From Rhodobacter sp. (GTDB lineage: Bacteria > Pseudomonadota > Alphaproteobacteria > Rhodobacterales > Rhodobacteraceae), in the NCBI GenBank assembly GCA_030065095.1, contig JASJDP010000017.1:124001-188000 (forward strand): DNA of 64,000 nucleotides, given 5' to 3'. The translations under genes and the position numbers were made by a program. Below, one piece after another: positions 1 through 64,000 of the stretch (the stretch's first letter is position 1; the number at the start of each line of letters is the position of its first letter). The notes beneath the pieces were generated by a model. It was not told where the DNA came from. It worked only from the letters and a program-made list of their open reading frames with translations, and did no database searches.

Positions 1-493
1 CCGTCTCGGTCAGGGTTTCGGGAACGTCCGGGTGCCAGGCGTCCTCGCAGATCGGCGAGCCGATGCGGGTATTGCCGACCGAGTACGGCCCGCCGAGGGG
101 GCCGTGGCTGAAGACCCGGACCTCGTCGAAGACGGTTTCGTTGGGCAGGTTGTGCTTCAGAACGCGGCTGACGACCTTGCCGCCCCTGCAGATCCAGTAG
201 GCGTTGAAAAGTTCGCCGTCTTCCAGATACGGCCCGCCGACGGCCAGGGCCGGTCCGTCGGCGCATTCCAGCGCCAACGCCTCGATTGTGGCCATGGCGG
301 CGCGGGTGAAGGCGGGTTTCAGCACCAGGTCCTGGGCGTTGTATCCGGTGATGAACATTTCCGTCAGCGCGACCATGTCGGCCTGCGCCGCCTTGGCCTG
401 CCGCCATGCGTCAACGGCCTTGCCGGCATTGTCCTCCAGCGCGCCCACGGTCGGGTTGAGTTGGGCCAGGGTGAGGCGAAATCGGTCGCTCAT
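1..493 (-). CDS. nadE: Glutamine-dependent NAD+ synthetase, N-terminal part (cut by window edge)
   Basis: Makes NAD+ from nicotinic acid adenine dinucleotide, ATP and glutamine; this part is the glutaminase (nitrilase-fold) domain that would feed ammonia to the synthetase domain lying beyond the left edge. The reading frame starts at ATG 493 (MSDRFRLTLAQLNPTVG) and stays open for 164 codons to base 1. The nitrilase triad is visible: Glu in ALTEMFITGY, Lys in LKHNLPNE and Cys in ICEDAWHPD. It is read away from the MORN gene, with about 160 bases between the two starts. The identification is firm for the domain; the length and C-terminal domain cannot be seen. Confidence 0.9.
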   Translation of the reverse strand, partial: MSDRFRLTLAQLNPTVGALEDNAGKAVDAWRQAKAAQADMVALTEMFITGYNAQDLVLKPAFTRAAMATIEALALECADGPALAVGGPYLEDGELFNAYWICRGGKVVSRVLKHNLPNETVFDEVRVFSHGPLGGPYSVGNTRIGSPICEDAWHPDVPETLTET

Positions 494-652
494 GGGCGTT
501 TCCCGTTCAAATCTTCCAGCGTCTTACGGCACAAGGGCCGGCCAAGGAAAGCCGATAGCCGGAAAAACCGTTGTAAGGCCACCGGGCGTCAACTAGGCTT
601 TACCAAACTCTTATCAAACGTGGCATGGGGCATTGGCCTGATAGGGGGCATC

Positions 653-2080
653 GTGCAGAGATCTTTCCGTCTTTCGGTCTTGTTGGGGGCCGTGTTCCTG
701 GGGACCGCGGCGCTGGCGCAGGACCCGGGCGAGGTCGTGCTGAAGCAGTACGAGGACGGCGGCGTCTATGAAGGCACCTTCAAGGACGGCAAGCAGCACG
801 GGATCGGGACCTACCGGCTGCCGAACGGCTACGAGTATACCGGCGCCTGGGTCGACGGCGAGATCCGGGGCCAGGGCGTGGCGCGGTTCCCGAACGGGTC
901 GGTCTATGAGGGCGCCTTCGCCAAGGGGCGGCCCGAGGGGTTCGGCAAGATCACCTTCGCCGATGGCGGCACGTTCGAGGGCGACTGGGTGGACGGCAAG
1001 ATCAACGGCCAGGGCGCGGCGGTCTATGCCAACGGGGTCCGGTACGAGGGCGGCTTTCGCAACGCGATGCATCACGGGCAGGGCCGGATGGAGAGCCCCA
1101 ACGGCTATATCTACGAAGGCGCCTGGGTCGACGGCGTCAAGGAGGGCAAGGGCACGATCACCTATCCCGACGGGGCGGTCTACGAGGGCGATCTGGTGCG
1201 CGGGGCGCGCGACGGCCAGGGCGTCCTGCGCACCGCCGACGGGCTGATCTATGAGGGCGCCTGGGCCGGGGGCCAGATCAACGGGACGGGTAAGCTGACC
1301 CAGCCCAACGGCGACGTGTTCGAGGGCGAGCTTGTCAACGGCGAGCGGCAGGGCCAGGGCAAGGTGACCTATGCCAACGGCGACATCTACGACGGCCAGT
1401 TCCTGAACGACCGGCGCCACGGCCAGGGCCGGTTCACCGGCACCGACGGATATGTCTACCAGGGCGAATGGGTCGCGGGGCGCATCGAGGGACAGGGTCG
1501 GGTGACCTATCCCGACGGATCGGTCTACGAGGGCGAGTTCCGCGACGATCTGGCCGAAGGCCAGGGGCGCATCGTCTATCCCGACGGCTCGTCCTACGAA
1601 GGCGACTGGGTCGCCGGCGTCATCGAGGGCGCGGGCGTGGCGCGCTATGCCAACGGGCTGGTCTATGACGGCCAGTTCAAGGCCGCCAAGAACCACGGGA
1701 TCGGCACGATGACCTATACCGACGGCTATTCCTATGTCGGCGAGTGGCAGGACGGCCAGCGGTCGGGCCAGGGCAAGGCGACCTATGCCGACGGCACGGT
1801 CTACGAGGGCCAGTTCCTGGATGGCCAGCGCCACGGGCAGGGAACGATCACCATGCCCGACGGGTTCACTTATACCGGGTCCTGGCTGGGCGGCGAGATC
1901 GACGGGCAGGGCCGGGCGACCTATGCCAACGGCGATGTCTACGAGGGCATGTTCGCCAAGGGCAAGCGCCAGGGCGAGGGCACCATCCGCTATGCCAGCG
2001 GCCAGCAGGCCAAGGGCCAGTGGACCGACGGCGTGCTGGACGAGGCCACGGCGGAGATCTCCGAAACCGGATCGAACTAG
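653..2080 (+). CDS. Exported MORN-repeat protein (19 tandem 23-residue repeats)
   Basis: A 475-residue protein made almost wholly of MORN repeats. GTG 653 is chosen as start because it puts a clean signal peptide (VQRSFRLSVLLGAVFLGTAALAQ) at the N-terminus; the longer upstream frame has non-protein-like composition. From about residue 37 there are 18 complete repeats, each exactly 23 residues, of the type G-x-x-Y-E-G-x-F/W-x-x-G-x-x-x-G-x-G, plus a degenerate 19th. Position 8 alternates F and W between successive repeats with one break around repeats 9-10. MORN proteins usually act as membrane- or lipid-associated scaffolds; a periplasmic or outer-membrane role is an inference from the signal peptide. 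It has no operon partner. Confidence 0.85.
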   Translation: MQRSFRLSVLLGAVFLGTAALAQDPGEVVLKQYEDGGVYEGTFKDGKQHGIGTYRLPNGYEYTGAWVDGEIRGQGVARFPNGSVYEGAFAKGRPEGFGKITFADGGTFEGDWVDGKINGQGAAVYANGVRYEGGFRNAMHHGQGRMESPNGYIYEGAWVDGVKEGKGTITYPDGAVYEGDLVRGARDGQGVLRTADGLIYEGAWAGGQINGTGKLTQPNGDVFEGELVNGERQGQGKVTYANGDIYDGQFLNDRRHGQGRFTGTDGYVYQGEWVAGRIEGQGRVTYPDGSVYEGEFRDDLAEGQGRIVYPDGSSYEGDWVAGVIEGAGVARYANGLVYDGQFKAAKNHGIGTMTYTDGYSYVGEWQDGQRSGQGKATYADGTVYEGQFLDGQRHGQGTITMPDGFTYTGSWLGGEIDGQGRATYANGDVYEGMFAKGKRQGEGTIRYASGQQAKGQWTDGVLDEATAEISETGSN

Positions 2081-2519
2081 GCGGTGCGCCTGCGGCGCGC
2101 CGTGCATGCCCGTAGGCGCCTGCGGCTGCGTGCGAGCGGTGCAGGGGGCGCTGCCCCCTCTGCGCCTGCGGCGCATTCACCCCCGGAATATTTGAAAACC
2201 GAAGATGCCCCCACGTTTTTGGCATGGCCGGACGGCCCGCAGCTTTCACGGCGGAGATGGGACCCGCGGGAGCGAAGCTTTCTCTGACTGGGGGGCGGTG
2301 ATTTGCCGGGTGAGGTGGCGGCGCCGCCATGGACCATCCGCGGGGTGTCCCCCGTGCGGTCTGGAACGCGCGTCACCGCGTTCCGCGATCTGAACCTGTC
2401 CCCGTGTCCGGGACCGGATTGTCGAGTTATGCGCGGGATGCCACACCCGCACGGTGAGCGCTCGGGCCCGGTGTCTATACGACCGGAGTTAGCGGGCGGT
2501 TACCGTTGCGGTCGGTGGG
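2081..2519. other. Convergent intergenic region without a recognisable gene
   Basis: This lies between the ends of two genes that face each other. GCGCCTGCGGC-like words recur three times at 2085-2175, followed by a short hairpin-like GGGGGCGCTGCCCCC and an AT-rich patch (GGAATATTTGAAAACCGAAG), an arrangement that suggests a transcription end. A perfect 8-bp inverted repeat GGAACGCG/CGCGTTCC lies near 2367-2388. No convincing coding frame was seen. Confidence 0.5.
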
Positions 2520-4049
2520 TCAGATGCGGCCGCCCGCATCAAGGCGGGCAAGCAGGCGCTCTGCGTCCTGCAGCACGGCGGCGCGGCGGGCATCGTCCAT
2601 GCGATCCCAGGTCCGGTACATGTTCGCCATTCGCGGGTTCTTTTCGAACATCGCGCGGTGACGGTCGAGAAAGTGCCAGTAAAGCAGGTTATACGGACAC
2701 GCGGTTTCACCGGTCTTTTCCTTGACCCTGTAGGCGCAGGATTTGCAGTAATCCGACATCCGGTCGATATAGGCGCCCGACGAGACATAGGGCTTGGATC
2801 CCACAATTCCGCCATCGGCGAACTGGCTCATCCCGATGGTGTTCGGCGCCTCGACCCATTCGCAGGCGTCGGCATAGACGCCGAGGTACCATTCATGGAC
2901 CTCTGCCGGATCGATGCCGGCCAGCAGCGCGAAGTTGCCGGTGACCATCAGCCGCTGGATATGGTGGGCATAGGCCTCGTCCCGGGTTTGCGCGACGGCG
3001 GCACGCAGGCAGGCCATGTCGGTTTCGGCATCCCAGTAGAAGGCGGGCAGTTTGCGGGTATGGCCGAGGGCGTTGCGGGCGGTGTAGCCGGGGCCCTCGT
3101 GGAAGTAGATGCCGCGAATGAACTCGCGCCAGCCGAGGATCTGGCGGATGAACCCCTCGACGGCATTGATCGGCGCATGTCCGTCCCGGTAGGCCCGTTC
3201 GGCGGCCTGGCACACCGCGAGCGGGTCGAGCAGGCCTGCGTGGAGATACTGGCCGATGACGGCGTGGTAGAGAAAGCGTTCGCCGGTCAACATGGCGTCC
3301 TGGTAGTCGCCGAAGCCGGGCAGCGCCTTGTCGATCCAGCGGGCGAGGTGGGCTTGTGCCTGGGCCGGGGTGACCGCGAACCAGAACGGGCGCAGACGGC
3401 CGAAGCCGTTGCCGAAGCGGGTTTCGACGAGTTGAAGGACCTCTTCGGTGATGGGATCGGGATCGAACCGCATCGGGCCGGAATAGGCGATGGCACCCGG
3501 GGCGGGCTTGCGGTTGTCGTGGTCGAAGTTCCATTTGCCGCCGGCGGGCTGGCCGCCGTCCATCAGAATACCGGTCTTGCGGCGCATCTCGCGATAGAAA
3601 TATTCCATCCGGAGTTGCTTGCGGCCCGCGGCCCAAGTGTCGAACTCGTCGTGGCGGGCCAGAAAGCGGCGATCTTCCCAGATCAGAACGTCGAGCGGCA
3701 TGTCGTGCAGGCGTTCGATCAGCCGAAACTCGCCGGGTTCGGTGGCAAGTACCTCGCGCGCACCGTACCGGGCGGCATAGCGCAGAAGCTCGCCGTCGAT
3801 GGAGCCGGTGTTTTCGGGATCGTCGAGCCTGGTATAGGTGACCTGCCAGCCCTCGGCGCGGAGGGTTTCGGCGAAATGGCGCATCACCGAGAAGACGAAG
3901 GCGATCTTCTTGACGTGATGCGGGACATAGGAGGCTTCCTCGGCGACCTCGGCCATGACGACGATATCGCTGGCCTTGTCGGCCTCTTGCAGCGCGGCGA
4001 TGTCCGGGGCGCACTGGTCGCCGAGGACGAGGACCAGCCGGGTCACCAC
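2520..4049 (-). CDS. Iron-sulfur photolyase/cryptochrome (PhrB/CryB family)
   Basis: Light-driven DNA repair enzyme of the FeS-BCP family (likely a (6-4) photolyase) that carries FAD and a [4Fe-4S] cluster. The 509-residue length is normal for the family. Four cysteines have the spacing expected for the cluster: one in DMACLRAA (about residue 349), then 88 residues on the first Cys of CKSC, then the last Cys of the GETACPYN stretch, 13 after the second. The N-terminus (TRLVLVLGDQ) is the family's Rossmann-like antenna domain. The start is GTG at 4049 or the next codon, GTG 4046. It overlaps the SDR gene by a few bases and is probably translationally coupled to it. Whether it repairs DNA or signals cannot be told from sequence. 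Confidence 0.88.
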   Translation of the reverse strand: MVTRLVLVLGDQCAPDIAALQEADKASDIVVMAEVAEEASYVPHHVKKIAFVFSVMRHFAETLRAEGWQVTYTRLDDPENTGSIDGELLRYAARYGAREVLATEPGEFRLIERLHDMPLDVLIWEDRRFLARHDEFDTWAAGRKQLRMEYFYREMRRKTGILMDGGQPAGGKWNFDHDNRKPAPGAIAYSGPMRFDPDPITEEVLQLVETRFGNGFGRLRPFWFAVTPAQAQAHLARWIDKALPGFGDYQDAMLTGERFLYHAVIGQYLHAGLLDPLAVCQAAERAYRDGHAPINAVEGFIRQILGWREFIRGIYFHEGPGYTARNALGHTRKLPAFYWDAETDMACLRAAVAQTRDEAYAHHIQRLMVTGNFALLAGIDPAEVHEWYLGVYADACEWVEAPNTIGMSQFADGGIVGSKPYVSSGAYIDRMSDYCKSCAYRVKEKTGETACPYNLLYWHFLDRHRAMFEKNPRMANMYRTWDRMDDARRAAVLQDAERLLARLDAGGRI

Positions 4050-4708
4050 GGGATCGGCTCGCCGGCATAGTCGAAGAACCCGCCGGATTGCGCCGACGTG
4101 AGGCCGTCGAGCACGTTCAACAGGTTGCTCGCGGCATCGGCCGGGGGTGTGGCCGTGCCCGGTTTGACGAAATCGGCGGTGAAGGGCGTGGCGACCGTTC
4201 CAGGGTGCATCGCGGCGAGAACGGCATGGGGGTGGGTGCGGGCGATCTCGATGGCCGCCGAATGCACGATCTGGTTCACCGCGGCCTTGGCGGCGCGGTA
4301 GCCGTACCAGCCGCCCAGCCGGTTGTCGCCGATCGAGCCGACGCGGGCGGACAGGACCGCCAAAACGGCGCGGGCATCGCGGGGCAGAAGCCGGGGGGCA
4401 TGTTTCAAAATCAGCGCCGGGCCGATGGCGTTGACCGCAAATTGGGCGTGCAGGTCGTTTGCGTCGATCTGCCGGAGCGACTTTTCAGGGCCATGGCCGC
4501 CGATCTGCAGGGCGCCGGTGGCGACGAAGATCAGGTCGAACGGGCCGTCGAGTGCCGCCAGGGCGGCATCGACCGACGCCTGCGACGTGATGTCGAGGCC
4601 GGTTTCGGACCGCGAAAGCGGGGTGACCCGCATGCCGCGGCGGGCGGTCTCTACCGCGAGGGCGTTGCCGATGCCGCCCGAGGCTCCGATGATCAGGGCG
4701 CGTTTCAT
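4043..4708 (-). CDS. Short-chain dehydrogenase/reductase (SDR)
   Basis: A 221-residue NAD(P)-dependent oxidoreductase of the SDR superfamily. The cofactor motif is GASGGIGNAL near the N-terminus; the catalytic YxxxK is YGYRAAK, with an upstream Ser (VLSARVGS). ATG 4708 is the start (MKRALIIGASGGIG). The stop lies inside the first codons of the photolyase gene, so the two form a transcription unit. Related SDR genes often sit beside photolyase genes in alphaproteobacteria, but the substrate is unknown. Confidence 0.85.
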   Translation of the reverse strand: MKRALIIGASGGIGNALAVETARRGMRVTPLSRSETGLDITSQASVDAALAALDGPFDLIFVATGALQIGGHGPEKSLRQIDANDLHAQFAVNAIGPALILKHAPRLLPRDARAVLAVLSARVGSIGDNRLGGWYGYRAAKAAVNQIVHSAAIEIARTHPHAVLAAMHPGTVATPFTADFVKPGTATPPADAASNLLNVLDGLTSAQSGGFFDYAGEPIPW

Positions 4709-4778
4709 GTCCGTTCCAACCGTTGACCGCGGGCGACCTAGCGCCAAACTTTGACATGACGAGCCGAAGGAGACCGTT

Positions 4779-5564
4779 ATGCGCCGATTACTCGTCTGCC
4801 TTCTTGCCGCCGCTGCCATGCCCGCGCAGGCGCTCGAGCTGGAGTTGCGCGGATTTTACGACCTGAACCGTCCGGCAAGCCTGGACTACGACCCGACCTT
4901 TTGCGGGCTCTGGATTGCCAACGAAGGGCCGGAAGTGATTCTGGTGACGCTGGACGGGCTGGAGCTGCAGCGGTTCCGCAGCGGATTGAGCCGGATCAAG
5001 GCCGTGGCGGTCGAGGGCAACGGGCTGTTGGTGGCGGATGGCTATGGCCGGTACCAGCGGCTGAGCAAGTCCGGCGATCCGCTGGGCGATCCGTTCCGGC
5101 TGACGGGAACGTTTTCGGACACCGAGGGCATCGCGGTGGAGCCCGACGGCACGCTGGTGATGGTCGAGGACGATCCGGCGCGCATTCTCTGGACCGATCC
5201 GAACGGCCACGTGCTGCGCGAGCTCGACACAAGCCGGCTCGACCCGCCACTGACCGAGCCGCAGGGCGTCGCGCGGGATCCGCGGAACGGGCATATGCTG
5301 ATCGTCGACGATTGGGAGGGGTCGAACAGCCTTTTCGAGTTCGGCGCGGACGGGGCGCTGTTGGGCACCACGCCGCTGATCGCCTACGGCACCGATCCCG
5401 AGGGGATCGCGATCCGGCCCGGATCGGGCACCGTGTTCATCGCGTTTGACGGCGGGGCGCGGATTGCGGCCTTCGACTATGTTCCCACCGGCGGCGCGGC
5501 GTCCGACCCCGATACTGCCGACTGCATGATTTCGGGTTTGCGGAGCGGTCCGAAACCCGTATAA
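4779..5564 (+). CDS. Exported beta-propeller (NHL/SdiA-regulated-like) protein
   Basis: A 261-residue protein with a signal peptide (MRRLLVCLLAAAAMPAQA) preceded by a good ribosome-binding site (AAGGAG). The mature part has propeller-like repeats: GLWIANEGPE, GLLVADGYGR, DTEGIAVEPDGT, GVARDPRNGHMLIVDDWEG and DPEGIAIRPGSGTVFIAFD. This suggests a periplasmic 5-6-bladed propeller related to the SdiA-regulated/esterase-like phytase group. No catalytic residues could be assigned. It is divergent from the SDR gene and ends over the -10 box of the next operon. Confidence 0.7.
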   Translation: MRRLLVCLLAAAAMPAQALELELRGFYDLNRPASLDYDPTFCGLWIANEGPEVILVTLDGLELQRFRSGLSRIKAVAVEGNGLLVADGYGRYQRLSKSGDPLGDPFRLTGTFSDTEGIAVEPDGTLVMVEDDPARILWTDPNGHVLRELDTSRLDPPLTEPQGVARDPRNGHMLIVDDWEGSNSLFEFGADGALLGTTPLIAYGTDPEGIAIRPGSGTVFIAFDGGARIAAFDYVPTGGAASDPDTADCMISGLRSGPKPV

Positions 5565-5565
5565 T
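5538..5565 (+). promoter_or_regulatory. Promoter of the cupin-leuA operon
   Basis: A perfect -10 TATAAT (5560-5565) with a -35-like TTGCGG (5538-5543) at 16-bp spacing. The -10 overlaps the stop codon of the preceding propeller gene. Transcription would begin near 5571-5573, that is, almost on the ATG of the leader peptide. Confidence 0.65.
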
Positions 5566-5572
5566 CGCGCCC

Positions 5573-5659
5573 ATGAGGACCAAGGGCGATATGGCTGGTA
5601 TTCCTGCGCACCGCGCGGGCACGCTCCTTGACGGCCTCCTGCTCCTTAGCCGCCTCTGA
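5573..5659 (+). CDS. Leucine-rich leader peptide of the cupin-leuA operon
   Basis: A 28-codon frame, ATG 5573 to TGA 5657-5659. Seven of its codons are Leu (codons 18, 19, 22-25 and 28), with four consecutive ones CTC CTG CTC CTT at 5636-5647. Leader peptides rich in the end-product amino acid are the sensor of ribosome-mediated attenuation, and leuA is two genes downstream. The predicted transcription start falls within about two bases of the ATG and there is no room for a ribosome-binding site, so it is probably translated from a leaderless mRNA. The Leu codons overlap bases that can pair with the ribosome-binding site of the cupin gene. The assignment rests on codon content, position and RNA complementarity. 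Confidence 0.75.
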   Translation: MRTKGDMAGIPAHRAGTLLDGLLLLSRL

Positions 5660-5718
5660 GCGCAGCCTTCGGCGCGACCGCTCAGAGGATGCTTCCGCGC
5701 CAAGACACGGGCTAAGGA
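5643..5718 (+). promoter_or_regulatory. Leader RNA fold sequestering the cupin ribosome-binding site (translational attenuator)
   Basis: TCCTTAGCC at 5643-5651, inside the last Leu codons of the leader, is perfectly complementary (9 bp) to GGCTAAGGA at 5710-5718, which holds the ribosome-binding site 7 bases before the cupin ATG. Enclosed by this helix is a perfect 10-bp hairpin, CCTCTGAGCG (5653-5662) with CGCTCAGAGG (5679-5688), whose left arm contains the leader stop codon. There is no U-run after the hairpin, so a transcription terminator is unlikely. A ribosome stalled for lack of Leu-tRNA would keep 5643-5651 from pairing and free the ribosome-binding site. The mechanism is inferred; the complementarity is seen. 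Confidence 0.65.
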
Positions 5719-5725
5719 CTATGCT

Positions 5726-6082
5726 ATGAAGAAAATCAACCTGCAGGAGAAGCTTCGGCTTTTCGAGACCCATTGGGACCCGCATGTGGTCGCCGATTAC
5801 AACGACAACGACGTCATGGTGGTGAAGTTCAAGGGCGAGTTCCCGTTTCACAAGCACGACGCCACAGACGATTTCTTTCTGGTGCTCGAGGGTGAACTGA
5901 CCATGGACTACGAGGATCATCCGCCCGAGAGCTTCGGTGCCGGAGAGATCGTCGTGGTGCCGAAGGGCGTCGTGCATCGACCCCGGGCGGCCGAAGAGGT
6001 CAAGGTGCTTTTGATCGAGCCGAAAGGCGAACCGAATTCGGGCGACGCCGACCGCGCGCCCGCCGCGAAACCCCGGATCTGA
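5726..6082 (+). CDS. Cupin-domain protein, first gene of the leuA operon
   Basis: A 118-residue single-domain cupin. Cupin motif 1 is FPFHKHDATDDFFLVLEGEL (two His, later Glu) and motif 2 is GEIVVVPKGVVHRPRA, so a metal site of the H-x-H...E...H type is complete. The C-terminal tail is short and polar. ATG 5726 is chosen because a strong ribosome-binding site (TAAGGA, 5713-5718) precedes it; an ATG at 5721 is too close to that site. It is 12 bases upstream of leuA. It may be a small-molecule binding or isomerase-type protein; its link to leucine synthesis is positional only. Confidence 0.85.
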   Translation: MKKINLQEKLRLFETHWDPHVVADYNDNDVMVVKFKGEFPFHKHDATDDFFLVLEGELTMDYEDHPPESFGAGEIVVVPKGVVHRPRAAEEVKVLLIEPKGEPNSGDADRAPAAKPRI

Positions 6083-6094
6083 GGGATCAAGACG

Positions 6095-9200
<3,106 letters not shown>

Positions 9201-9270
9201 GGCGCGGCGGGGCATCGCGGCAGCAGTGTCCGCGAGGCGTGCCTGACAGCCGGCCCGGCCGGAGGACGAC

Positions 9271-10197
9271 GTGGCGAAAGACAGGGGCAACAGCGAGGAT
9301 TATGTCCGCCCGATCCGGCGCATCCTGATCGGCGGGCTGGTGCTGTGTCTTCTGGCGCTGTTCCTGCTGTGGCGCGTCGACAGCCCGCGGGTGGAACGGT
9401 TCCGGGCGCAGGTCGTCGACCGGATCGTGCCGAGCTTCGACTGGGCGCTGGTCCCGGTGTCCAAGGTCGCCGGCATGATCGAGGATTTTCAGTCCTATTC
9501 CCGCATCTACGAGCAGAACCAGGAACTGAAACGTGAATTGCAGCAGATGAAGGCCTGGAAAGAGGCGGCGCTGCAGCTGGAACAGCAGAACGCCAAGCTT
9601 CTGGACCTCAACAACGTGCGGCTCGACCCCAAGCTGACCTTTGTCACGGGGCTGGTTCTGGCCGACAGCGGCTCGCCCTTTCGCCAGTCGGTGCTTCTCA
9701 ACATCGGCGAGCAGGGCGGGATCGTCGACGGCTGGGCCGCGACCGACGGGCTGGGGCTTGTCGGGCGGATCAGCGGTGTGGGGCGGACGACGTCGCGCGT
9801 AATCCTGCTGAGCGACAGCAGCAGCCGGATACCGGTGACGATCCAGCCCTCGGGGCAGCGGGCCATTCTGGCGGGCGACAACAGCAAACAGCCGCCGGTG
9901 GAGTTTCTGGAAAGCCCCGAACTGGTGCGGCCGGGCGACCGCGTGGTCAGTTCGGGCGACGGCGGGGTGTTCCCGGCGGGCATTCTGGTGGGCCAGGTGG
10001 CACAGGGCGCCGACGGGCGGCTGCGGGTGCGGCTGTCGGCGGATTACGAGCGGCTCGACTTTCTGCGCGTGCTGCGCACGATGCCGAAAGAGCCGCTGAC
10101 CGAGCCCGGCGGTCTGGTCCTGCCGCGGGGGGACGCCGCGGGGCCGGACGGCGCGGCGGCGGCCTTGCCGGTCGCCGACGAGGCCGCCGATGGATAG
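9271..10197 (+). CDS. mreC: Rod-shape-determining protein MreC
   Basis: Bitopic elongasome scaffold of 308 residues linking MreB to the periplasmic synthesis enzymes. It starts at GTG 9271 after GGAGGAC. One transmembrane helix (ILIGGLVLCLLALFLLW, about residues 15-33) is followed by a coiled coil (about 70-112, rich in Q/E/K/L) and the periplasmic beta-barrel domain with GLVGRISGVG, SSRIPVT and GDRVVSSGDGGVFPAGILVG. Its last 8 bases overlap mreD. Confidence 0.95.
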   Translation: MAKDRGNSEDYVRPIRRILIGGLVLCLLALFLLWRVDSPRVERFRAQVVDRIVPSFDWALVPVSKVAGMIEDFQSYSRIYEQNQELKRELQQMKAWKEAALQLEQQNAKLLDLNNVRLDPKLTFVTGLVLADSGSPFRQSVLLNIGEQGGIVDGWAATDGLGLVGRISGVGRTTSRVILLSDSSSRIPVTIQPSGQRAILAGDNSKQPPVEFLESPELVRPGDRVVSSGDGGVFPAGILVGQVAQGADGRLRVRLSADYERLDFLRVLRTMPKEPLTEPGGLVLPRGDAAGPDGAAAALPVADEAADG

Positions 10198-10726
10198 AAG
10201 CTTGGCCGCCAACCGGTGGATCTATGGGCTGGCCTATTTCGGGATCACCGGGGTGATCCTGCTATTTCGCATCCTGCCGATCGATATCGGCCCGAACGGG
10301 TATCCGGGCCCCGACCTGATTTTATGCATCACCTTCGTCTGGGTGCTGCGCCGCCCGCAATTCGTGCCGACGCCGCTGATTGCGCTGGTGTTTCTGGTCG
10401 CCGACATGCTGCTTTTGCGTCCGCCGGGGCTGTGGACCGCGCTGGTGGTGCTGGGGGTGGAGTTCCTGCGGGCGCGCGAGGCGGCGTCGCGCGAAGCGCC
10501 GTTTTCGGTGGAATGGGGCATGGTGACCGGGGTGCTGACCGCAATGACCCTGGCCTATGCGCTGACCTTGAGCCTTTTTGCCGTGCCCCAGGCGCTCGGA
10601 CTGACGGTTCTGCAGCTGATTGTGACGGTCCTGATCTATCCGGTCATCGCGCTTTTGGCGCGCTACGTGTTCGGAGTGCACAAACTGACCCCGGGCGAGC
10701 TGGACGCGGCGGGGCGGCCGAAATGA
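10190..10726 (+). CDS. mreD: Rod-shape-determining protein MreD
   Basis: A 178-residue integral membrane protein with about five hydrophobic helices, including IYGLAYFGITGVILLFRILP and LTVLQLIVTVLIYPVIALLA. MreD works with MreC and RodA in lateral wall synthesis. Identification leans on the hydrophobic profile, the length and the fixed position between mreC and mrdA, because the family is weakly conserved. Its TGA overlaps the ATG of mrdA (ATGA). Confidence 0.9.
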   Translation: MDRSLAANRWIYGLAYFGITGVILLFRILPIDIGPNGYPGPDLILCITFVWVLRRPQFVPTPLIALVFLVADMLLLRPPGLWTALVVLGVEFLRAREAASREAPFSVEWGMVTGVLTAMTLAYALTLSLFAVPQALGLTVLQLIVTVLIYPVIALLARYVFGVHKLTPGELDAAGRPK

Positions 10727-12675
10727 GACGTACCCCGAAGGATACCGAGGAAAGCATCCGCACCATCAGCCGCCGCGGTCTGATCCTGGGCGGGGCGCAG
10801 CTGGCCTTCATCGGCCTGCTGGCGGGGCGGATGCGCTATATGCAGGTCGATCAGGCCGACACGTTCCGCCTGCTGGCCGAAGAGAACCGCATCAACATCC
10901 GGCTTCTGCCGCCGGCGCGCGGCCTGATCTATGACCGCAACGGTGCGACCCTGGCCGAGAACGAGCAGAACTATCGCGTCGTGCTGGTACGCGAGGATGC
11001 CGGCGATGTGGACGAGGTGCTGCGCCGCCTGCAGCGGATCGTGCCGCTGGACCCCGAGGACCTGGCGCGGGCACGGCGCGAGATCGACCGGCGCAGCCCC
11101 TTCGTGCCCGTTACGATCGCCGACCGGCTGAGTTGGGAGGACATCGCCGAGGTCGCGGTGAACGCCCCTGCCCTGCCGGGCGTTTCGCCCGAGGTGGGTC
11201 TGAGCCGGGTCTATCCGCTGGCGGGCGATTTCGCCCATGTCGTCGGCTATGTCGGGCCGGTCAGCGACTATGATCTGACGCGGGGCTATCTTTTCGAAGA
11301 CGAGGACCCGCTGTTGCAGATCCCGAAATTCCAGGTCGGCAAGACCGGGGTCGAGGCGAAGCTGGAAACGCCGCTGCGCGGCAAGGCCGGTACCAAGCGG
11401 ATCGAGGTGAACGCCACCGGCCGGGTGATGCGCGAGCTGGACCGGCGCGAGGGGCGGCCCGGCGATACCATCCAGCTGACGATCGACAGCGCGCTGCAGA
11501 ACTACGTGCAGGCACGGCTTGGCGACGAGAGCGCCTCTGCCGTCGTGATGGACCCCGCCAGCGGCGACATCCTGGCCATAGGCTCGGCACCGGCCTTCGA
11601 CCCAAACAAGTTCGTCCGCGGGATTTCGGTCGCCGACTACCGGGGGCTTCTGGAAGACGACCACCGGCCGCTGGCCAACAAATCGGTGCAGGGCATCTAT
11701 CCGCCGGGCTCGACCTTCAAGATGGTCACCGCGCTGGCCGCGCTCGAGGCGGGCGTCATCGATCCGTCCGAGACGGTCTGGTGCCCCGGTCACAAGGAGG
11801 TCGGCGGCCGCAGGTTCCATTGCTGGCGGCGCGGCGGGCACGGCTGGGTCGATCTGGTGAGCTCGCTGAGCGAAAGCTGCGACGTCTACTATTACGATAT
11901 CGCCGAACGGGTCGGGATCGAGAAGATCGCGGTGATGGCGCGTAAGCTGGGGCTTGGGCAGCGCTATGACCTGCCGATGTCCGCCGTGGCGGTCGGGCTG
12001 ATGCCGAACAAGGCCTGGAAGCTGGAAAACCGGGACGCGGAATGGGTGGTCGGCGACACGCTGAATTCCGGCATCGGCCAGGGTTTTGTTCTGGCCTCGC
12101 CACTGCAGCTGGCGGTGATGACGGCGCGCCTGGCCTCGGGCACCGCGGTCGCACCGCGTCTGGTCAAGTCGGTGAACGGGGTCGAGACCCCGGTCGCCGC
12201 CCCGCCGCCGCTGGAGATCGATGCCGATCATCTGCAACTGATCCGCAAGGGCATGCACGATGTGATCAACAGCCGCGACGGCACCGCCTTCGGCAGCCGG
12301 ATCGTGGCCGATGGCATGCGGTTGGCCGGCAAGACCGGCACCAGCCAGGTGCGCAACATCACCGCCGCCGAGCGCGCCCGCGGCGTGACCCGCAACGAGG
12401 ACCTGCCGTGGGAGCGGCGCGACCATGCGCTGTTCGTTTCCTACGCGCCGCATGACGCGCCCAGGCTCGCCTGTTCCGTGGTGGTCGAGCATGGCGGCGG
12501 CGGATCGCTGGCGGCGGCGCCGATTGCGCGCGACATCGTTCTGCAGGCGCTCTATGGCGGCAAACCGCCCCTGTCGGCCTACCCGTCCAGCCAGCGCGGC
12601 ACCATCCGCACCCGGCAGGAACGGCTGATCCTGCGCGATCCGTCCGATTTTGCGCCGGGGCGGTCGCGGGCATGA
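10723..12675 (+). CDS. mrdA: Penicillin-binding protein 2 (elongation transpeptidase)
   Basis: A 650-residue class B penicillin-binding protein that cross-links peptidoglycan during elongation, partnered by RodA. A single N-terminal anchor (GLILGGAQLAFIGLLAG) is followed by the dimerisation/pedestal domain (PPARGLIYDRNG) and the transpeptidase domain. The active Ser is in GSTFKM (about residue 330), the second motif region is SESCDVYYYD and the third is KTGTSQV (about 537). ATG 10723 overlaps the mreD stop and its own stop overlaps rodA, so the genes are tightly coupled. Confidence 0.96.
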   Translation: MRRTPKDTEESIRTISRRGLILGGAQLAFIGLLAGRMRYMQVDQADTFRLLAEENRINIRLLPPARGLIYDRNGATLAENEQNYRVVLVREDAGDVDEVLRRLQRIVPLDPEDLARARREIDRRSPFVPVTIADRLSWEDIAEVAVNAPALPGVSPEVGLSRVYPLAGDFAHVVGYVGPVSDYDLTRGYLFEDEDPLLQIPKFQVGKTGVEAKLETPLRGKAGTKRIEVNATGRVMRELDRREGRPGDTIQLTIDSALQNYVQARLGDESASAVVMDPASGDILAIGSAPAFDPNKFVRGISVADYRGLLEDDHRPLANKSVQGIYPPGSTFKMVTALAALEAGVIDPSETVWCPGHKEVGGRRFHCWRRGGHGWVDLVSSLSESCDVYYYDIAERVGIEKIAVMARKLGLGQRYDLPMSAVAVGLMPNKAWKLENRDAEWVVGDTLNSGIGQGFVLASPLQLAVMTARLASGTAVAPRLVKSVNGVETPVAAPPPLEIDADHLQLIRKGMHDVINSRDGTAFGSRIVADGMRLAGKTGTSQVRNITAAERARGVTRNEDLPWERRDHALFVSYAPHDAPRLACSVVVEHGGGGSLAAAPIARDIVLQALYGGKPPLSAYPSSQRGTIRTRQERLILRDPSDFAPGRSRA

Positions 12676-13820
12676 GTTATCTTGAATACACCGTCACCCG
12701 GGTGCCCACCGGATTTTCCAAGGTGCTGTACCTCAATTGGGCGCTTGTGCTTTTGCTGATCGCCGTCTCGGGCGTCGGATTCCTGATGCTCTATTCGGTG
12801 GCAGGCGGTTCGCTGTCGCCCTGGGCCGATCCCCAGATCAAGCGGTTTGCCCTGGGGCTGGTGCTGATGTTCGCGGTGGCCATGGTGCCGGTCTGGTTCT
12901 GGCGCAATGTTGCAGGCGTGGCCTATGGGGTATCGATCCTGATGCTTCTGGCGGTCGAGTTCTTCGGCGTTACCGGCATGGGCGCGCAACGCTGGATCGA
13001 CCTGGGATTCATGCGGCTGCAGCCGTCGGAGCTGACCAAGATCACCATGATCATGCTTCTGGCGAGCTATTACGACTGGCTCGACGTCAACAAGGTGTCG
13101 CGGCCGCTTTGGGTTGCGATCCCGCTGGCGATCATCCTGGTGCCTGTGTTCCTGGTGCTGCGCCAGCCCGATCTGGGAACCGCCCTGCTGCTGGTGGCGG
13201 GCGGGGCATTCCTGATGTTTCTGGCCGGGGTCAGCTGGCTTTATTTCGGTGCGGTAACCGCAACGGGCGCGGCGCTGGTCACGGCGGTATTCCAGTCGCG
13301 CGGCACCCCCTGGCAGCTGTTGAAGGATTACCAGTACCGGCGGATCGACACCTTTCTCGACCCGGCTTCCGACCCGCTGGGCGCGGGCTATCACATCACC
13401 CAGTCGAAGATCGCACTCGGTTCCGGCGGCTGGACCGGCCGGGGATTCATGCAAGGTACGCAGTCGCGGCTGAACTTCCTGCCCGAGAAACACACGGACT
13501 TCATCTTCACCACGCTGGCCGAGGAATTCGGCTTTATCGGTGCGTTCTCCCTGCTGCTGCTTTATACCTTGATCATTGTCTTCTGCGTTATTTCGGCGCT
13601 GAACAACAAGGAACGCTTCGGGGCGCTTCTGACGCTTGGGATCGCGGCGACGTTCTTTCTGTTCTTTGCCGTTAACATGTCGATGGTGATGGGACTGGCG
13701 CCGGTGGTGGGTGTGCCGCTGCCGCTGGTAAGCTACGGCGGTTCGGCCATGCTGGTGTTGATGGTGGCCTTCGGTCTGGTACAGTCCGCCCATGTCCACC
13801 GTCCGAGAGGCCGCGCATGA
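12672..13820 (+). CDS. mrdB: Peptidoglycan glycosyltransferase RodA (SEDS family)
   Basis: A 382-residue polytopic membrane protein with about ten helices that polymerises lipid II together with PBP2. SEDS signatures include QRWIDLGFMRLQPSEL, LRQPDLGTALL, the periplasmic loop with GSGGWTGRGFMQGTQS and FLPEKHTDFIFTTLAEEFGF, and the final VGVPLPLVSYGGSAML. The start ATG overlaps the mrdA stop. Its own stop overlaps the next gene by four bases. Confidence 0.96.
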   Translation: MSYLEYTVTRVPTGFSKVLYLNWALVLLLIAVSGVGFLMLYSVAGGSLSPWADPQIKRFALGLVLMFAVAMVPVWFWRNVAGVAYGVSILMLLAVEFFGVTGMGAQRWIDLGFMRLQPSELTKITMIMLLASYYDWLDVNKVSRPLWVAIPLAIILVPVFLVLRQPDLGTALLLVAGGAFLMFLAGVSWLYFGAVTATGAALVTAVFQSRGTPWQLLKDYQYRRIDTFLDPASDPLGAGYHITQSKIALGSGGWTGRGFMQGTQSRLNFLPEKHTDFIFTTLAEEFGFIGAFSLLLLYTLIIVFCVISALNNKERFGALLTLGIAATFFLFFAVNMSMVMGLAPVVGVPLPLVSYGGSAMLVLMVAFGLVQSAHVHRPRGRA

Positions 13821-14746
13821 TCAAGGTTCTGTTCGCGGCGGGCTGGCCGCGCTGGAAGCAATACAAGCACGCGCTGTCGATGGCGCTGGCCAAGGCGGGT
13901 CTCGAGGCCGAACTCTCGCAGCGCCATTCGCCGGACGAGACCGACTATATCGTCTACGCGCCGAACCGGCATTTCAGCGACTTCTCGCCGTATACCCGCG
14001 CCAAGGCGGTTCTGAGCCTTTGGGCCGGGGTCGAGGATATCGTGACGAACGAGACCCTGACCCAGCCGTTGTGCCGGATGGTCGATGCGGGTTTGACCGA
14101 GGGCATGGTGGAATGGGTGACCGGCCATGTGCTGCGGCATCACCTGGGCATGGACGCCCATATCGTGAACCCGGAGCGTGAGTGGATCGCCGTACCGCCG
14201 CCGCTGGCGCGGCAGCGCCCGGTCACCGTGCTGGGGCTGGGCGAGTTGGGGGCGGCCTGTGCCAGATCGTTGGCTGGACTGAACTTTCCCGTCACCGGCT
14301 GGAGCCGGCGCCCGAAATCCATGCGCGGCATCCGCTGCCTTGCCGGGCCGGACGGTCTGGAGGCCGCGCTGGACGGGGCGCAGATCGTCGTGCTTCTGTT
14401 GCCGCTGACGTCCGGGACGGAGAACCTTCTGAATGCGGCACGCATCGCCCGGCTGGAGACCGGCGCGGTGGTGATAAATCCCGGCCGCGGCCCGCTGATC
14501 GATGACGACGCGCTGATCGCCGCCCTCGACAGCGGACAGCTGTCGCGCGCCACGCTCGACGTCTTCCGCACCGAGCCGCTGCCTGCGGACCACCCGTTTT
14601 GGGCGCATCCCGGCGTGACCGTGACCCCGCATATCGCCGCGGACACCCGCCCCGCGACGGCCGCGCAGGCGATCGCCGAGAACATCTGCCGCTCTGAAGC
14701 GGGAAAGCCCCTCTTGCACCTGGTCGACCGCACAACCGGATATTGA
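13817..14746 (+). CDS. Glyoxylate/hydroxypyruvate reductase A-like 2-hydroxyacid dehydrogenase
   Basis: A 309-residue NAD(P)H-dependent D-isomer 2-hydroxyacid dehydrogenase close to the GhrA type. The nucleotide-binding motif is VLGLGELGAACARSL; catalytic residues lie in NPGRGPLIDDDAL (Arg), DVFRTEPLPADHPFW (Glu) and VTPHIAA (His). It begins inside the rodA stop (ATGA) and so appears to be the last gene of the wall-synthesis operon, although its expected role (glyoxylate or hydroxypyruvate reduction) has no evident tie to wall synthesis. Confidence 0.88.
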   Translation: MIKVLFAAGWPRWKQYKHALSMALAKAGLEAELSQRHSPDETDYIVYAPNRHFSDFSPYTRAKAVLSLWAGVEDIVTNETLTQPLCRMVDAGLTEGMVEWVTGHVLRHHLGMDAHIVNPEREWIAVPPPLARQRPVTVLGLGELGAACARSLAGLNFPVTGWSRRPKSMRGIRCLAGPDGLEAALDGAQIVVLLLPLTSGTENLLNAARIARLETGAVVINPGRGPLIDDDALIAALDSGQLSRATLDVFRTEPLPADHPFWAHPGVTVTPHIAADTRPATAAQAIAENICRSEAGKPLLHLVDRTTGY

Positions 14747-14815
14747 ACCCGGTGGAGGGGACTTCGGGGACCCTTTCTGGAACGGGGGTTCTGTGGGTGA
14801 ATCGCAAGGTCGGTT

Positions 14816-15051
14816 TTCGGCCTTGAGCGAACGTTGCCCATTAAGCACGAAGCCGCACCATCGCCGACCCGCGGGGAGGCGAACGGAACCCTTGAACGGC
14901 TCGTTTTATCCCAGCAAAGTCCGAACGAGATCAATTCGATGCGCGCCGTCAGAAAATCGCCTGCCCTTCGGGGCAGGTCGGCGATGGCGCGGCGGCCTTC
15001 GGCCTTGATTCCGCGCCAGAATCCTGGTTGCGAACGGCGACTTCAGGCCAG
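14816..15051 (+). repeat. Dispersed intergenic element, copy 1
   Basis: About 236 bp, related to copies at 25269-25470, 36729-36964 and 61140-61374. The inner inverted repeats are GCCGCACCATCGCCGACCC (14852-14870) and its near-complement (14975-14993). Outer ends are a GGCC-containing left end near 14816 and CTTCAGGCCAG at the right. The conserved centre includes TTTATCCCAGCAAAGTCCGA and ATCGCCTGCCC. It fills most of the 425-base gap after the mre operon. The rest of that gap, to 15171, shows no gene. Confidence 0.8.
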
Positions 15052-15171
15052 ACCGACAAAGCGTGGTTCCCTCGAAATTCACCCCGTTCCACGCGGGGCC
15101 GAAACTGCCTGGGCCTCGGATCTGGAACCGCGTGTCCAAGGCATGTCGAAACGCCCTGCCCCGCAGCCCGG

Positions 15172-16167
15172 TCAGATGACACCGTCACGGGCAAAGAGCA
15201 CCTTCAGATCCGCCTCGGCCCGCGCACCCAAATGGCTGATCACCTCGGCGCCCGCGATGTTTCCCATCCGTCCGCAATCGGGCAGGTCGAACCCCTCGGC
15301 CAGCCCCCAGAGGAAGGCGCCGGCAAAGAGATCGCCCGCGCCGGTGGCGTCGACCACCTTCGTCGGGACCGCAGGCACATGCCAGCGGTGGCCGCCGGAC
15401 AGAATATGCGCGCCATGCTCGGATTCGGTGCAGACCACGGTTTCGATCTCGGCCGCCGCCGCGCTCAGGGCCGCAGCGAAATCGTCGGTTTCGTACATCG
15501 ACAGGATTTCCGCCCGGTTGGCGAACAAAAGGTCCACATGGTCCTTCAGCATCGCCGAGAACGCGGCGCGGTGGCGTTCGATGCAGAACGGGTCGCTGAG
15601 CGTGAGCGACACCTTGCCCCCTGCCCCGCGGCAGGCCTGGATCGCCTTGGCGAAGGCTTCGTGACTGTCGGGCCCGTCGAACCGGTAGCCTTCGAGAAAG
15701 ATCCACTCGGCCTGGGCCATCATGGCCTCGTCGATGTCGTCGGGTGCGAGGTATTCGGTGACCCCGAGATAGGTGTTCATCGACCGTTCGCCGTCGGGCG
15801 TGACCAGTACGATGCAGCGCCCGGTCTCGGCCGGGTGGTCCTTTGGCGCCAGCGCGGTCTCGTAGACGGCGCCCTGGGCGCGCAGGTCGTGGGCGAAGAT
15901 CGCGCCCAGCTGGTCGTCCTTGACCTTGCCGACATAGGCCGTGCGGCCCCCCAGATGCGCGATGCCCGCAATCGTGTTCGCCGCCGAGCCGCCCGAGATC
16001 TCCTGTGCCGGTCCGATCTTGCCGTAAAGCTCGACGCCTCGGTCCATGTCGATGAGCTGCATGATTCCCTTTTCGACGCGATGCTCGGCCAGAAATGCGT
16101 CGTCGGCATGGGCCAGCACGTCCACCATGGCGTTGCCGATCCCGACAATCTGAAACCGTTTGCTCAC
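15172..16167 (-). CDS. PfkB-family carbohydrate/nucleoside kinase (adenosine kinase-like)
   Basis: A 331-residue ribokinase-fold kinase. GTG 16167 is the start and lies within the nth stop (GTGA). Family signatures are the N-terminal VGIGNAMVDVLAH, GGSAANTIAGIAHLGG (PfkB motif 1) and DATGAGDLFAGAFLWG (PfkB motif 2, with the catalytic Asp of GAGD). Proteins of this exact type in alphaproteobacteria are usually called adenosine kinase; the substrate is not proven by sequence. It is co-transcribed behind nth. Confidence 0.88.
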   Translation of the reverse strand: MSKRFQIVGIGNAMVDVLAHADDAFLAEHRVEKGIMQLIDMDRGVELYGKIGPAQEISGGSAANTIAGIAHLGGRTAYVGKVKDDQLGAIFAHDLRAQGAVYETALAPKDHPAETGRCIVLVTPDGERSMNTYLGVTEYLAPDDIDEAMMAQAEWIFLEGYRFDGPDSHEAFAKAIQACRGAGGKVSLTLSDPFCIERHRAAFSAMLKDHVDLLFANRAEILSMYETDDFAAALSAAAAEIETVVCTESEHGAHILSGGHRWHVPAVPTKVVDATGAGDLFAGAFLWGLAEGFDLPDCGRMGNIAGAEVISHLGARAEADLKVLFARDGVI

Positions 16168-16808
16168 GTGGTCTTCTCCTCGTAGGGGCACAGATCTTCG
16201 ATCGGACAGACGCCGCACATCGGCTTGCGCGCTTTGCAGATATAGCGGCCGTGCAGGATCAGCCAATGATGGGCGTGGCGCTGGAATTCGGCGGGGATAT
16301 TGTCTTCGATGGCGCGTTCGACGGCATCCACGTCCTTGCCCGGCGCGATACCGGTGCGGTTGCCGACGCGGAAGATATGGGTATCGACGGCCTGTGCCGG
16401 CTGGCCCCACCACATGTTCAGAACCACATTCGCGGTCTTGCGGCCGACCCCGGGCAGCGACTGCAGCGCGGCGCGGGACGACGGCACCTCGCCGCCGTAG
16501 TCATCGACCAGGATGCGGCTGAGCTTGATGACGTTCTTCGCCTTGTTGCGGTAAAGGCCGATCGTCTTGATGTAGCCGATCAGCCGGTCTTCGCCCAGAT
16601 CGAGCATCTTTTGCGGCGTATCGGCGACCTTGAAGAGATCGCGCGTCGCCTTGTTGACACCGGCGTCGGTGGCCTGCGCGCTGAGCGCCACGGCGACGAG
16701 CAGGGTGAAGGCGTTGACATGCTCGAGCTCGCCCTCGGGTTCCGCCTCATGCGCGCGGAAGCGGGCGAAGATCGTGCGGATCGTGTGATAATCGAGCTGC
16801 CTGGCCAT
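16164..16808 (-). CDS. nth: Endonuclease III
   Basis: Bifunctional DNA glycosylase/AP lyase that removes oxidised pyrimidines in base-excision repair. At 214 residues it is typical. It shows the helix-hairpin-helix LPGVGRKTANVVLN with the catalytic Lys, the catalytic Asp in AVDTHIFRV and the C-terminal [4Fe-4S] ligands C-x6-C-x2-C-x5-C (CKARKPMCGVCPIEDLC). ATG 16808 begins MARQLDYHTI. The last four bases overlap the PfkB kinase gene. Confidence 0.96.
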   Translation of the reverse strand: MARQLDYHTIRTIFARFRAHEAEPEGELEHVNAFTLLVAVALSAQATDAGVNKATRDLFKVADTPQKMLDLGEDRLIGYIKTIGLYRNKAKNVIKLSRILVDDYGGEVPSSRAALQSLPGVGRKTANVVLNMWWGQPAQAVDTHIFRVGNRTGIAPGKDVDAVERAIEDNIPAEFQRHAHHWLILHGRYICKARKPMCGVCPIEDLCPYEEKTT

Positions 16809-16927
16809 CGCCCGCGGTATGCAACGCGGGCCTGGCGGCGGCAAGTTGGAAATACGCCTGGCCGTTAACCGGTTTTTTGCCATCCGGGTGCAAGGCTCTG
16901 CCGGACAATTGACAAGGCCCCTGCCCC

Positions 16928-17950
16928 ATGACCATCGGATATTCCCCCGAGGCCCTGGTTTACGACCCCATCGGCGGCACCTGGTCGCTGCGCCCGGATT
17001 ATGACCCGGCACTCCACCGGCTGGAATTAATCTGGGACGACGACGACGACGACGACGCCTATCTCGACGGCGACCAGACCGCCGACGACGTCGGCTATGA
17101 CGCCACACAGAACGTGCTGGTCCGGACGATGGACGGCACGGCAATCGCCAGGGGCCAGGTCCATGACGAGGACCATTCCGGCCTGACCGTCGGCGGCTCG
17201 GGCCCGGTGATCGACATGGAACGGCTGGAAATCGGCGGCAAGCTGGTCGGCTATGTCGTCACCCAGCCGCTGCGGCCCGGTGTGACATATGAAGAGACCT
17301 GTTACGACAACGTCACCGCCGGCAACACCTTGCACTTCAGCCGGCTGATCGACGTGATGGGTTTCGGGCCGGCCACGATGATTTCGACCATCGACGGGGA
17401 TTTGCCGGTCGAGTGGCTTTCCCCCGGCGACCGGGTGATCACCCGGGACCACGGCGCGCAGCCGCTGCGCTGGGTCGGGCGCTTTCACGTCACGGCCCAA
17501 CAGATGGCCGGCAATCCCGACTTGCGGCCTGTGGAACTGGGGGTCGGGGCCCTCGGCAGCAACGCTCCGACCCATCCGCTGCTGCTGTCACCGCTGCATC
17601 GCGTTCTGCTGACCGGCGCCGACGTGCAGTTGCATTTCGGTGCCGCCGAGGTCCTGGCGGTGGCCAAGCATCTGGCCGTGCCAGCCCCGCGCGGCCTCGG
17701 CCTCGGCGGTTTCACCTACACGCATCTGCTGTTCGACGCCCATCAGATCGTCCGGGCAAACGGGCTTTGGTGCGAAAGCCTGTTCGCAGGCGGCCGCGCG
17801 GACCGTGTGGCGCGGACCAGTGCGGCCCGCCCGCCCGCAGTGATCCGTCATGGCGGCAGAGCGAGACCCTGCCTGGCCGGTTGGGAAGCGCGGTTTGTTG
17901 CGGACCTGCGCGGACTTGCCGTGCATCAACGCCCGGCACGGGCCGCCTGA
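16928..17950 (+). CDS. Hint-domain protein lacking the usual first cysteine
   Basis: A 340-residue protein with a Hint (hedgehog/intein, Hint_2-type) domain at about residues 150-310. The family signature VEWLSPGDRVITRDHGAQPLRWVGR is seen, split here as VEWLSPGDRV and QPLRWVGR, followed by SPLHRVLLTG and THLLFDAHQIVRANGLW. In active family members the domain opens with a Cys in a C-F-x-x-G-T context; here the equivalent is MGFGPATMISTIDG with no Cys, so self-processing is doubtful. The N-terminus contains seven consecutive Asp from a (GAC)7 run. Hint_2 proteins in this bacterial group are often secreted; no classical signal peptide is evident. Confidence 0.82.
   Translation: MTIGYSPEALVYDPIGGTWSLRPDYDPALHRLELIWDDDDDDDAYLDGDQTADDVGYDATQNVLVRTMDGTAIARGQVHDEDHSGLTVGGSGPVIDMERLEIGGKLVGYVVTQPLRPGVTYEETCYDNVTAGNTLHFSRLIDVMGFGPATMISTIDGDLPVEWLSPGDRVITRDHGAQPLRWVGRFHVTAQQMAGNPDLRPVELGVGALGSNAPTHPLLLSPLHRVLLTGADVQLHFGAAEVLAVAKHLAVPAPRGLGLGGFTYTHLLFDAHQIVRANGLWCESLFAGGRADRVARTSAARPPAVIRHGGRARPCLAGWEARFVADLRGLAVHQRPARAA
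17036..17056 (+). repeat. (GAC)7 trinucleotide tract
   Basis: Seven tandem GAC triplets inside the Hint gene encode Asp x7. Such tracts can change length by slippage in steps that keep the frame. Confidence 0.9.
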
Positions 17951-18025
17951 CCGGCGAAAGCCGCAGGAATCGGGTCGCGTCGCGGGGCCTGCTGGCCTAT
18001 CTCTGGATCAGCCAAGGAACCTGCC

Positions 18026-18883
18026 ATGACCGACCAGAAACCCGAATCCGCCTATCACTATGCCGTCATCCGCCGCGCGCTGGACATTCTGGACGCCGCC
18101 GGGGCCGAACCGATGCCGCTCGACGACCTCGCCCGCGAAATGCATATGAGCCCGGCGCATTTCCAGCGGGTGTTCAGCCGCTGGGTGGGCGTGTCGCCGA
18201 AGCGCTATCAGCAATACCTGACCCTGGGCCACGCCAAGGAGATGCTGCGCAACCGTTTCACCATGCTCGAAACCGCGGCCGAACTGGGCCTGTCGGGCAG
18301 CGGGCGGTTGCACGATCTGTTCCTGCGCTGGGAGGCGATGAGCCCCGGCGACTATGCCCGCCACGGCGCCGGGCTGGAAATCTTTTGGGGCTGGTTCGAA
18401 AGCCCGTTCGGGCCCGCGCTGGTAATGGGCACGGCCAAGGGCATCTGCGGCATCGCCTTCGCCGCCGAAACCGGCGCCGAGGCGGCGATGGAGGATCTGC
18501 TGTCGCGCTGGCCCAAGGCCACCTTCACCGAAGATCCGATGGCGTTGAGACCGTGGGTGCTAAATGCCTTCGGTATGGAAAAAACGCTGGAACCGACGCC
18601 GCTCTATCTGATCGGCGCCCCGTTCCAGATCAAGGTCTGGGAGGCGCTGCTGTCGATCCCCTCGGGCCAGGTGACGACCTATTCCGAGATTGCGCAGGCC
18701 GTCGGCAATCCGCGCGCGGTGCGCGCGGTCGGCACGGCCGTGGGCCGCAACCCGGTCAGCTGGCTGATCCCCTGCCACCGCGCGCTACGCAAATCCGGCG
18801 AGCTTGGCGGCTATCACTGGGGCCTGCCGGTGAAGCGCGCGCTTCTGGCCTACGAGGCCGCGCGGGCCGATGCCAGCGCCTGA
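18026..18883 (+). CDS. AraC-type HTH fused to O6-methylguanine-DNA methyltransferase (Ada-like)
   Basis: A 285-residue fusion: an AraC-type DNA-binding domain (about residues 15-110, MHMSPAHFQRVFSRWVG), a short ribonuclease-like methyltransferase N-domain and the C-terminal methyltransferase domain (about 195-280). The acceptor Cys is in the standard IPCHRAL, with TTYSEIA upstream. The N-terminal Ada zinc/phosphotriester domain is absent, so it should repair O6-alkylguanine but lacks the known methyl switch. ATG 18026 follows AAGGAA. It stands alone between the Hint and OmpA genes. Confidence 0.92.
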   Translation: MTDQKPESAYHYAVIRRALDILDAAGAEPMPLDDLAREMHMSPAHFQRVFSRWVGVSPKRYQQYLTLGHAKEMLRNRFTMLETAAELGLSGSGRLHDLFLRWEAMSPGDYARHGAGLEIFWGWFESPFGPALVMGTAKGICGIAFAAETGAEAAMEDLLSRWPKATFTEDPMALRPWVLNAFGMEKTLEPTPLYLIGAPFQIKVWEALLSIPSGQVTTYSEIAQAVGNPRAVRAVGTAVGRNPVSWLIPCHRALRKSGELGGYHWGLPVKRALLAYEAARADASA

Positions 18884-18987
18884 GCCCCGGCGGAAAGCTG
18901 CCGAAACGGCGTTTTTCCCCCTTTAGTGTGCCCCCGCTTGGGCTGTAGGCTGGCAACATAACACCAGCGAGGCATGAGGCAGACATC

Positions 18988-19653
18988 ATGGCACTGAAGA
19001 CATCCCTGGCGGCGGCCTGCGCAGGCCTGATCGCGTTGAGCGCCTGTACCGATCCGGCGACGCAGACCGACAACCCGCGCCAGCGCACCCAGGAAGGCGC
19101 GGTGATCGGCGGACTGATCGGCGCCATCGCGGGCGCGGCCACCGGCGACGACGCCGGCGAGCGCCGCCGCGGCGCCCTGATCGGCGGGGTGATCGGCGCG
19201 GGCGTCGGTGCGGCGGTCGGCTACAACCTCGACAAACAGGCAGCGGAACTGCAACGCGACTTCAGCGACGGGCGGATCCAGATCATCAACAATGGCGACA
19301 GCCTGCTGGTGCGGATGCCGCAGGACATCCTGTTCGACATCGACAGCGCCGTCGTGCGCCCGGCCCTGCGGTCTGATCTGCAGGTCCTGGCGGGCAGCCT
19401 GCAGAGATATCCGGGCTCGACGGTGCAGGTCGTGGGCCATACCGACAACACCGGCGAGGCGTCCTATAATCAGGGCCTGTCGCAGCGGCGCGCCGATTCG
19501 GTCGCTTCAGTGCTGATCGGATCGGGCGTTGCGGCCTCGCGAATCGTCGCCACCGGACGCGGCGAGGATCAGCCGATCGCCTCGAACCTGACCGTCGAAG
19601 GCCGGGCGCAGAACCGGCGGGTGGACATCACGATCATTCCGACCGGGTCGTAA
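18988..19653 (+). CDS. OmpA-family lipoprotein with glycine-zipper segment
   Basis: A 221-residue outer-membrane lipoprotein that would anchor to peptidoglycan. The signal ends in a lipobox, LIALSAC, with the lipidated Cys at about 20. Glycine-rich segments follow (GAVIGGLIGAIAGAATG and LIGGVIGAGVGAAVG). The C-terminal OmpA domain shows LFDIDSAVVRP, VVGHTDNTG, LSQRRADSV and GRAQNRRVDI, including the Asp and Arg that bind diaminopimelate. It resembles YiaD. A strong terminator follows. Confidence 0.92.
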   Translation: MALKTSLAAACAGLIALSACTDPATQTDNPRQRTQEGAVIGGLIGAIAGAATGDDAGERRRGALIGGVIGAGVGAAVGYNLDKQAAELQRDFSDGRIQIINNGDSLLVRMPQDILFDIDSAVVRPALRSDLQVLAGSLQRYPGSTVQVVGHTDNTGEASYNQGLSQRRADSVASVLIGSGVAASRIVATGRGEDQPIASNLTVEGRAQNRRVDITIIPTGS

Positions 19654-19672
19654 CCGGCGAGGTCCCCCAAGA

Positions 19673-19700
19673 GGCCGGGCCGCGCCGCCCGGCCTTTTAT
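19673..19700 (+). terminator. Rho-independent terminator of the OmpA lipoprotein gene
   Basis: An 8-bp stem GGCCGGGC/GCCCGGCC with a 6-base loop, followed by TTTTAT. Confidence 0.85.
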
Positions 19701-19718
19701 GTTGTTTGAGCGCGCATG

Positions 19719-19737
19719 TGGTCATATGAAATGACCA
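19719..19737. promoter_or_regulatory. Candidate operator of the FadR-type regulator
   Basis: Inverted repeat TGGTCA-N7-TGACCA, with TCATATGA nested inside it. FadR-family regulators bind TGGT...ACCA palindromes, though usually with a shorter spacer. It lies 18 bases before the preferred start of the regulator, as expected for autoregulation. Confidence 0.5.
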
Positions 19738-19754
19738 ATTCGCGCGGGGGTGGG

Positions 19755-20522
19755 ATGCCGTTTCAGAAGGTCCAACCGGAAAAGCTGTCACAATCGGTCG
19801 TGCGGCAGATCGAACTGCTGATCCTGCGCGGGATCCTGCGGCCCGGCGAACGGCTGCCTTCGGAGCGGGAACTGTCCGACAAGCTGGGCGTCTCGCGCCC
19901 GTCCCTGCGCGAGGCGGTGGCGGACCTGCAGGACCGCGGGCTTCTGACCAGCAAGGCGGGTGCCGGGATCTATGTGGCCGACGTCCTGGGCTCGGCCTTT
20001 TCGCCGGCGCTGACCAAGCTCTTTGCGGCCCACGACGAGGCGGTTTTCGACTATATCGCCTTTCGCCGCGACATGGAGGGGCTGGCCGCCGAACGCGCGG
20101 CGACCCACGGCTCGGACACGGACCTGAAGGTGATCGGCGCGATTTTTGCCAAGATGGAGGCCGCACATGCCAAGCGGAATCCGGCGGACGAAGCGGGTCT
20201 GGACGCCGAATTTCATCTGGCGATCATCGAGGCCAGCCACAACGTCATCATGCTGCACATGATGCGGTCGATGTATCAGCTGTTGCGCGAGGGCGTGTTC
20301 TACAACCGCCAGATCATGTTCAAGCAGCGCACGACGCGCTCGGATCTGCTGGACCAGCACCGTGCGATCAACGACGCGCTGCAGGCGCGCAACGCTGCGG
20401 GCGCGCGGGCGGCCGTCGAGCGGCATCTCGACTATGTCGAGGCGGCGTTGAGCGCGCAGGTCCGTGCCGAGCGCAACGAGGCCATCGCGCAGCAGCGCTT
20501 CGAGCACGAGCGCACGCGCTGA
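19755..20522 (+). CDS. GntR-family regulator, FadR subfamily
   Basis: A 255-residue transcription factor: an N-terminal winged helix (LRPGERLPSERELSDKLGVSRPSLREA split over about residues 30-60) and an all-helical FCD ligand domain with the metal/ligand residues D-x3-H (FDYIAFRRDMEG, LDAEFHLAIIEASHN, DQHRAINDAL and ERHLDYVE). ATG 19755, after GGGGTGGG, is preferred over ATG 19716 because the upstream start would put the operator-like palindrome in the coding sequence. Similar proteins control lactate, pyruvate or sugar-acid genes; no target gene lies beside it. A 7-bp hairpin ACGCCTT/AAGGCGT follows the stop. Confidence 0.85.
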   Translation: MPFQKVQPEKLSQSVVRQIELLILRGILRPGERLPSERELSDKLGVSRPSLREAVADLQDRGLLTSKAGAGIYVADVLGSAFSPALTKLFAAHDEAVFDYIAFRRDMEGLAAERAATHGSDTDLKVIGAIFAKMEAAHAKRNPADEAGLDAEFHLAIIEASHNVIMLHMMRSMYQLLREGVFYNRQIMFKQRTTRSDLLDQHRAINDALQARNAAGARAAVERHLDYVEAALSAQVRAERNEAIAQQRFEHERTR

Positions 20523-20940
20523 CAACGCCTTGGAAAGGCGTATCCGGTAGCTTGCCGTGTCATTCGAGCCCGCAACGTCATCGGATAACGACAGCGCTGT
20601 CATCGCCTGACAGCGGCCTGACATTGCCTGACCGGACGCAGGTGCGGCGAACTTGCAGCATCGGCCGGTGCGACCTGGCCGCGACACGACCGCAAAGGAT
20701 CAAAGACCGATGACGTTCTGCACGGCCCACGCCCAACCCCGCCGACCGGTGTTTCAGCCGGCGACCCTTCCGAACGCTCACCGCCGCGAACGACGGCGCA
20801 CGGCTCCGCAAACGGTTCCGGTGCATGTGTTCACCGATTGGGCGAGCATCTGACCGCACGGCCGTTTGGGCCGGAGGCACCATTTTTCTTCGAAAAATGA
20901 CCTCTGCGGTCCGCCGTCCCGCAAGGATCGCGGTGCGGCC
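20523..20940. other. Convergent intergenic region with short inverted repeats
   Basis: 418 bases between the ends of two converging genes. It has a 7-bp hairpin just after the regulator (20525-20541), GACAGCGCTGTC near 20590-20601, and a perfect 8-bp hairpin CATTTTTC/GAAAAATG (20881-20899) that may act as a weak terminator for the minus-strand gene. No coding frame there has protein-like composition. Confidence 0.5.
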
Positions 20941-22446
20941 TCAGCGCGGCGAGAACAGCGCAGGCGCCTCTCCTGCGTTCAGGATCGCGATCTGGTTGCC
21001 GAGCCGGGTCTGGACCGCCGGCGAGGCGATGTTTTTCGAAAACAACAGGATGTTCAGCGACCCGCCATAGAGGAAGCCGCCCAACCGGGTCACCCCCTTG
21101 GTCACCGGGGTCCCGGCCACGGTTGTGGGATCGAAGGTCACAGATCCGATGGTATTCAGGCCCACCGGAATCTGCGCCACATAGCCGGTGATCTTTTCCT
21201 CGGGCGTCGCACCGGAATAGGTGGTCTTCATGATGATCACGCCGCGCTGGAACACCTCGAACTGCGAAAAATCGGTGCCGGGCTGGGCGACGTTGCCGTT
21301 GAGCGGCACCCAGTTCGGGAAGTCGTAATAGCCGTAGGTCCCCGCGGCCGATCCGTCGCCGACCTGGACCCGTTCGGCATAGACGATCTCGCCATCCACC
21401 GGTGCGTGATAGTGGTGATAGGTGTTGGGCATCAGGATGCAGCTGAGCCCGCTGCCGCCGACGAATTCGCGTTTCAGCGCATCGGGTGCGCCGGCAAGCA
21501 TCCGGTCCATCGACAGCGGATAGCTCTTGACGTCGATCACGGTGTCGAGCTGCAGCGGGTTGTCGATCAGCGCGCGCACCTGTCCGCGCTCGGCGCCCAG
21601 GTTCAGGGTCTGCACCAGCGGGTTCATGATGCAGTCGGTCGGTGAGACCACGACGTAAGAACGGTCGGGCATGGTGACGGGGCGCGAGGGGATCGAGCCG
21701 TCGGGCGCAGTCGTGATCGAGCGGGAGAAAAAGTCGTTCCAGTTCCGGAACCCGCCTTCGGGAACATCGTAGTCGCCGATCTCGATGCGCGGATCGTCCA
21801 TCCATTCCCGGACATACCGGGTCGAGGGTTCGGTATCCATGAAGTCGCCGCGCTGGTCCGAGAAATCCTTGAGGAATTCGGCCAGGACGCGGTCTTTCTG
21901 ACCGGTCATGGGATTGACGCCCTGGGTGAAGGTCTGAGCCGCCGGGTTCTGGTAGTAGAACCAGCCGATGTCCTGAATGAAGGCGAGGCCGTTATCCTCG
22001 TCGCCCTCGATCCGCGGCAGGAACACGCACCAGGCGGTAAAGACCTCGGCGAACTGGCGCATCAGCCCCTCGAAGGGGTCGGTGCCGACGGGCTGCGCCC
22101 ACATGTTGGGCTGGTTTTCCGGCGTATAGCCCACCGGCGGCGGGGTCATGCCCGCGTTGATCACGGCGATCAGCGGCGCATAGGTCGCGCGACCCCGCGC
22201 CATGGCGTTCTGGAACGCGATCAGCGACGCGGCACAGGGCGATCCCGCCATGCGCGAGATCTGCGGGCCGCTGAGGATCCCGGCCTCGAAGCTTGGAACG
22301 GCCATATCGAGATTGGCCTGATAATCGGCCTCGGTGACGATCGCGCGGATGCGTTCCGGCACCGCCTGGTCATACGGCAGGGTCTGGGCCGCGGCGGCTG
22401 TGGCGGCGAGAAACAGGGCGGTGGTGAGCGTGGTGAAACGGGGCAT
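20941..22446 (-). CDS. Exported phosphatidylserine decarboxylase-like protein
   Basis: A 501-residue protein with a signal peptide (MPRFTTLTTALFLAATAAAAQ); ATG 22446 has AAGGAG nearby. The C-terminal half (about residues 240-500) resembles pyruvoyl-dependent PSD: WNDFFSRSI, VVSPTDCIM, YHHYHAPVDGEIVYAERV and a terminal GGSLNILLF in place of the canonical L-G-S-T cleavage site. If the Gly-Ser bond is cut, the Ser would become the pyruvoyl group. Ordinary PSD is anchored to the inner membrane without such a signal, so this is likely a periplasmic PSD-like decarboxylase of unknown substrate. The N-terminal half (about 25-230) is of unknown type. Confidence 0.78.
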   Translation of the reverse strand: MPRFTTLTTALFLAATAAAAQTLPYDQAVPERIRAIVTEADYQANLDMAVPSFEAGILSGPQISRMAGSPCAASLIAFQNAMARGRATYAPLIAVINAGMTPPPVGYTPENQPNMWAQPVGTDPFEGLMRQFAEVFTAWCVFLPRIEGDEDNGLAFIQDIGWFYYQNPAAQTFTQGVNPMTGQKDRVLAEFLKDFSDQRGDFMDTEPSTRYVREWMDDPRIEIGDYDVPEGGFRNWNDFFSRSITTAPDGSIPSRPVTMPDRSYVVVSPTDCIMNPLVQTLNLGAERGQVRALIDNPLQLDTVIDVKSYPLSMDRMLAGAPDALKREFVGGSGLSCILMPNTYHHYHAPVDGEIVYAERVQVGDGSAAGTYGYYDFPNWVPLNGNVAQPGTDFSQFEVFQRGVIIMKTTYSGATPEEKITGYVAQIPVGLNTIGSVTFDPTTVAGTPVTKGVTRLGGFLYGGSLNILLFSKNIASPAVQTRLGNQIAILNAGEAPALFSPR

Positions 22447-22540
22447 CCTAAAGCGCTCCTTGTGCAAAATTGGTCGGTGGAATGGCCGGCAGGTATGCAA
22501 CCAGCCTACTGCCGCCGGGCCCGGCGGTGCAATCCCGGAG

Positions 22541-22996
22541 TCAGCGCCGAAATGCGTCTATCAGACCGAGTGCCGCAGCCTCGACCAGATCGAGTGCGGT
22601 ACCGAAATCGCCTGTGTAGTAGGGATCAGGCACCTCGCGGACGCCGGTATCCGGGGCGTAGTCCAATAGCAGGCGCACAGGCGTCGTATTTCCCGCCGGA
22701 CGCAGCGCCTCGAGCCCGGCGACGTTGTCGTCGTCCATGCCCAGGATCAAGTCGAACCGTTCGAAGTCGGTCCCCGAGACCTGCCGCGCACGCTGCCGGC
22801 TCAGGTCGTAGCCGCGCGCAGCTGCGGCGCGGATCGCGGGTCCGTAAGGCGGATTGCCCAGATGCCAGCGGCCCAGCCCGGCGCTGTCGGCTTCGATTTT
22901 CAGTCCGGCACCGGCGGCGAATGCGCGAAACACACCCTCGGCCGAGGGCGAGCGGCAGATATTGCCGAGGCAGACGAACAGAACCGACCGGGCCAT
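22541..22996 (-). CDS. Low-molecular-weight protein-tyrosine phosphatase
   Basis: A 151-residue cytoplasmic phosphatase. The P-loop C-x5-R-S is VCLGNICRSPSAEG at the N-terminus and the acid/base Asp lies in VPDPYYTG. ATG 22996 is chosen so that the P-loop begins at about residue 9, as in the family. It is on the same strand as the PSD-like gene, 94 bases away. The substrate is unknown. Confidence 0.94.
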   Translation of the reverse strand: MARSVLFVCLGNICRSPSAEGVFRAFAAGAGLKIEADSAGLGRWHLGNPPYGPAIRAAAARGYDLSRQRARQVSGTDFERFDLILGMDDDNVAGLEALRPAGNTTPVRLLLDYAPDTGVREVPDPYYTGDFGTALDLVEAAALGLIDAFRR

Positions 22997-23038
22997 GAGC
23001 CGCCATTGGCCCACAGCCGGTCGAAAAGGTCAAACGCG

Positions 23039-23371
23039 TCAGCCGCTGACGGGGTGATAATGTCCCTTGGTCTTACCGGCGGTCGCCATCGCCTCCATCG
23101 CGTCGGCCATGGTGATCAATTTCGTGGTCCGCCCCGACGACATCGCGCCGGAGCCGCCGACCAGCATCGAGCCCGCGGTCATCGCCGTGTCGTCCGGCAT
23201 CTCCATGATCGCCACCACGTCCTCGCTGCCGAAACAGAAGAAGAAATGGTGCAGCGTGCCGCCCAGGGCCTCGATCATGCCCCGCGCGGCGGCCTCGCGG
23301 TCTTGCGGCGTGTCGATCATCGCGTTGATCGAGTCGGACGTGTATTGGCCCTGAAACATATAGAACGGCAT
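23039..23371 (-). CDS. GYD-domain protein
   Basis: A 110-residue protein of the GYD family (YMFQGQYTSDSINAMI at the start, then EALGGTLHHFFFCFGSEDVV and VAIMEMPDDTAM), a ferredoxin-like dimeric alpha-beta fold of unknown function. It is close to but separate from the phosphatase gene (42 bases). Confidence 0.8.
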   Translation of the reverse strand: MPFYMFQGQYTSDSINAMIDTPQDREAAARGMIEALGGTLHHFFFCFGSEDVVAIMEMPDDTAMTAGSMLVGGSGAMSSGRTTKLITMADAMEAMATAGKTKGHYHPVSG

Positions 23372-23462
23372 GGGAATCTCCCCCTTCAGGATTGGACGCG
23401 CAGGGGCAGGCTAGCATGGCCGGGGCCTATTCCCAAACCAATCCGCCCCTGCGCGCGCCGGA

Positions 23463-23753
23463 TCAATCCGGGGTGGCATAGGCCGTCATGCGCATCTCGG
23501 ACGCCTCCTCGCGCAGCGGCACAAGATCGGCGTATTCCGGTGAGTCGTACCAGCGTTCCAGCGTTTCAAGGTCGGGGAACTTGGCGATCACCACGCGGTC
23601 GTGTGGATCGTTCGAGGTCAGCGGCCGGGCAAACTCCGCCTGCGCAATCATCTCGGCGCCGAAACGGGCGGCCAGCGCCCTGGTTTTGGCCATGTAGTCC
23701 TGCAGTTTTTCCGGCGATTTCACGGTTATTTCAGAGATCATCAAAGCGGGCAT
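23463..23753 (-). CDS. DUF1330 protein
   Basis: A 96-residue protein of the DUF1330 family (dimeric alpha-beta barrel): PALMISEITVKSPEKLQDYM, then HDRVVIAKFPDLETLERWYDSPEY. It is divergently transcribed from an HxlR regulator across an unusually AT-rich spacer and is therefore a plausible target of that regulator. Biochemical function is unknown. Confidence 0.85.
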   Translation of the reverse strand: MPALMISEITVKSPEKLQDYMAKTRALAARFGAEMIAQAEFARPLTSNDPHDRVVIAKFPDLETLERWYDSPEYADLVPLREEASEMRMTAYATPD

Positions 23754-23878
23754 CGGGGCCTCCTCGGGCTGTTTGGTTTCGGTGGCGATTACGTAAACTT
23801 TATTTTTTAATGTATCAAGTCCTTTTTTTATATCTCAACCACCTTGATTTTGGAGTTGGCTGCCCCCATAGACCGATT
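23754..23878. promoter_or_regulatory. Divergent, AT-rich control region between DUF1330 and hxlR-type genes
   Basis: The stretch 23790-23850 is far more AT-rich than the surroundings. It contains TTACGTAA (8-bp palindrome, 23789-23796) and an inverted repeat ATCAAG (23814-23819)/CTTGAT (23843-23848). These are candidate promoter and HxlR operator elements for both genes. Confidence 0.45.
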
Positions 23879-24544
23879 ATGCCCGGCCACCGTTCTTACG
23901 CACTGCTTTGCCCGATCGCCCGCGCGCTCGACCATGTGGGCGACCGCTGGAGCCTGTTGATCCTGCGCGACCTGCATGCCGGCCCGGCGCGATATTCCGA
24001 TCTGATGGCCGGGCTGCCCGGTATCGCGGCGAACCTTCTGTCGGCACGACTGGTCGATTTGACGGCAAGCGGGATGGTAGAAAAGGACGGCGCGGGGCGC
24101 GGCGCGCGGTACCGATTGACCGACCTGGGCCGCGCCACCAGACCGATCCTGTTCGAACTCTCCCGGTTCGGGGCCCGGTTGCCGGCACCGGCAGAGCCCG
24201 TCGAGCCGGGCAACCGGCGGCATGTGGCGGTAACCTTGGCAGCCGCGGCGGAACGCGTGGCGCCGGCGGATCTGTCAGTACGGGCCGAGATCGTGCTGGA
24301 CGGGCAGCCGTTTTCCTTCGTGGCCTCCCGCGGCCGGGTATCGATGGAGGAGGGCGCGATGCTGGCGCCGCCGCTGCGGTACACGGGGCGCTACGACCTG
24401 TTGGGACCGGTGGTGGCCGGGACCGTTTCGTTCGCGGATCACCTTGACAGGGACGCGACGCTGGAAAGCCTTGATGGCACCGATGCCGCACCCTTTGCGG
24501 CGCTTCTGGCGGAGGCGCTGGATGTGATCGGAGGACGGCGGTGA
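23879..24544 (+). CDS. HxlR-family regulator with C-terminal SCP2-like domain
   Basis: A 221-residue protein. The N-terminal winged helix of HxlR type is clear: CPIARALDHVGDRWSLLILRDL (in two parts), ARYSDLMAGLPGIAANLLSARL and YRLTDLGR, with the single Cys at about residue 11 where redox-sensing members carry theirs. The C-terminal region (about 125-215) looks like a sterol-carrier-like ligand domain. ATG 23879 is used. Its end overlaps the sirtuin gene (GTGA), so the two are co-expressed. Confidence 0.87.
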   Translation: MPGHRSYALLCPIARALDHVGDRWSLLILRDLHAGPARYSDLMAGLPGIAANLLSARLVDLTASGMVEKDGAGRGARYRLTDLGRATRPILFELSRFGARLPAPAEPVEPGNRRHVAVTLAAAAERVAPADLSVRAEIVLDGQPFSFVASRGRVSMEEGAMLAPPLRYTGRYDLLGPVVAGTVSFADHLDRDATLESLDGTDAAPFAALLAEALDVIGGRR

Positions 24545-25239
24545 CGCGAAAAATCTTGATCCTGACGGGGGCGGGCATTTCGGCGGAAAGCGGGTTGGGG
24601 ACGTTTCGGGATGTCGACGGGCTCTGGACGAAATACGACCTGGACGAGGTGGCGACGCCCGAGGGTTTTGCGCGGAATCCCGCGCTGGTGCACGAGTTCT
24701 ACAACGCGCGGCGGAAGAACTGCCGCGAAGCGGCGCCGAACGCGGCCCATGCGGCGCTGGCTCGGCTGGAGCGGGAGTTCGATGGCGCCGTGCGGATCGT
24801 GACGCAGAATGTCGACGACCTGCACGAACGGGCCGGGAGCAAGGCGGTGTGGCACATGCACGGGACTCTGAGCAAAGCCGTCTGTGCCGCCTGCACGCAT
24901 CGCTGGGACGCACCGGCAGTGATGGTGCCGGCGGATCCGTGCCCGGCCTGCGGGGCTGCGGCGACACGGCCGGACGTGGTGTGGTTCGGGGAGTTTCCGT
25001 TCTTCATGGACGAGATCCATGCCGCGCTGGAGGTTTGCGATCTGTTCGTCTCGATCGGCACCTCGGGCAATGTCTACCCGGCGGCGGGCTTCGTCGAAGC
25101 GGCGGCCGGGGCCGGGGCCGAAACGCTGGAGCTGAATCTGGAGCCGTCCTTCAACGCGACCGCCTTCGGCGAGCGGCGGCAGGGACCGGCAAGCGAGATC
25201 GTGCCGGCCTGGGTCGATGAGGTGTTGGCGGAGGGGTGA
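24541..25239 (+). CDS. cobB: NAD-dependent protein deacylase, sirtuin class III
   Basis: A 232-residue sirtuin that removes acyl groups from lysine using NAD+. Motifs: LTGAGISAESGLGTFR, TQNVDDLHERAG, the catalytic His in WHMHGTL, two CxxC zinc pairs (CAAC and CPAC) and SIGTSGNVYPAAG. FYNARRKN supplies the Tyr-x2-Arg pair that in SIRT5 and E. coli CobB recognises succinyl/malonyl-lysine, so desuccinylase activity is likely. GTG 24541 overlaps the HxlR gene. Confidence 0.93.
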   Translation: MTRKILILTGAGISAESGLGTFRDVDGLWTKYDLDEVATPEGFARNPALVHEFYNARRKNCREAAPNAAHAALARLEREFDGAVRIVTQNVDDLHERAGSKAVWHMHGTLSKAVCAACTHRWDAPAVMVPADPCPACGAAATRPDVVWFGEFPFFMDEIHAALEVCDLFVSIGTSGNVYPAAGFVEAAAGAGAETLELNLEPSFNATAFGERRQGPASEIVPAWVDEVLAEG

Positions 25240-25268
25240 GCCAGCGTTGTTCGCCTATCGGCCAGTTC

Positions 25269-25470
25269 TGGACTGGAGCGGACATTGACCGGAATTTGAG
25301 AAGCCGCGCCATCGCCGACCCGCGGGGAGGCGAACCCAAGCTTTGAACGGCGCGATTTATACCGGCAAAGTCCGAAAGACCTCAAGTCGATACGCGCCGT
25401 CAGCAAATCGCCTGCCCTCCGGGGCGGGTCGGCGATGGCGCGGCGGGGCTGCGCCCCTTGATTCCGCGCC
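25269..25470 (+). repeat. Dispersed intergenic element, copy 2 (right end missing)
   Basis: The same element as at 14816. The inner inverted repeat is perfect over 19 bp here: GCCGCGCCATCGCCGACCC (25303-25321) against 25426-25444. The outer left end is diverged (GGACTGGAGCGGACATTGA). The right end stops after TTGATTCCGCGCC, without the CTTCAGGCCA terminus present in copies 1 and 4. Confidence 0.75.
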
Positions 25471-25539
25471 GGGGACAGCGTGCAAATGCCCGCTCCATGC
25501 CAAAACCCGCCTTGCAAGCCACGCAAAGCGCATCGCGCT

Positions 25540-26034
25540 CTAGGAATCGCTGCCTTGATGCTTCTGCATTGCGCCATGGCCCATGCCGCCCGGCCCGGGC
25601 TTTCGGTCGTTATCAACGGGGATCTCGACGACCACGTCGCCCGCCTGCTCGAAGGTCAGCGTGACGGACACCGTGGCGCCCTGTTCCAGCGGGCCGGTGA
25701 GCCCCATGAACATCACGTGGTCGCCGCCACGGGCCAGCGCGTGGCTGCCGCCGGCAGGAATGACAAAGCCCTCCTCGACCTCTATCATCTTCATCACACC
25801 GTCGCCGAGGTCCTTGTGGGTGTGAAGTTCCACCCGTTTGGCGATGTCCGACGACGCAGCGACAAGGCGGTCGTCGGTGTCGGCGGTATTCGTGATTTCC
25901 ATGAAGGCGGCGCCTGCCTTGGCCATCGGGCTGGAGGCGCGGGCGTAGGCATCCACGATCTGGATCTCGGCCACCGCAGGGGTGACGAGAATCGATACGG
26001 CGAAGGCCGCGAATGCGGTTCTGGTGAGGGACAT
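25540..26034 (-). CDS. Periplasmic copper chaperone PCu(A)C
   Basis: A 164-residue exported protein that delivers Cu(I) to the CuA/CuB sites of cytochrome oxidases. Signal peptide MSLTRTAFAAFAVSILVTPAVA, then a cupredoxin-like domain with the family's His/Met copper site: VELHTHKDLGDGVMKM and, further on, GGDHVMFMGL. A flexible His/Met/Gly tail follows (GGMGHGAMQKHQ), which may also bind copper. ATG 26034 begins the signal. It is downstream of the small CPDC protein in one transcription unit. Confidence 0.93.
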   Translation of the reverse strand: MSLTRTAFAAFAVSILVTPAVAEIQIVDAYARASSPMAKAGAAFMEITNTADTDDRLVAASSDIAKRVELHTHKDLGDGVMKMIEVEEGFVIPAGGSHALARGGDHVMFMGLTGPLEQGATVSVTLTFEQAGDVVVEIPVDNDRKPGPGGMGHGAMQKHQGSDS

Positions 26035-26075
26035 GTTTCGGCTCCTGAAGCGTTGGTTACGTTTGGCGAAAGACG

Positions 26076-26420
26076 TCAAACGCTGGGCGGAGCGCGTGCC
26101 CGGGGTGTATCGGTGCGGGATGCCGCCGCGGTGACCGGCGCGTCCGGGGCAAGGGCGGCAGGCCGATTTGCGGGCGCTACGACTTCGGAAACAGGCGGTG
26201 CGGCCGCGTCCATCAGGTGCAGCGCGCAGTCGGGGCAGATGTGGGCCGGCCCAACGGGGCGGCCATCGGCATCGATCCGGACGCTGACCGGCCCGGTGCC
26301 CGCGCAGATGACGATACTGCCCGCCGCCGCATTCTGGCCGCGCGCGACCGCCATCGCACCGCTCGTCAGCGCAACGATCAACGCAAGGCAGATGCCGAGA
26401 AACGGGGTTAGCCGGGCCAT
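26076..26420 (-). CDS. Small exported CPDC-motif protein, copper-gene neighbour
   Basis: 114 residues: a hydrophobic N-terminal helix (PFLGICLALIVALTSGAMA), a conserved-looking core SIVICAGTGPVSVRIDADG and HICPDCALHLMDAA with a C-x2-C pair, then an Ala/Pro-rich tail. It lies 41 bases upstream of the PCu(A)C gene on the same strand. It resembles the DUF2946-like proteins often found with copper-handling genes, which is a family-level inference; a metal-binding role through His and Cys is plausible. Confidence 0.7.
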   Translation of the reverse strand: MARLTPFLGICLALIVALTSGAMAVARGQNAAAGSIVICAGTGPVSVRIDADGRPVGPAHICPDCALHLMDAAAPPVSEVVAPANRPAALAPDAPVTAAASRTDTPRARAPPSV

Positions 26421-26461
26421 AGGAGAGATATGGCGTCAGGTGCGCCGCAGTGGAAAGCGGC

Positions 26462-26497
26462 AAAAAGAAGCGGCCCCGTCCGGGCGGGACGGGGCCG
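26462..26497 (-). terminator. Rho-independent terminator of rpmB
   Basis: An 11-bp perfect stem CGGCCCCGTCC/GGACGGGGCCG with a 5-base loop; on the minus strand it is followed by CTTCTTTTTG. Confidence 0.88.
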
Positions 26498-26521
26498 TGA
26501 TCCCAGTTCGGTCCAGGAGGC

Positions 26522-26809
26522 TCAGGCCGGGGCCTGCGCCTTGGCGATTGCCTTCTTGATGGACAGCGCGTTGGCCGAAAGCTCTTCATCCTTGGCCTTG
26601 GCCAGAAAGGCGTCGAGCCCGCCGCGGTGGTCGACCGTGCGCAGGGCCGACGCCGAGATCCGCAGCTTGAAGGTACGGCCCAGCGTGTCCGACATCAGCG
26701 AGACGTCGTTGAGATTCGGCAGGAACCGGCGCTTGGTCCTGTTGTTGGCGTGGCTGACATTGTTGCCGACCATCGGGCCCTTTCCGGTCAGTTCGCAGCG
26801 GCGCGACAT
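26522..26809 (-). CDS. rpmB: 50S ribosomal protein L28
   Basis: A 95-residue ribosomal protein of the large subunit. The start [23 protein letters not shown] and the following [11 protein letters not shown] are typical of L28 in alphaproteobacteria. It is a monocistronic gene with its own strong terminator, divergent from the LysE gene. Confidence 0.97.
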
Positions 26810-27001
26810 CGCTTTATCCTCATCCTTCGGTGCAAGGCGCATTCGGGGCCTTACAAACGCAAACGGGCGCTGTGACGGCAGCGCCCCTGAATTTCGTCCG
26901 CGGGTGATATGCACCGGCACCGCCCGCGTCAAGGGGGCACGCGCATTTGGCTTGCCTTTGGGGCGCGCAGCTGCCTTGACTGGACGCCGGAGGATCGTGT
27001 G

Positions 27002-27631
27002 ATGGATTTTCAGCTTTGGCTTGCATTCGTGGCCGCATCGACGGCGCTGTTGCTGATCCCGGGGCCGACGGTTCTGCTGGTGCTGAGCTATGCATTGAGC
27101 CAGGGCCGGCGCGTTGCGCTGGCCACGGCGGCCGGGGTGGCGCTGGGGGACCTTGTGGCGATGTCGGCGTCGCTGGCCGGTCTGGGCGCGCTGGTCTTGG
27201 CGTCGGCAACCCTGTTCTCGGTGTTGAAATGGGCCGGCGCGGTGTACCTGGTCTGGCTTGGGATAAAGCTGTGGCGCAGTGCGCCTCGGGCGCAACTGGC
27301 GATGTACGACATGGCGGCCGGACCGTCGGGGCGCGGGGTGTTCGGGCATGCGGCGGCGGTGACGGCGCTGAACCCGAAATCGATTGCGTTCTTCATCGCC
27401 TTCGTCCCGCAGTTCATGGTGCCGGCCGCGCCGCTGATGCCGCAATTTGCGATTCTGATCGGCACCTTCGTGGGTCTCGCCGCGGTGAACGCGCTGGCCT
27501 ATGCGCTGCTGGCGGACGGGCTGAGGGCCCGCATATCCCGTCCGGGCGTGGTGACATGGCTGAGCCGCGCCGGCGGCGGCGCGCTGATTGCGATGGGGGT
27601 GATGACGGCAACGCTGCGGCGCAGCGCCTGA
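27002..27631 (+). CDS. LysE-family amino-acid exporter
   Basis: A 209-residue inner-membrane transporter with about six helices. Family features: [20 protein letters not shown] near the N-terminus, [34 protein letters not shown] and [22 protein letters not shown] 27002 gives the usual length. The substrate is likely an amino acid or derivative such as homoserine lactone or threonine, as for RhtB relatives; it cannot be narrowed. Confidence 0.9.
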
Positions 27632-27653
27632 AAGCGCGTGGCCGGTCCCGGCG

Positions 27654-28637
27654 TCAGTCGTTCAGATGTTTCAAAATCCGCGCCGCAGCGGCGCTTGGGC
27701 TTTCTGCGCCCTCGGCGACGGCCTGTCCCAGCCGTTCCATCTCCGCCCGGACCGTGGAATCGCTGCCGAGCCAGGCCAACAGACCATGCCGCACCTCTTC
27801 CTCGAACCAGTGCCGGGCCTGATCGGCGCGGCGGGCGTCCCAATGGCCGCTGTCCCGCCGCCAGCCGACCAGCGCCTGCATCTCGGACCACGCCTTTTCC
27901 AGCCCATCGCCGGTTGCCGCTGACACCAGCATCGCCTTCGGAAAGCCGTCCGGGTCCTGCGGGCGGCGGCGCAGAAGGCGCAGGGCACCGGCATAGTCGC
28001 CACAGGTCCGGGTGGCGGCGGGTTTGAGGTCGCCGTCAGCCTTGTTGACCAGAATCAGGTCGGCGATCTCCATGATCCCGCGCTTGACCCCCTGCAGTTC
28101 GTCGCCACCCGCTGGCGCGATCAGCAGAACAAAGAGGTCGGACATTTCGGACACCAGCGTCTCTGACTGGCCGACGCCGACGGTCTCGATCAGGATGACG
28201 TCGAACCGCGCCGCCTCGCACAGTGCGATGGCCTCGCGCGTGCGGCGGGCGACGCCGCCAAGCTGGCTTTGACTGGGCGAGGGGCGGATAAATGCGTTGG
28301 GGTCGCGGGACAGGCGCTCCATCCGGGTCTTGTCGCCCAGAATCGAGCCGCCGGATCGCGCAGAGCTTGGATCGACGGCCAGCACCGCGACCCGCAGGCC
28401 CTGGCCGGTGAGCATGCAGCCGAACGCCTCGATGAAGGTCGATTTGCCGACGCCGGGCGTGCCGGACAGGCCGATGCGCAGAGACTGGCTGCCATGGCCG
28501 AGATTCGCAAGCAGCGCGGTGGCCAGGGCGCGGTGATCGGCGCGCTGGCTTTCGATCAGGGTGATCGCCCGCGCCAGCGCACGGCGTTCGCCGGAGGCAA
28601 CCCTTTTTGCAAGCTCCGTGGTGCTTTCGTCAGCCAT
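27654..28637 (-). CDS. meaB: Methylmalonyl-CoA mutase-associated GTPase (MeaB/ArgK)
   Basis: A 327-residue G3E-type P-loop GTPase that protects or reloads B12-dependent acyl-CoA mutases. Motifs: Walker [34 protein letters not shown] (Mg2+ and switch), ETVGVGQSE and base specificity NKAD. The C-terminal dimerisation region is present. No mutase gene lies nearby. It converges with the LysE gene. Confidence 0.93.
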
Positions 28638-28720
28638 ATTCCGCCGATCCGTTCATGGCATCTTCACGTTGTCATGATGTCTGGTGTTGTCTTGCCCGCA
28701 GCCGCAGCAAAATGTCCAGT

Positions 28721-29464
28721 ATGTCGTCTAGAAATCAGTTATCCGCACTCACGCGTCTGTTGACCCTTTTCGTACTGTGCCTTGCCGTTCCGGCACCTGG
28801 CGCGGCGGAAAGCCAGAACAAGGCCGAGTTCGTCATCAAGATCCGCGGGATCACCGCCGGGATCGCGCGTCTGACGGGCATCGAACAGGACGGGCTTTAT
28901 GCCGTGCGGGCCGAGATCGAAAGTGCGCGTTTGGTCAAGGTGTTCCGCCCGTTCACCTATCGCGGTGCGGCGCGGGGCGGGCTGGAGGGACGGCGTTTGA
29001 GCCCGGTACACTACGAAGACACCGCCAATACCGGACGGCGGCAGTCGGAGGTCGTGCTCGACTATGACGGCGGCGTGCCGCGGGTCACCCGCTACGTGTC
29101 AACCGTCCCGAACGGCGCCGACAGCCCCGACCCGGCGACGCAGGGCGGCACGCTCGACCCGCTTTCGGCGCTCTATGCGGTTCTGCGGGACGCACCGGCG
29201 GCGGATCTCTGCGACAAGCGGCTGGTCCTATTCGACGGGCGGAGGCGCAGCGCCGTCATACTGGGCACGGCGCAGGCGGCCGGTGATGGCATTGTGTGCA
29301 ACGGCGAGTTCCGGCGGCTGAAGGGGTTCACCCAGAAGGAGCTGTCCCGCCACCGGGCATTTCCGTTGCAGGTGTTCTACACGCCGCGATCCGGCGGCAT
29401 GCTGCAGGCGCAGCGGGTGTCGATCCAGTCCATCTATGGTCTCGCGACGTTGGATCGACGATAA
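28721..29464 (+). CDS. Exported DUF3108-type protein
   Basis: About 247 residues: a signal peptide (LLTLFVLCLAVPAPGAAES) and a beta-rich domain, VIKIRGITAGIARLTG, FTYRGAARGG, VHYEDTANTGRRQSEVVLDYDGG and DPLSALYAVLRD, which matches the DUF3108 plan (outer-membrane-associated beta structure of unknown role). Two starts are possible, ATG 28712 and ATG 28721; neither has a clear ribosome-binding site. hrpB begins 7 bases after the stop. Confidence 0.72.
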   Translation: MSSRNQLSALTRLLTLFVLCLAVPAPGAAESQNKAEFVIKIRGITAGIARLTGIEQDGLYAVRAEIESARLVKVFRPFTYRGAARGGLEGRRLSPVHYEDTANTGRRQSEVVLDYDGGVPRVTRYVSTVPNGADSPDPATQGGTLDPLSALYAVLRDAPAADLCDKRLVLFDGRRRSAVILGTAQAAGDGIVCNGEFRRLKGFTQKELSRHRAFPLQVFYTPRSGGMLQAQRVSIQSIYGLATLDRR

Positions 29465-29471
29465 GGTCCAC

Positions 29472-31958
29472 GTGGCGACCGACCTGCCTATCGATGCCGT
29501 TCTGCCGGACCTGATCGCCGCGCTTCGCCGCGCGGGCTGCGCGGTGCTGCAGGCGCCGCCCGGGGCGGGCAAGACCACGCGGGTGCCTCTGGCGATGCTC
29601 GAGGCAGGACTCGTCACAGGGCGGATCGTGATGCTGGAGCCGCGCAGGCTGGCGGTTCGGGCCGCAGCCGAGCGGATGGCCGAAACGCTGGGCGAGCCGG
29701 TGGGGCAGAGCGTCGGCTACCGGATGCGGGGCGAAACCAGGGTGTCGCCGGAGACGCGGATCGAAGTGGTGACCGAGGGCATCCTGACCCGGATGATCCA
29801 GTCGGACCCGGAACTGGCCGGGATCGGCGCACTGATTTTCGACGAATTCCACGAACGCTCGCTCAACGCCGATCTGGGGCTGGCACTGGCGTGGGAGGTG
29901 CGTGGCGCGCTGCGCGAAGACCTCGTCGTGCTGGCGATGTCCGCCACGCTCGATGCCGATCCCCTGGCAGCGATGCTGGGCGGCGCGCCCGTTGTGACCT
30001 CCGAGGGCCGGAGCTTTCCCATCGAAACGCGCTGGCTGGACCGCCCGGTGCCGAAAGACGCACGATTCGAGACGGCGGTCGCTGGGCTGGTGCGGCAGGC
30101 TGTGGACGAGACCGAAGGGGGCGTGCTCGTGTTCCTTCCCGGTGAGGGCGAAATCCGCCGCGTTGCCGGAATGCTGGACGGTCGGCTGCCTGCCGGTGTC
30201 GAGGTTCGTCCGCTCTATGGCGCGCTGCCCTTTGCCAGACAGCGCGCGGCGATTGCGCCGGCCTTGTCGGGCCGCAAGGTGGTGCTGTCGACCGCGATCG
30301 CGGAAACGGCGCTGACCATCGAGGATATCCGCGTGGTGGTGGATGGCGGCAGGGCGCGCAGAGCGCGGTTCGATCCCGGCCGAGCCATGTCCCGGCTGGT
30401 GACCGAGCGGGCGACCCGCGCCGAGGCCGCCCAGCGGCAGGGCCGTGCCGGACGGGTGGCGCCGGGGATCTGCTATCGCCTGTGGGCGAGAGGCGAAGAG
30501 GTCGGGATGCAGCCCTATCCGCCGCCGGAAATCGCGGCAGTGGATCTGACGGGCCTGGCGCTGGAACTGGCGCTTTGGGGGTCGCGGGACGCGGGCGATC
30601 TGGCCTTTCTCACGCCGCCCTCGCAGGGCGTCCTGGCCGAGGCGCGCGGATTGCTGCGCGACCTTGGCGCCCTCGATGCGGCAGGTGCGATCACCCCGCA
30701 CGGCAGGGCCATGGCCGCCATGCCTCTGCATCCGCGGATCGCACATATGCTGCTGTCCGCCGGGCCTGGGGCCGCGACGATGGCGGCCTTGTTGTCCGAA
30801 CGCGACCCGCTGCGGGGCGCGGGGGCCGATCTCACGCTTCGGCTGGACGCTCTGCGCGATCCGGTCAGAGAGCCCCGCGCCGCCCGCGCACTTCACCGGA
30901 TCGCCGCCGAGGCCGACCGTCTGCGCACGGCATTGCAGCGACGCGATGGCCCCTGCGTCGGAGAGGGCCGAGACAGGCCGTTCCCCGCGGGGCAGCGAAC
31001 ACCGTCACCGGGCGCTCTTGCCGCCTTGGCCTATCCCGACCGGGTCGGGCTGCGGCGCAAAGGCGATGCGCCGCGCTGGGTGCTGTCGGGCGGCACCGGG
31101 GCGGTGATGGACGCCGCCGATCCGCTGGCGGGCGCGCGGCTGATCGTGGCCACGGATCTGGACGGCGCAGGACGCGAGGCGCGGATCCGGCAAGCCGTTC
31201 AGATCGGCGAGGCCGATCTGCGGGCGCTTTACGACGACCGGATTGCATGGCGGGATGTCTGCAACTGGTCGCGGCGCGAGCGTGCCGTGGTGGCGCGGCG
31301 GCAGGAGCGGTTCGGCGCGCTGGTGCTGGCCGACAGGCGGTGGGACGACGCACCGGCGGACGCGGTGGCCCTGGCGATGCTGGACGGCGTACGCGATCTG
31401 GGGCTGCCCTGGAGCCCGGCGGCGCGGCGGCTGCAGGCGCGCACCGAATTCCTCCGCACCCAGGGCGCGGATTTGCCCGACTGCTCGGACGCCGGATTGA
31501 CGGCGGCGCTGGAAGACTGGCTTTTGCCCTATCTGCCGGGGGTCCGGACGGCGGCAGAGTTGAAGGCGCTGGACCTCGCCGCACCGCTGCGGGGGCGGCT
31601 GGGCCGGGACGGTGGCGAGATGCTGGACCGGCTGGCGCCCGGTCATGTCGAGACGCCGCTCGGCCGGAAGGTGCCGGTCGACTATGCCGGAGGCGTTCCG
31701 GCCATCGAGGTCCGGCTGCAGGAGATGTTCGGCGTGACCGAGCATCCGGTGGCCGGCCCGGACCGGCTGCCCGTGAAGGTGACGCTGCTGTCCCCGGCGC
31801 AAAGACCGTTGGCGGTGACGACCGATCTGCCGGGGTTCTGGGCGTCCGCCTATGGCGATGTGCGCAAGGACATGCGCGGGCGGTACCCAAAACATCCCTG
31901 GCCGGAGGATCCGACCAAGGCCGAACCGACCCTGCGCGCCAAGCCACGGAGGCAATAG
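29472..31958 (+). CDS. hrpB: ATP-dependent helicase HrpB
   Basis: An 828-residue DEAH/RHA-type superfamily 2 helicase. Walker A QAPPGAGKTTRV (about residues 28-39), Walker B variant DEFHERSLNAD typical of HrpB, SAT as MSATLDAD, and motif VI QRQGRAGRVAPGICYRLW. The C-terminal HrpB-specific domain includes GRRYPKHPWPEDP-like residues. GTG 29472 is preferred, just after the upstream stop. HrpB affects RNA or DNA transactions; its precise role in most bacteria is unclear. Confidence 0.94.
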   Translation: MATDLPIDAVLPDLIAALRRAGCAVLQAPPGAGKTTRVPLAMLEAGLVTGRIVMLEPRRLAVRAAAERMAETLGEPVGQSVGYRMRGETRVSPETRIEVVTEGILTRMIQSDPELAGIGALIFDEFHERSLNADLGLALAWEVRGALREDLVVLAMSATLDADPLAAMLGGAPVVTSEGRSFPIETRWLDRPVPKDARFETAVAGLVRQAVDETEGGVLVFLPGEGEIRRVAGMLDGRLPAGVEVRPLYGALPFARQRAAIAPALSGRKVVLSTAIAETALTIEDIRVVVDGGRARRARFDPGRAMSRLVTERATRAEAAQRQGRAGRVAPGICYRLWARGEEVGMQPYPPPEIAAVDLTGLALELALWGSRDAGDLAFLTPPSQGVLAEARGLLRDLGALDAAGAITPHGRAMAAMPLHPRIAHMLLSAGPGAATMAALLSERDPLRGAGADLTLRLDALRDPVREPRAARALHRIAAEADRLRTALQRRDGPCVGEGRDRPFPAGQRTPSPGALAALAYPDRVGLRRKGDAPRWVLSGGTGAVMDAADPLAGARLIVATDLDGAGREARIRQAVQIGEADLRALYDDRIAWRDVCNWSRRERAVVARRQERFGALVLADRRWDDAPADAVALAMLDGVRDLGLPWSPAARRLQARTEFLRTQGADLPDCSDAGLTAALEDWLLPYLPGVRTAAELKALDLAAPLRGRLGRDGGEMLDRLAPGHVETPLGRKVPVDYAGGVPAIEVRLQEMFGVTEHPVAGPDRLPVKVTLLSPAQRPLAVTTDLPGFWASAYGDVRKDMRGRYPKHPWPEDPTKAEPTLRAKPRRQ

Positions 31959-32024
31959 GGGCCTGTCCGCCGCCCCAGAGCCTTTGCCGCCTGAGCGCAA
32001 TCGTGGCCAGATGACCCGGCTTCG

Positions 32025-33437
32025 TCAGTTGCCCCAGGGGCCGTGGTATCCGTCGCCGTCCCGGTCGGTGCGTTCGAACCCGTGCGCGCCGAAGAAGTCG
32101 CGCTGCGCCTGGATCAGCGCAGCGGTACCGCGGGCGTGGCGCATGGTGTCGAAATACGACAGCGCGGCGGCCATGGCCGGGACCGGCTGGCCGGAGAGGC
32201 TGGCGCGCGCGACCAGGCGGCGGAGCGCGCCGATATTGTCGTTCAAGAGCCGGGTGAAGGCGGGCGCGAGGATCAGGCTGCCGCCGGGAAGGTCACCGCG
32301 GAAGGCCGTGGCGATGTCGTCGAGCAAGGCCGAGCGGATGATGCAGCCCGCGCGCCAGATCTCGGCCGTGCGGGCCAGATCGAGGGTCCAGCCGAACTCG
32401 TCCGAGGCGGCGGCGAGCAGCGAAAAGCCCTGGGCATAGGCGATGACCCGGGCGGCCAGCAGCGCGCGTTCGAGATCGGCGTCGAGCAGGATCGGGCCCG
32501 GGTCGGAGGATTGGGGGCCGTGCAGGCGGTCCTGCCCGATCTCGCGCAGATCCTTCACGGACGACCACGACCGCGCACCCACAGCGGCCTCGATGGCCGA
32601 TGCCGACTGGCCAAGCTTCAGCGCTTCGATCACGGTCCAGCGCCCCGTCCCCTTTTGCCCTGCCCGGTCGAGGATGACATCGACCATCGGCCGGCCGCTT
32701 TCGGGATCGGTCGCGGCGAGCACCTTGGCCGTGATCTCGGCGAGGTAGGATTGCAGCGGGCCGCCGTTCCAGTCCTCGAACAGCGCGCCGATCTGGGCGG
32801 GTGAGCGGCCGTCGGACTGGCGCAGGATGCCGTAGACCTCGGCGATCATCTGCATGTCAGCATATTCGATGCCGTTATGCACGGTCTTGACGAAATGGCC
32901 CGCGCCGTCGGAACCCAGATGGGCGGCGCAAGGGGCGTCCTGATATGTCGCGGCGATGGCCAGCACGATGTCCTCGATCTCGGCAAAGGCCTCGGGCGCG
33001 CCACCGACCATGATCGACGGACCGTTGCGCGCACCTTCCTCGCCGCCCGATACGCCCATGCCGACAAACCGGAAACCTTCCGCGCTCAAGGCGGCCTCGC
33101 GGCGTCTGGTGTCGTTGAAGTCGGCATTGCCCGCGTCGATCAGGATGTCGCCCGGATCGAGATGCGGTTTCAGGGCGTCGATGGTGGCATCGACGGGCGC
33201 GCCAGCCTTGACCATGATGATGATGGCGCGCGGCGCGGTCAGGGCTGCGGCGAGGTCGGCAGGTGTCATGGCCGGAACGAGGCTGGCGGCGAGATCGCCC
33301 GCAGTGCCGATGAAGTCGCCGATCGCGCTGGTTGTGCGGTTGTGGACCGCGACGGGGAAACCCTTTTCAGCGATGTTCAGCGCCAGGTTCGCGCCCATCA
33401 CGCCGAGCCCGATCAGCCCGATCCTTGCCTGTGCCAT
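32025..33437 (-). CDS. gnd: 6-phosphogluconate dehydrogenase, decarboxylating
   Basis: Oxidises 6-phosphogluconate to ribulose 5-phosphate with release of CO2 in the oxidative pentose phosphate pathway. 470 residues, the long dimeric form. Motifs: GLIGLGVMGANLALNIAEKG (NADP), MGVSGGEEGARNGPSIMVGG and the catalytic VKTVHNGIEYADMQ. The C-terminal tail RTDRDGDGYHGPWGN is typical. The ribosome-binding site GGGAGG and a candidate LacI-type operator lie just upstream. Confidence 0.96.
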   Translation of the reverse strand: MAQARIGLIGLGVMGANLALNIAEKGFPVAVHNRTTSAIGDFIGTAGDLAASLVPAMTPADLAAALTAPRAIIIMVKAGAPVDATIDALKPHLDPGDILIDAGNADFNDTRRREAALSAEGFRFVGMGVSGGEEGARNGPSIMVGGAPEAFAEIEDIVLAIAATYQDAPCAAHLGSDGAGHFVKTVHNGIEYADMQMIAEVYGILRQSDGRSPAQIGALFEDWNGGPLQSYLAEITAKVLAATDPESGRPMVDVILDRAGQKGTGRWTVIEALKLGQSASAIEAAVGARSWSSVKDLREIGQDRLHGPQSSDPGPILLDADLERALLAARVIAYAQGFSLLAAASDEFGWTLDLARTAEIWRAGCIIRSALLDDIATAFRGDLPGGSLILAPAFTRLLNDNIGALRRLVARASLSGQPVPAMAAALSYFDTMRHARGTAALIQAQRDFFGAHGFERTDRDGDGYHGPWGN

Positions 33438-33850
33438 TGCCGCCTCCCTCGCGTCGTTAGGGCTAACGTACCGGCGCGTGGCAGCAATTCAAGCAGGGAT
33501 TGCGGCGGGGCCCCGCCTATTTGCGAGGCCGGTGCCGGGGTATCTGCAGCATACTCGTGCCATGGGCGGACGGGCTTTGGAGGAATTGCGGTGAACATCG
33601 CGAGGATGGTGCGGCACCTGCGGGAATCGGGGCGGGTCACCTGATCCATCCAGCGAAGGGCCGGCGCGTGCCACCGACGGCCACGCCGGCTGTCGGTGCC
33701 GCTGGAACGCGATGCGTCGTGCTTGTATCGCGAGCAATATTGGTCTGGAGCCGTCGTTTCGGGTTGGGTGACGAGCCGCGCGAGGGCGGCTTCGATGTCC
33801 GCTCCAGGCCAGAACCGATACAACACAGTCCCGCCTGATCTCATCCCGTT
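33438..33850. other. Intergenic region between argF and gnd, no credible gene
   Basis: 413 bases. Apart from the gnd operator, the minus strand carries CTGGAGCGGACATCGA (33792-33807), nearly identical to the left end of dispersed-element copy 2, so this may be an element relic. A minus-strand frame of 143 codons (33413-33844) runs through the region but overlaps the gnd start and has unconvincing composition. Confidence 0.45.
33455..33468. promoter_or_regulatory. Candidate LacI-type operator of gnd
   Basis: Palindrome CGTTAG-GG-CTAACG, 18 bases upstream of the gnd ATG. It resembles LacI-family sites of the TGTTAGCGCTAACA kind that control sugar-acid and gluconate genes. Confidence 0.45.
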
Positions 33851-34756
33851 CTAAACGCCGAGGCACCAGCGCATGATGGCCTTCTGGGCGTGCAGGCGGT
33901 TTTCGGCCTCGTCGAAGATCACCGAGTGGGGGCCGTCCATCACCGCGCTTGTGGCCTCTTCGTCGCGATGCGCGGGCAGGCAATGCATGAAAAGCGCATC
34001 CGGTTTGGCATGGGCCATCAGCTCTTCGTTCACCTGGTACCCGCGCAGCTGATTGTGACGGCGTTCGCGGGCCGATACTGGGTCATGCATCGACACCCAG
34101 GTGTCGGTGGCGACGAGATCGGCGTTCTGAACCGCCTTTGCGGGATCACGTTCGATGGTGATGTGGGGGTGCAGTGCGGGCTCGGGGTCCAGTGTTTCCG
34201 GGCCGGTGAAGACCAGGTCGAAGCCGAATTGCTGCGCGGCGTGGGCGAAGCTTGCAAAGGTGTTGTTGCCGTCGCCGGACCAGACGACCTTTTTGCCGCC
34301 GATCGGGCCGCGGTGCGCCTCGTAGGTCATGACGTCGGCCATGATCTGGCAGGGATGCGAGCGGTTCGTCAGGCCGTTGATGACCGGCACGGTGGCATAT
34401 TCGGCCATCTCCAACAGCGTCGCCTCTTCGAACGTGCGGATCATGATCAGATCGACATAGCGCGACATCACGCGGGCGGTGTCGGCAATGGTTTCCCCGT
34501 GACCCAGTTGCATGTCGGCGCCCGACAGGACCAGGGTCTGGCCGCCCATCTGCCGCACCCCCACGTCGAACGAGACGCGGGTGCGGGTCGAGGGCTTTTC
34601 GAAAATCAGCGCGACCATGTGGTTGGCAAGCGGCAGTTCGGCGTCGGGCGTGCCCTTGGGCCGGCCGTCGCGCGCCTGCTTCATCGACTGGGCGTGGTCG
34701 ATGATATGGCGAAGGTCCTCGCGAGAGGTTTTGTGAATGTCGAGGAAGTGGTTCAT
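33851..34756 (-). CDS. argF: Ornithine carbamoyltransferase
   Basis: Makes citrulline from ornithine and carbamoyl phosphate in arginine synthesis. 301 residues. Motifs: carbamoyl-phosphate site [23 protein letters not shown], the ornithine/SMG-loop region DTWVSMHDP and [12 protein letters not shown]. It is third in the minus-strand operon argD-GNAT-argF, 59 bases after the GNAT stop. Confidence 0.96.
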
Positions 34757-34815
34757 TTTACGTCGCTTTTGGCTGGTGTGTGCGGGGCGCTGCCCACATA
34801 CCCGGTGAATTTCGG

Positions 34816-35307
34816 TCAGGATGAAGGGGCGTAGGTGAGGATCTGCACCATTTCACCGGTTTCGCATCGTCGCTGGGCGTGCGGGCGAAAGCCGGCGGCG
34901 CGGTACATGGCGATACCCCGGGAATTGGTCAGGCGCGGATCGGCTACGACCATCGGAGCACCCTGGGAAAGGAGTTGATCGGAGTACAGGCGCGTGTAGG
35001 CCTTGGCATGGCCCTTACCCAGAGAACCGGGTTCGCCGAGCAGGGTGTCGATCGCGCGGGTGCCGCGCGGAAGGTCGCGATAGTGCCCTTCCGCGTGGGC
35101 GTCCCAGTTCTGGATGTAGCCGATGGGCGTTTCGGCGTGAACGATGTGCATCTGGCAATCGCCACCGTCGATTTCGCGTTCGATCAAGGCAATCTCTTCG
35201 TCCGGGCTGCCCCAGATCCCGACGACATGGCGTTCGGCAAGCCATCGGCGCAGCAGCGGATAGTCGGCGCGGGTCACTTTGACGAACCTGTATTCAGACG
35301 GCGGCAT
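34816..35307 (-). CDS. GNAT acetyltransferase, AAC(6')-like, within the arginine operon
   Basis: About 163 residues from ATG 35307 (GTG 35322 is also possible). It has the GNAT plan seen in aminoglycoside 6'-N-acetyltransferase-like (Acetyltransf_8) proteins: [16 protein letters not shown] near the start, PIGYIQNWD, a [14 protein letters not shown] acetyl-CoA loop and a C-terminal [15 protein letters not shown]. The gene overlaps the end of argD and precedes argF, so it is co-translated with arginine enzymes. Resistance activity should not be assumed; an acetyl transfer related to amines is the safest statement. Confidence 0.82.
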
Positions 35308-36478
35308 CTTGGGCGAGATCACTTGCGGCCTGGTCGAGGCGGGTGACAGCCTCGGCGATTTCCGTGTCGGTGATGGTCAGCGGCGGCAGCAGGCGAACCG
35401 TGTTGTCCGCCGCAGGGACCGTCAGCAGGTGCCGGGCATAGCCCGCCTTGACGACATCCGTGTTGGGGACCTTGCAGACAAGGCCAAGCATCAGGCCGGA
35501 CCCGCGGACCCGGTCGAAGACATCCGGATGTGCCGCCACCAGGCCTTCGAGTTTCTGCCGCAAGAGACCGGCCTTGCGGTTCACCTCGTCCAGAAAAGCC
35601 GGCTCGGAAATGATCTTTGTCGCCGCAAGACCCACGGCGCAGCCCAGGGGATTGCCGCCAAAGGTCGAGCCATGGGTGCCCGGGGTCATTCCCGACGCGG
35701 CGTCTTCGGTGGCGAGCACCGCACCGAGGGGGAAACCGGCGCCGATCCCCTTGGCCACCATCATGATGTCCGGGGTGATCCCGGCCCATTCATGGGCAAA
35801 AAGCCGGCCCGTGCGGCCCATGCCGCATTGCACCTCGTCGAGGATCAGCAAGATCCCCGTTTCGTCGCAGAGATCGCGCAGGCCCTTCAGGCACTGATCC
35901 GGCAGCGGCACGATGCCGCCCTCGCCCTGTACCGGTTCGATCAGGATGGCGGCGACGGTCTCGCCTATCGCGTTGTAGAACGCGTCGTGGTCGCCCCAGG
36001 GAAGGTGAATGAAGCCGGGCAGCAGCGGGCCGAAGCCCTTGGTCATCTTTTCCGACCCTGCGGCGGCGATGCCCGCCGAGGACCGGCCGTGAAAGCTGCC
36101 CGAGAAGGTGACGATGTCGGTACGCTCCGGCTGGCCTTTGTCGTGCCAGTACTTGCGGGCCATCTTGACCGCCAGCTCGCAGGATTCTGTGCCGGAATTG
36201 GTGAAGAATACCGAGTCGGCGAATGTCTGATCGACCAGCAGGTCCGCCAGGGCCTGCTGATTGGGAATCTCGTAGAGGTTCGAGACATGCCAGAGGTTCT
36301 GTGCCTGGGCGGTCAGCGCCTCGACCAGCGCGGGATGGGCGTGGCCCAGCGCGTTGACCGCGATGCCCGCGCCGACATCGAGATATCGCGTGCCGTCCTC
36401 GCTCGTCAGCCAGCTGCCTTCACCTTTGACGAAAGCGAGGGGCGCGCGGTTATAGGTCGGCAGGACGGACGGGATCAT
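35294..36478 (-). CDS. argD: Acetylornithine aminotransferase
   Basis: PLP-dependent class III aminotransferase, 394 residues, converting N-acetylglutamate semialdehyde to N-acetylornithine (and often succinyldiaminopimelate partners). Motifs: FFTNSGTESCELAVKMARKY, LILDEVQCGMGRTG and the PLP lysine in MMVAKGIGAGFPLGA; THGSTFGGNPLGCAVG follows. First gene of the argD-GNAT-argF operon. Confidence 0.95.
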   Translation of the reverse strand: MIPSVLPTYNRAPLAFVKGEGSWLTSEDGTRYLDVGAGIAVNALGHAHPALVEALTAQAQNLWHVSNLYEIPNQQALADLLVDQTFADSVFFTNSGTESCELAVKMARKYWHDKGQPERTDIVTFSGSFHGRSSAGIAAAGSEKMTKGFGPLLPGFIHLPWGDHDAFYNAIGETVAAILIEPVQGEGGIVPLPDQCLKGLRDLCDETGILLILDEVQCGMGRTGRLFAHEWAGITPDIMMVAKGIGAGFPLGAVLATEDAASGMTPGTHGSTFGGNPLGCAVGLAATKIISEPAFLDEVNRKAGLLRQKLEGLVAAHPDVFDRVRGSGLMLGLVCKVPNTDVVKAGYARHLLTVPAADNTVRLLPPLTITDTEIAEAVTRLDQAASDLAQDAAV

Positions 36479-36507
36479 GGATTTGGTCCTTGTCGGAAAG
36501 AAGCCTG

Positions 36508-36536
36508 GATGTGCCGGATCGGCAATGGGCTGTCAA
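36508..36536 (-). promoter_or_regulatory. Candidate promoter of argD operon
   Basis: On the minus strand a perfect -35 TTGACA (36536-36531) is followed after 17 bases by a weak -10-like CACATC (36513-36508). The transcript would start about 22 bases before the argD ATG. Confidence 0.35.
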
Positions 36537-36728
36537 TGTTTTGAAGGGTGCGCTTGGCGCGCAAGGGCGAGCGTGGCCGGACGGATCAGCGTCGGCGTCG
36601 GATGGGCAGGGTTGGGCTGCAGATGCTCATGGAACGCCTCTTAGGCGAGAGTGCCGGTCAGGGAAAGCAGAAAAAATCACCGCGACTGTGGCAGGACGTG
36701 TTTTTTTAGGAACCGCATCCGGCTTGCG

Positions 36729-36964
36729 CTGGCCCGAAGTTGTCGTTCGCGACCCGCATTCTGGCGCGGAATCAAGGCCGAAGGCCGCCGCGCCATCGCC
36801 GACCCGCCCCGAAGGGGAGGCGATTTTCTGACGGCGCGTATCGCATTGAGATCGTTCGGACTTTGCCGGGATAAATCGAGCCGTTCACAGGTCCGGGTCG
36901 CCTCCCCACGGGTCGGCGATGGCCCGGCTATTCCCTTAATGAGCGACGGCAACTACAGGCCAAG
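36729..36964 (-). repeat. Dispersed intergenic element, copy 3 (inverted orientation)
   Basis: About 236 bp, reverse orientation relative to copies 1, 2 and 4. The inner inverted repeats are at 36787-36805 and 36910-36928. The outer ends are CTGGCCCGAAGTTGTCGT (from 36729) and CAACTACAGGCCAAG (to 36964), themselves partly complementary. It fills the middle of the 522-base gap between argD and the MetE-like gene; the remainder (36479-36728) shows only the argD promoter and an A/T-rich TTTTTTT tract near 36701. Confidence 0.78.
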
Positions 36965-37000
36965 ACAAAGCTTTGCAAATCACCCGCAATGCATCGCGCC

Positions 37001-38044
37001 CTAAACCGACCGTGCCGCCTCGGTCAGGTTCCTGAGCTTCTGCATGGCAAGATCCCGCCCCAGAAAGCCCAACCCGCAATCCGGTGCCGCAAGCAGCCGG
37101 TCGCGGGGCACGTGCTGCAGCACCTCTTCGATCCGGGCGCGGATTTCCTCGACCGGTTCGACGCGGGACGAGGCGACGGTGACGAAGCCGACGATCAGGG
37201 ACGAGCGATCAAACAGGGTGAAAAGCTCGGCCGGATTGTGGCGGTGGGCGTCCTCGATCGAGATCTGGTCGACGATGCCGTCGACCCCGCGGGCGATCCG
37301 GACATAGGCCTGCTGGTCGGCCTTGGGATAGTCGGTGTCGTCAAGCCGGTTGGGATAGCCGCAGCACATGTGCATCACGCGCGTAACGCGCTCGGGGACA
37401 TTGTCGAAGCAGGCCGCGAGCGTATCGATGCCATAGGCCAGCGCCGCATTGGGCTTGCGGGCGAAGATCGGCTCGTCGATCTGGATATAGCGGCAGCCGG
37501 CCTCGGCCAGCGCGCGCACCTCGTGGTTCAGCGCGGCGGCGAGATCCGCCGCGAGGCGTTCGGGGTCGCCGTAATGCTCGTCCGCCGTGGTGTCCGAGAT
37601 CGTCAGCGGTCCCGGCAGCGTCATCTTGACGGGTCTGTCGGTTGCCGCCTGGGCCAACTGCCAGTCACGCACCAGCACGCTGTCGCCAACGGCGCGGACG
37701 GGGCCGCGGATCGCCGGCAGGTCGGCCTCGTACGCACCGTTCCGCAGCACCCGGTGGGCGAGGTTTTCAAAGTCGAAACCCTCGAAGTGACGGCACTGGT
37801 AGTGGACATAATTCTCGCGCCTGATTTCGCCGTCGGTCGGTATGTCGATGCCACAGGCCGTCTGATCCGCGACGGCCTCTGCCGTGGCGCGGTCGAGTGC
37901 CGCCTGGATTTCAGAGCCTTCGGACCAGGTTTTCAGGACCCTTTCGTTGTAGTCTTCGACATCGTGGCCGACCTGGAACCAGTCGGTGATCGGCACGTAA
38001 TCCGGTTTCGGGTAGGCGCCGATGCAAGTCGTTTTCAGTGGCAT
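37001..38044 (-). CDS. MetE C-terminal-domain-like zinc protein (cobalamin-independent methionine synthase family)
   Basis: A 347-residue TIM-barrel protein like the catalytic domain of MetE, without the N-terminal domain. All four expected zinc ligands can be found: His and Cys in VMHMCCGYP, Glu in ISIEDAHRH and Cys in APDCGLGFLG. Start TCIGAYPKPDYVPITDWF and QIDEPIFARKP are family features. Stand-alone MetE-C-like proteins transfer methyl groups from varied donors; the donor is unknown. The closing TAG is part of a sequence motif shared with the PCu(A)C gene. Confidence 0.85.
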   Translation of the reverse strand: MPLKTTCIGAYPKPDYVPITDWFQVGHDVEDYNERVLKTWSEGSEIQAALDRATAEAVADQTACGIDIPTDGEIRRENYVHYQCRHFEGFDFENLAHRVLRNGAYEADLPAIRGPVRAVGDSVLVRDWQLAQAATDRPVKMTLPGPLTISDTTADEHYGDPERLAADLAAALNHEVRALAEAGCRYIQIDEPIFARKPNAALAYGIDTLAACFDNVPERVTRVMHMCCGYPNRLDDTDYPKADQQAYVRIARGVDGIVDQISIEDAHRHNPAELFTLFDRSSLIVGFVTVASSRVEPVEEIRARIEEVLQHVPRDRLLAAPDCGLGFLGRDLAMQKLRNLTEAARSV

Positions 38045-38150
38045 GGCACGGGCTCCATCAACGGTCCGACAATCTTCCTGCCCGATCGCCTTGCACCGCG
38101 CAATCCCCTCGCATCGGAAATTCCGATTGCGCCCCGCGCGTCATGGGCGC

Positions 38151-39050
38151 ATGAGCCTGACCATGTTCACTCCACGCGCGCAGAATCCGCCGCTGGCCAT
38201 CGGACTGATGCTTTTGGCGACCGTGTTCATCGCTGGCACGACGCTGTTGGCCAAGGCGCTTGGCACCGGGCGACTGGGGCCGGACTTGCACCCGCTGCAC
38301 GTCAGCCACGGGCGGTTTCTGTTCGGGTTTCTGACGGTGGTGGCGGCAACGCTGATCATGCGTCCGGCGTTCCACCGGCCGCACTGGCCGCTGCATATTG
38401 CGCGATCGATACTCGGCTGGGGCGGCGTCACCCTGATGTTCGCGGCGGTGGCGTTCATCCCGCTCAGCGATGCCACCGCGATCAGTTTCCTCAACCCGGT
38501 CTTCGCAATGGTGTTCGCAATCGCGTTTCTGCGCGAACATGTCGGACCGGTGCGTTGGGCCGCCGCGGCAATCGCCTTTGCCGGCGCCATTGTCCTTTTA
38601 CGCCCCGGGCTCGACAGCTTTCGGCCCGCCGCGCTGCTGGCGCTCGGCGCAGCCCTGGTGATGGGAGCCGAGATCACCTGCCTCAAGCGGTTATCCGGGC
38701 GCGAGGGGCCGTTTCAGATCCTGCTGATCAACAACGCCATCGCACTGACCGTGGCGAGCCTGGCGGTCGCCGTGGTCTGGCAGACGCCGACACCCGTACA
38801 ATGGGCGGCGCTGGCCGGGATCGGCGTGCTGATGGCGGCAGCGCAGATGTGCTATGTCAATTCGGTGGCACGGGCCGATGCCAGTCTGGTGGTCCCGTTC
38901 AGCTATGCGACGCTGGTCTTCGCGGCGATTTACGACCTGGCGGTGTTCGGCGTGATCCCCGATGCGGTGTCGATCCTCGGCGCACTGGTGATCGTCGCAG
39001 GCGGCGCAATGCTGGCCTGGCGGGAAGGGCGCCGGCAGAGGCGATCCTGA
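38151..39050 (+). CDS. EamA-family (DMT) transporter
   Basis: A 299-residue inner-membrane protein with about ten helices in two EamA repeats (LMLLATVFIAGTTLLAKALG, FAAVAFIPLSDATAISFLNPVF, then AGIGVLMAAAQMCYVNSVARADASLVVPFSYATLVFAAI). ATG 38151 is used; ATG 38163 is also possible. A TCGGAA-A-TTCCGA palindrome lies about 30 bases upstream. The substrate is not predictable. Confidence 0.87.
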   Translation: MSLTMFTPRAQNPPLAIGLMLLATVFIAGTTLLAKALGTGRLGPDLHPLHVSHGRFLFGFLTVVAATLIMRPAFHRPHWPLHIARSILGWGGVTLMFAAVAFIPLSDATAISFLNPVFAMVFAIAFLREHVGPVRWAAAAIAFAGAIVLLRPGLDSFRPAALLALGAALVMGAEITCLKRLSGREGPFQILLINNAIALTVASLAVAVVWQTPTPVQWAALAGIGVLMAAAQMCYVNSVARADASLVVPFSYATLVFAAIYDLAVFGVIPDAVSILGALVIVAGGAMLAWREGRRQRRS

Positions 39051-39100
39051 GGCTCCGGCCGGATGCCCGGCAACGCAAATCCGTCTCAGATCCGGATGGC

Positions 39101-39904
39101 TCAGGCCTTCAGCCGGTAGCCGCGCCTGAACCAGTGCCAGCACAGCAGAAGGACCATCGCAGTGGTCAGGCCCACGACAAACAATCCGGTCCAGGGCGAG
39201 CTGTCGGATCGACCGATCATACCGAACCGGGCGCCGTCGATCAGGTAAAAGACCGGGTTCAGGTGGGTCAGTGCCTGCATCAGCGGCGGCAGCGATTGGG
39301 CGGAATAAAACGTCCCCGACAAGAAGGCGAGCGGCGTGATGATGAAGTTGGTAATGGCCGCCATATGATCGAATTTCTGCGCAACGATCGCCGCCACGAT
39401 TCCAAGACCGCCAAGGAAGGTGGCACCAAGGATGACGAAGGCGATCAGCCAATGGGGATGCGCCACGCCGGCGCCGATGGTCAGCATCATGCCGGTGACA
39501 ATCACCGTCGCGACAACGATTCCGCGGCCGATCGGGCCGGCCATGTAACCGGTGAGCAGCTCCAGAGGCGACAGAGGCGGCATCAGCGTGTCGACGATGT
39601 TGCCCTGCACCTTCGAGATCATGATCGATGACGACGTGTTGGCAAAGGCGTTCTGGATCACCGTCATCATCAGGATGCCCGGCGCCAGGAACTGCACGAA
39701 GGGCACGCCCATCACCGCGCCGCGGGCAGGTCCGATCGCCAGCGCGAACACTGCAAGAAACAGGCCCGCCGTGATCAGCGGCGCCAGGATCGTCTGGGTC
39801 CAGACGCTCAGGAAACGCCGCACCTCGCGGCTTGCCAGCGTGTAAAGGCCAAGCCAGTTGATCCGGCCGAACCGGCGAACGCCCATCTGCAGTGTCTGCG
39901 CCAT
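39101..39904 (-). CDS. ABC-2-type exporter permease without nearby ATPase
   Basis: A 267-residue membrane protein with six helices of the ABC-2 type (drug/polysaccharide export): LTLASREVRRFLSVWTQTI-like start, LAPGILMMTVIQNAFANTSSS, ELLTGYMAGPIG and AFLSGTFYSAQSLPPLMQALTHLNP, the last being the characteristic pre-helix motif. No ATP-binding partner is adjacent, so it must pair with a subunit encoded elsewhere. It converges with the EamA gene. Confidence 0.87.
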   Translation of the reverse strand: MAQTLQMGVRRFGRINWLGLYTLASREVRRFLSVWTQTILAPLITAGLFLAVFALAIGPARGAVMGVPFVQFLAPGILMMTVIQNAFANTSSSIMISKVQGNIVDTLMPPLSPLELLTGYMAGPIGRGIVVATVIVTGMMLTIGAGVAHPHWLIAFVILGATFLGGLGIVAAIVAQKFDHMAAITNFIITPLAFLSGTFYSAQSLPPLMQALTHLNPVFYLIDGARFGMIGRSDSSPWTGLFVVGLTTAMVLLLCWHWFRRGYRLKA

Positions 39905-39932
39905 GGTAACTGCCCCTTAATCCTGCCTGCGC

Positions 39933-39960
39933 TTGTATCCCGCCCAGAGGTGACTACAAT
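39933..39960 (+). promoter_or_regulatory. Candidate gcrA promoter
   Basis: -35 TTGTAT (39933-39938), 16-bp spacer, -10 TACAAT (39955-39960). It gives a 5' untranslated region of about 87 bases before gcrA. Confidence 0.5.
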
Positions 39961-40053
39961 AGGGCGCTGACCAGATGGACCAGAACGGCCAGAATTGGCG
40001 CGGGGATGCACTTCCCGTTTCGCTTGCCGTGTCACGGAATTGAGGATGAGACC

Positions 40054-40605
40054 ATGTCGTGGACCGACGAACGCGTCGAGCTTTTGAAGAAGATGTGGGG
40101 CGAGGGTCAGAGTGCCAGCCAGATCGCCAAGGAGCTTGGCGGGGTGACGCGCAACGCGGTGATCGGCAAGGTGCATCGGCTGGGCCTGTCGAACCGGGTC
40201 GGCGGCACCCCCGCGGCGGCCGCAAAGCCGGCCAAGGAAGCCCCCGCCGAACAACCCGCGCCCGAAGCGGCCCCGGAGGCCGCAGCCGAAGCGCCCGAGA
40301 CCGCTCAGGTGACGTCAATCGTGCGCAAGCCGATCATCCCCGCGGGTCAACCCTTGCCCCCGCAACCTTCGGCCAACGAGATCAGCCCCGAAGCCCTGGC
40401 CTCGGTCCGCGAGGTCGAGAAGAAGGCCAAGAAGATCAGCTTGATGGAATTGACCGAACGGACCTGCAAGTGGCCGATCGGCGACCCCGCGACCGAGGAT
40501 TTCTGGTTCTGCGGCCTCTCCGTGCAGCCCGGCAAACCCTACTGCGAGGCGCATGTCGGCGTCGCCTTTCAGCCGATGAGCGCACGGCGCGACCGGCGCC
40601 GCTAG
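40054..40605 (+). CDS. gcrA: Cell-cycle regulator GcrA
   Basis: A 183-residue sigma70-associated cell-cycle regulator of alphaproteobacteria that reads promoter GANTC methylation. The N-terminal DNA-binding helix-turn-helix is MSWTDERVELLKKMWGEG followed by SASQIAKELGGVTRNAVIGK. A Pro/Ala-rich linker (about 53-120) and the conserved C-terminal domain (MELTERTCKWPIGDP, FWFCGL, PYCEAH) follow. ATG 40054 after GAGGATGAG is the clear start. It is a marker of this bacterial class. Confidence 0.96.
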   Translation: MSWTDERVELLKKMWGEGQSASQIAKELGGVTRNAVIGKVHRLGLSNRVGGTPAAAAKPAKEAPAEQPAPEAAPEAAAEAPETAQVTSIVRKPIIPAGQPLPPQPSANEISPEALASVREVEKKAKKISLMELTERTCKWPIGDPATEDFWFCGLSVQPGKPYCEAHVGVAFQPMSARRDRRR

Positions 40606-40695
40606 CGGCCCGGGCCCGGCAACGGCACGGCGCGCAGGTCCTGCTGTAACTTAGCTGACATTCGGCGCAGTTTCCCGCCTGTGCGAACCGGCGCG

Positions 40696-40711
40696 TTAAC
40701 CCTGCCTTAAC
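40696..40711. promoter_or_regulatory. CtrA binding box upstream of GAF gene
   Basis: TTAA-CCCTGCC-TTAA-C, an exact TTAA-N7-TTAAC match to the CtrA full site, 45 bases before the GAF-protein ATG. Confidence 0.65.
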
Positions 40712-40755
40712 CCGGATTGGCGACCTTCGCCGTGACCGTTGGTGGGGAAATTGTG

Positions 40756-41910
40756 ATGACCCAGTCCGCCCTGGCGCAGGCCCGGACAATTCAGGATAGA
40801 TCCTACTCGCTGACCGAACTCGGCCTGCTGGATGCGCCTGCCGAGGCCGGTTTCGATGCGATCACCCGGCTGGCGCTGCGGCTGTTCGACGTGCCGGTCG
40901 CACTGATTTCCGTCATCGACGAACCCAACGACCGGCAATTCTTCAAAAGTCAGATCGGCCTGCGCGACCCCTGGGCCGGTATGAGCCAGACCCCGCTCAG
41001 CCATTCCTTTTGCCAGCATGTGAAGGCCAGCGGCACGCCGCTGGTGGTGCCTTATGCCCCCGAAAACGCATTGGTCTGCGGCAATCCCGCGATCCGCGAC
41101 CTCGGCGTGATCGGGTATATGGGCGTGCCGATCCTGGCGCCGGACGGGCAACCCATCGGCGCGCTTTGCGTCATCGACGGGCAGAGACGCTCGTGGACCG
41201 ACGAGAACGTCGGCCTGCTGGCGGATCTTGCCAACTGCGTCAGCGACGAGATCGCGCTGCGCAACACGGTCAAGCGAAACGCGGCGCTGTTCGCCCAACT
41301 GGAGGCGGCGCATCACCGGATCTGCCGCTACACGGCTTTGCGCGAGTCAATCGTGATGGCGTTCATGGCGCCCGAACTGTCGGTTGACGACCGGTTTCAG
41401 GCGATGTTGCGGGCGGCATGCACGGCGCTTGATCTGACCCACGGCGCGATCGTCCGCATCGCCGGATCACGCGCCGATGCCGTCTTTGCCGTTCCGCCGT
41501 TCGACGACCGGGCCGGGGGGGAATGCTTCGGCACCGGCCAAACTTTGTGCGCCGCCGTCGCCGGCGGCGAAGCAATCCGGCACAGCCACGATCTGACGCG
41601 GTCTGAGCTTGCGGGGCGAGCGAGCGTCTTTGGTCATGTTCCATGCACGTTCATCGGGGCGCCGATCGTGATGAACGGCGCGCTCTACGGCGTACTCGAG
41701 CTAAGCAGCCGGGTGCCGCGGGCCGCGCCCTGGGGCGAGGAGGAGCTGTCGGCGATCAGCATCGTCGCGATGTTCGCCTCGGCGCACTTGGCCCTGCATG
41801 GCGAGATCGCTGCGCTGAAACGGTCAGAAACGGCGCTGGCCGGACATCTGCTTGATGCCAAGCGGCAGACAGGAATGGATCTCTTTACAATGGCGATCAA
41901 GGACAGCTAG
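40756..41910 (+). CDS. Tandem GAF-domain protein
   Basis: 384 residues from ATG 40756, preceded by GGGGAA. The first GAF domain (about 15-150) has VALISVIDEPNDRQFFKSQ, LSHSFCQHV and YMGVPILAPDGQPIGALCVIDG; the second (about 190-350) has GAPIVMNGALYGVLELSSR. No output domain is attached, and the C-terminus is a short helix. GAF domains bind small molecules or nucleotides. A CtrA box in front suggests control by the cell-cycle/motility circuit; gcrA is the neighbouring gene. Confidence 0.83.
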   Translation: MTQSALAQARTIQDRSYSLTELGLLDAPAEAGFDAITRLALRLFDVPVALISVIDEPNDRQFFKSQIGLRDPWAGMSQTPLSHSFCQHVKASGTPLVVPYAPENALVCGNPAIRDLGVIGYMGVPILAPDGQPIGALCVIDGQRRSWTDENVGLLADLANCVSDEIALRNTVKRNAALFAQLEAAHHRICRYTALRESIVMAFMAPELSVDDRFQAMLRAACTALDLTHGAIVRIAGSRADAVFAVPPFDDRAGGECFGTGQTLCAAVAGGEAIRHSHDLTRSELAGRASVFGHVPCTFIGAPIVMNGALYGVLELSSRVPRAAPWGEEELSAISIVAMFASAHLALHGEIAALKRSETALAGHLLDAKRQTGMDLFTMAIKDS

Positions 41911-42051
41911 GTCCGAGACACGTTCCACGGTTCAACCGATTATCCGCCACGCCTTACGGCCGACCGCGACGTTTGCTGGCTTCGCAATCTGCTGCGTGTC
42001 TCGCGGCCCCTCCGGAACCGTCTGCCCCAAGCGCCCGGACCGTGCGGCCGA

Positions 42052-44019
42052 TCAGTTGTTCCCGCTCAGCATCTCCAGCAACCCCTTGCGGGCCCGCTCT
42101 TCCAATTCCTGTTTCAGCACGTCCTCGACGTCGTCGAGCGTGTCGACCTCGACGCCCAGTTCGTCCCGCAACTTGTCCACCACCACCTCTTCGGCCTTGG
42201 TCTTCAGCTCTTCGACATCGTCGGCCAGCTCCTGCCTTGCCAGAGCCTCCAGATCGAGCTGGAATCTCGGGTCGGCCCAGCTGCCGGTGACCATGACCGG
42301 TATCTTCAGGCCGCCATTGGTCTGTCCCTCGAGCAGCGCGGCGGTCAGCCGGTAATCAAGCGTCTGCGCCCCTATGCCAACCGTGCCTTTGCCCGTCGCA
42401 TCAAGCAGCGGCGCAGTCAGTTTGAGGTCGTCGTTGCGAAGGACGCCGTTTTCGACGGCGAAGCTGGCCGAAATGCTGTCGAAGATCGTCTTCTGCCCCT
42501 CGCCCACGTAGGAGGCATCGAGGTTGCGAAGCATCCCGACAAGATCCAGCCCGCGCAGCTCGCCCTGCCCAACTTTGACAGAGCCTTCGCCCGAAAGCGA
42601 GTTCATCAATGCGGCCATGTCATCGCCCACGGCAAGCAGGTTGACCGCCACGTCTCCGCCAGCGAGCAGCCGGTCAGAGCCCGCCATCTGCTGCAACAGC
42701 GGCTGCAAAGCCAGACCGTTACCCTTTAGGTTGGCGCGGGCCGACAAACCGCCACGGCTGTTGACCACGAATGACCCGCCGACGGCGCCGCCATAGGCGG
42801 CAAGCTCGCGGATTTCCGTCACCGCGCGGCCGCGGTCGAGCGTTGTCAAAAGCCGTGTCCGGCCAAGCTGCGCCACACCCAGATCGATGCTTTCGGCAGC
42901 AAGCTTGATCTGTGCATCCAGAGCTTGCAGCGCACCGACATCGATCGGGTCCCGCGGCCACCCGGTGGCTGCGCCGGCCTCCGGTTCATCGGCGGCCCCC
43001 GCGCCGCCCGTCGTCGCCGCCGTGAAATCGAGCGCGCCCGCGGTGAGGTCGGCGGTGACCGAGGGGCGGTCTGCAAGCAGCACATCCACCGCACCGCCGA
43101 GCACATTCTGGTCCAGCCGGATCGTGCCGTTCCGCAATGTGATGCGGCCCGACTCGTCGAACGTCACATCACCGCCCAGCCCGATCCGGCGGCCAAGGCC
43201 CGCGGGAACATCGGGGGCGGCAAGGCCGGCCAATCCGAAGATGGCGCTCCGGTCCGAAATATCGGCATCGATCTGCCCGCCAACCGCGAACGGTTGCAGC
43301 CCGGCAAGACCGTCGAAGCCCAGCTTTGAGCCGCCAACGGCCGCGTCTGCGATCACCGGAACCGCGCCGCCGGAAAGCAAAGCGGCGAACTCGGCGACGC
43401 GCATGTCGAGCGAAAGGCGCTGACCGTTCATCGCCGCCGAGAGCTGCAGATCCGCGGCCCCCCGGAACTCAGGCACGTGCAATGCGGCGTCCAGATCGCC
43501 AAGCTCGGTGCGGCTGCCGCTGGAATGATCGAGATAGGTAACGCGCGCGTCGGTGATGATGGCCTTGTCGAGCGAGAAGCCCGAGAGATCTGCTGTGGCG
43601 CCGGGGTCGGCGGCGGCGTCCGGCGACGAGGCGGGCGCGGCGAGATCCCAGTTGGTGCGGCCATCTGCCGCGGCTTCGAGGAGGATGCGGGGGGCATCTG
43701 CCTCGATACGTGTGATGCGGATGTCACCGCCCCAGAGCGCGGCCATATCGACGCCGATCGAGAGGCGGTCCGCCCGCAGCATGGGACCGTTTTCCGACCA
43801 TGCCGCATTTGCGACGCTTACGGCCCCGGTAGAGATGCCGAGTTCGGGCCAAAGCGTGGGGCGGATGTCCCCGCCGATCGCCAAGGCCCGGCCGGTCGCG
43901 GATTCGAACTGATCGGCGGCGAGCTTGGCGATGCGGTCCGCCGGTAAAAGAAAGAGGACGGCAACGGCAAGACCGGCCAGGGCGAAGAGGCCAAAGAAGA
44001 TCCGGAAAAGCCAGCGCAT
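42052..44019 (-). CDS. AsmA-family protein
   Basis: A 655-residue inner-membrane-anchored, mainly periplasmic protein of the AsmA family (bridge-like lipid transport/outer-membrane assembly). ATG 44019 gives the N-terminal anchor FRIFFGLFALAGLAVAVLFLLP, followed by the AsmA start ADQFESATGRALAIGGDI. Typical C-terminal features: GSVKVGQGELRGLDLVGMLRN, and LDYRLTAALL. The last residues are rich in charged helix (VEELKTKAEEVV). It is downstream of no operon partner on this strand except the radical SAM gene 279 bases away. Confidence 0.9.
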   Translation of the reverse strand: MRWLFRIFFGLFALAGLAVAVLFLLPADRIAKLAADQFESATGRALAIGGDIRPTLWPELGISTGAVSVANAAWSENGPMLRADRLSIGVDMAALWGGDIRITRIEADAPRILLEAAADGRTNWDLAAPASSPDAAADPGATADLSGFSLDKAIITDARVTYLDHSSGSRTELGDLDAALHVPEFRGAADLQLSAAMNGQRLSLDMRVAEFAALLSGGAVPVIADAAVGGSKLGFDGLAGLQPFAVGGQIDADISDRSAIFGLAGLAAPDVPAGLGRRIGLGGDVTFDESGRITLRNGTIRLDQNVLGGAVDVLLADRPSVTADLTAGALDFTAATTGGAGAADEPEAGAATGWPRDPIDVGALQALDAQIKLAAESIDLGVAQLGRTRLLTTLDRGRAVTEIRELAAYGGAVGGSFVVNSRGGLSARANLKGNGLALQPLLQQMAGSDRLLAGGDVAVNLLAVGDDMAALMNSLSGEGSVKVGQGELRGLDLVGMLRNLDASYVGEGQKTIFDSISASFAVENGVLRNDDLKLTAPLLDATGKGTVGIGAQTLDYRLTAALLEGQTNGGLKIPVMVTGSWADPRFQLDLEALARQELADDVEELKTKAEEVVVDKLRDELGVEVDTLDDVEDVLKQELEERARKGLLEMLSGNN

Positions 44020-44298
44020 GGTCGGGTGCTCCTGCTCGTTGTTTTTCTTTGATGATAGCAGGAAACGGGACCGGCTCAAAGGGCGCGATCGGGGCGGGTC
44101 CGGACGACGTATCCGGGCTTGGGCACATCCTTGGCCCCTTGCCGCTGCAATGGTTGGCGATGCCAGTTGCTCGTCCGGACCTCGCCGGAGGACCGCGCCG
44201 AACGGGCGGCGCGCATCACAGTAGGCCAAGTGCCTTTCAACTACCTGAGCGCGGCAACGGCCGGTCGGGCGCGGGGCACGAAACGGGCGCCGACGCGC

Positions 44299-46080
44299 TT
44301 AGGAGGCCGCCTTCAGCGACGGAGCCGTGGCTTTTTCCCGCGCCTTTGAAATCACCTGCTCGCGCTGCACCGCGGCCTGGCCGCCAGAGGTTTCCTGGAA
44401 CAGCGCCAGGCTGGAGGTGTCTTCGTCCTGCGGGGGAGTGGTGGCAAGATCGGTATAGGCGAACCGGTCGGGATCATCCATCAGGCGCTTTTGCAGCCGG
44501 TTCGCCCGCCAGACGCCCCAGCCCAGTGCCGTCAGATTGCGGACGGTCTTGGCCCAATGGCGCGGATAGAACCGAAGCGGGCTTTCAAGCGGCAGGCCGG
44601 GGCGGCGGTCGCGGCGGTGTCTGCGGCGTAAAAGCCCCCCCTCGAGCGGATGGATGCCTTCGAGTTTGTAGAGCAGGAAGAATTCGGTGACTTCGTTGAG
44701 GTTGACGCCCTTCTTTTTCTGCGACATCGACCGGCGTCCGATGCGTTCGATGTGCTCGGGTGTGTAATAGGCGAACCACGCGTCGCGATAGGCCTGCTCC
44801 CATTCCGCATCGGACATCACCGCATGGTGTGTCACCCGCTGGTTGATGTCATATTTGTTGGGATCGGGATCCATCCAGACGCCGTCTTCCACAAGTTTCT
44901 TGTGGTCGGCGGACCCCGGCAGAGGGGTGAGGACCGCAAACTCCAGAAGATCGACCGGCAATTCCTCCTGGATGATCTTGATGTCGCGCAGGACACTGTC
45001 ACGGGTATCGTTCGGCAGTCCGATGATGTAGCCGGCGGCCAGGGTGGCGCCGTGTTTGCGCCAGGCCTGCATCATCGCGCGATATTCGGTGATCTTGTTC
45101 TGCCGCTTGTTGGCGGCCAGGAGGTTGTCGGGGTTGATGTTCTCCAACCCCATGAACACACGCTCGACCCCCGCCCGGCAGGCCTTGTCGATGAACCCGT
45201 CGATCTTGTGGCACAGCATGTCCACCTGGATCGTCAGCTTGACCGGCAGCCCCTCGACCTCGCGCAGGTGGATCAGCCGGTCGAACAGAGCCTCCCAGTT
45301 GCGATTCCGCGCCAGGTCGTCGTCGGTGACGAAGAACTTGTGCACGTCCTGGGCCAGGTTGGCGCGGATGATCGCCTCCAGGTCGTCGGGCGTGCGGAAC
45401 CGGCTCTTGCGCCCCTGCACGTTGATGATGGTGCAGAACGAGCACTGGTACGGGCAGCCGCGGCCCAGGTCGAAGCTGGTATAGTTGGCCGATGTCCCGC
45501 CGACCGTGGCGCGGTCGAGAAACGGGATCGGCTGGCCCTCGAGCGACGGCAGGTCGCTCAGGTAATTGTATTCCGGCTTGAGCGCCCCGCCATAGGCATC
45601 CCGCAGCACCAGGTCGAGACGGCCGTCCTCCAGCTCGCCCGCGAACATCGAAATGCCCATGCCCTGCGCCGCGGTGATCTCGGGCGGCAGGTCTTTCAGC
45701 ATCGCCCGGCAGCCCGAGACGTGAAAGCCGCCGATGGCCACCGGCAGGCCGGCGGCCAGAAACGGCTGCGCCAGATCGACCGCGCGTGGGAACTGGTTGG
45801 TCTGGACGCCCACCATCATGATCAGCGCCCGGCCGCCGTCGCGCCGGATCCGCCGGATCAGCCGGTCCGGGCGGATCCGCGTGTTGGTCTCGTCCAGCGC
45901 CTGCGTGACGATCCCGACATCCGGCCCCAGAACCCGACGCTCGATGCAGTCCAGCAACAGCCCGTTGATCGACGCCAGCGTGTTCGACGGCATCACCGAC
46001 CGAAGCCACTGGATCGGATAGCCATCCGCGTCGTAATGCGTCGGCTTGATCATCACGATATGGAAGATCTGTTGCGTCAT
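44299..46080 (-). CDS. B12-binding-domain radical SAM protein
   Basis: 593 residues from ATG 46080 (MTQQIFHIVMIKP). A cobalamin-binding-like N-terminal domain (about 1-185), then the radical SAM core with the cluster motif CPYQCSFC (C-x3-C-x2-C) after LGRGC, and later VFMGLENINPDNLLAANKRQ and AGYIIGLPNDTRDS. The N-terminal part lacks an obvious DxHxxG cobalamin base, so B12 may bind base-off or not at all. A basic C-terminal region (RRRHRRDRRP) is present. The family includes methyltransferases and cyclases; the reaction is unknown. Confidence 0.85.
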   Translation of the reverse strand: MTQQIFHIVMIKPTHYDADGYPIQWLRSVMPSNTLASINGLLLDCIERRVLGPDVGIVTQALDETNTRIRPDRLIRRIRRDGGRALIMMVGVQTNQFPRAVDLAQPFLAAGLPVAIGGFHVSGCRAMLKDLPPEITAAQGMGISMFAGELEDGRLDLVLRDAYGGALKPEYNYLSDLPSLEGQPIPFLDRATVGGTSANYTSFDLGRGCPYQCSFCTIINVQGRKSRFRTPDDLEAIIRANLAQDVHKFFVTDDDLARNRNWEALFDRLIHLREVEGLPVKLTIQVDMLCHKIDGFIDKACRAGVERVFMGLENINPDNLLAANKRQNKITEYRAMMQAWRKHGATLAAGYIIGLPNDTRDSVLRDIKIIQEELPVDLLEFAVLTPLPGSADHKKLVEDGVWMDPDPNKYDINQRVTHHAVMSDAEWEQAYRDAWFAYYTPEHIERIGRRSMSQKKKGVNLNEVTEFFLLYKLEGIHPLEGGLLRRRHRRDRRPGLPLESPLRFYPRHWAKTVRNLTALGWGVWRANRLQKRLMDDPDRFAYTDLATTPPQDEDTSSLALFQETSGGQAAVQREQVISKAREKATAPSLKAAS

Positions 46081-46259
46081 GGGCCCGCGTTTCTGGCTGC
46101 CGGTCGGTACAAGCCGTAACTTACACTCCGGGCAGGGATTTTCAATCGAGGGCGGACGCGGCGAGGCCGGACAGAGCGCATCGCCCTCGGGACGGTGGAC
46201 AATCATTTGATTTCATGCGTGATTGCTCTGGCACCTGGTGCGGATTCCCGGGCGCCGGA

Positions 46260-48207
46260 TTATTCCTTGCGGCCAATCACGCCGGTCAGGACGGCGGCCG
46301 CGACGGCGGTGATGATCCAGCCGGCCATCTGGATCGGCATCCGCGCCCAATAGCCCACCGTGCCGAGCGCGCCACGATCCTTCGACGGCGCCCAGGCGGT
46401 TTCCTGCCCCAGAGCGTCGAGCGGCACGAAGAGGTCGAGCGCGTAGAGCCCGGGCGAGAAGGTTTCGTAGTCGATGGCCGAGGGCTTGGGCGGAAGGCCG
46501 CGGGCGGGATCGCCGGCCCAGAGGGTCAGCGGCATCTCGTAACCCGCGGCCACCCGGGCGGTGTGGTCGTCCGCCGTCACCGGGGGACAGCCTGTGTCGA
46601 CGGCCTTGATCCAATCGTCCGAGCTCAGCACGACATCCGAGGCGGGCGCCATCTGGCCGGTCCGGTAGACCTCGGCGTAGAAAACGAATGCACAGAACCA
46701 GATCAGAAACACCGCAAGGAAGGCGCGCGCGGGCGCATGGCCATAGCCGAACACCGCCCAGAACAGCCAATCGAGCCCCAGATAGTGCCGAATGTCGACG
46801 AAGACCGAACGGACGCCCAGATCCACCGAACCGTCGAGCGCGCGCACCCGCCGCCTGGCTGCCCGGATCGAACGCGCTTCCCGCTCCATCCGGATGCGCG
46901 CCGCGGCCGCGCGGTTCCCGGCGGCCTCGTAGACCTTGGCAAGCTGGGTGTAGGGGTGCGGGTCGAACTCTTCGCCTGCATCGTCGGGCAGGTCGCGCTC
47001 GGTCTTCTTGTCCAGCCAGGTCAGCCGCTCGGCCACGCGCAGCGGCGACTCGAGCCGGTCATAGCGAAAGCCCGCGAGGCGGACCGCCCGAGCCCCTTGC
47101 CAAGCCGCGGCGTCGTCGCGCAGCACGCCGGCCTGGGCTTCGGTCAGGCTAATACTCGGCTGGGTGCCCGTGAGGCCGGTGATCTTCAAACCCTCGCCGA
47201 TCCGCGCACTTTCCAGGATCAGCACGCCATCGAGGCGGCTGTCTCGCAGGACGAAGTCGCCCGCGACCCGCATCCGCCGAAAATCTGCCGTTCCGGTCAG
47301 CTGGCAAGCGCCGTCTTCAGCACCGGGAAACAGGAACACATCCGTCCCAACCTCTGCCGCGTAGCAGATGAGTGCCCACCCCCCGGCGCCGTCGAACCGG
47401 CCGCCCGCGCAGGAGAGTTGCCCGCCGATCCGTGTGCGGCGAAGATCCACCCCACCCGTTGCCGCAAAGCCATCGGTCAAGAGCACATCCGCGCCAACCT
47501 CTGCCGCGTCGCAGTCCAGCGACGGCCCACCGGCCCCGTCAAACCGACCGTCACGGCAGGAGAATTGCCTGCCGATCCGCGCGCCGATCAAGTTCACCTC
47601 GCCCGTCGCTGCAAAGCCGTTCCGGAGATACACGGATGACCCGATCTTCGCAGTGCCGCAATTCAGTGCCCAACCCCCCGCCCCATCGAACCGGCCACCT
47701 GAGCAGTCGAGATGCCCGCCGATCTGCGCGCTGCCCAGATCGGCAAAGCCGGTGCAGTGGAATCCGTCGCCCAGATGAACGCCTGTCTCGGTCTGCAGAC
47801 GGTGAAGGTCGACGCCGTTCGCGGCGCGGCTGCCCGTCAGATACAGCCCGCCCAGCCGGGAGTCGCAACACCGGCTTCTGCGGGAAATGGCAACGTGCGA
47901 GCGTCATATCCAAGGACGTCTCACAGCCCGCGAAATCCAGCGCACCGTCGATCCAGGCGCCGGTCACCCGGATGCCCTTGGGGTGCGGGTGGTGTTGCGC
48001 GCATCCGCCGAGCAGCAGGTAGCGGATCAGTCCGGCGCGGATGCGGGTGGCCTCGCTGGGCGCCTCGGGGACCCGGTCGCCCAGGATCACGGGCCCACCG
48101 GTCTTGCAGGCTGCGAGCAGCTTGCGCTCGGCCTCGGTCGTTCGACCATAGGGAATGACCTTGTCGAATGACGGCCTGTAGGTTGCAACGGTGCCGCGGG
48201 GTTCCAT
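46260..48207 (-). pseudogene. Pentapeptide-like-repeat membrane protein with a frameshift
   Basis: Two frames add up to one protein. The N-terminal part runs from ATG 48207 ([19 protein letters not shown]) to about 47866 (MTLARCHFPQKPVL). The sequence then continues in the next frame with DSRLGGLYLTG and so on to 46260. The middle holds about three 49-residue repeats of the kind GGRFDGAGG-ALxCxxAEVGxDV, pentapeptide-like. The C-terminal part has helices YLGLDWLFWAVFGYG and FLAVFLIWFCAFVF and a final hydrophobic helix. The frame break lies near 47865-47873; sequencing error or true inactivation cannot be distinguished. Confidence 0.75.
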
Positions 48208-48283
48208 CGCGACGACTATGGCGCGGGGGCACGGGGCGGGCAACGCCCTTTCCTCCGTGGGTTGGATCGCCTATGTGGCCGGG

Positions 48284-49663
48284 ATGACGTCAAACCCGCC
48301 CGATCTGCGCCCCGACATCGCGCAAGCCATGGTCCGCGAGACCCGCCGCGACGGACAGCCGACCGTGGGCATAGTCTCGCTCGGCTGTCCCAAGGCGCTG
48401 GTGGACAGCGAGCGCATCCTGACGCGGCTGCGGGCCGAGGGCTACGGGATTTCGCCGGATTATGCGGGCGCGGATGCGGTGATCGTCAACACTTGCGGGT
48501 TTCTCGACACTGCCAAGGCCGAAAGCCTGGAGGCGATCGGCGAGGCGCTCAATGAAAACGGCCGGGTGATCGTGACCGGGTGCCTCGGTGCCGAACCGGA
48601 GTACATCACCGGGGCGCATCCCAAGGTGCTGGCGGTGACCGGGCCGCAGCAATATGAACAGGTGCTGGATGCGGTGCATGCCGCCGTGCCGCCCGCGCCC
48701 GATCCGTTCGTCGACCTGCTGCCGGCAAGCGGCGTCAAACTGACGCCCCGGCATTACAGCTATCTGAAGATTTCCGAGGGCTGCAACCACAAGTGCAAGT
48801 TCTGCATCATCCCGGATATGCGCGGGCGGCTGGTGTCGCGGCCGGCGCATGCGGTGGTGCGCGAGGCGGAGCGGCTGGTGGAGGCCGGGGTGCGCGAACT
48901 GTTGGTGATCAGCCAGGACACCTCTGCCTACGGGCTGGACATCCGCCACGCGGAAGAACGCGGATACCGGGCGCATATCGTCGATCTCGCGCGGGACCTG
49001 GGGGCTTTGGGTGCGTGGGTGCGGCTGCACTATGTCTATCCCTATCCGCATGTGCGCGATCTGGTGCCGCTGATGGCCGAGGGGCTGGTGCTGCCGTACC
49101 TCGACATCCCGTTCCAGCACGCCGATCCGGGTGTATTGCGGCGAATGGCGCGGCCGGCGGCGGCGGCCAAGACGCTGGACGAGATCGCGGCCTGGCGGGC
49201 GATTTGTCCAGAACTGGCGTTGCGGTCGACCTTCATCGTGGGCTACCCGGGCGAGACGGAGGCCGAGTTTCAGGTGCTTCTGGACTGGCTGGAAGAGGCC
49301 CAACTGGACCGGGTGGGATGCTTTCAGTACGAGAACGTGAAAGGCGCGCGGTCGAACGGATTGCCGGACCATGTGCCCGATGAAGTGAAGCGCGAGCGGT
49401 GGGAGCGGTTCATGGAGGCGGCCCAGCAGATATCGGAGGCCAAGCTTGCGGCGAAAGTGGGTCAGCACCTGCAAGTGATCGTGGACGAGGTGGACCCCGA
49501 GGCCGCCACCTGCCGGACCATGGCGGACGCGCCGGAGATCGACGGGAACCTGTTTGTGGACCAGGGGTTCGAGGGGCTGGCGCCGGGGGATATCGTGACC
49601 GTCGAGGTGGAGGAGGCAGGGGAGTATGATTTGTGGGGGCGGTGCTTGTCTAGCCCCCGATGA
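48284..49663 (+). CDS. rimO: Ribosomal protein S12 methylthiotransferase
   Basis: Radical SAM enzyme, 459 residues, that methylthiolates Asp88 of ribosomal protein S12. N-terminal MTTase domain has three cluster cysteines ([21 protein letters not shown] and VTGCLGAE). The radical SAM domain has [35 protein letters not shown] and the C-terminal TRAM domain (VIVDEVDPE...) complete it. The S-G-C-P-K-A sequence near the start is the mark that separates RimO from MiaB. ATG 48284 is used. Confidence 0.95.
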
Positions 49664-49754
49664 GGAGGGGAAGGACAACGGTGAAAACCGCGATCACGGC
49701 AGCGCCGGCAGCTACGAATGGCGATACACCAGTCAGCCCGTTTCGCTCGCTCAT
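49650..49754 (-). CDS. Candidate 34-residue single-helix membrane protein
   Basis: ATG 49754 to TAG 49650, just overlapping the rimO 3' end on the opposite strand. The product starts [17 protein letters not shown] and continues as one hydrophobic helix ([17 protein letters not shown]). The composition is typical of small alphaproteobacterial membrane peptides, though there is no strong ribosome-binding site. It may be real or chance. Confidence 0.4.
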
Positions 49755-49865
49755 AGGATTGATCTGAAGCCATATACCAAGGGTTTTCAAGCCGAGGCAG
49801 AACGGACCGAGGCGGGTTCCTGGGACAAGTTGGGTTCTATTGGGGGGTGCGTTTGCTCGGCCCTG

Positions 49866-50141
49866 TCAGGGCTTTGGAACCCGTAGCAGCACCCAGTCGC
49901 CCACCCGTTTCACCTCCGCCGCGTTCACGTCGAATAGAAACAGCTGCAGGATGGCCGGGTCGTTCGGGCAAACGACGAGGTCGGCATCGGGTGCCATGAG
50001 CGGCCTGGTGTCGGGCCCCGGGCCAACCTCTCGGCAGGGGTCGTTGGGCTCGCGGTAGGGGCCGAGGAGCGGGATCTCGAACGGGTCCACGGCACAGGCG
50101 GCCAGCGTCAGGACCGTGGCAGCGAGCAAGATGTTCCTCAC
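49866..50141 (-). CDS. Small lipoprotein A (paired with the upstream lipoprotein)
   Basis: 91 residues, starting at GTG 50141 inside the stop of lipoprotein B (GTGA). Signal with lipobox VLTLAAC. The mature part has GPYREPNDPCREVG, DADLVVCP and a C-terminal WVLLRVPKP. Those pieces also occur, in the same order, in the adjacent lipoprotein, so the two are paralogues. No known family was recognised. Confidence 0.65.
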   Translation of the reverse strand: MRNILLAATVLTLAACAVDPFEIPLLGPYREPNDPCREVGPGPDTRPLMAPDADLVVCPNDPAILQLFLFDVNAAEVKRVGDWVLLRVPKP

Positions 50142-50443
50142 GGAATCGGGACAGAGTAGACGACCCAGTTTTCGGTGCGCACAGCTTCGGTTGCAGTGTT
50201 GTCGATGGCAAAACGACCGCGGCCTTCGTACTCGACCGGGCAGGCCACGAGGTCCGCCCGATCGTCGAGGAACGGCGCGGTAACAGCGGTCTCTCCAACG
50301 CGGCGGCAGGGATCGTTTGCAAAGCGGTAGGAGCCTCCGAAGCGAAGCTCTGCGTCTTCGGGGGGCGGCGGGGCGCTGGTGGTCGGCGCGGCGCATCCGG
50401 CGGCCAGCGCGGCGAGGGTCAGCAGGACGGCGGGGCGGATCAT
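50138..50443 (-). CDS. Small lipoprotein B
   Basis: 101 residues from ATG 50443. Lipobox ALAAGC; mature part GSYRFANDPCRRVG, RADLVACP and WVVYSVPIP, matching lipoprotein A at each of these points (YRxxNDPCRxVG; DLVxCP; WVxxxVPxP). It is translationally coupled to lipoprotein A. Function unknown; likely periplasmic face of a membrane. Confidence 0.68.
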   Translation of the reverse strand: MIRPAVLLTLAALAAGCAAPTTSAPPPPEDAELRFGGSYRFANDPCRRVGETAVTAPFLDDRADLVACPVEYEGRGRFAIDNTATEAVRTENWVVYSVPIP

Positions 50444-50641
50444 GCGGGGCGGTCTCCGAATGGACGCCGGCAGTTTAGCGCAAGTTGTGGAGCCGGGGAA
50501 CGGAGGAGTTGCTGCGGAGGAGGATGAATTCGGCCTGGCATGCATATTCGAGGGCCTTAGGGTCGCGCTCTGCACCACTGGCCGCCGCCGCGAGATTTCC
50601 AGCTTCATCGCCTCAACGCAGCCGCGTTCCAAAGGCAATTG

Positions 50642-51004
50642 TTACCCAATCAGGATGATCAGCCAGACCAGCCCGGCCGTGATGGCGGTCACGGCGACCG
50701 CAGCGCTGCCGATATCCTTGGCCTTCTTCGACAAGTGATGGTCCACGTAAGAGATACGGTTCACGGTTTCTTCGATGGACGTGTTGAGAAGCTCGGCCAC
50801 AAGGATCAGAAGCCCGAAACCGATGATCAAGGCGCGTTCGGTGCTGGTGAGGTCCAGGGTCATCGCCAGGAGGACCGACAGGGCGTTGGCGAGCGTCCAT
50901 TGCCTGAGCGTCTTTTCGGTCCGCCAGGCCGCCCACCAGCCTTGCCACGACCACACCACCGTCATCTTCAGCCGGTGGATTTCGGATTTCACGAACTCGA
51001 TCAT
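50642..51004 (-). CDS. dgkA: Diacylglycerol kinase
   Basis: A 120-residue three-helix integral membrane kinase that recycles diacylglycerol to phosphatidic acid. Hallmark: AELLNTSIEETVNRIS, with the catalytic Glu and the Asn/Glu metal ligands, then KKAKDIGSAAVAVT. The three helices are visible (LANALSVLLAMTL, ALIIGFGLLILVAELL and AVTAITAGLVWLIILIG). Confidence 0.95.
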   Translation of the reverse strand: MIEFVKSEIHRLKMTVVWSWQGWWAAWRTEKTLRQWTLANALSVLLAMTLDLTSTERALIIGFGLLILVAELLNTSIEETVNRISYVDHHLSKKAKDIGSAAVAVTAITAGLVWLIILIG

Positions 51005-51058
51005 CGCTATCCTCCCTGGCAGGAGAGCCTAGCGCAGGATTGAATTCTTGGGAAAGCC

Positions 51059-51310
51059 CTAGCGCCGCAGCGCCGCGAAGGCGGTGCGGTTGGCACAGAT
51101 ATCCGGCGCGGCGGGGGCGCCATTGGTCTGCGTGCGGACCCAGACGCCGCACGCTTCGGCCCAGGTGCAATGTTGGCAGGCATCGATCATATCGCCGTAA
51201 TCCTGCCGGGTGATGCGGCGCTCGAACAGCGCCGCGGCGATGTTGACGCCCAACGCGCCGGCCATTTCAAGTGCCCGCCAGTGCGGGCGGGATGTATCGC
51301 GAATGACCAT
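51059..51310 (-). CDS. Cysteine-rich DUF6455-like protein 4
   Basis: 83 residues, the fourth gene of the cysteine-rich cluster. It has the shared helix start (MAGALGVNIAAALFE) and the core C-x2-C-x5-C-x2-W-x14-C as CQHCTWAEACGVW and APDICAN. It is preceded by a good ribosome-binding site, AAAAGGGAG, after a 58-base intercistronic gap that can form an imperfect hairpin. Function unknown; see the finding on the cluster. Confidence 0.7.
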   Translation of the reverse strand: MVIRDTSRPHWRALEMAGALGVNIAAALFERRITRQDYGDMIDACQHCTWAEACGVWVRTQTNGAPAAPDICANRTAFAALRR

Positions 51311-51368
51311 GGATGCTCCCTTTTTTGACTTGATGCCGGGACCCGGATGCGCCGGATCCCGGATGCGG

Positions 51369-51623
51369 CTATCCCCGCAAACTCTGCAGCTCTTCGCCGT
51401 TCAGGCAGTAGTCCGGCGCCCGCGCGGCTCCGGCGGAGTGATCGACCATCCAAAGAATGCAGTCGTCGCTTTTGGTGCAGGCCCGGCAGCGGTCGACCAT
51501 TGCGTCAAGGCCGGCCGCGTGCAGCCGGCCGGTCCCCATCGCAGCGGCGGGATTTACCCCAAGCTTGTCGGCCATACCGTACATCAGACAGGCAGAACGG
51601 GCCTCTTCGATCCGGTCGGGCAT
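51369..51623 (-). CDS. Cysteine-rich DUF6455-like protein 3
   Basis: 84 residues. Shared core CRACTKSDDCILW followed by RAPDYCLN, that is C-x2-C-x5-C-x17-C. The N-terminal part is helical (MADKLGVNPAAAMGTG). It starts only three bases after the stop of protein 2, so translation is probably coupled. Function unknown. Confidence 0.72.
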   Translation of the reverse strand: MPDRIEEARSACLMYGMADKLGVNPAAAMGTGRLHAAGLDAMVDRCRACTKSDDCILWMVDHSAGAARAPDYCLNGEELQSLRG

Positions 51624-51626
51624 GGG

Positions 51627-51887
51627 CTATCCTCTGATTGCGATATCGTTAAGCCGTGGAAGGGCGGGACAGAATGCCGGTGCCTCGCCGATGGCGGATT
51701 TCAGGCCCGCCATCCAGGCAGTGCAGGCGGCCGCATGGGCGCAGGCCTGGCATTCGGCAACTAGCGTGGCATAGGTATTGCGGTCGAGCCGCCCGTCGGA
51801 CAGCGCCTCGGTCAGGTTGAGGCCCAATGCGCGGGCGACGCCCTGGGTGCGCCAGAAATGCTGGTCCTGGCCTCCGAAGTACATCAT
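51627..51887 (-). CDS. Cysteine-rich DUF6455-like protein 2
   Basis: 86 residues from ATG 51887 (or the next codon, ATG 51884). Core CQACAHAAACTAW followed by EAPAFCP, the same C-x2-C-x5-C-x17-C spacing. Begins MMYFGGQDQHFWRT, then VARALGLNLTEAL. It starts four bases after the stop of protein 1. Confidence 0.7.
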   Translation of the reverse strand: MMYFGGQDQHFWRTQGVARALGLNLTEALSDGRLDRNTYATLVAECQACAHAAACTAWMAGLKSAIGEAPAFCPALPRLNDIAIRG

Positions 51888-51891
51888 CGCG

Positions 51892-52149
51892 TCAACCCGC
51901 CGCCAGCCGTTCGAACAGCGCCGTGTTGCGGCAGTAGCCCGGGGTCTTCGCTGCCCCCTCGGACTGGGCATCGAGCCAATCGCCGCAGGCCTCGGCGTCT
52001 TTGCAGCCGACGCAGGAGACGATGGCCGAGCGCAGGGCAGCCTCGGTCAGCCGCCCCTCCATCGCGGCTTCGCCGAGATCCGCCTCGACGGTGTCTGCCA
52101 TGCGCCGGAAAAGATCGGCGTGGCGTTCGATTTTTTCTAGAAACGACAT
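51892..52149 (-). CDS. Cysteine-rich DUF6455-like protein 1
   Basis: 85 residues, the first gene of the four-gene cluster and closest to the FNR-type box. MSFLEKIERHADLFRRMAD is followed by a helix and the core CVGCKDAEACGDW, then KTPGYCRN. All four cysteines are spaced exactly as in the other three. The protein is small and soluble with no signal peptide, so a cytoplasmic metal or redox site is the likely reason for the cysteines. Confidence 0.75.
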   Translation of the reverse strand: MSFLEKIERHADLFRRMADTVEADLGEAAMEGRLTEAALRSAIVSCVGCKDAEACGDWLDAQSEGAAKTPGYCRNTALFERLAAG

Positions 52150-52212
52150 CTGCGCCTCTGCTTCTTGTCTCGCCCCACGGGGCCAGTTCAGCAGGGTTCG
52201 GCGGGGGCTGCC

Positions 52213-52226
52213 TTGATCCGTGTCAA
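52213..52226. promoter_or_regulatory. FNR/FnrL-type box upstream of the cysteine-rich cluster
   Basis: TTGAT-CCGT-GTCAA on the plus strand (TTGAC-ACGG-ATCAA on the minus), an exact TTGAY-N4-RTCAA match to the FnrL consensus of Rhodobacteraceae. It lies about 70 bases before the first cysteine-rich gene, a distance suited to oxygen-sensitive activation. The M48 gene ends just downstream of it on the other side. Confidence 0.6.
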
Positions 52227-52235
52227 ATGGCCGTC

Positions 52236-52937
52236 TCAGTTCAGCCCTGCGGCGGTCCTGCGGACGGTTTCGATGCGTTGGTCGTTGGGCGGATGCGTAC
52301 CCAGAAACACGTTGCCCGGGTCGGCGATGCGATTGAAGTACTCGGCGCCGACCACCGGGTCGTAGCCGGCGTGATAGGCGATCAGCGTGCCGAGCGCGTC
52401 GGCCTCGAGCTCGAATTCCTTGGAATAGGCACGGGCGCCGACGGAGGCGCCGATATCCTGAGCGGTGCGGACCGCATCCGCCCCGGCCCCGCCGATGCTG
52501 GCAAGAATTCCTCCCAGCACTGCACCCGCCACGGCGCTTTGCTGTTGGCGCGGGATATGGCCGCGGATATGATGCGCGGCCTCATGGCCAAGGACAAAGG
52601 CCATCTCGTCACGGTTACGGACCTCCGCAACCAACGCGACGGTCAGCACGATCACCGGCCGCCCCGCGCGGTCGACTGTCTGAAAGGCGTTGGGCGGCTG
52701 TCTGCGGGTCGTGTCCACGGTGATCAGGAAATCGCAATTCTGCCGCGGTGTTTCGGCCTGGCAAAAGCGTTCTGCAACGGGTTCGACCTTGCGCACGACG
52801 GCGGCAAAGTTGTCGGCCGCCTGTTGGGGCGACGGCAAGTCGCCGGACGCACGCGGCGCCGGGGCCGGTGCAGGTGGCGCGACGGCACAGGCGGCAAGCG
52901 CCAGGGAGGTCAGAATGGCGAGGGCGGCGGATCGCAA
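52236..52937 (-). CDS. M48-family metallopeptidase lipoprotein
   Basis: A 233-residue lipoprotein zinc protease. The best start is TTG 52937 because it provides the signal LRSAALAILTSLALAAC with a lipobox Cys. The peptidase motif is FVLGHEAAHHIRGH (HExxH), with the third ligand Glu in FELEADALG. Relatives such as BepA and LoiP act on outer-membrane proteins in the periplasm. The cysteine-rich cluster follows on the same strand after 86 bases that hold the FNR-type box. Confidence 0.87.
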   Translation of the reverse strand: MRSAALAILTSLALAACAVAPPAPAPAPRASGDLPSPQQAADNFAAVVRKVEPVAERFCQAETPRQNCDFLITVDTTRRQPPNAFQTVDRAGRPVIVLTVALVAEVRNRDEMAFVLGHEAAHHIRGHIPRQQQSAVAGAVLGGILASIGGAGADAVRTAQDIGASVGARAYSKEFELEADALGTLIAYHAGYDPVVGAEYFNRIADPGNVFLGTHPPNDQRIETVRRTAAGLN

Positions 52938-53054
52938 AAGGTCGGCTCCGGTTGGTTCCGGGACGACTTTAGCAAACGGTCCTGCGACGGCCAGTCGCAA
53001 TTGTGTTCGGCCGGGTGCGGTTGGCGGTCTGCCGCGCGGACCTATGTCTCGACC

Positions 53055-53456
53055 ATGGCTGTGAACGACATCTGCACCACCGTCATCTACAACGGCGACT
53101 GCCCGATCTGCTCGCGCGAGATCGCAGGATATCGCAACTACAGCGAGGCGCGTGGTCTCGATATTCTGTTCGACGATCTCAACACGGCCGACCTGACGCG
53201 CTGGGGGCTGACGCCGGACCAGGCCGCGCGGCGGCTTTACGTGGTCCGGGACGGGGTGCTTTATGACGGGGTGGCGGCGTTTGCGCTGCTTTGGGAGGCG
53301 ATGCCGCGCTTTCGTCTTCTGGCGCGGCTGGTGCGGTTGCCGGGCGTGCGCCGGATCGCCGCAACGGTCTACGACCGGCTGCTGGCCCCCTTGCTTTACG
53401 GCATGCACCGGCGGCGCCGGGCAAAGGCTCTGGGCAACCGAACCCTGCGCGGCTAG
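53055..53456 (+). CDS. DCC-family thiol-disulfide oxidoreductase-like protein (DUF393)
   Basis: A 133-residue thioredoxin-like protein with the family motif YNGDCPICSREI; the C-P-x-C pair is near residue 16. It continues as RLYVVRDGVLYDGVAAFALLWEAMP and a basic C-terminal tail. The DCC family is predicted to act as a thiol oxidoreductase, without proven substrates. ATG 53055 is the start. Confidence 0.88.
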   Translation: MAVNDICTTVIYNGDCPICSREIAGYRNYSEARGLDILFDDLNTADLTRWGLTPDQAARRLYVVRDGVLYDGVAAFALLWEAMPRFRLLARLVRLPGVRRIAATVYDRLLAPLLYGMHRRRRAKALGNRTLRG

Positions 53457-53465
53457 GGTCGCTGC

Positions 53466-53705
53466 ATGTTTACCATCGAACATGATTTCGACGCGACGGT
53501 CGTGACGCTGGTCGATGAGGGCGTGGGGCATCTGCAGGAGGATGTAACCGTCAACGCCTTCGAGGATTGCGTGACCGTCGAGCAATTGAACCCGCGCACC
53601 GACACGGTCGAAAAGATCACCCTGTCGATGGCACAGCTGCGCGATCTGCGCGCGGCGCTGAACCTGCCCGAGGGGGTCTACCAGATGCGGAAGACGGCCG
53701 GGTAA
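53466..53705 (+). CDS. Conserved small protein of unknown function
   Basis: 79 residues, 9 bases after the DCC gene. Begins MFTIEHDFDATVVTLVDEG with VTVNAFEDCVTVEQLNP and ITLSMAQLRDLRAALNLPEG. A short alpha-beta protein with protein-like composition and start spacing; no family recognised with confidence. Confidence 0.7.
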   Translation: MFTIEHDFDATVVTLVDEGVGHLQEDVTVNAFEDCVTVEQLNPRTDTVEKITLSMAQLRDLRAALNLPEGVYQMRKTAG

Positions 53706-53850
53706 GCGTCGCCAGGGACGCGGCCGAGACAGGCCGCAGGACATGCGAGGGCTGGAGCGGATGCTTGCACCCGAGCCTAGGCGCGGAATAAATGCAGCAG
53801 GCCGGCCCTCCTTGGCTGCTAAATCGGTCCGGGCAACGCCCTCCCGAGCT

Positions 53851-55020
53851 TCAGTTCCCCTGCCAGCGCCCCTCGAAATCCTCCGGCACCAGCAGGATAT
53901 CGCGGTCCAGCTCGTCGACATTGCGCCGTCCGCACAGGGCCATCGACACATCCAGTTCCTTGTGGATCACCTCGAGCGCGCGGGTCACGCCCTTTTGCCC
54001 CATCGCCCCCAGCCCATAGACGAAGGCGCGGCCGATATAGGTGCCCTTGGCGCCCATCGCCAGCGCCTTCAACACGTCCTGGCCGGACCGGATGCCGCCG
54101 TCGAGATGAACCTCGACCCGATCGCCCACCGCGTCCAGAATCGACGGCAGGGCGCGAATGGACGAAAGCGCCCCGTCGAGCTGCCGCCCGCCGTGGTTCG
54201 ACACCACGATGGCGTCCGCCCCCAGCTTCGCCGCCATCCGCGCGTCTTCGGCATCCAGGATCCCTTTCAGGATCACCTTGCCGCCCCATTGCTCCATCAG
54301 CTTTTCGACCTTGCCCCAATCGAGCGAGGGGTCGAATTGCGCGTTGGTCCAGGCCGCCAGCGACGACGTATCGGCAATACCGCTGACATGGCCGACGATA
54401 TTGCCGAACTGCCGCCGCGGGGTGCCCATCATTCCCATGCCCCAGGACCATTTCGTCGCGAGGTTGATCATTGTCGGGATTGTCAGCTTCGGCGGGGCCG
54501 AAAGCCCGTTTTTCAGATCCATGTGCCGCTGGCCGAGGATCTGCAGGTCGAGCGTGATCACCAGGGCCGAACAACCCGCCGCCTTGGCCCGTTCGATCAG
54601 ACGCCCGGTATAGTCGGTGTCCTTCATCGTGTAGAGCTGGAACCAGAACGGCTTGCTCGTCTTCGCCGCCACATCCTCGATCGAACAGATCGACATCGTC
54701 GACAGTGTGAACGGCACGCCGAATGTCTCGGCCGCGCGGGCGGCGAGGATTTCGCCGTCGGCATGCTGCATGCCGGTCAGCCCGACGGGCGCCAGCGCGA
54801 CGGGCATCGCCACGTCCTGGCCGATCATCCGGGAGGCCGTTGACCGTCCGGTCATGTCGACGGCCACCCGCTGGCGCAGGCGGATCTGGTCGAAGTCCGA
54901 CGAATTGTCGCGAAAGGTCTGTTCGGTCCAGGAGCCGCTTTCGCAGTAATCGTAGAACATCTTCGGTACCCGGCGACGGTAGATACGCTTGAGGTCTTCG
55001 ATCTCGGTAATCACGGGCAT
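53851..55020 (-). CDS. lldD: FMN-dependent L-lactate dehydrogenase (alpha-hydroxy acid dehydrogenase)
   Basis: A 389-residue FMN alpha-hydroxy-acid dehydrogenase that passes electrons from L-lactate to the respiratory chain. Motifs: MFYDYCESGSWTEQT, MPVALAPVGLTGM, FWFQLYTMKD, the active-site VSNHGGRQLDGA with the catalytic His and Arg, and DGGIRSGQDVLKALAMGAKGTYIGR (in parts). Lactate is the usual substrate for this sequence type; glycolate or mandelate cannot be excluded. Confidence 0.92.
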   Translation of the reverse strand: MPVITEIEDLKRIYRRRVPKMFYDYCESGSWTEQTFRDNSSDFDQIRLRQRVAVDMTGRSTASRMIGQDVAMPVALAPVGLTGMQHADGEILAARAAETFGVPFTLSTMSICSIEDVAAKTSKPFWFQLYTMKDTDYTGRLIERAKAAGCSALVITLDLQILGQRHMDLKNGLSAPPKLTIPTMINLATKWSWGMGMMGTPRRQFGNIVGHVSGIADTSSLAAWTNAQFDPSLDWGKVEKLMEQWGGKVILKGILDAEDARMAAKLGADAIVVSNHGGRQLDGALSSIRALPSILDAVGDRVEVHLDGGIRSGQDVLKALAMGAKGTYIGRAFVYGLGAMGQKGVTRALEVIHKELDVSMALCGRRNVDELDRDILLVPEDFEGRWQGN

Positions 55021-55204
55021 GGGCGGGCTCCTTGGCCGGACGGGTCATGTCCAGTTACCAACGCCGCCCCGAACCCGCAACATTCGGCTTGTCCCGGGCG
55101 GTCTCGCGCCGGTCCGCGGGAATTGATCTGTGTCGAAGACGGGCGTTCCCGTTCGGCTCATTCTCTGTGGGCAAGGCGCAAGGGCCACAGGTCGGAGAGG
55201 CAGC

Positions 55205-55978
55205 ATGGACATCATCACCATCGGCATCCTGGCGAGCCTCGGCGCCGGGCTTATGACCGGAGCCGGGGCGATCCCGGTTCTGTTCGGGCGCACGATCTCG
55301 CAAAGGGCCAACGACGCGTTCCTTGGCTTCGCCGCGGGGGTTATGCTGTCGGCCTCGTATTTTTCGCTGATCGTGCCCGGCATCGACGCCGCCGACGCGC
55401 TTTATGACAGTGTGGTAATCGCGGCGGCGATCGCGGCTGCGGGCATCGCATTGGGCGTGGTCGCGGTTGGGGCATTGAACGAATGGCTGCCGCACGAGCA
55501 TTTCGTGCATGGGTCCGAAGGCGGCGATCCGGGCGCGCTGGCCCGGATCTGGCTGTTCGTCTTCGCGATCACCATCCACAATTTCCCCGAAGGCCTGGCC
55601 GTCGGCGTGGGGTTCGGCGGCGGCGACGTGGCGAACGGCATGTCCCTGGCTACCGGCATCGGGTTGCAGAATGCACCCGAAGGGCTGGCCGTCGCCGTGG
55701 CCCTGCGCGGACAGGGCTACAGCAAGGCGCGGTCGTTCCTGATCGCGCTGGCGACCGGGCTGATCGAGCCCGTGGGCGGCGCGCTGGGGGTTTGGGCTGT
55801 CCACATCTCGGCCATCCTGCTGCCTTGGGGGCTGACCTTTGCCGCCGGCGCGATGCTTTACATCATCAGTCACGAGATCATTCCCGAAACGCACCGCCAC
55901 GGGCACCAAAAGGCGGCGACGGCGGGACTGACCGTGGGGCTGATCGTCATGATGGTGCTGGATGTGACGCTTGGCTGA
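55205..55978 (+). CDS. ZIP-family metal transporter
   Basis: A 257-residue eight-helix divalent-metal importer. Helix IV signature IHNFPEGLAVGVGF and helix V LQNAPEGLAVAVAL provide the metal ligands; a His-rich loop (HEHFVHGSEGG) and a second one (ETHRHGHQ) are present. ATG 55205 gives the usual N-terminus; zinc is the likely substrate. Confidence 0.92.
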   Translation: MDIITIGILASLGAGLMTGAGAIPVLFGRTISQRANDAFLGFAAGVMLSASYFSLIVPGIDAADALYDSVVIAAAIAAAGIALGVVAVGALNEWLPHEHFVHGSEGGDPGALARIWLFVFAITIHNFPEGLAVGVGFGGGDVANGMSLATGIGLQNAPEGLAVAVALRGQGYSKARSFLIALATGLIEPVGGALGVWAVHISAILLPWGLTFAAGAMLYIISHEIIPETHRHGHQKAATAGLTVGLIVMMVLDVTLG

Positions 55979-56019
55979 GTGGCGGAAACGGTGTGTCGAA
56001 GCGCTTCGAGCCCGGTTGG

Positions 56020-56074
56020 TTCGATTTCGGACTTGTTTTTAATTCGATATCGCACTATAAAGTTCGATATCGAA
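56020..56074. promoter_or_regulatory. Three TTCGATnTCG operator boxes, candidate MarR sites
   Basis: Boxes at 56020-56029 (TTCGATTTCG), 56043-56052 (TTCGATATCG) and 56063-56074 (TTCGATATCGAA, a perfect 12-bp palindrome). The last two straddle the -10 element, as expected for repression by the MarR protein encoded downstream. Confidence 0.65.
56033..56061 (+). promoter_or_regulatory. Promoter of the nitroreductase-MarR operon
   Basis: -35 TTGTTT (56033-56038), 17-bp spacer, -10 TATAAA (56056-56061), lying between two of the TTCGATATCG operator copies. Confidence 0.65.
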
Positions 56075-56093
56075 TTACTTGGAGATCGAATCG

Positions 56094-57200
56094 ATGATGG
56101 CTTCTAGACGGAAATTCATCGCGCTGATGGGCGGCGGGATCGTTCTGGCGGCGGGTGCCGGGGCCGGCGGGTTCGTGGCGACGCGGACGCCGAAGGGCGC
56201 GCTGGCGCCGTGGGGTGCAGCGGGCGGCCACGCCGAACCCAGGATGCGGGCGCTGAGCTATGCAATCCTGGCCCCGAACCCGCATAACCGGCAGCCCTGG
56301 GTGGCGGAGCTGACCGATGCCGACGGTCTGACGATCTGGCGCGACAAGGCACGCAATCTGCCCCAGACCGACCCGTTCGACCGCCAGCTGACCATCGGCA
56401 TGGGCTGTTTCCTGGAATTGCTGCGCATGGCGGCCGCCCAGGATGGCCATATGCTCGATATGGATCTGTTCCCCGGGGGCGAGGACGGGCCCGTTGCACA
56501 GATTGTGTTCAAGCCCGGGGGTGCGCCGGATCCGCTGTTCGCCCATGTGATGGACCGGCGCACCAACCGGAAAGGCTATGAAGACCGGCCCCTGGGCTCC
56601 GTTGCTGCGGACGAGGTGGGGCGGTTTGGATCGCTGATCTCTGACCCTGAAGACGTTGCGGCCCTGCGCGCGTTGACCTGGGACGCGATGGCGGTCGAGA
56701 TGCGCACCAAGCGGACCCATATGGAAAGCGTCGATCTGATGCGGTTCGGCAAGGCCGAGATCAACGCCAATCCTGACGGGATCTCGATCGGCGGACCGCT
56801 GCTGGACACGCTGATCCTGACCGGCATGGTGACGCGCGCGGGGCAGGCGGATCCGGAAAGTGCGGAATATGCCCAGACCCTTGATATGCTGAAGACCGCG
56901 ATGGACGCGACACCCGCCTATGCAGCGATCGTCACGGCCGGCAATACGCGCGGCGACCAGATCGCGGCCGGGCGCGACTGGCTGCGGCTGCATCTGGCGG
57001 CGACGGGGCAGGGGCTGGCGATGCAGCCGGTCAGCCAGGCGCTTCAGGAATACCCCGAGATGGCCGAGCTTTATGCAAAGGTGCACGGCATGCTGGCCAA
57101 ACCGGGCGAAACCGTGCAAATGCTGGGCCGGATCGGATATGGGCCAAAGGTGGGACCCGCCCCGCGCTGGCCGCTGGAGACACGCATGCGCGATGCCTGA
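56094..57200 (+). CDS. Twin-arginine-exported nitroreductase-family protein
   Basis: 368 residues. ATG 56094, with GGAG 9 bases before, is preferred. The N-terminus has a Tat signal (SRRKFIALMGGGIVLAAGAG). The body resembles the nitroreductase-like family: APNPHNRQPW near the start and DRRTNRKGYEDRPL, with no obvious thiol motif. It is the first gene of an operon whose promoter carries MarR boxes and whose second gene encodes the MarR protein. Reaction not known; likely a periplasmic flavin enzyme. Confidence 0.78.
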   Translation: MMASRRKFIALMGGGIVLAAGAGAGGFVATRTPKGALAPWGAAGGHAEPRMRALSYAILAPNPHNRQPWVAELTDADGLTIWRDKARNLPQTDPFDRQLTIGMGCFLELLRMAAAQDGHMLDMDLFPGGEDGPVAQIVFKPGGAPDPLFAHVMDRRTNRKGYEDRPLGSVAADEVGRFGSLISDPEDVAALRALTWDAMAVEMRTKRTHMESVDLMRFGKAEINANPDGISIGGPLLDTLILTGMVTRAGQADPESAEYAQTLDMLKTAMDATPAYAAIVTAGNTRGDQIAAGRDWLRLHLAATGQGLAMQPVSQALQEYPEMAELYAKVHGMLAKPGETVQMLGRIGYGPKVGPAPRWPLETRMRDA

Positions 57201-57648
57201 CGACACGACCGGAGTTTACTTTGCCCTCTTCCTCGAGGCCGGGATTATCGATCAGATCGGGCGGGCGTTTCTGGAAAAACGCCTGCCCGGCGGGTTGCTG
57301 ACCTCGCATTTCGGGGTCGTCAGCCACCTGATCCGGGTGCGGGACGGTGTCACCCCGCTGGAACTGGCGCGGGCGTTTCAGGTGCCGAAGACGACGATGA
57401 CGCACACACTGGCAGGGTTGGAAACCCACGGGTTTGTGGAGACCCGCCCGAACCCGGCGGACAGGCGGTCCAAGCAGGTCTGGCTGACGGAAAAGGGCCG
57501 CAGGTTTCGCGACGACGCGATCGCCGCGATGGCACCGCTTTTCGCCGAACTGGAACGCCGCTTTCCGCTGGACAAGGCGCAGGCGATGCTGCCGCATCTG
57601 ACGGCCTTCCGCGAAGTGGTCGACCGGTTGCGCGACGAGATGGACTGA
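57193..57648 (+). CDS. MarR-family regulator
   Basis: A 151-residue winged-helix repressor starting at ATG 57193, overlapping the end of the nitroreductase gene. The DNA-binding part VTPLELARAFQVPKTTMTHTLAGLETHGFVETRPNPADRRSKQVWLT (shown here in shorter pieces: VTPLELARAF, TTMTHTLAGL and NPADRRSKQVWLT) is typical. The operator boxes upstream of the operon suggest autoregulation; the effector is unknown. Confidence 0.88.
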   Translation: MPDDTTGVYFALFLEAGIIDQIGRAFLEKRLPGGLLTSHFGVVSHLIRVRDGVTPLELARAFQVPKTTMTHTLAGLETHGFVETRPNPADRRSKQVWLTEKGRRFRDDAIAAMAPLFAELERRFPLDKAQAMLPHLTAFREVVDRLRDEMD

Positions 57649-57650
57649 CG

Positions 57651-58466
57651 CTACGCAGTGAAGGTGATGTCCAGGCCCGGAAGCCCGATCCCGTCGATCT
57701 GCGTCAACCAGCGCTGTCCGGCGGCAACCAGGCGCGCGTCGGTCAGCGTGCCGGTGATGAGAACCTCACCCGGCCCCACCGGGCCGGCGCCCGGCATCCG
57801 GTCAATCACGTCCAGCAGGTGCTTGACCGCGTGCAGCGGCCCGTCGAGGACATCCCTAGCATGGCCGGTATGGCGCTCGTCCGGCCCCTCCAGCGTCAGA
57901 CTGAAGGCCTCAAGACGGGCGGGGTCGCCGTTCAGAATCTCGTCTGCGGGGCGCCGCTCGCCCAGCCAGCAGCCGCCATGCATGCCCATTGCGGCGACGG
58001 CGTCCGGAGCGGTGAACTTCCAGCCCGGATAGACCGACATGACGATTTCGACGCCATGGGCGACCCAATCGAGCCGTGCGGCGATGTCGGCCACGGACAT
58101 CTCCGGCACCAGCGTCTCGGTGAAAGCAAAGGCGATTTCGGGTTCGATTCGCGGTTCCGGCAGGCCTTGCAGGGGGATGCGGCCACCATCGGGGATGTCA
58201 TGCACCGTGGTATCGTACATCCAGCCCCAGATCGGCGCCTCGACCCCATAGATCGGCCAGATCGTCCTGTTGGTGAAACCGATCTTGCGGCCGATGGGCG
58301 TTTCGCCCCGGGCCTGCCGCCGGGCCGCGATATCCGCGGCAATGGCATACGCTGAGGCTAGGGAAACCGGTGCGGTATCGGATAGCGGCGCGATCTGGCG
58401 GCGGTCGTCGAACGCCTGCAAAAGGGTCGCCGCGCGGGACTCTGTGTCGGATGGGTGCTCGTTCAT
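57651..58466 (-). CDS. 2-keto-4-pentenoate/2-oxohepta-3-ene-dioate hydratase-like protein
   Basis: 271 residues of the MhpD/HpaH/Hpc family of hydratases of aromatic-compound meta-cleavage pathways (or related fumarylacetoacetase-like decarboxylases). Typical regions: GRKIGFTNRTIWPIYG, EPRIEPEIAFAF (metal-ligand Glu residues) and DWVAHGVEIVMSVYPGWKF. No partner catabolic genes adjoin it. It follows trpA after 60 bases on the same strand. Confidence 0.85.
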   Translation of the reverse strand: MNEHPSDTESRAATLLQAFDDRRQIAPLSDTAPVSLASAYAIAADIAARRQARGETPIGRKIGFTNRTIWPIYGVEAPIWGWMYDTTVHDIPDGGRIPLQGLPEPRIEPEIAFAFTETLVPEMSVADIAARLDWVAHGVEIVMSVYPGWKFTAPDAVAAMGMHGGCWLGERRPADEILNGDPARLEAFSLTLEGPDERHTGHARDVLDGPLHAVKHLLDVIDRMPGAGPVGPGEVLITGTLTDARLVAAGQRWLTQIDGIGLPGLDITFTA

Positions 58467-58526
58467 GACGTCCTCTCCGTCGGTGGACTCACTAGGGATT
58501 TGCCGGGTTCCGGCGCCGCAGTCCGC

Positions 58527-59318
58527 TCACGCCCGATGCGCGCCGTCGGCCAGTGTCTTGACGAAGGCCAGAACCTCGACAGGGCTCTGGCCGTCGCCGA
58601 TCCTGCCGACGATGGCCGAGCCGACCACCGCGCCGTCGGCGACCGAGGCGATGCGCTCTGACGCCTCGGGCGTCTTGATGCCGAAGCCGACGACGACGGG
58701 CAGGTCCGTCCGCGCCTTGATCCGCCCGACCTCGGGGCCCACATCGCCCGCTACCGCATCCGCCGCCCCGGTGATCCCGGTGATCGAGACATAATAGACA
58801 AAGCCGGATGTGTTCCGCAGCACCGTCGGCAGGCGCTTGTCGTCGGTCGTGGGCGTCGCCAGCCGGATGAAGTTCAGCCCGGCCTTCTGCGCGGGAATGC
58901 AAAGTTCGTCGTCTTCCTCGGGCGGCAGGTCAACGACGATCAGCCCGTCGATTCCTGCAGCCTTGGCATCGGCAAGGAACCGGTCGACGCCGCGACTGTA
59001 GATCGGGTTGTAGTAGCCCATCATCACGATGGGGGTGGTGTCGTCGGACGCGCGGAACGCGGCCGCCATGTCCAGCGTCTTCTGCAATGTCTGCCCTGCC
59101 TCCAGCGCGCGTTGCCCGGCCAGTTGGATGGTGGGACCGTCGGCCATCGGATCGGTGAACGGCAAGCCAAGTTCGATGATGTCGACACCTGCGGCGGGCA
59201 GGCCTTTGACGATCTCCAGCGAGGTGGCGTAATCCGGGTCGCCCGCCATCAGATAGGCGACGAAAGCCTTCTTTCCTTCTGCGCGCAGGGCGGCGAATTT
59301 CGCGTCGATCCGGGTCAT
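58527..59318 (-). CDS. trpA: Tryptophan synthase alpha subunit
   Basis: Cleaves indole-3-glycerol phosphate for the beta subunit. 263 residues, normal. Catalytic Glu in [17 protein letters not shown] (Glu and second Asp) is present, with [18 protein letters not shown] and [17 protein letters not shown] (phosphate site). ATG 59318 gives [11 protein letters not shown]. The beta subunit gene is not in the window, so trpA is separated from trpB here. Confidence 0.96.
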
Positions 59319-59408
59319 GGACGGGCCTCGTCGGTGGTTCAGCCCGCCCGATGTGCGGGAAACGGCGGGGGAAATCAAGCGGCCCGGTATCGGGGTGTTT
59401 TTTCCCGG

Positions 59409-59825
59409 TCAGTCCGGGGCGGGCTGGTCGCAGTTCACCATCCACGGCGTGCCGAAGCGGTCGCGGCACATGCCGAACCCCGCAGCCCAGAAGGTCGCGC
59501 CGAACGGCATCACCACTTCGCCGTTCTTGGCCAGGCGCGAAAATACACGGCTGGCCCGGTCCACGTCGTCAAAGGCCGTTTGCACATAGATCCCGCGCGG
59601 TGCCTCGTAGGTCCCCTGCAGGTCGTCCGACGCCATGATCAGCCGGGCGCCGATCCGCACCCGCCCGTGCATGACCTGATCCTGCGCCTCGGGCGGCATC
59701 TCGGCGGCCACCGGGCTGTCCCTGACCCGTTGCAGCGCCTCGACCTGGCCGCCGAAGACCTCGGCATAGAACTCCAGCGCCTCGGCGCAGGTGCCCGGAA
59801 AGGTGAGGTAGGGGTTGATGTCCAT
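59409..59825 (-). CDS. VOC-family (PhnB-like) protein
   Basis: About 138 residues from ATG 59825 (or ATG 59834). Glyoxalase-fold protein: INPYLTFPGTCAEALEFYAEVFGG, HGRVRIGARLIMASDD and FGMCRDRFGTPWMVNC are PhnB-like features. Function unknown. Confidence 0.88.
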   Translation of the reverse strand: MDINPYLTFPGTCAEALEFYAEVFGGQVEALQRVRDSPVAAEMPPEAQDQVMHGRVRIGARLIMASDDLQGTYEAPRGIYVQTAFDDVDRASRVFSRLAKNGEVVMPFGATFWAAGFGMCRDRFGTPWMVNCDQPAPD

Positions 59826-59923
59826 CGCTGTCACCTCCTGCGCGGCAGTGTATCGCCATGCCGGGCGCTTGCGAAGGGGCGGTGTGCGAGGTAGAGGGCG
59901 CGCGGGATTTCCAGGAGACGGAC

Positions 59924-61021
59924 ATGGGTTTCAAGACCGGCATCGTGGGGCTGCCGAATGTGGGCAAGTCGACGCTGTTCAATGCGCTGACCCGGACGGC
60001 GGCGGCGCAGGCGGCGAATTTCCCGTTCTGCACCATCGAGCCGAACGTAGGCGAGGTTGCGGTGCCGGACGCGCGGCTCGACAGGCTGGCCGAAATCGCC
60101 AAGTCGAAACAGGTGATCCCCACCCGGATGACCTTTGTCGACATCGCCGGGCTGGTGAAGGGCGCCAGCAAGGGCGAGGGTCTGGGCAACCAGTTTCTCG
60201 CCAATATCCGCGAGGTCGACGCAATCGCCCATGTGCTGCGCTGTTTCGAGGACGGCGACGTCACCCATGTCGAGGGGCGTATCGATCCGGTGGCCGATGC
60301 CGAGACCATCGAGACCGAGCTGATGCTGGCCGACATGGAATCGATCGAAAAGCGGCTGGCGGGCATCATGCGCAAGGTCCGCGGCGGCGACAAGGAGGCG
60401 GTGCAGCAGGAGCGGCTGCTGAAGGCGGCCCTTTCGGCCCTGGGCACCGGCAGGCCCGCGCGGACCGTCGAGGTTTCCGACGACGACGCCAAGGCCTGGG
60501 CGGGTTTGCAACTGCTGACCACGAAACCGGTTCTCTATGTCTGCAACGTGTCCGAGGCGGACGCGGCGACCGGCAACGACTACTCGGCCCGGGTTGAGGA
60601 AATGGCTGCGCGTGAGGGCGCGGCCGCAGTGGTGATCTCGGCCAGGATCGAGGAAGAGATCGCGCAGCTCGATCCGGACGAGCAGGCGATGTTCCTCGAA
60701 GAAATGGGGCTTGAAGAGGCCGGGCTGGACCGCCTGATCCGGGCGGGCCACGAACTCTTGGGCCTGCAGACCTATTTCACCGCCGGGCCCAAGGAGGCAC
60801 GGGCCTGGACGATCAGGAAGGGCACGCTCGCGCCGCAGGCGGCCGGTGTGATTCACGGCGATTTCGAACGCGGTTTCATCCGGGCCGAGACGATTTCCTA
60901 TGACGACTACGTTGCCCTGGGCGGCGAACAGGCGGCGAAGGACGCCGGCAAGATGCGGGTCGAGGGCAAGGGCTATGAGGTGAAGGACGGCGACGTTCTG
61001 CATTTCCTGTTCAACGCCTGA
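59924..61021 (+). CDS. ychF: Redox-regulated GTPase/ATPase YchF
   Basis: A 365-residue Obg-family P-loop protein (OLA1/YchF) that binds ATP as well as GTP and interacts with the ribosome. G1 GIVGLPNVGKSTLFNAL, G3 VDIAGLVKGASKGEGLGN, and the C-terminal TGS-like domain (LQTYFTAGPKEARAWTI, GVIHGDFERGFIRAETI). ATG 59924 after GGAGACG. Divergent from the VOC gene. Confidence 0.95.
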   Translation: MGFKTGIVGLPNVGKSTLFNALTRTAAAQAANFPFCTIEPNVGEVAVPDARLDRLAEIAKSKQVIPTRMTFVDIAGLVKGASKGEGLGNQFLANIREVDAIAHVLRCFEDGDVTHVEGRIDPVADAETIETELMLADMESIEKRLAGIMRKVRGGDKEAVQQERLLKAALSALGTGRPARTVEVSDDDAKAWAGLQLLTTKPVLYVCNVSEADAATGNDYSARVEEMAAREGAAAVVISARIEEEIAQLDPDEQAMFLEEMGLEEAGLDRLIRAGHELLGLQTYFTAGPKEARAWTIRKGTLAPQAAGVIHGDFERGFIRAETISYDDYVALGGEQAAKDAGKMRVEGKGYEVKDGDVLHFLFNA

Positions 61022-61139
61022 GAGCCCGATGGTGATTGTTCCCCGGTGGAGCCGGCGTTCACCTGACGACCGTGGAACCAAGCGGTTGGTTTCGCTTTGC
61101 CGCGCATGGGCATTGGACCGATGCGCTGCATGACTGAAT

Positions 61140-61374
61140 TTGGCCTGAGACGGCCGTTGCCCATTGAGCGCAAAGCCGCACCATCGCCGACCCGGGGGGA
61201 GGCGAACCGCACCTCTGAACGGCTCGTTTTATCCCAGCAAAGTCCGAACGACCTCAATCCGATACGCGCCGTCAGAAAATCGCCTCCCCTCCGGGCCGGG
61301 TCGGCGATGGCGCGGCGGCCTGCGGCCTTGATTCCGCGCCATCAGACGGGTCGCGTACGACAACTTCAGGCCAG
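61140..61374 (+). repeat. Dispersed intergenic element, copy 4
   Basis: About 235 bp, same orientation as copy 1 and the best preserved of the family. Left end TTTGGCCTGAGACGGC and right end GACAACTTCAGGCCAG can pair over the TGGCCTGA core. Inner inverted repeats at 61175-61193 and 61298-61316. Occupies most of the gap (61022-61537) after ychF; the rest shows no gene. Confidence 0.82.
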
Positions 61375-61537
61375 TCACGGGCCTTCATTTCCTATCCCAA
61401 AAGTCCCGGCACAGCCGTCGCTCTTCACCGTCGCGCCGACCAACCGCACCAGGCTCGCAGGGTCTGGGGCGGCTCTGGTCAGGCCGGGTAACCGGCCCCA
61501 CCCGGCCGCCGAGGTCCATAGCACATGGGGCAGCGGG

Positions 61538-63256
61538 TCAGCTGCGCACCCCGGCAAACCGCGCCTGCCACTCTTCCCGTTCCTCGTCGCTGATCTTTCG
61601 GAACAGGTTTTCCGGCACACTGAAGCCGTGTCCGGCGGGCAGGGCGTCGAGCGCCGCACCGACATCGTCCGGCCATTCGGCATCTTCGGCCTTCAGCGCC
61701 GTCAGCATCGTGGCCGAGGCATCCGGGATAAACGGCGCCGAAAGAACCGCATAAAGCCGGATCAGGTTCAGCGACAGCCGGATGATCGCGGCAGCCTGGT
61801 CGGGATCTTCCTTGAACACCGCCCAGGGCGCGGCCTCTTGCAGGTATTCGTTCCCGGCGGCCCACATCGCGCGCAATTCAGCGGCGGACTTGCGGACCTC
61901 GATGGCGTCCATATGACCCTCATAGGCCGTCAGCCGTGCCTGCAGATCGGCGGTCAGCGCCGCCTCTCGCGCACCTCCCGCGCCGCCCCCGGGCACCGCC
62001 TCACCGAACCGCGACCGGCAGAACTTGGTCACCCGGCTGACGAAATTGCCCAGAACGTCGGCGAGGTCCTTGTTGACCGAGGCCTGGAAGTTCTCCCAGG
62101 TGAACTCGGCATCCGAGGTTTCGGGCGTATGGCTCAGTAGCCACCAGCGCCAGTAATCCGCAGGCAAAATCGCCAGCGCCTGGTCCATGAAGACGCCCCG
62201 GCCCTGGGACGTGCTGAACTGCCCGCCATCGTAGTTGAGGTAGTTGAACGACTTGATGTAATCCACCAGTTTCCAGGGTTCGCCCGACCCGATGATCGTC
62301 GCCGGAAAGCTGAGCGTGTGAAACGGCACGTTGTCCTTGCCCATGAACTGGACATAGCGCACGTCGTCGGCCCCCTCGTCGAGCCGCCACCACCGCCGCC
62401 AGGCGCTGTCGTCGAGCCCTTCGGCGTCGGCCCATTCCTTGGTTGCGGCGATGTATTCTATGGGCGCGTCGAACCAGACGTAGAACACCTTGTCCTCCAT
62501 CCCCGGCCACGGCTCGTCGCCCTTGCGCACCGGGACACCCCAGTCGAGGTCGCGCGTGATGCCGCGGTCCTGCAGCCCGTCACCGTCATGCAGCCATTTC
62601 TTGGCGATGGACGTGGTCAGGATCGGCCAGCCTTCCTGCCCGTCGATCCAGGCGTCCAGCTGATCCTTGAGCGTCGATTGCCGCAGATAGAGATGCTTGG
62701 TCTCGCGCACCTCCAGATCGGTGGACCCCGAGACCGCCGAGCGCGGATCGATCAGATCCGTCGGATCGAGCTGTTTGGTGCAGTTCTCGCACTGGTCGCC
62801 CCGCGCGCGGTCGTAGCCGCAGTTCGGGCAGGTCCCCTCGATATAGCGGTCCGGCAGGAACCGGCCGTCGGCCACGGAATAGACTTGTTTCTCACTGACC
62901 TCCTCGATCAGCCCGTTCTCGGCCAGCTTGCCTGCGAAATACTGCGTCAGCCGGTGATTCTGCGGCGAGGACGACCGCCCGAACTTGTCGAAGGACAGCC
63001 GGAAACCATCCGACAACTCTTTCTGCACCGCCCACATCTCGGCGCAGTAGTCGGCCACAGGCTTGCCGGCCTTGGCGGCGGCCAGTTCGGCGGGCGTGCC
63101 GTGTTCGTCCGTGGCGCAGATGAACATCACCTCGTTGCCGCGCGCCCGGGCATAGCGGGCATAAAGATCGGCCGGCAGCTGGCTGCCCACCAGATTGCCC
63201 AAGTGCTTGATCCCGTTGATATACGGGATCGCCGAGGTGATCAGAATACGTGCCAT
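61538..63256 (-). CDS. metG: Methionyl-tRNA synthetase
   Basis: Class I synthetase, 572 residues, charging tRNA-Met. ATG 63256 ([20 protein letters not shown]) carries the HIGH equivalent as KHLGNLVG. The zinc knuckle has four Cys ([17 protein letters not shown]). The KMSKS equivalent is FSTSQGRG, the variant used in this branch of MetRS, so it is not a broken gene. [18 protein letters not shown] and the anticodon-binding helical C-terminus follow; there is no C-terminal dimerisation domain. Confidence 0.95.
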
Positions 63257-63333
63257 CGCGCCGGTCCTGCTGGTTCCCGGGGCCGTGTAGCGCATCCCGG
63301 ACGCGCCCGCCATAGCCGATCACCCGAAAGCAA

Positions 63334-63358
63334 ACGGCCCGCCATTGCGGCGGGCCGT
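63334..63358 (-). terminator. Terminator of the second Hint gene
   Basis: A 10-bp stem ACGGCCCGCC/GGCGGGCCGT with a 5-base loop, followed on the minus strand by TTTGCTTT. It lies between the Hint gene and metG. Confidence 0.75.
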
Positions 63359-63380
63359 CGGATCGGGAGGGCCGGATCGA

Positions 63381-64000
63381 TCAGGCCGCGCGCCGGCCGA
63401 TGGCCTCGGCGCGGTCATCCAGCCAGGATTTCACGTCCTCTGGGACCATGCGCGCCGCCGAGACACGCGGCAGGTCCATTTCGGCAATCACGTCCGCCTC
63501 GGTTGCCTCGTCGGCGTTGTCGAACGCATCGCGCGTGGCATAGTCGATATAGCTTTCGGCCGGGCAGCCCTCTGCCAGCAGCAATTCATGCGCATCCGTC
63601 TCGATATGATAATAGGTGATCGGCTTCTCCAGCGGCATGTTCGGCACCCGGTAGATCGACCGTCCGTTCACCAGTGCCCCTGCGTTATAGAGCACCCCAT
63701 GCAGCTCGACGGCATGATCGGCGGTGACATAAAGATCGCGTTGCGGCACGCCTTCGCCCAGGGCGCCTGCGCGGATGCAGATCGGGTTGACCTTGGCCGG
63801 ATGCGTCAGCCGCGGGTCGATCGCCTGCCGTGCCACCCATTTGACCGTCGTTTCGCGGCCATCGGCCGTCACCAGCCGGTCGCCGGGCTGCAGGAGTTCA
63901 ACCGGCTGACCGCCGTCCACCGTGCCGATCACCGTGCCTTCGAGGAAGCAGTTGATCGTCGCGGTGATGCTGTTGAGCGTGATGAAGTCGTTGCCGCCGG
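63381..64000 (-). CDS. Hint-domain protein, C-terminal part (cut by window edge)
   Basis: The end of a larger protein running in from the right edge. The visible 206 codons hold a Hint_2-type domain with the active Cys present (INCFLEGTVIGT), then ELLQPGDRLVTADGRE, VKWVARQAI, TADHAVELHGVLYNAGALVNGRSI and a final acidic region. Just before the Cys is GGNDFITLNS, which resembles an RTX-type calcium-binding repeat; this is tentative. The N-terminus is not visible. Compare the 340-residue Hint protein at 16928, which lacks the Cys. Confidence 0.85.
   Translation of the reverse strand, partial: GGNDFITLNSITATINCFLEGTVIGTVDGGQPVELLQPGDRLVTADGRETTVKWVARQAIDPRLTHPAKVNPICIRAGALGEGVPQRDLYVTADHAVELHGVLYNAGALVNGRSIYRVPNMPLEKPITYYHIETDAHELLLAEGCPAESYIDYATRDAFDNADEATEADVIAEMDLPRVSAARMVPEDVKSWLDDRAEAIGRRAA

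Follow-up and report, generated by a model that had tools for sequence, protein, structure and literature searches.

A candidate leucine-responsive translational attenuator with a probably leaderless leader peptide upstream of leuA in Rhodobacteraceae

In translational attenuators of the erm type, a ribosome stalled in the leader frees a masked ribosome-binding site. Another arrangement, the LEU element, was predicted by Seliverstov et al. (2005) upstream of actinobacterial leuA, and consists of a leader frame with a run of leucine codons, a pseudoknot, and a base stem in which the leucine codons pair with the leuA Shine-Dalgarno box (PMC1262725). The authors left the mechanism of the LEU element open and favoured a binding protein; mutations of the leader codons of Streptomyces leuA, as cited in that paper, had little effect and did not fit classical attenuation (PMC1262725). 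The leuA leader of Streptomyces lividans, MRFGLLLLSCRGEGL followed by a stop codon, is transcribed leaderless and without a typical intrinsic terminator (PMC8079986). Another known leaderless leader peptide is trpL of Sinorhizobium meliloti (PMC10117765, PMC7298713).

The window analysed here is a stretch of 64,000 nucleotides of Rhodobacter sp. DNA; all coordinates are positions in it, and all parts described lie on the + strand. leuA, encoding 2-isopropylmalate synthase (6095-7711; PF00682, PF08502, PF22617), is preceded by a small cupin gene (Cupin_2, 5726-6082; PF07883, E=1.7e-12) that is the first gene of the operon in this genome. Ahead of the cupin gene lies a leader frame (5573-5659), MRTKGDMAGIPAHRAGTLLDGLLLLSRL followed by TGA, with 28 codons, of which seven specify leucine and four are consecutive. 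The -10 box of the leader promoter, TATAAT (5560-5565), is separated from the leader ATG at 5573 by 7 bases; a weak -35-like TTGCGG (5538-5543) may belong to the same promoter, and a consensus promoter scan found no full sigma-70 site. The last leucine codons (TCCTTAGCC, 5643-5651) form a perfect 9-bp complement with GGCTAAGGA (5710-5718). The latter segment is the cupin gene's Shine-Dalgarno region, and its distance from the cupin ATG at 5726 suits a ribosome-binding site. Enclosed by these two strands of a base stem is a 10-bp central hairpin, CCTCTGAGCG (5653-5662) with CGCTCAGAGG (5679-5688), and the leader stop codon (5657-5659) falls inside its 5′ arm. The original prediction had named a perfect TATAAT just before the leader ATG, a 28-codon frame with seven leucine codons including four in a row, the match between leucine codons and ribosome-binding site, the hairpin, and the lack of a U-run after it; every one of these was found where it had been placed.

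The window sequence alone folds only weakly better than chance (z=-2.2 for 5639-5730 and z=-0.4 for the whole leader). Comparison within the family lifts the pairing far above chance, since the arrangement recurs in nearly all genomes and its pairs covary. A collection of leuA upstream regions from 130 Rhodobacteraceae, about one per genus, showed the leader and hairpin ahead of leuA in all 130, each with an open frame that has a leucine-rich tail (typically LLLLSRL before the stop codon) and terminates in the first hairpin arm. A covariance model, R1, built from 70 of these sequences matches 287 of the 296 family genomes sampled, among them Paracoccus pantotrophus (L164), and nearly always as a single copy; two genomes, G025 and G249, have two matches each. 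The element is not in Rfam 15, a search of which around the element, at the gathering threshold and at E<=5, returned only a chance snoRNA match. Lopatovskaya et al. (2010) or Vitreschak et al. (2004) may already have described it, so priority is uncertain.

The original prediction had proposed looking across Rhodobacteraceae genomes for compensatory changes in the two pairing segments and for retained leucine codons, and both are seen: the 9-bp pairing is kept together with the frame. Across the 130 genomes, pairing of the leucine run with its own downstream sequence has a mean energy of -14.8 kcal/mol, against -12.25±0.22 kcal/mol when partners are swapped between genomes, and none of 20000 permutations, which ignore shared ancestry, was as good as the true pairing. 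A second test used leaders with CTTAG, anchored on a downstream CT[AG]AG and scoring the next base, which had no part in the selection. In 50 of 59 such leaders that base forms a Watson-Crick match with the wobble base of codon -5, compared with 25.6±3.4 (maximum 38) under permutation with kinship ignored. The CT[AG]AG partner was not found at the standard register in 36 of the 95 CTTAG leaders, many of which pair in a shifted one, and some genomes build the base stem in a shifted register of the leucine run. In the 70-sequence alignment, which was picked for pairing and hence leans toward structure, the codon -5 pair is CG in 33 sequences, UA in 17, GC in 7 and AU in 3, and the hairpin is paired in 98.7% of cells. 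Where the leader has CTAAG and not CTTAG, the downstream sequence is often CTTAG (L137, L139, L141).

Within the base stem there is a further helix that had been missed in the original prediction. GGCGCG (5671-5676) in the hairpin loop complements CGCGCC (5696-5701), forming an H-type pseudoknot, so the order of the pairing strands is a-b-c-b′-c′-a′. The minimum free energy fold, computed by a program that cannot represent pseudoknots, shows a small loop hairpin at this place instead. Pairing of the loop with its own downstream strand scores -17.65 (permuted, -16.22±0.19), and the two bases flanking the helix, one preceding the 5′ strand and one following the 3′ strand, are a Watson-Crick match in 81 of 124 genomes (permuted, 41.4±4.7, maximum 63), both permutations ignoring kinship. 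A GGTGC loop is met by GCACC in six genomes and G-U pairing is tolerated in seven others; GCACC alone occurs in no genome with GGCGC. Base stem and pseudoknot are therefore both predicted helices supported by covariation. The hairpin loop of the relatives also contains a near-invariant GTGCC (alignment columns 30-34), for which the base stem does not account. Two pairings are available to the loop strand, a local one with GTGCC (median loop fold, -4.0 kcal/mol) and one with the downstream strand (-13.8 kcal/mol); the local pairing could take the place of the pseudoknot, a choice between two folds like that described for the LEU element of Actinobacteria.

The leucine codons are the conserved part of the leader peptide, the N-terminal half of which varies among relatives. 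Leucine at codon -4, which lies within the base stem, is invariant (130/130), and this codon is CTT or CTA in 97% of leaders, versus 9% of leucine codons in the leuA genes. Codons -6 and -7 sit outside the core stem, and they specify leucine in 123 and 111 of the 130 leaders, respectively, with a wobble base that takes all four values, as fits selection for decoding. The codon choice at -4 and the retention of leucine at -6 and -7 would together fit selection for sensing the leucine supply, with codon -4 constrained by pairing as well.

A leaderless leader peptide, as originally predicted, is backed by the position of the promoter. A TAnnnT motif lies 7-8 nt ahead of the in-frame ATG in 92 of the 127 leaders; among other ATGs of these upstream regions the figure is 11 of 1804 (0.6%). 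Only 2 of the 127 have a Shine-Dalgarno-like sequence before the leader ATG. Given the usual distance from a -10 box to the start of transcription, the transcript is predicted to begin at or within 1-2 bases of the ATG, and the leader is probably leaderless.

With the frame, pairings, covariation, promoter position and distribution directly observed, we infer the transcription start site, the translation of the leader and the direction of the response. The element is probably a leucine-responsive translational attenuator of the LEU-element type, in which a ribosome stalled on the leucine codons would free the start of cupin-leuA translation. With transcription starting at or next to the leader ATG, ribosomes would begin the leader without a Shine-Dalgarno sequence. 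When charged tRNA-Leu is ample, the ribosome would reach the stop codon in the hairpin arm and leave; the RNA would then fold into the hairpin-pseudoknot, with its base closed by pairing between the last leucine codons and the translation start region of the following gene (the cupin gene in the window, leuA in most relatives), and initiation there would be shut. When leucine is short, the ribosome would stall on the leucine run. The 5′ strand of the base stem would then lie under it, while the hairpin and pseudoknot could still fold; the Shine-Dalgarno strand would remain single-stranded, and cupin-leuA would be translated.

These positions can be set against the usual ribosome footprint, which reaches some 15 nt past the P site. 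With one of codons -7 to -4 in its A site, a ribosome would cover the 5′ strand of the base stem and leave most of the hairpin clear, and a ribosome at the stop codon would cover the hairpin arm. Stalling on leucine codons should consequently free the 3′ strand, and release after termination should let the stem close.

The cupin gene had been named as the direct target. This holds for the window genome and, counting it, for 10 of the 130 genomes, in which a cupin gene lies between leader and leuA (L031, L038, L040, L041, L047, L048, L059, L124, L140 and L148); in the other 120, leuA itself comes next. The cupin copy in L059 looks degraded. Where a cupin gene intervenes, its start codon is preceded by the 3′ strand of the stem, which in most of the ten loci contains an AAGGA-type Shine-Dalgarno sequence. 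In the 120 genomes with leuA directly downstream, about 19 nt separate the end of the stem from the leuA ATG and the stem does not end on the Shine-Dalgarno bases, so masking may affect the docking site instead; the structure would there block docking of the ribosome.

An alternative, which we regard as unlikely, is that the RNA is a binding site for a protein or ligand, as in a riboswitch, and that the leucine-rich frame is incidental or secondary. A compact pseudoknot with a closing base stem would suit such a site, as would the near-invariant GTGCC of the loop, which goes beyond what the base stem explains, and a binding protein is what Seliverstov et al. favoured for the LEU element. It is kept mainly because the Streptomyces experiments, as cited there, do not fit simple codon-driven attenuation (PMC1262725). 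The open frame, with leucine invariant at codon -4 and conserved at -6 and -7 despite a free wobble base, argues against it, as do the promoter tied to the leader ATG and the other alphaproteobacterial families, which keep the leader and base stem without a detectable pseudoknot.

Control of termination before cupin-leuA, by classical or Rho-dependent transcription attenuation, is very unlikely. Leader peptides of the leucine-rich leuA type are usually transcription attenuators, which counts in its favour. The same is true of gammaproteobacterial leucine-rich leuA leaders, which control transcription, as in Shewanella (PMC2659441). The sequence after the hairpin is T-poor: in most relatives 0-2 T follow it directly, and no 8-nt stretch of the next 70 nt has more than 5 T. 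No terminator-like site was found on this strand, and no intrinsic terminator is seen; this speaks against the intrinsic type, not against termination by Rho. The covarying partner of the leucine codons is, moreover, the ribosome-binding region of the next gene. The idea that there is no regulation, and that a pyrimidine-rich leucine run pairs by chance with a purine-rich ribosome-binding site, can be given almost no credence: leucine codons (CTN) do resemble an anti-Shine-Dalgarno sequence and the whole leader of the window folds no better than shuffles, but the compensatory changes, the family-wide conservation and the permutation tests contradict it.

The translational reading made in the original prediction is thus favoured by the covarying pairing and the missing terminator, while its comparison with erm leaders gives way to the LEU element as the nearest relative. 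None of the findings that would have counted against the original prediction appeared: the base pairing was conserved along with the frame, relatives had no terminator with a U-tract, and the -10 box lay close to the leader ATG. What is proposed here resembles erm in that a stalled leader ribosome would release a masked site; the erm stall depends on a drug and the nascent peptide, whereas here the N-terminal half of the peptide varies and the leucine codons are kept. The gammaproteobacterial leu leader (Rfam Leu_leader; Shewanella leuA attenuator, PMC2659441) has a leucine-rich leader peptide before leuA and responds to charged tRNA-Leu, as the present element presumably does, but it acts by an intrinsic terminator and antiterminator, which were not seen in the Rhodobacteraceae element, and Rfam finds no match to its family there. 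The alphaproteobacterial trpL of S. meliloti has an mRNA starting with the leader AUG, as predicted here, and differs in using Trp and in being a transcription attenuator with a terminator (PMC10117765, PMC7298713).

With the LEU element the present element shares its position upstream of leuA, a frame with a leucine run, a pseudoknot from the hairpin loop and the lack of a terminator, together with, in the window and at the other cupin loci, a base stem between leucine codons and a Shine-Dalgarno region, there that of the cupin gene. The LEU element also appears to be leaderless, as judged from the Mycobacteriales and from the S. lividans leader (PMC8079986). Gathered with a Tsukamurella LeuA query, 80 Mycobacteriales leuA loci (81 with the query) all have a hairpin whose loop GACCGGC pairs with a downstream GCCGGTC, and their leucine codons face the leuA Shine-Dalgarno region; TAnnnT lies 6-8 nt before the start codon at 58 of 79 loci. 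The covariation at these loci (p 0.08 and 0.13) comes from sequences too conserved to decide. The alphaproteobacterial element differs from the LEU element in that R1 detects no likeness of sequence (no match up to E=10 among 13 Mycobacteriales leuA loci), in that the Rhodobacteraceae stop codon lies inside the hairpin arm with the leucine run closer to the stop, in the cupin gene as the directly controlled gene of the window genome, and in the lack of a detectable pseudoknot in alphaproteobacterial forms outside Rhodobacteraceae. The plan is the same and the sequence is not, so the element, which would work like the LEU element, is filed as a variant and not a proven member.

Outside the family, hairpin and base stem precede leuA in most of the other alphaproteobacterial families sampled, and the model matches examined lie mostly just upstream of leuA. 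The leader tail there is often LRLxxP before the stop codon (CTTCGACTTAGGYGCCCCTGA), with the hairpin kept; the base stem scores -16.3 (permuted, -13.1±0.47, kinship ignored), its 3′ strand can include a GAAGG-type Shine-Dalgarno sequence of leuA itself, and the pseudoknot was not detectable (p = 0.42). In some families the element is absent or escaped the search. Three R1 matches outside Alphaproteobacteria in a phylum search, with no leuA start motif in the stretches examined, are treated as chance for that reason. Occurrence of the arrangement in 287 of 296 family genomes and, with a different sequence, in mycobacteria and relatives makes a widespread switch very likely, one that would turn on leucine synthesis when leucine is short. 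A tentative and rather doubtful extension is that leuA translation in Alphaproteobacteria and in Actinobacteria alike is governed by one ancient class of leucine attenuators, leaderless and pseudoknotted, with the leucine-run wobble positions doubly constrained by decoding and by pairing to the ribosome-binding region.

The element offers a testable leucine-synthesis switch for a large group of environmental bacteria, missing from Rfam 15, and tractable hosts in which to decide whether the LEU element is protein-bound or ribosome-driven. The wobble bases of its leucine codons are a clear natural case of one stretch serving at once as coding sequence and as RNA structure, and its leader would start independently of Shine-Dalgarno pairing, whereas the gene it controls depends on such pairing.

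Two further features touch the start of the leader. Residues 6-7 are His-Ile, mostly CATATC, in 52 of 92 leaders, against 4.6±2.0 in shuffled leader bodies; these codons lie outside all known helices, are absent from the window leader, and are possibly a signal for leaderless initiation. Immediately 5′ of the -10 box in the window is an inverted repeat, CGGGTTT/AAACCCG (5533-5559), which overlaps the end of an upstream phytase-like frame; the TAA stop codon of that frame is part of the TATAAT.
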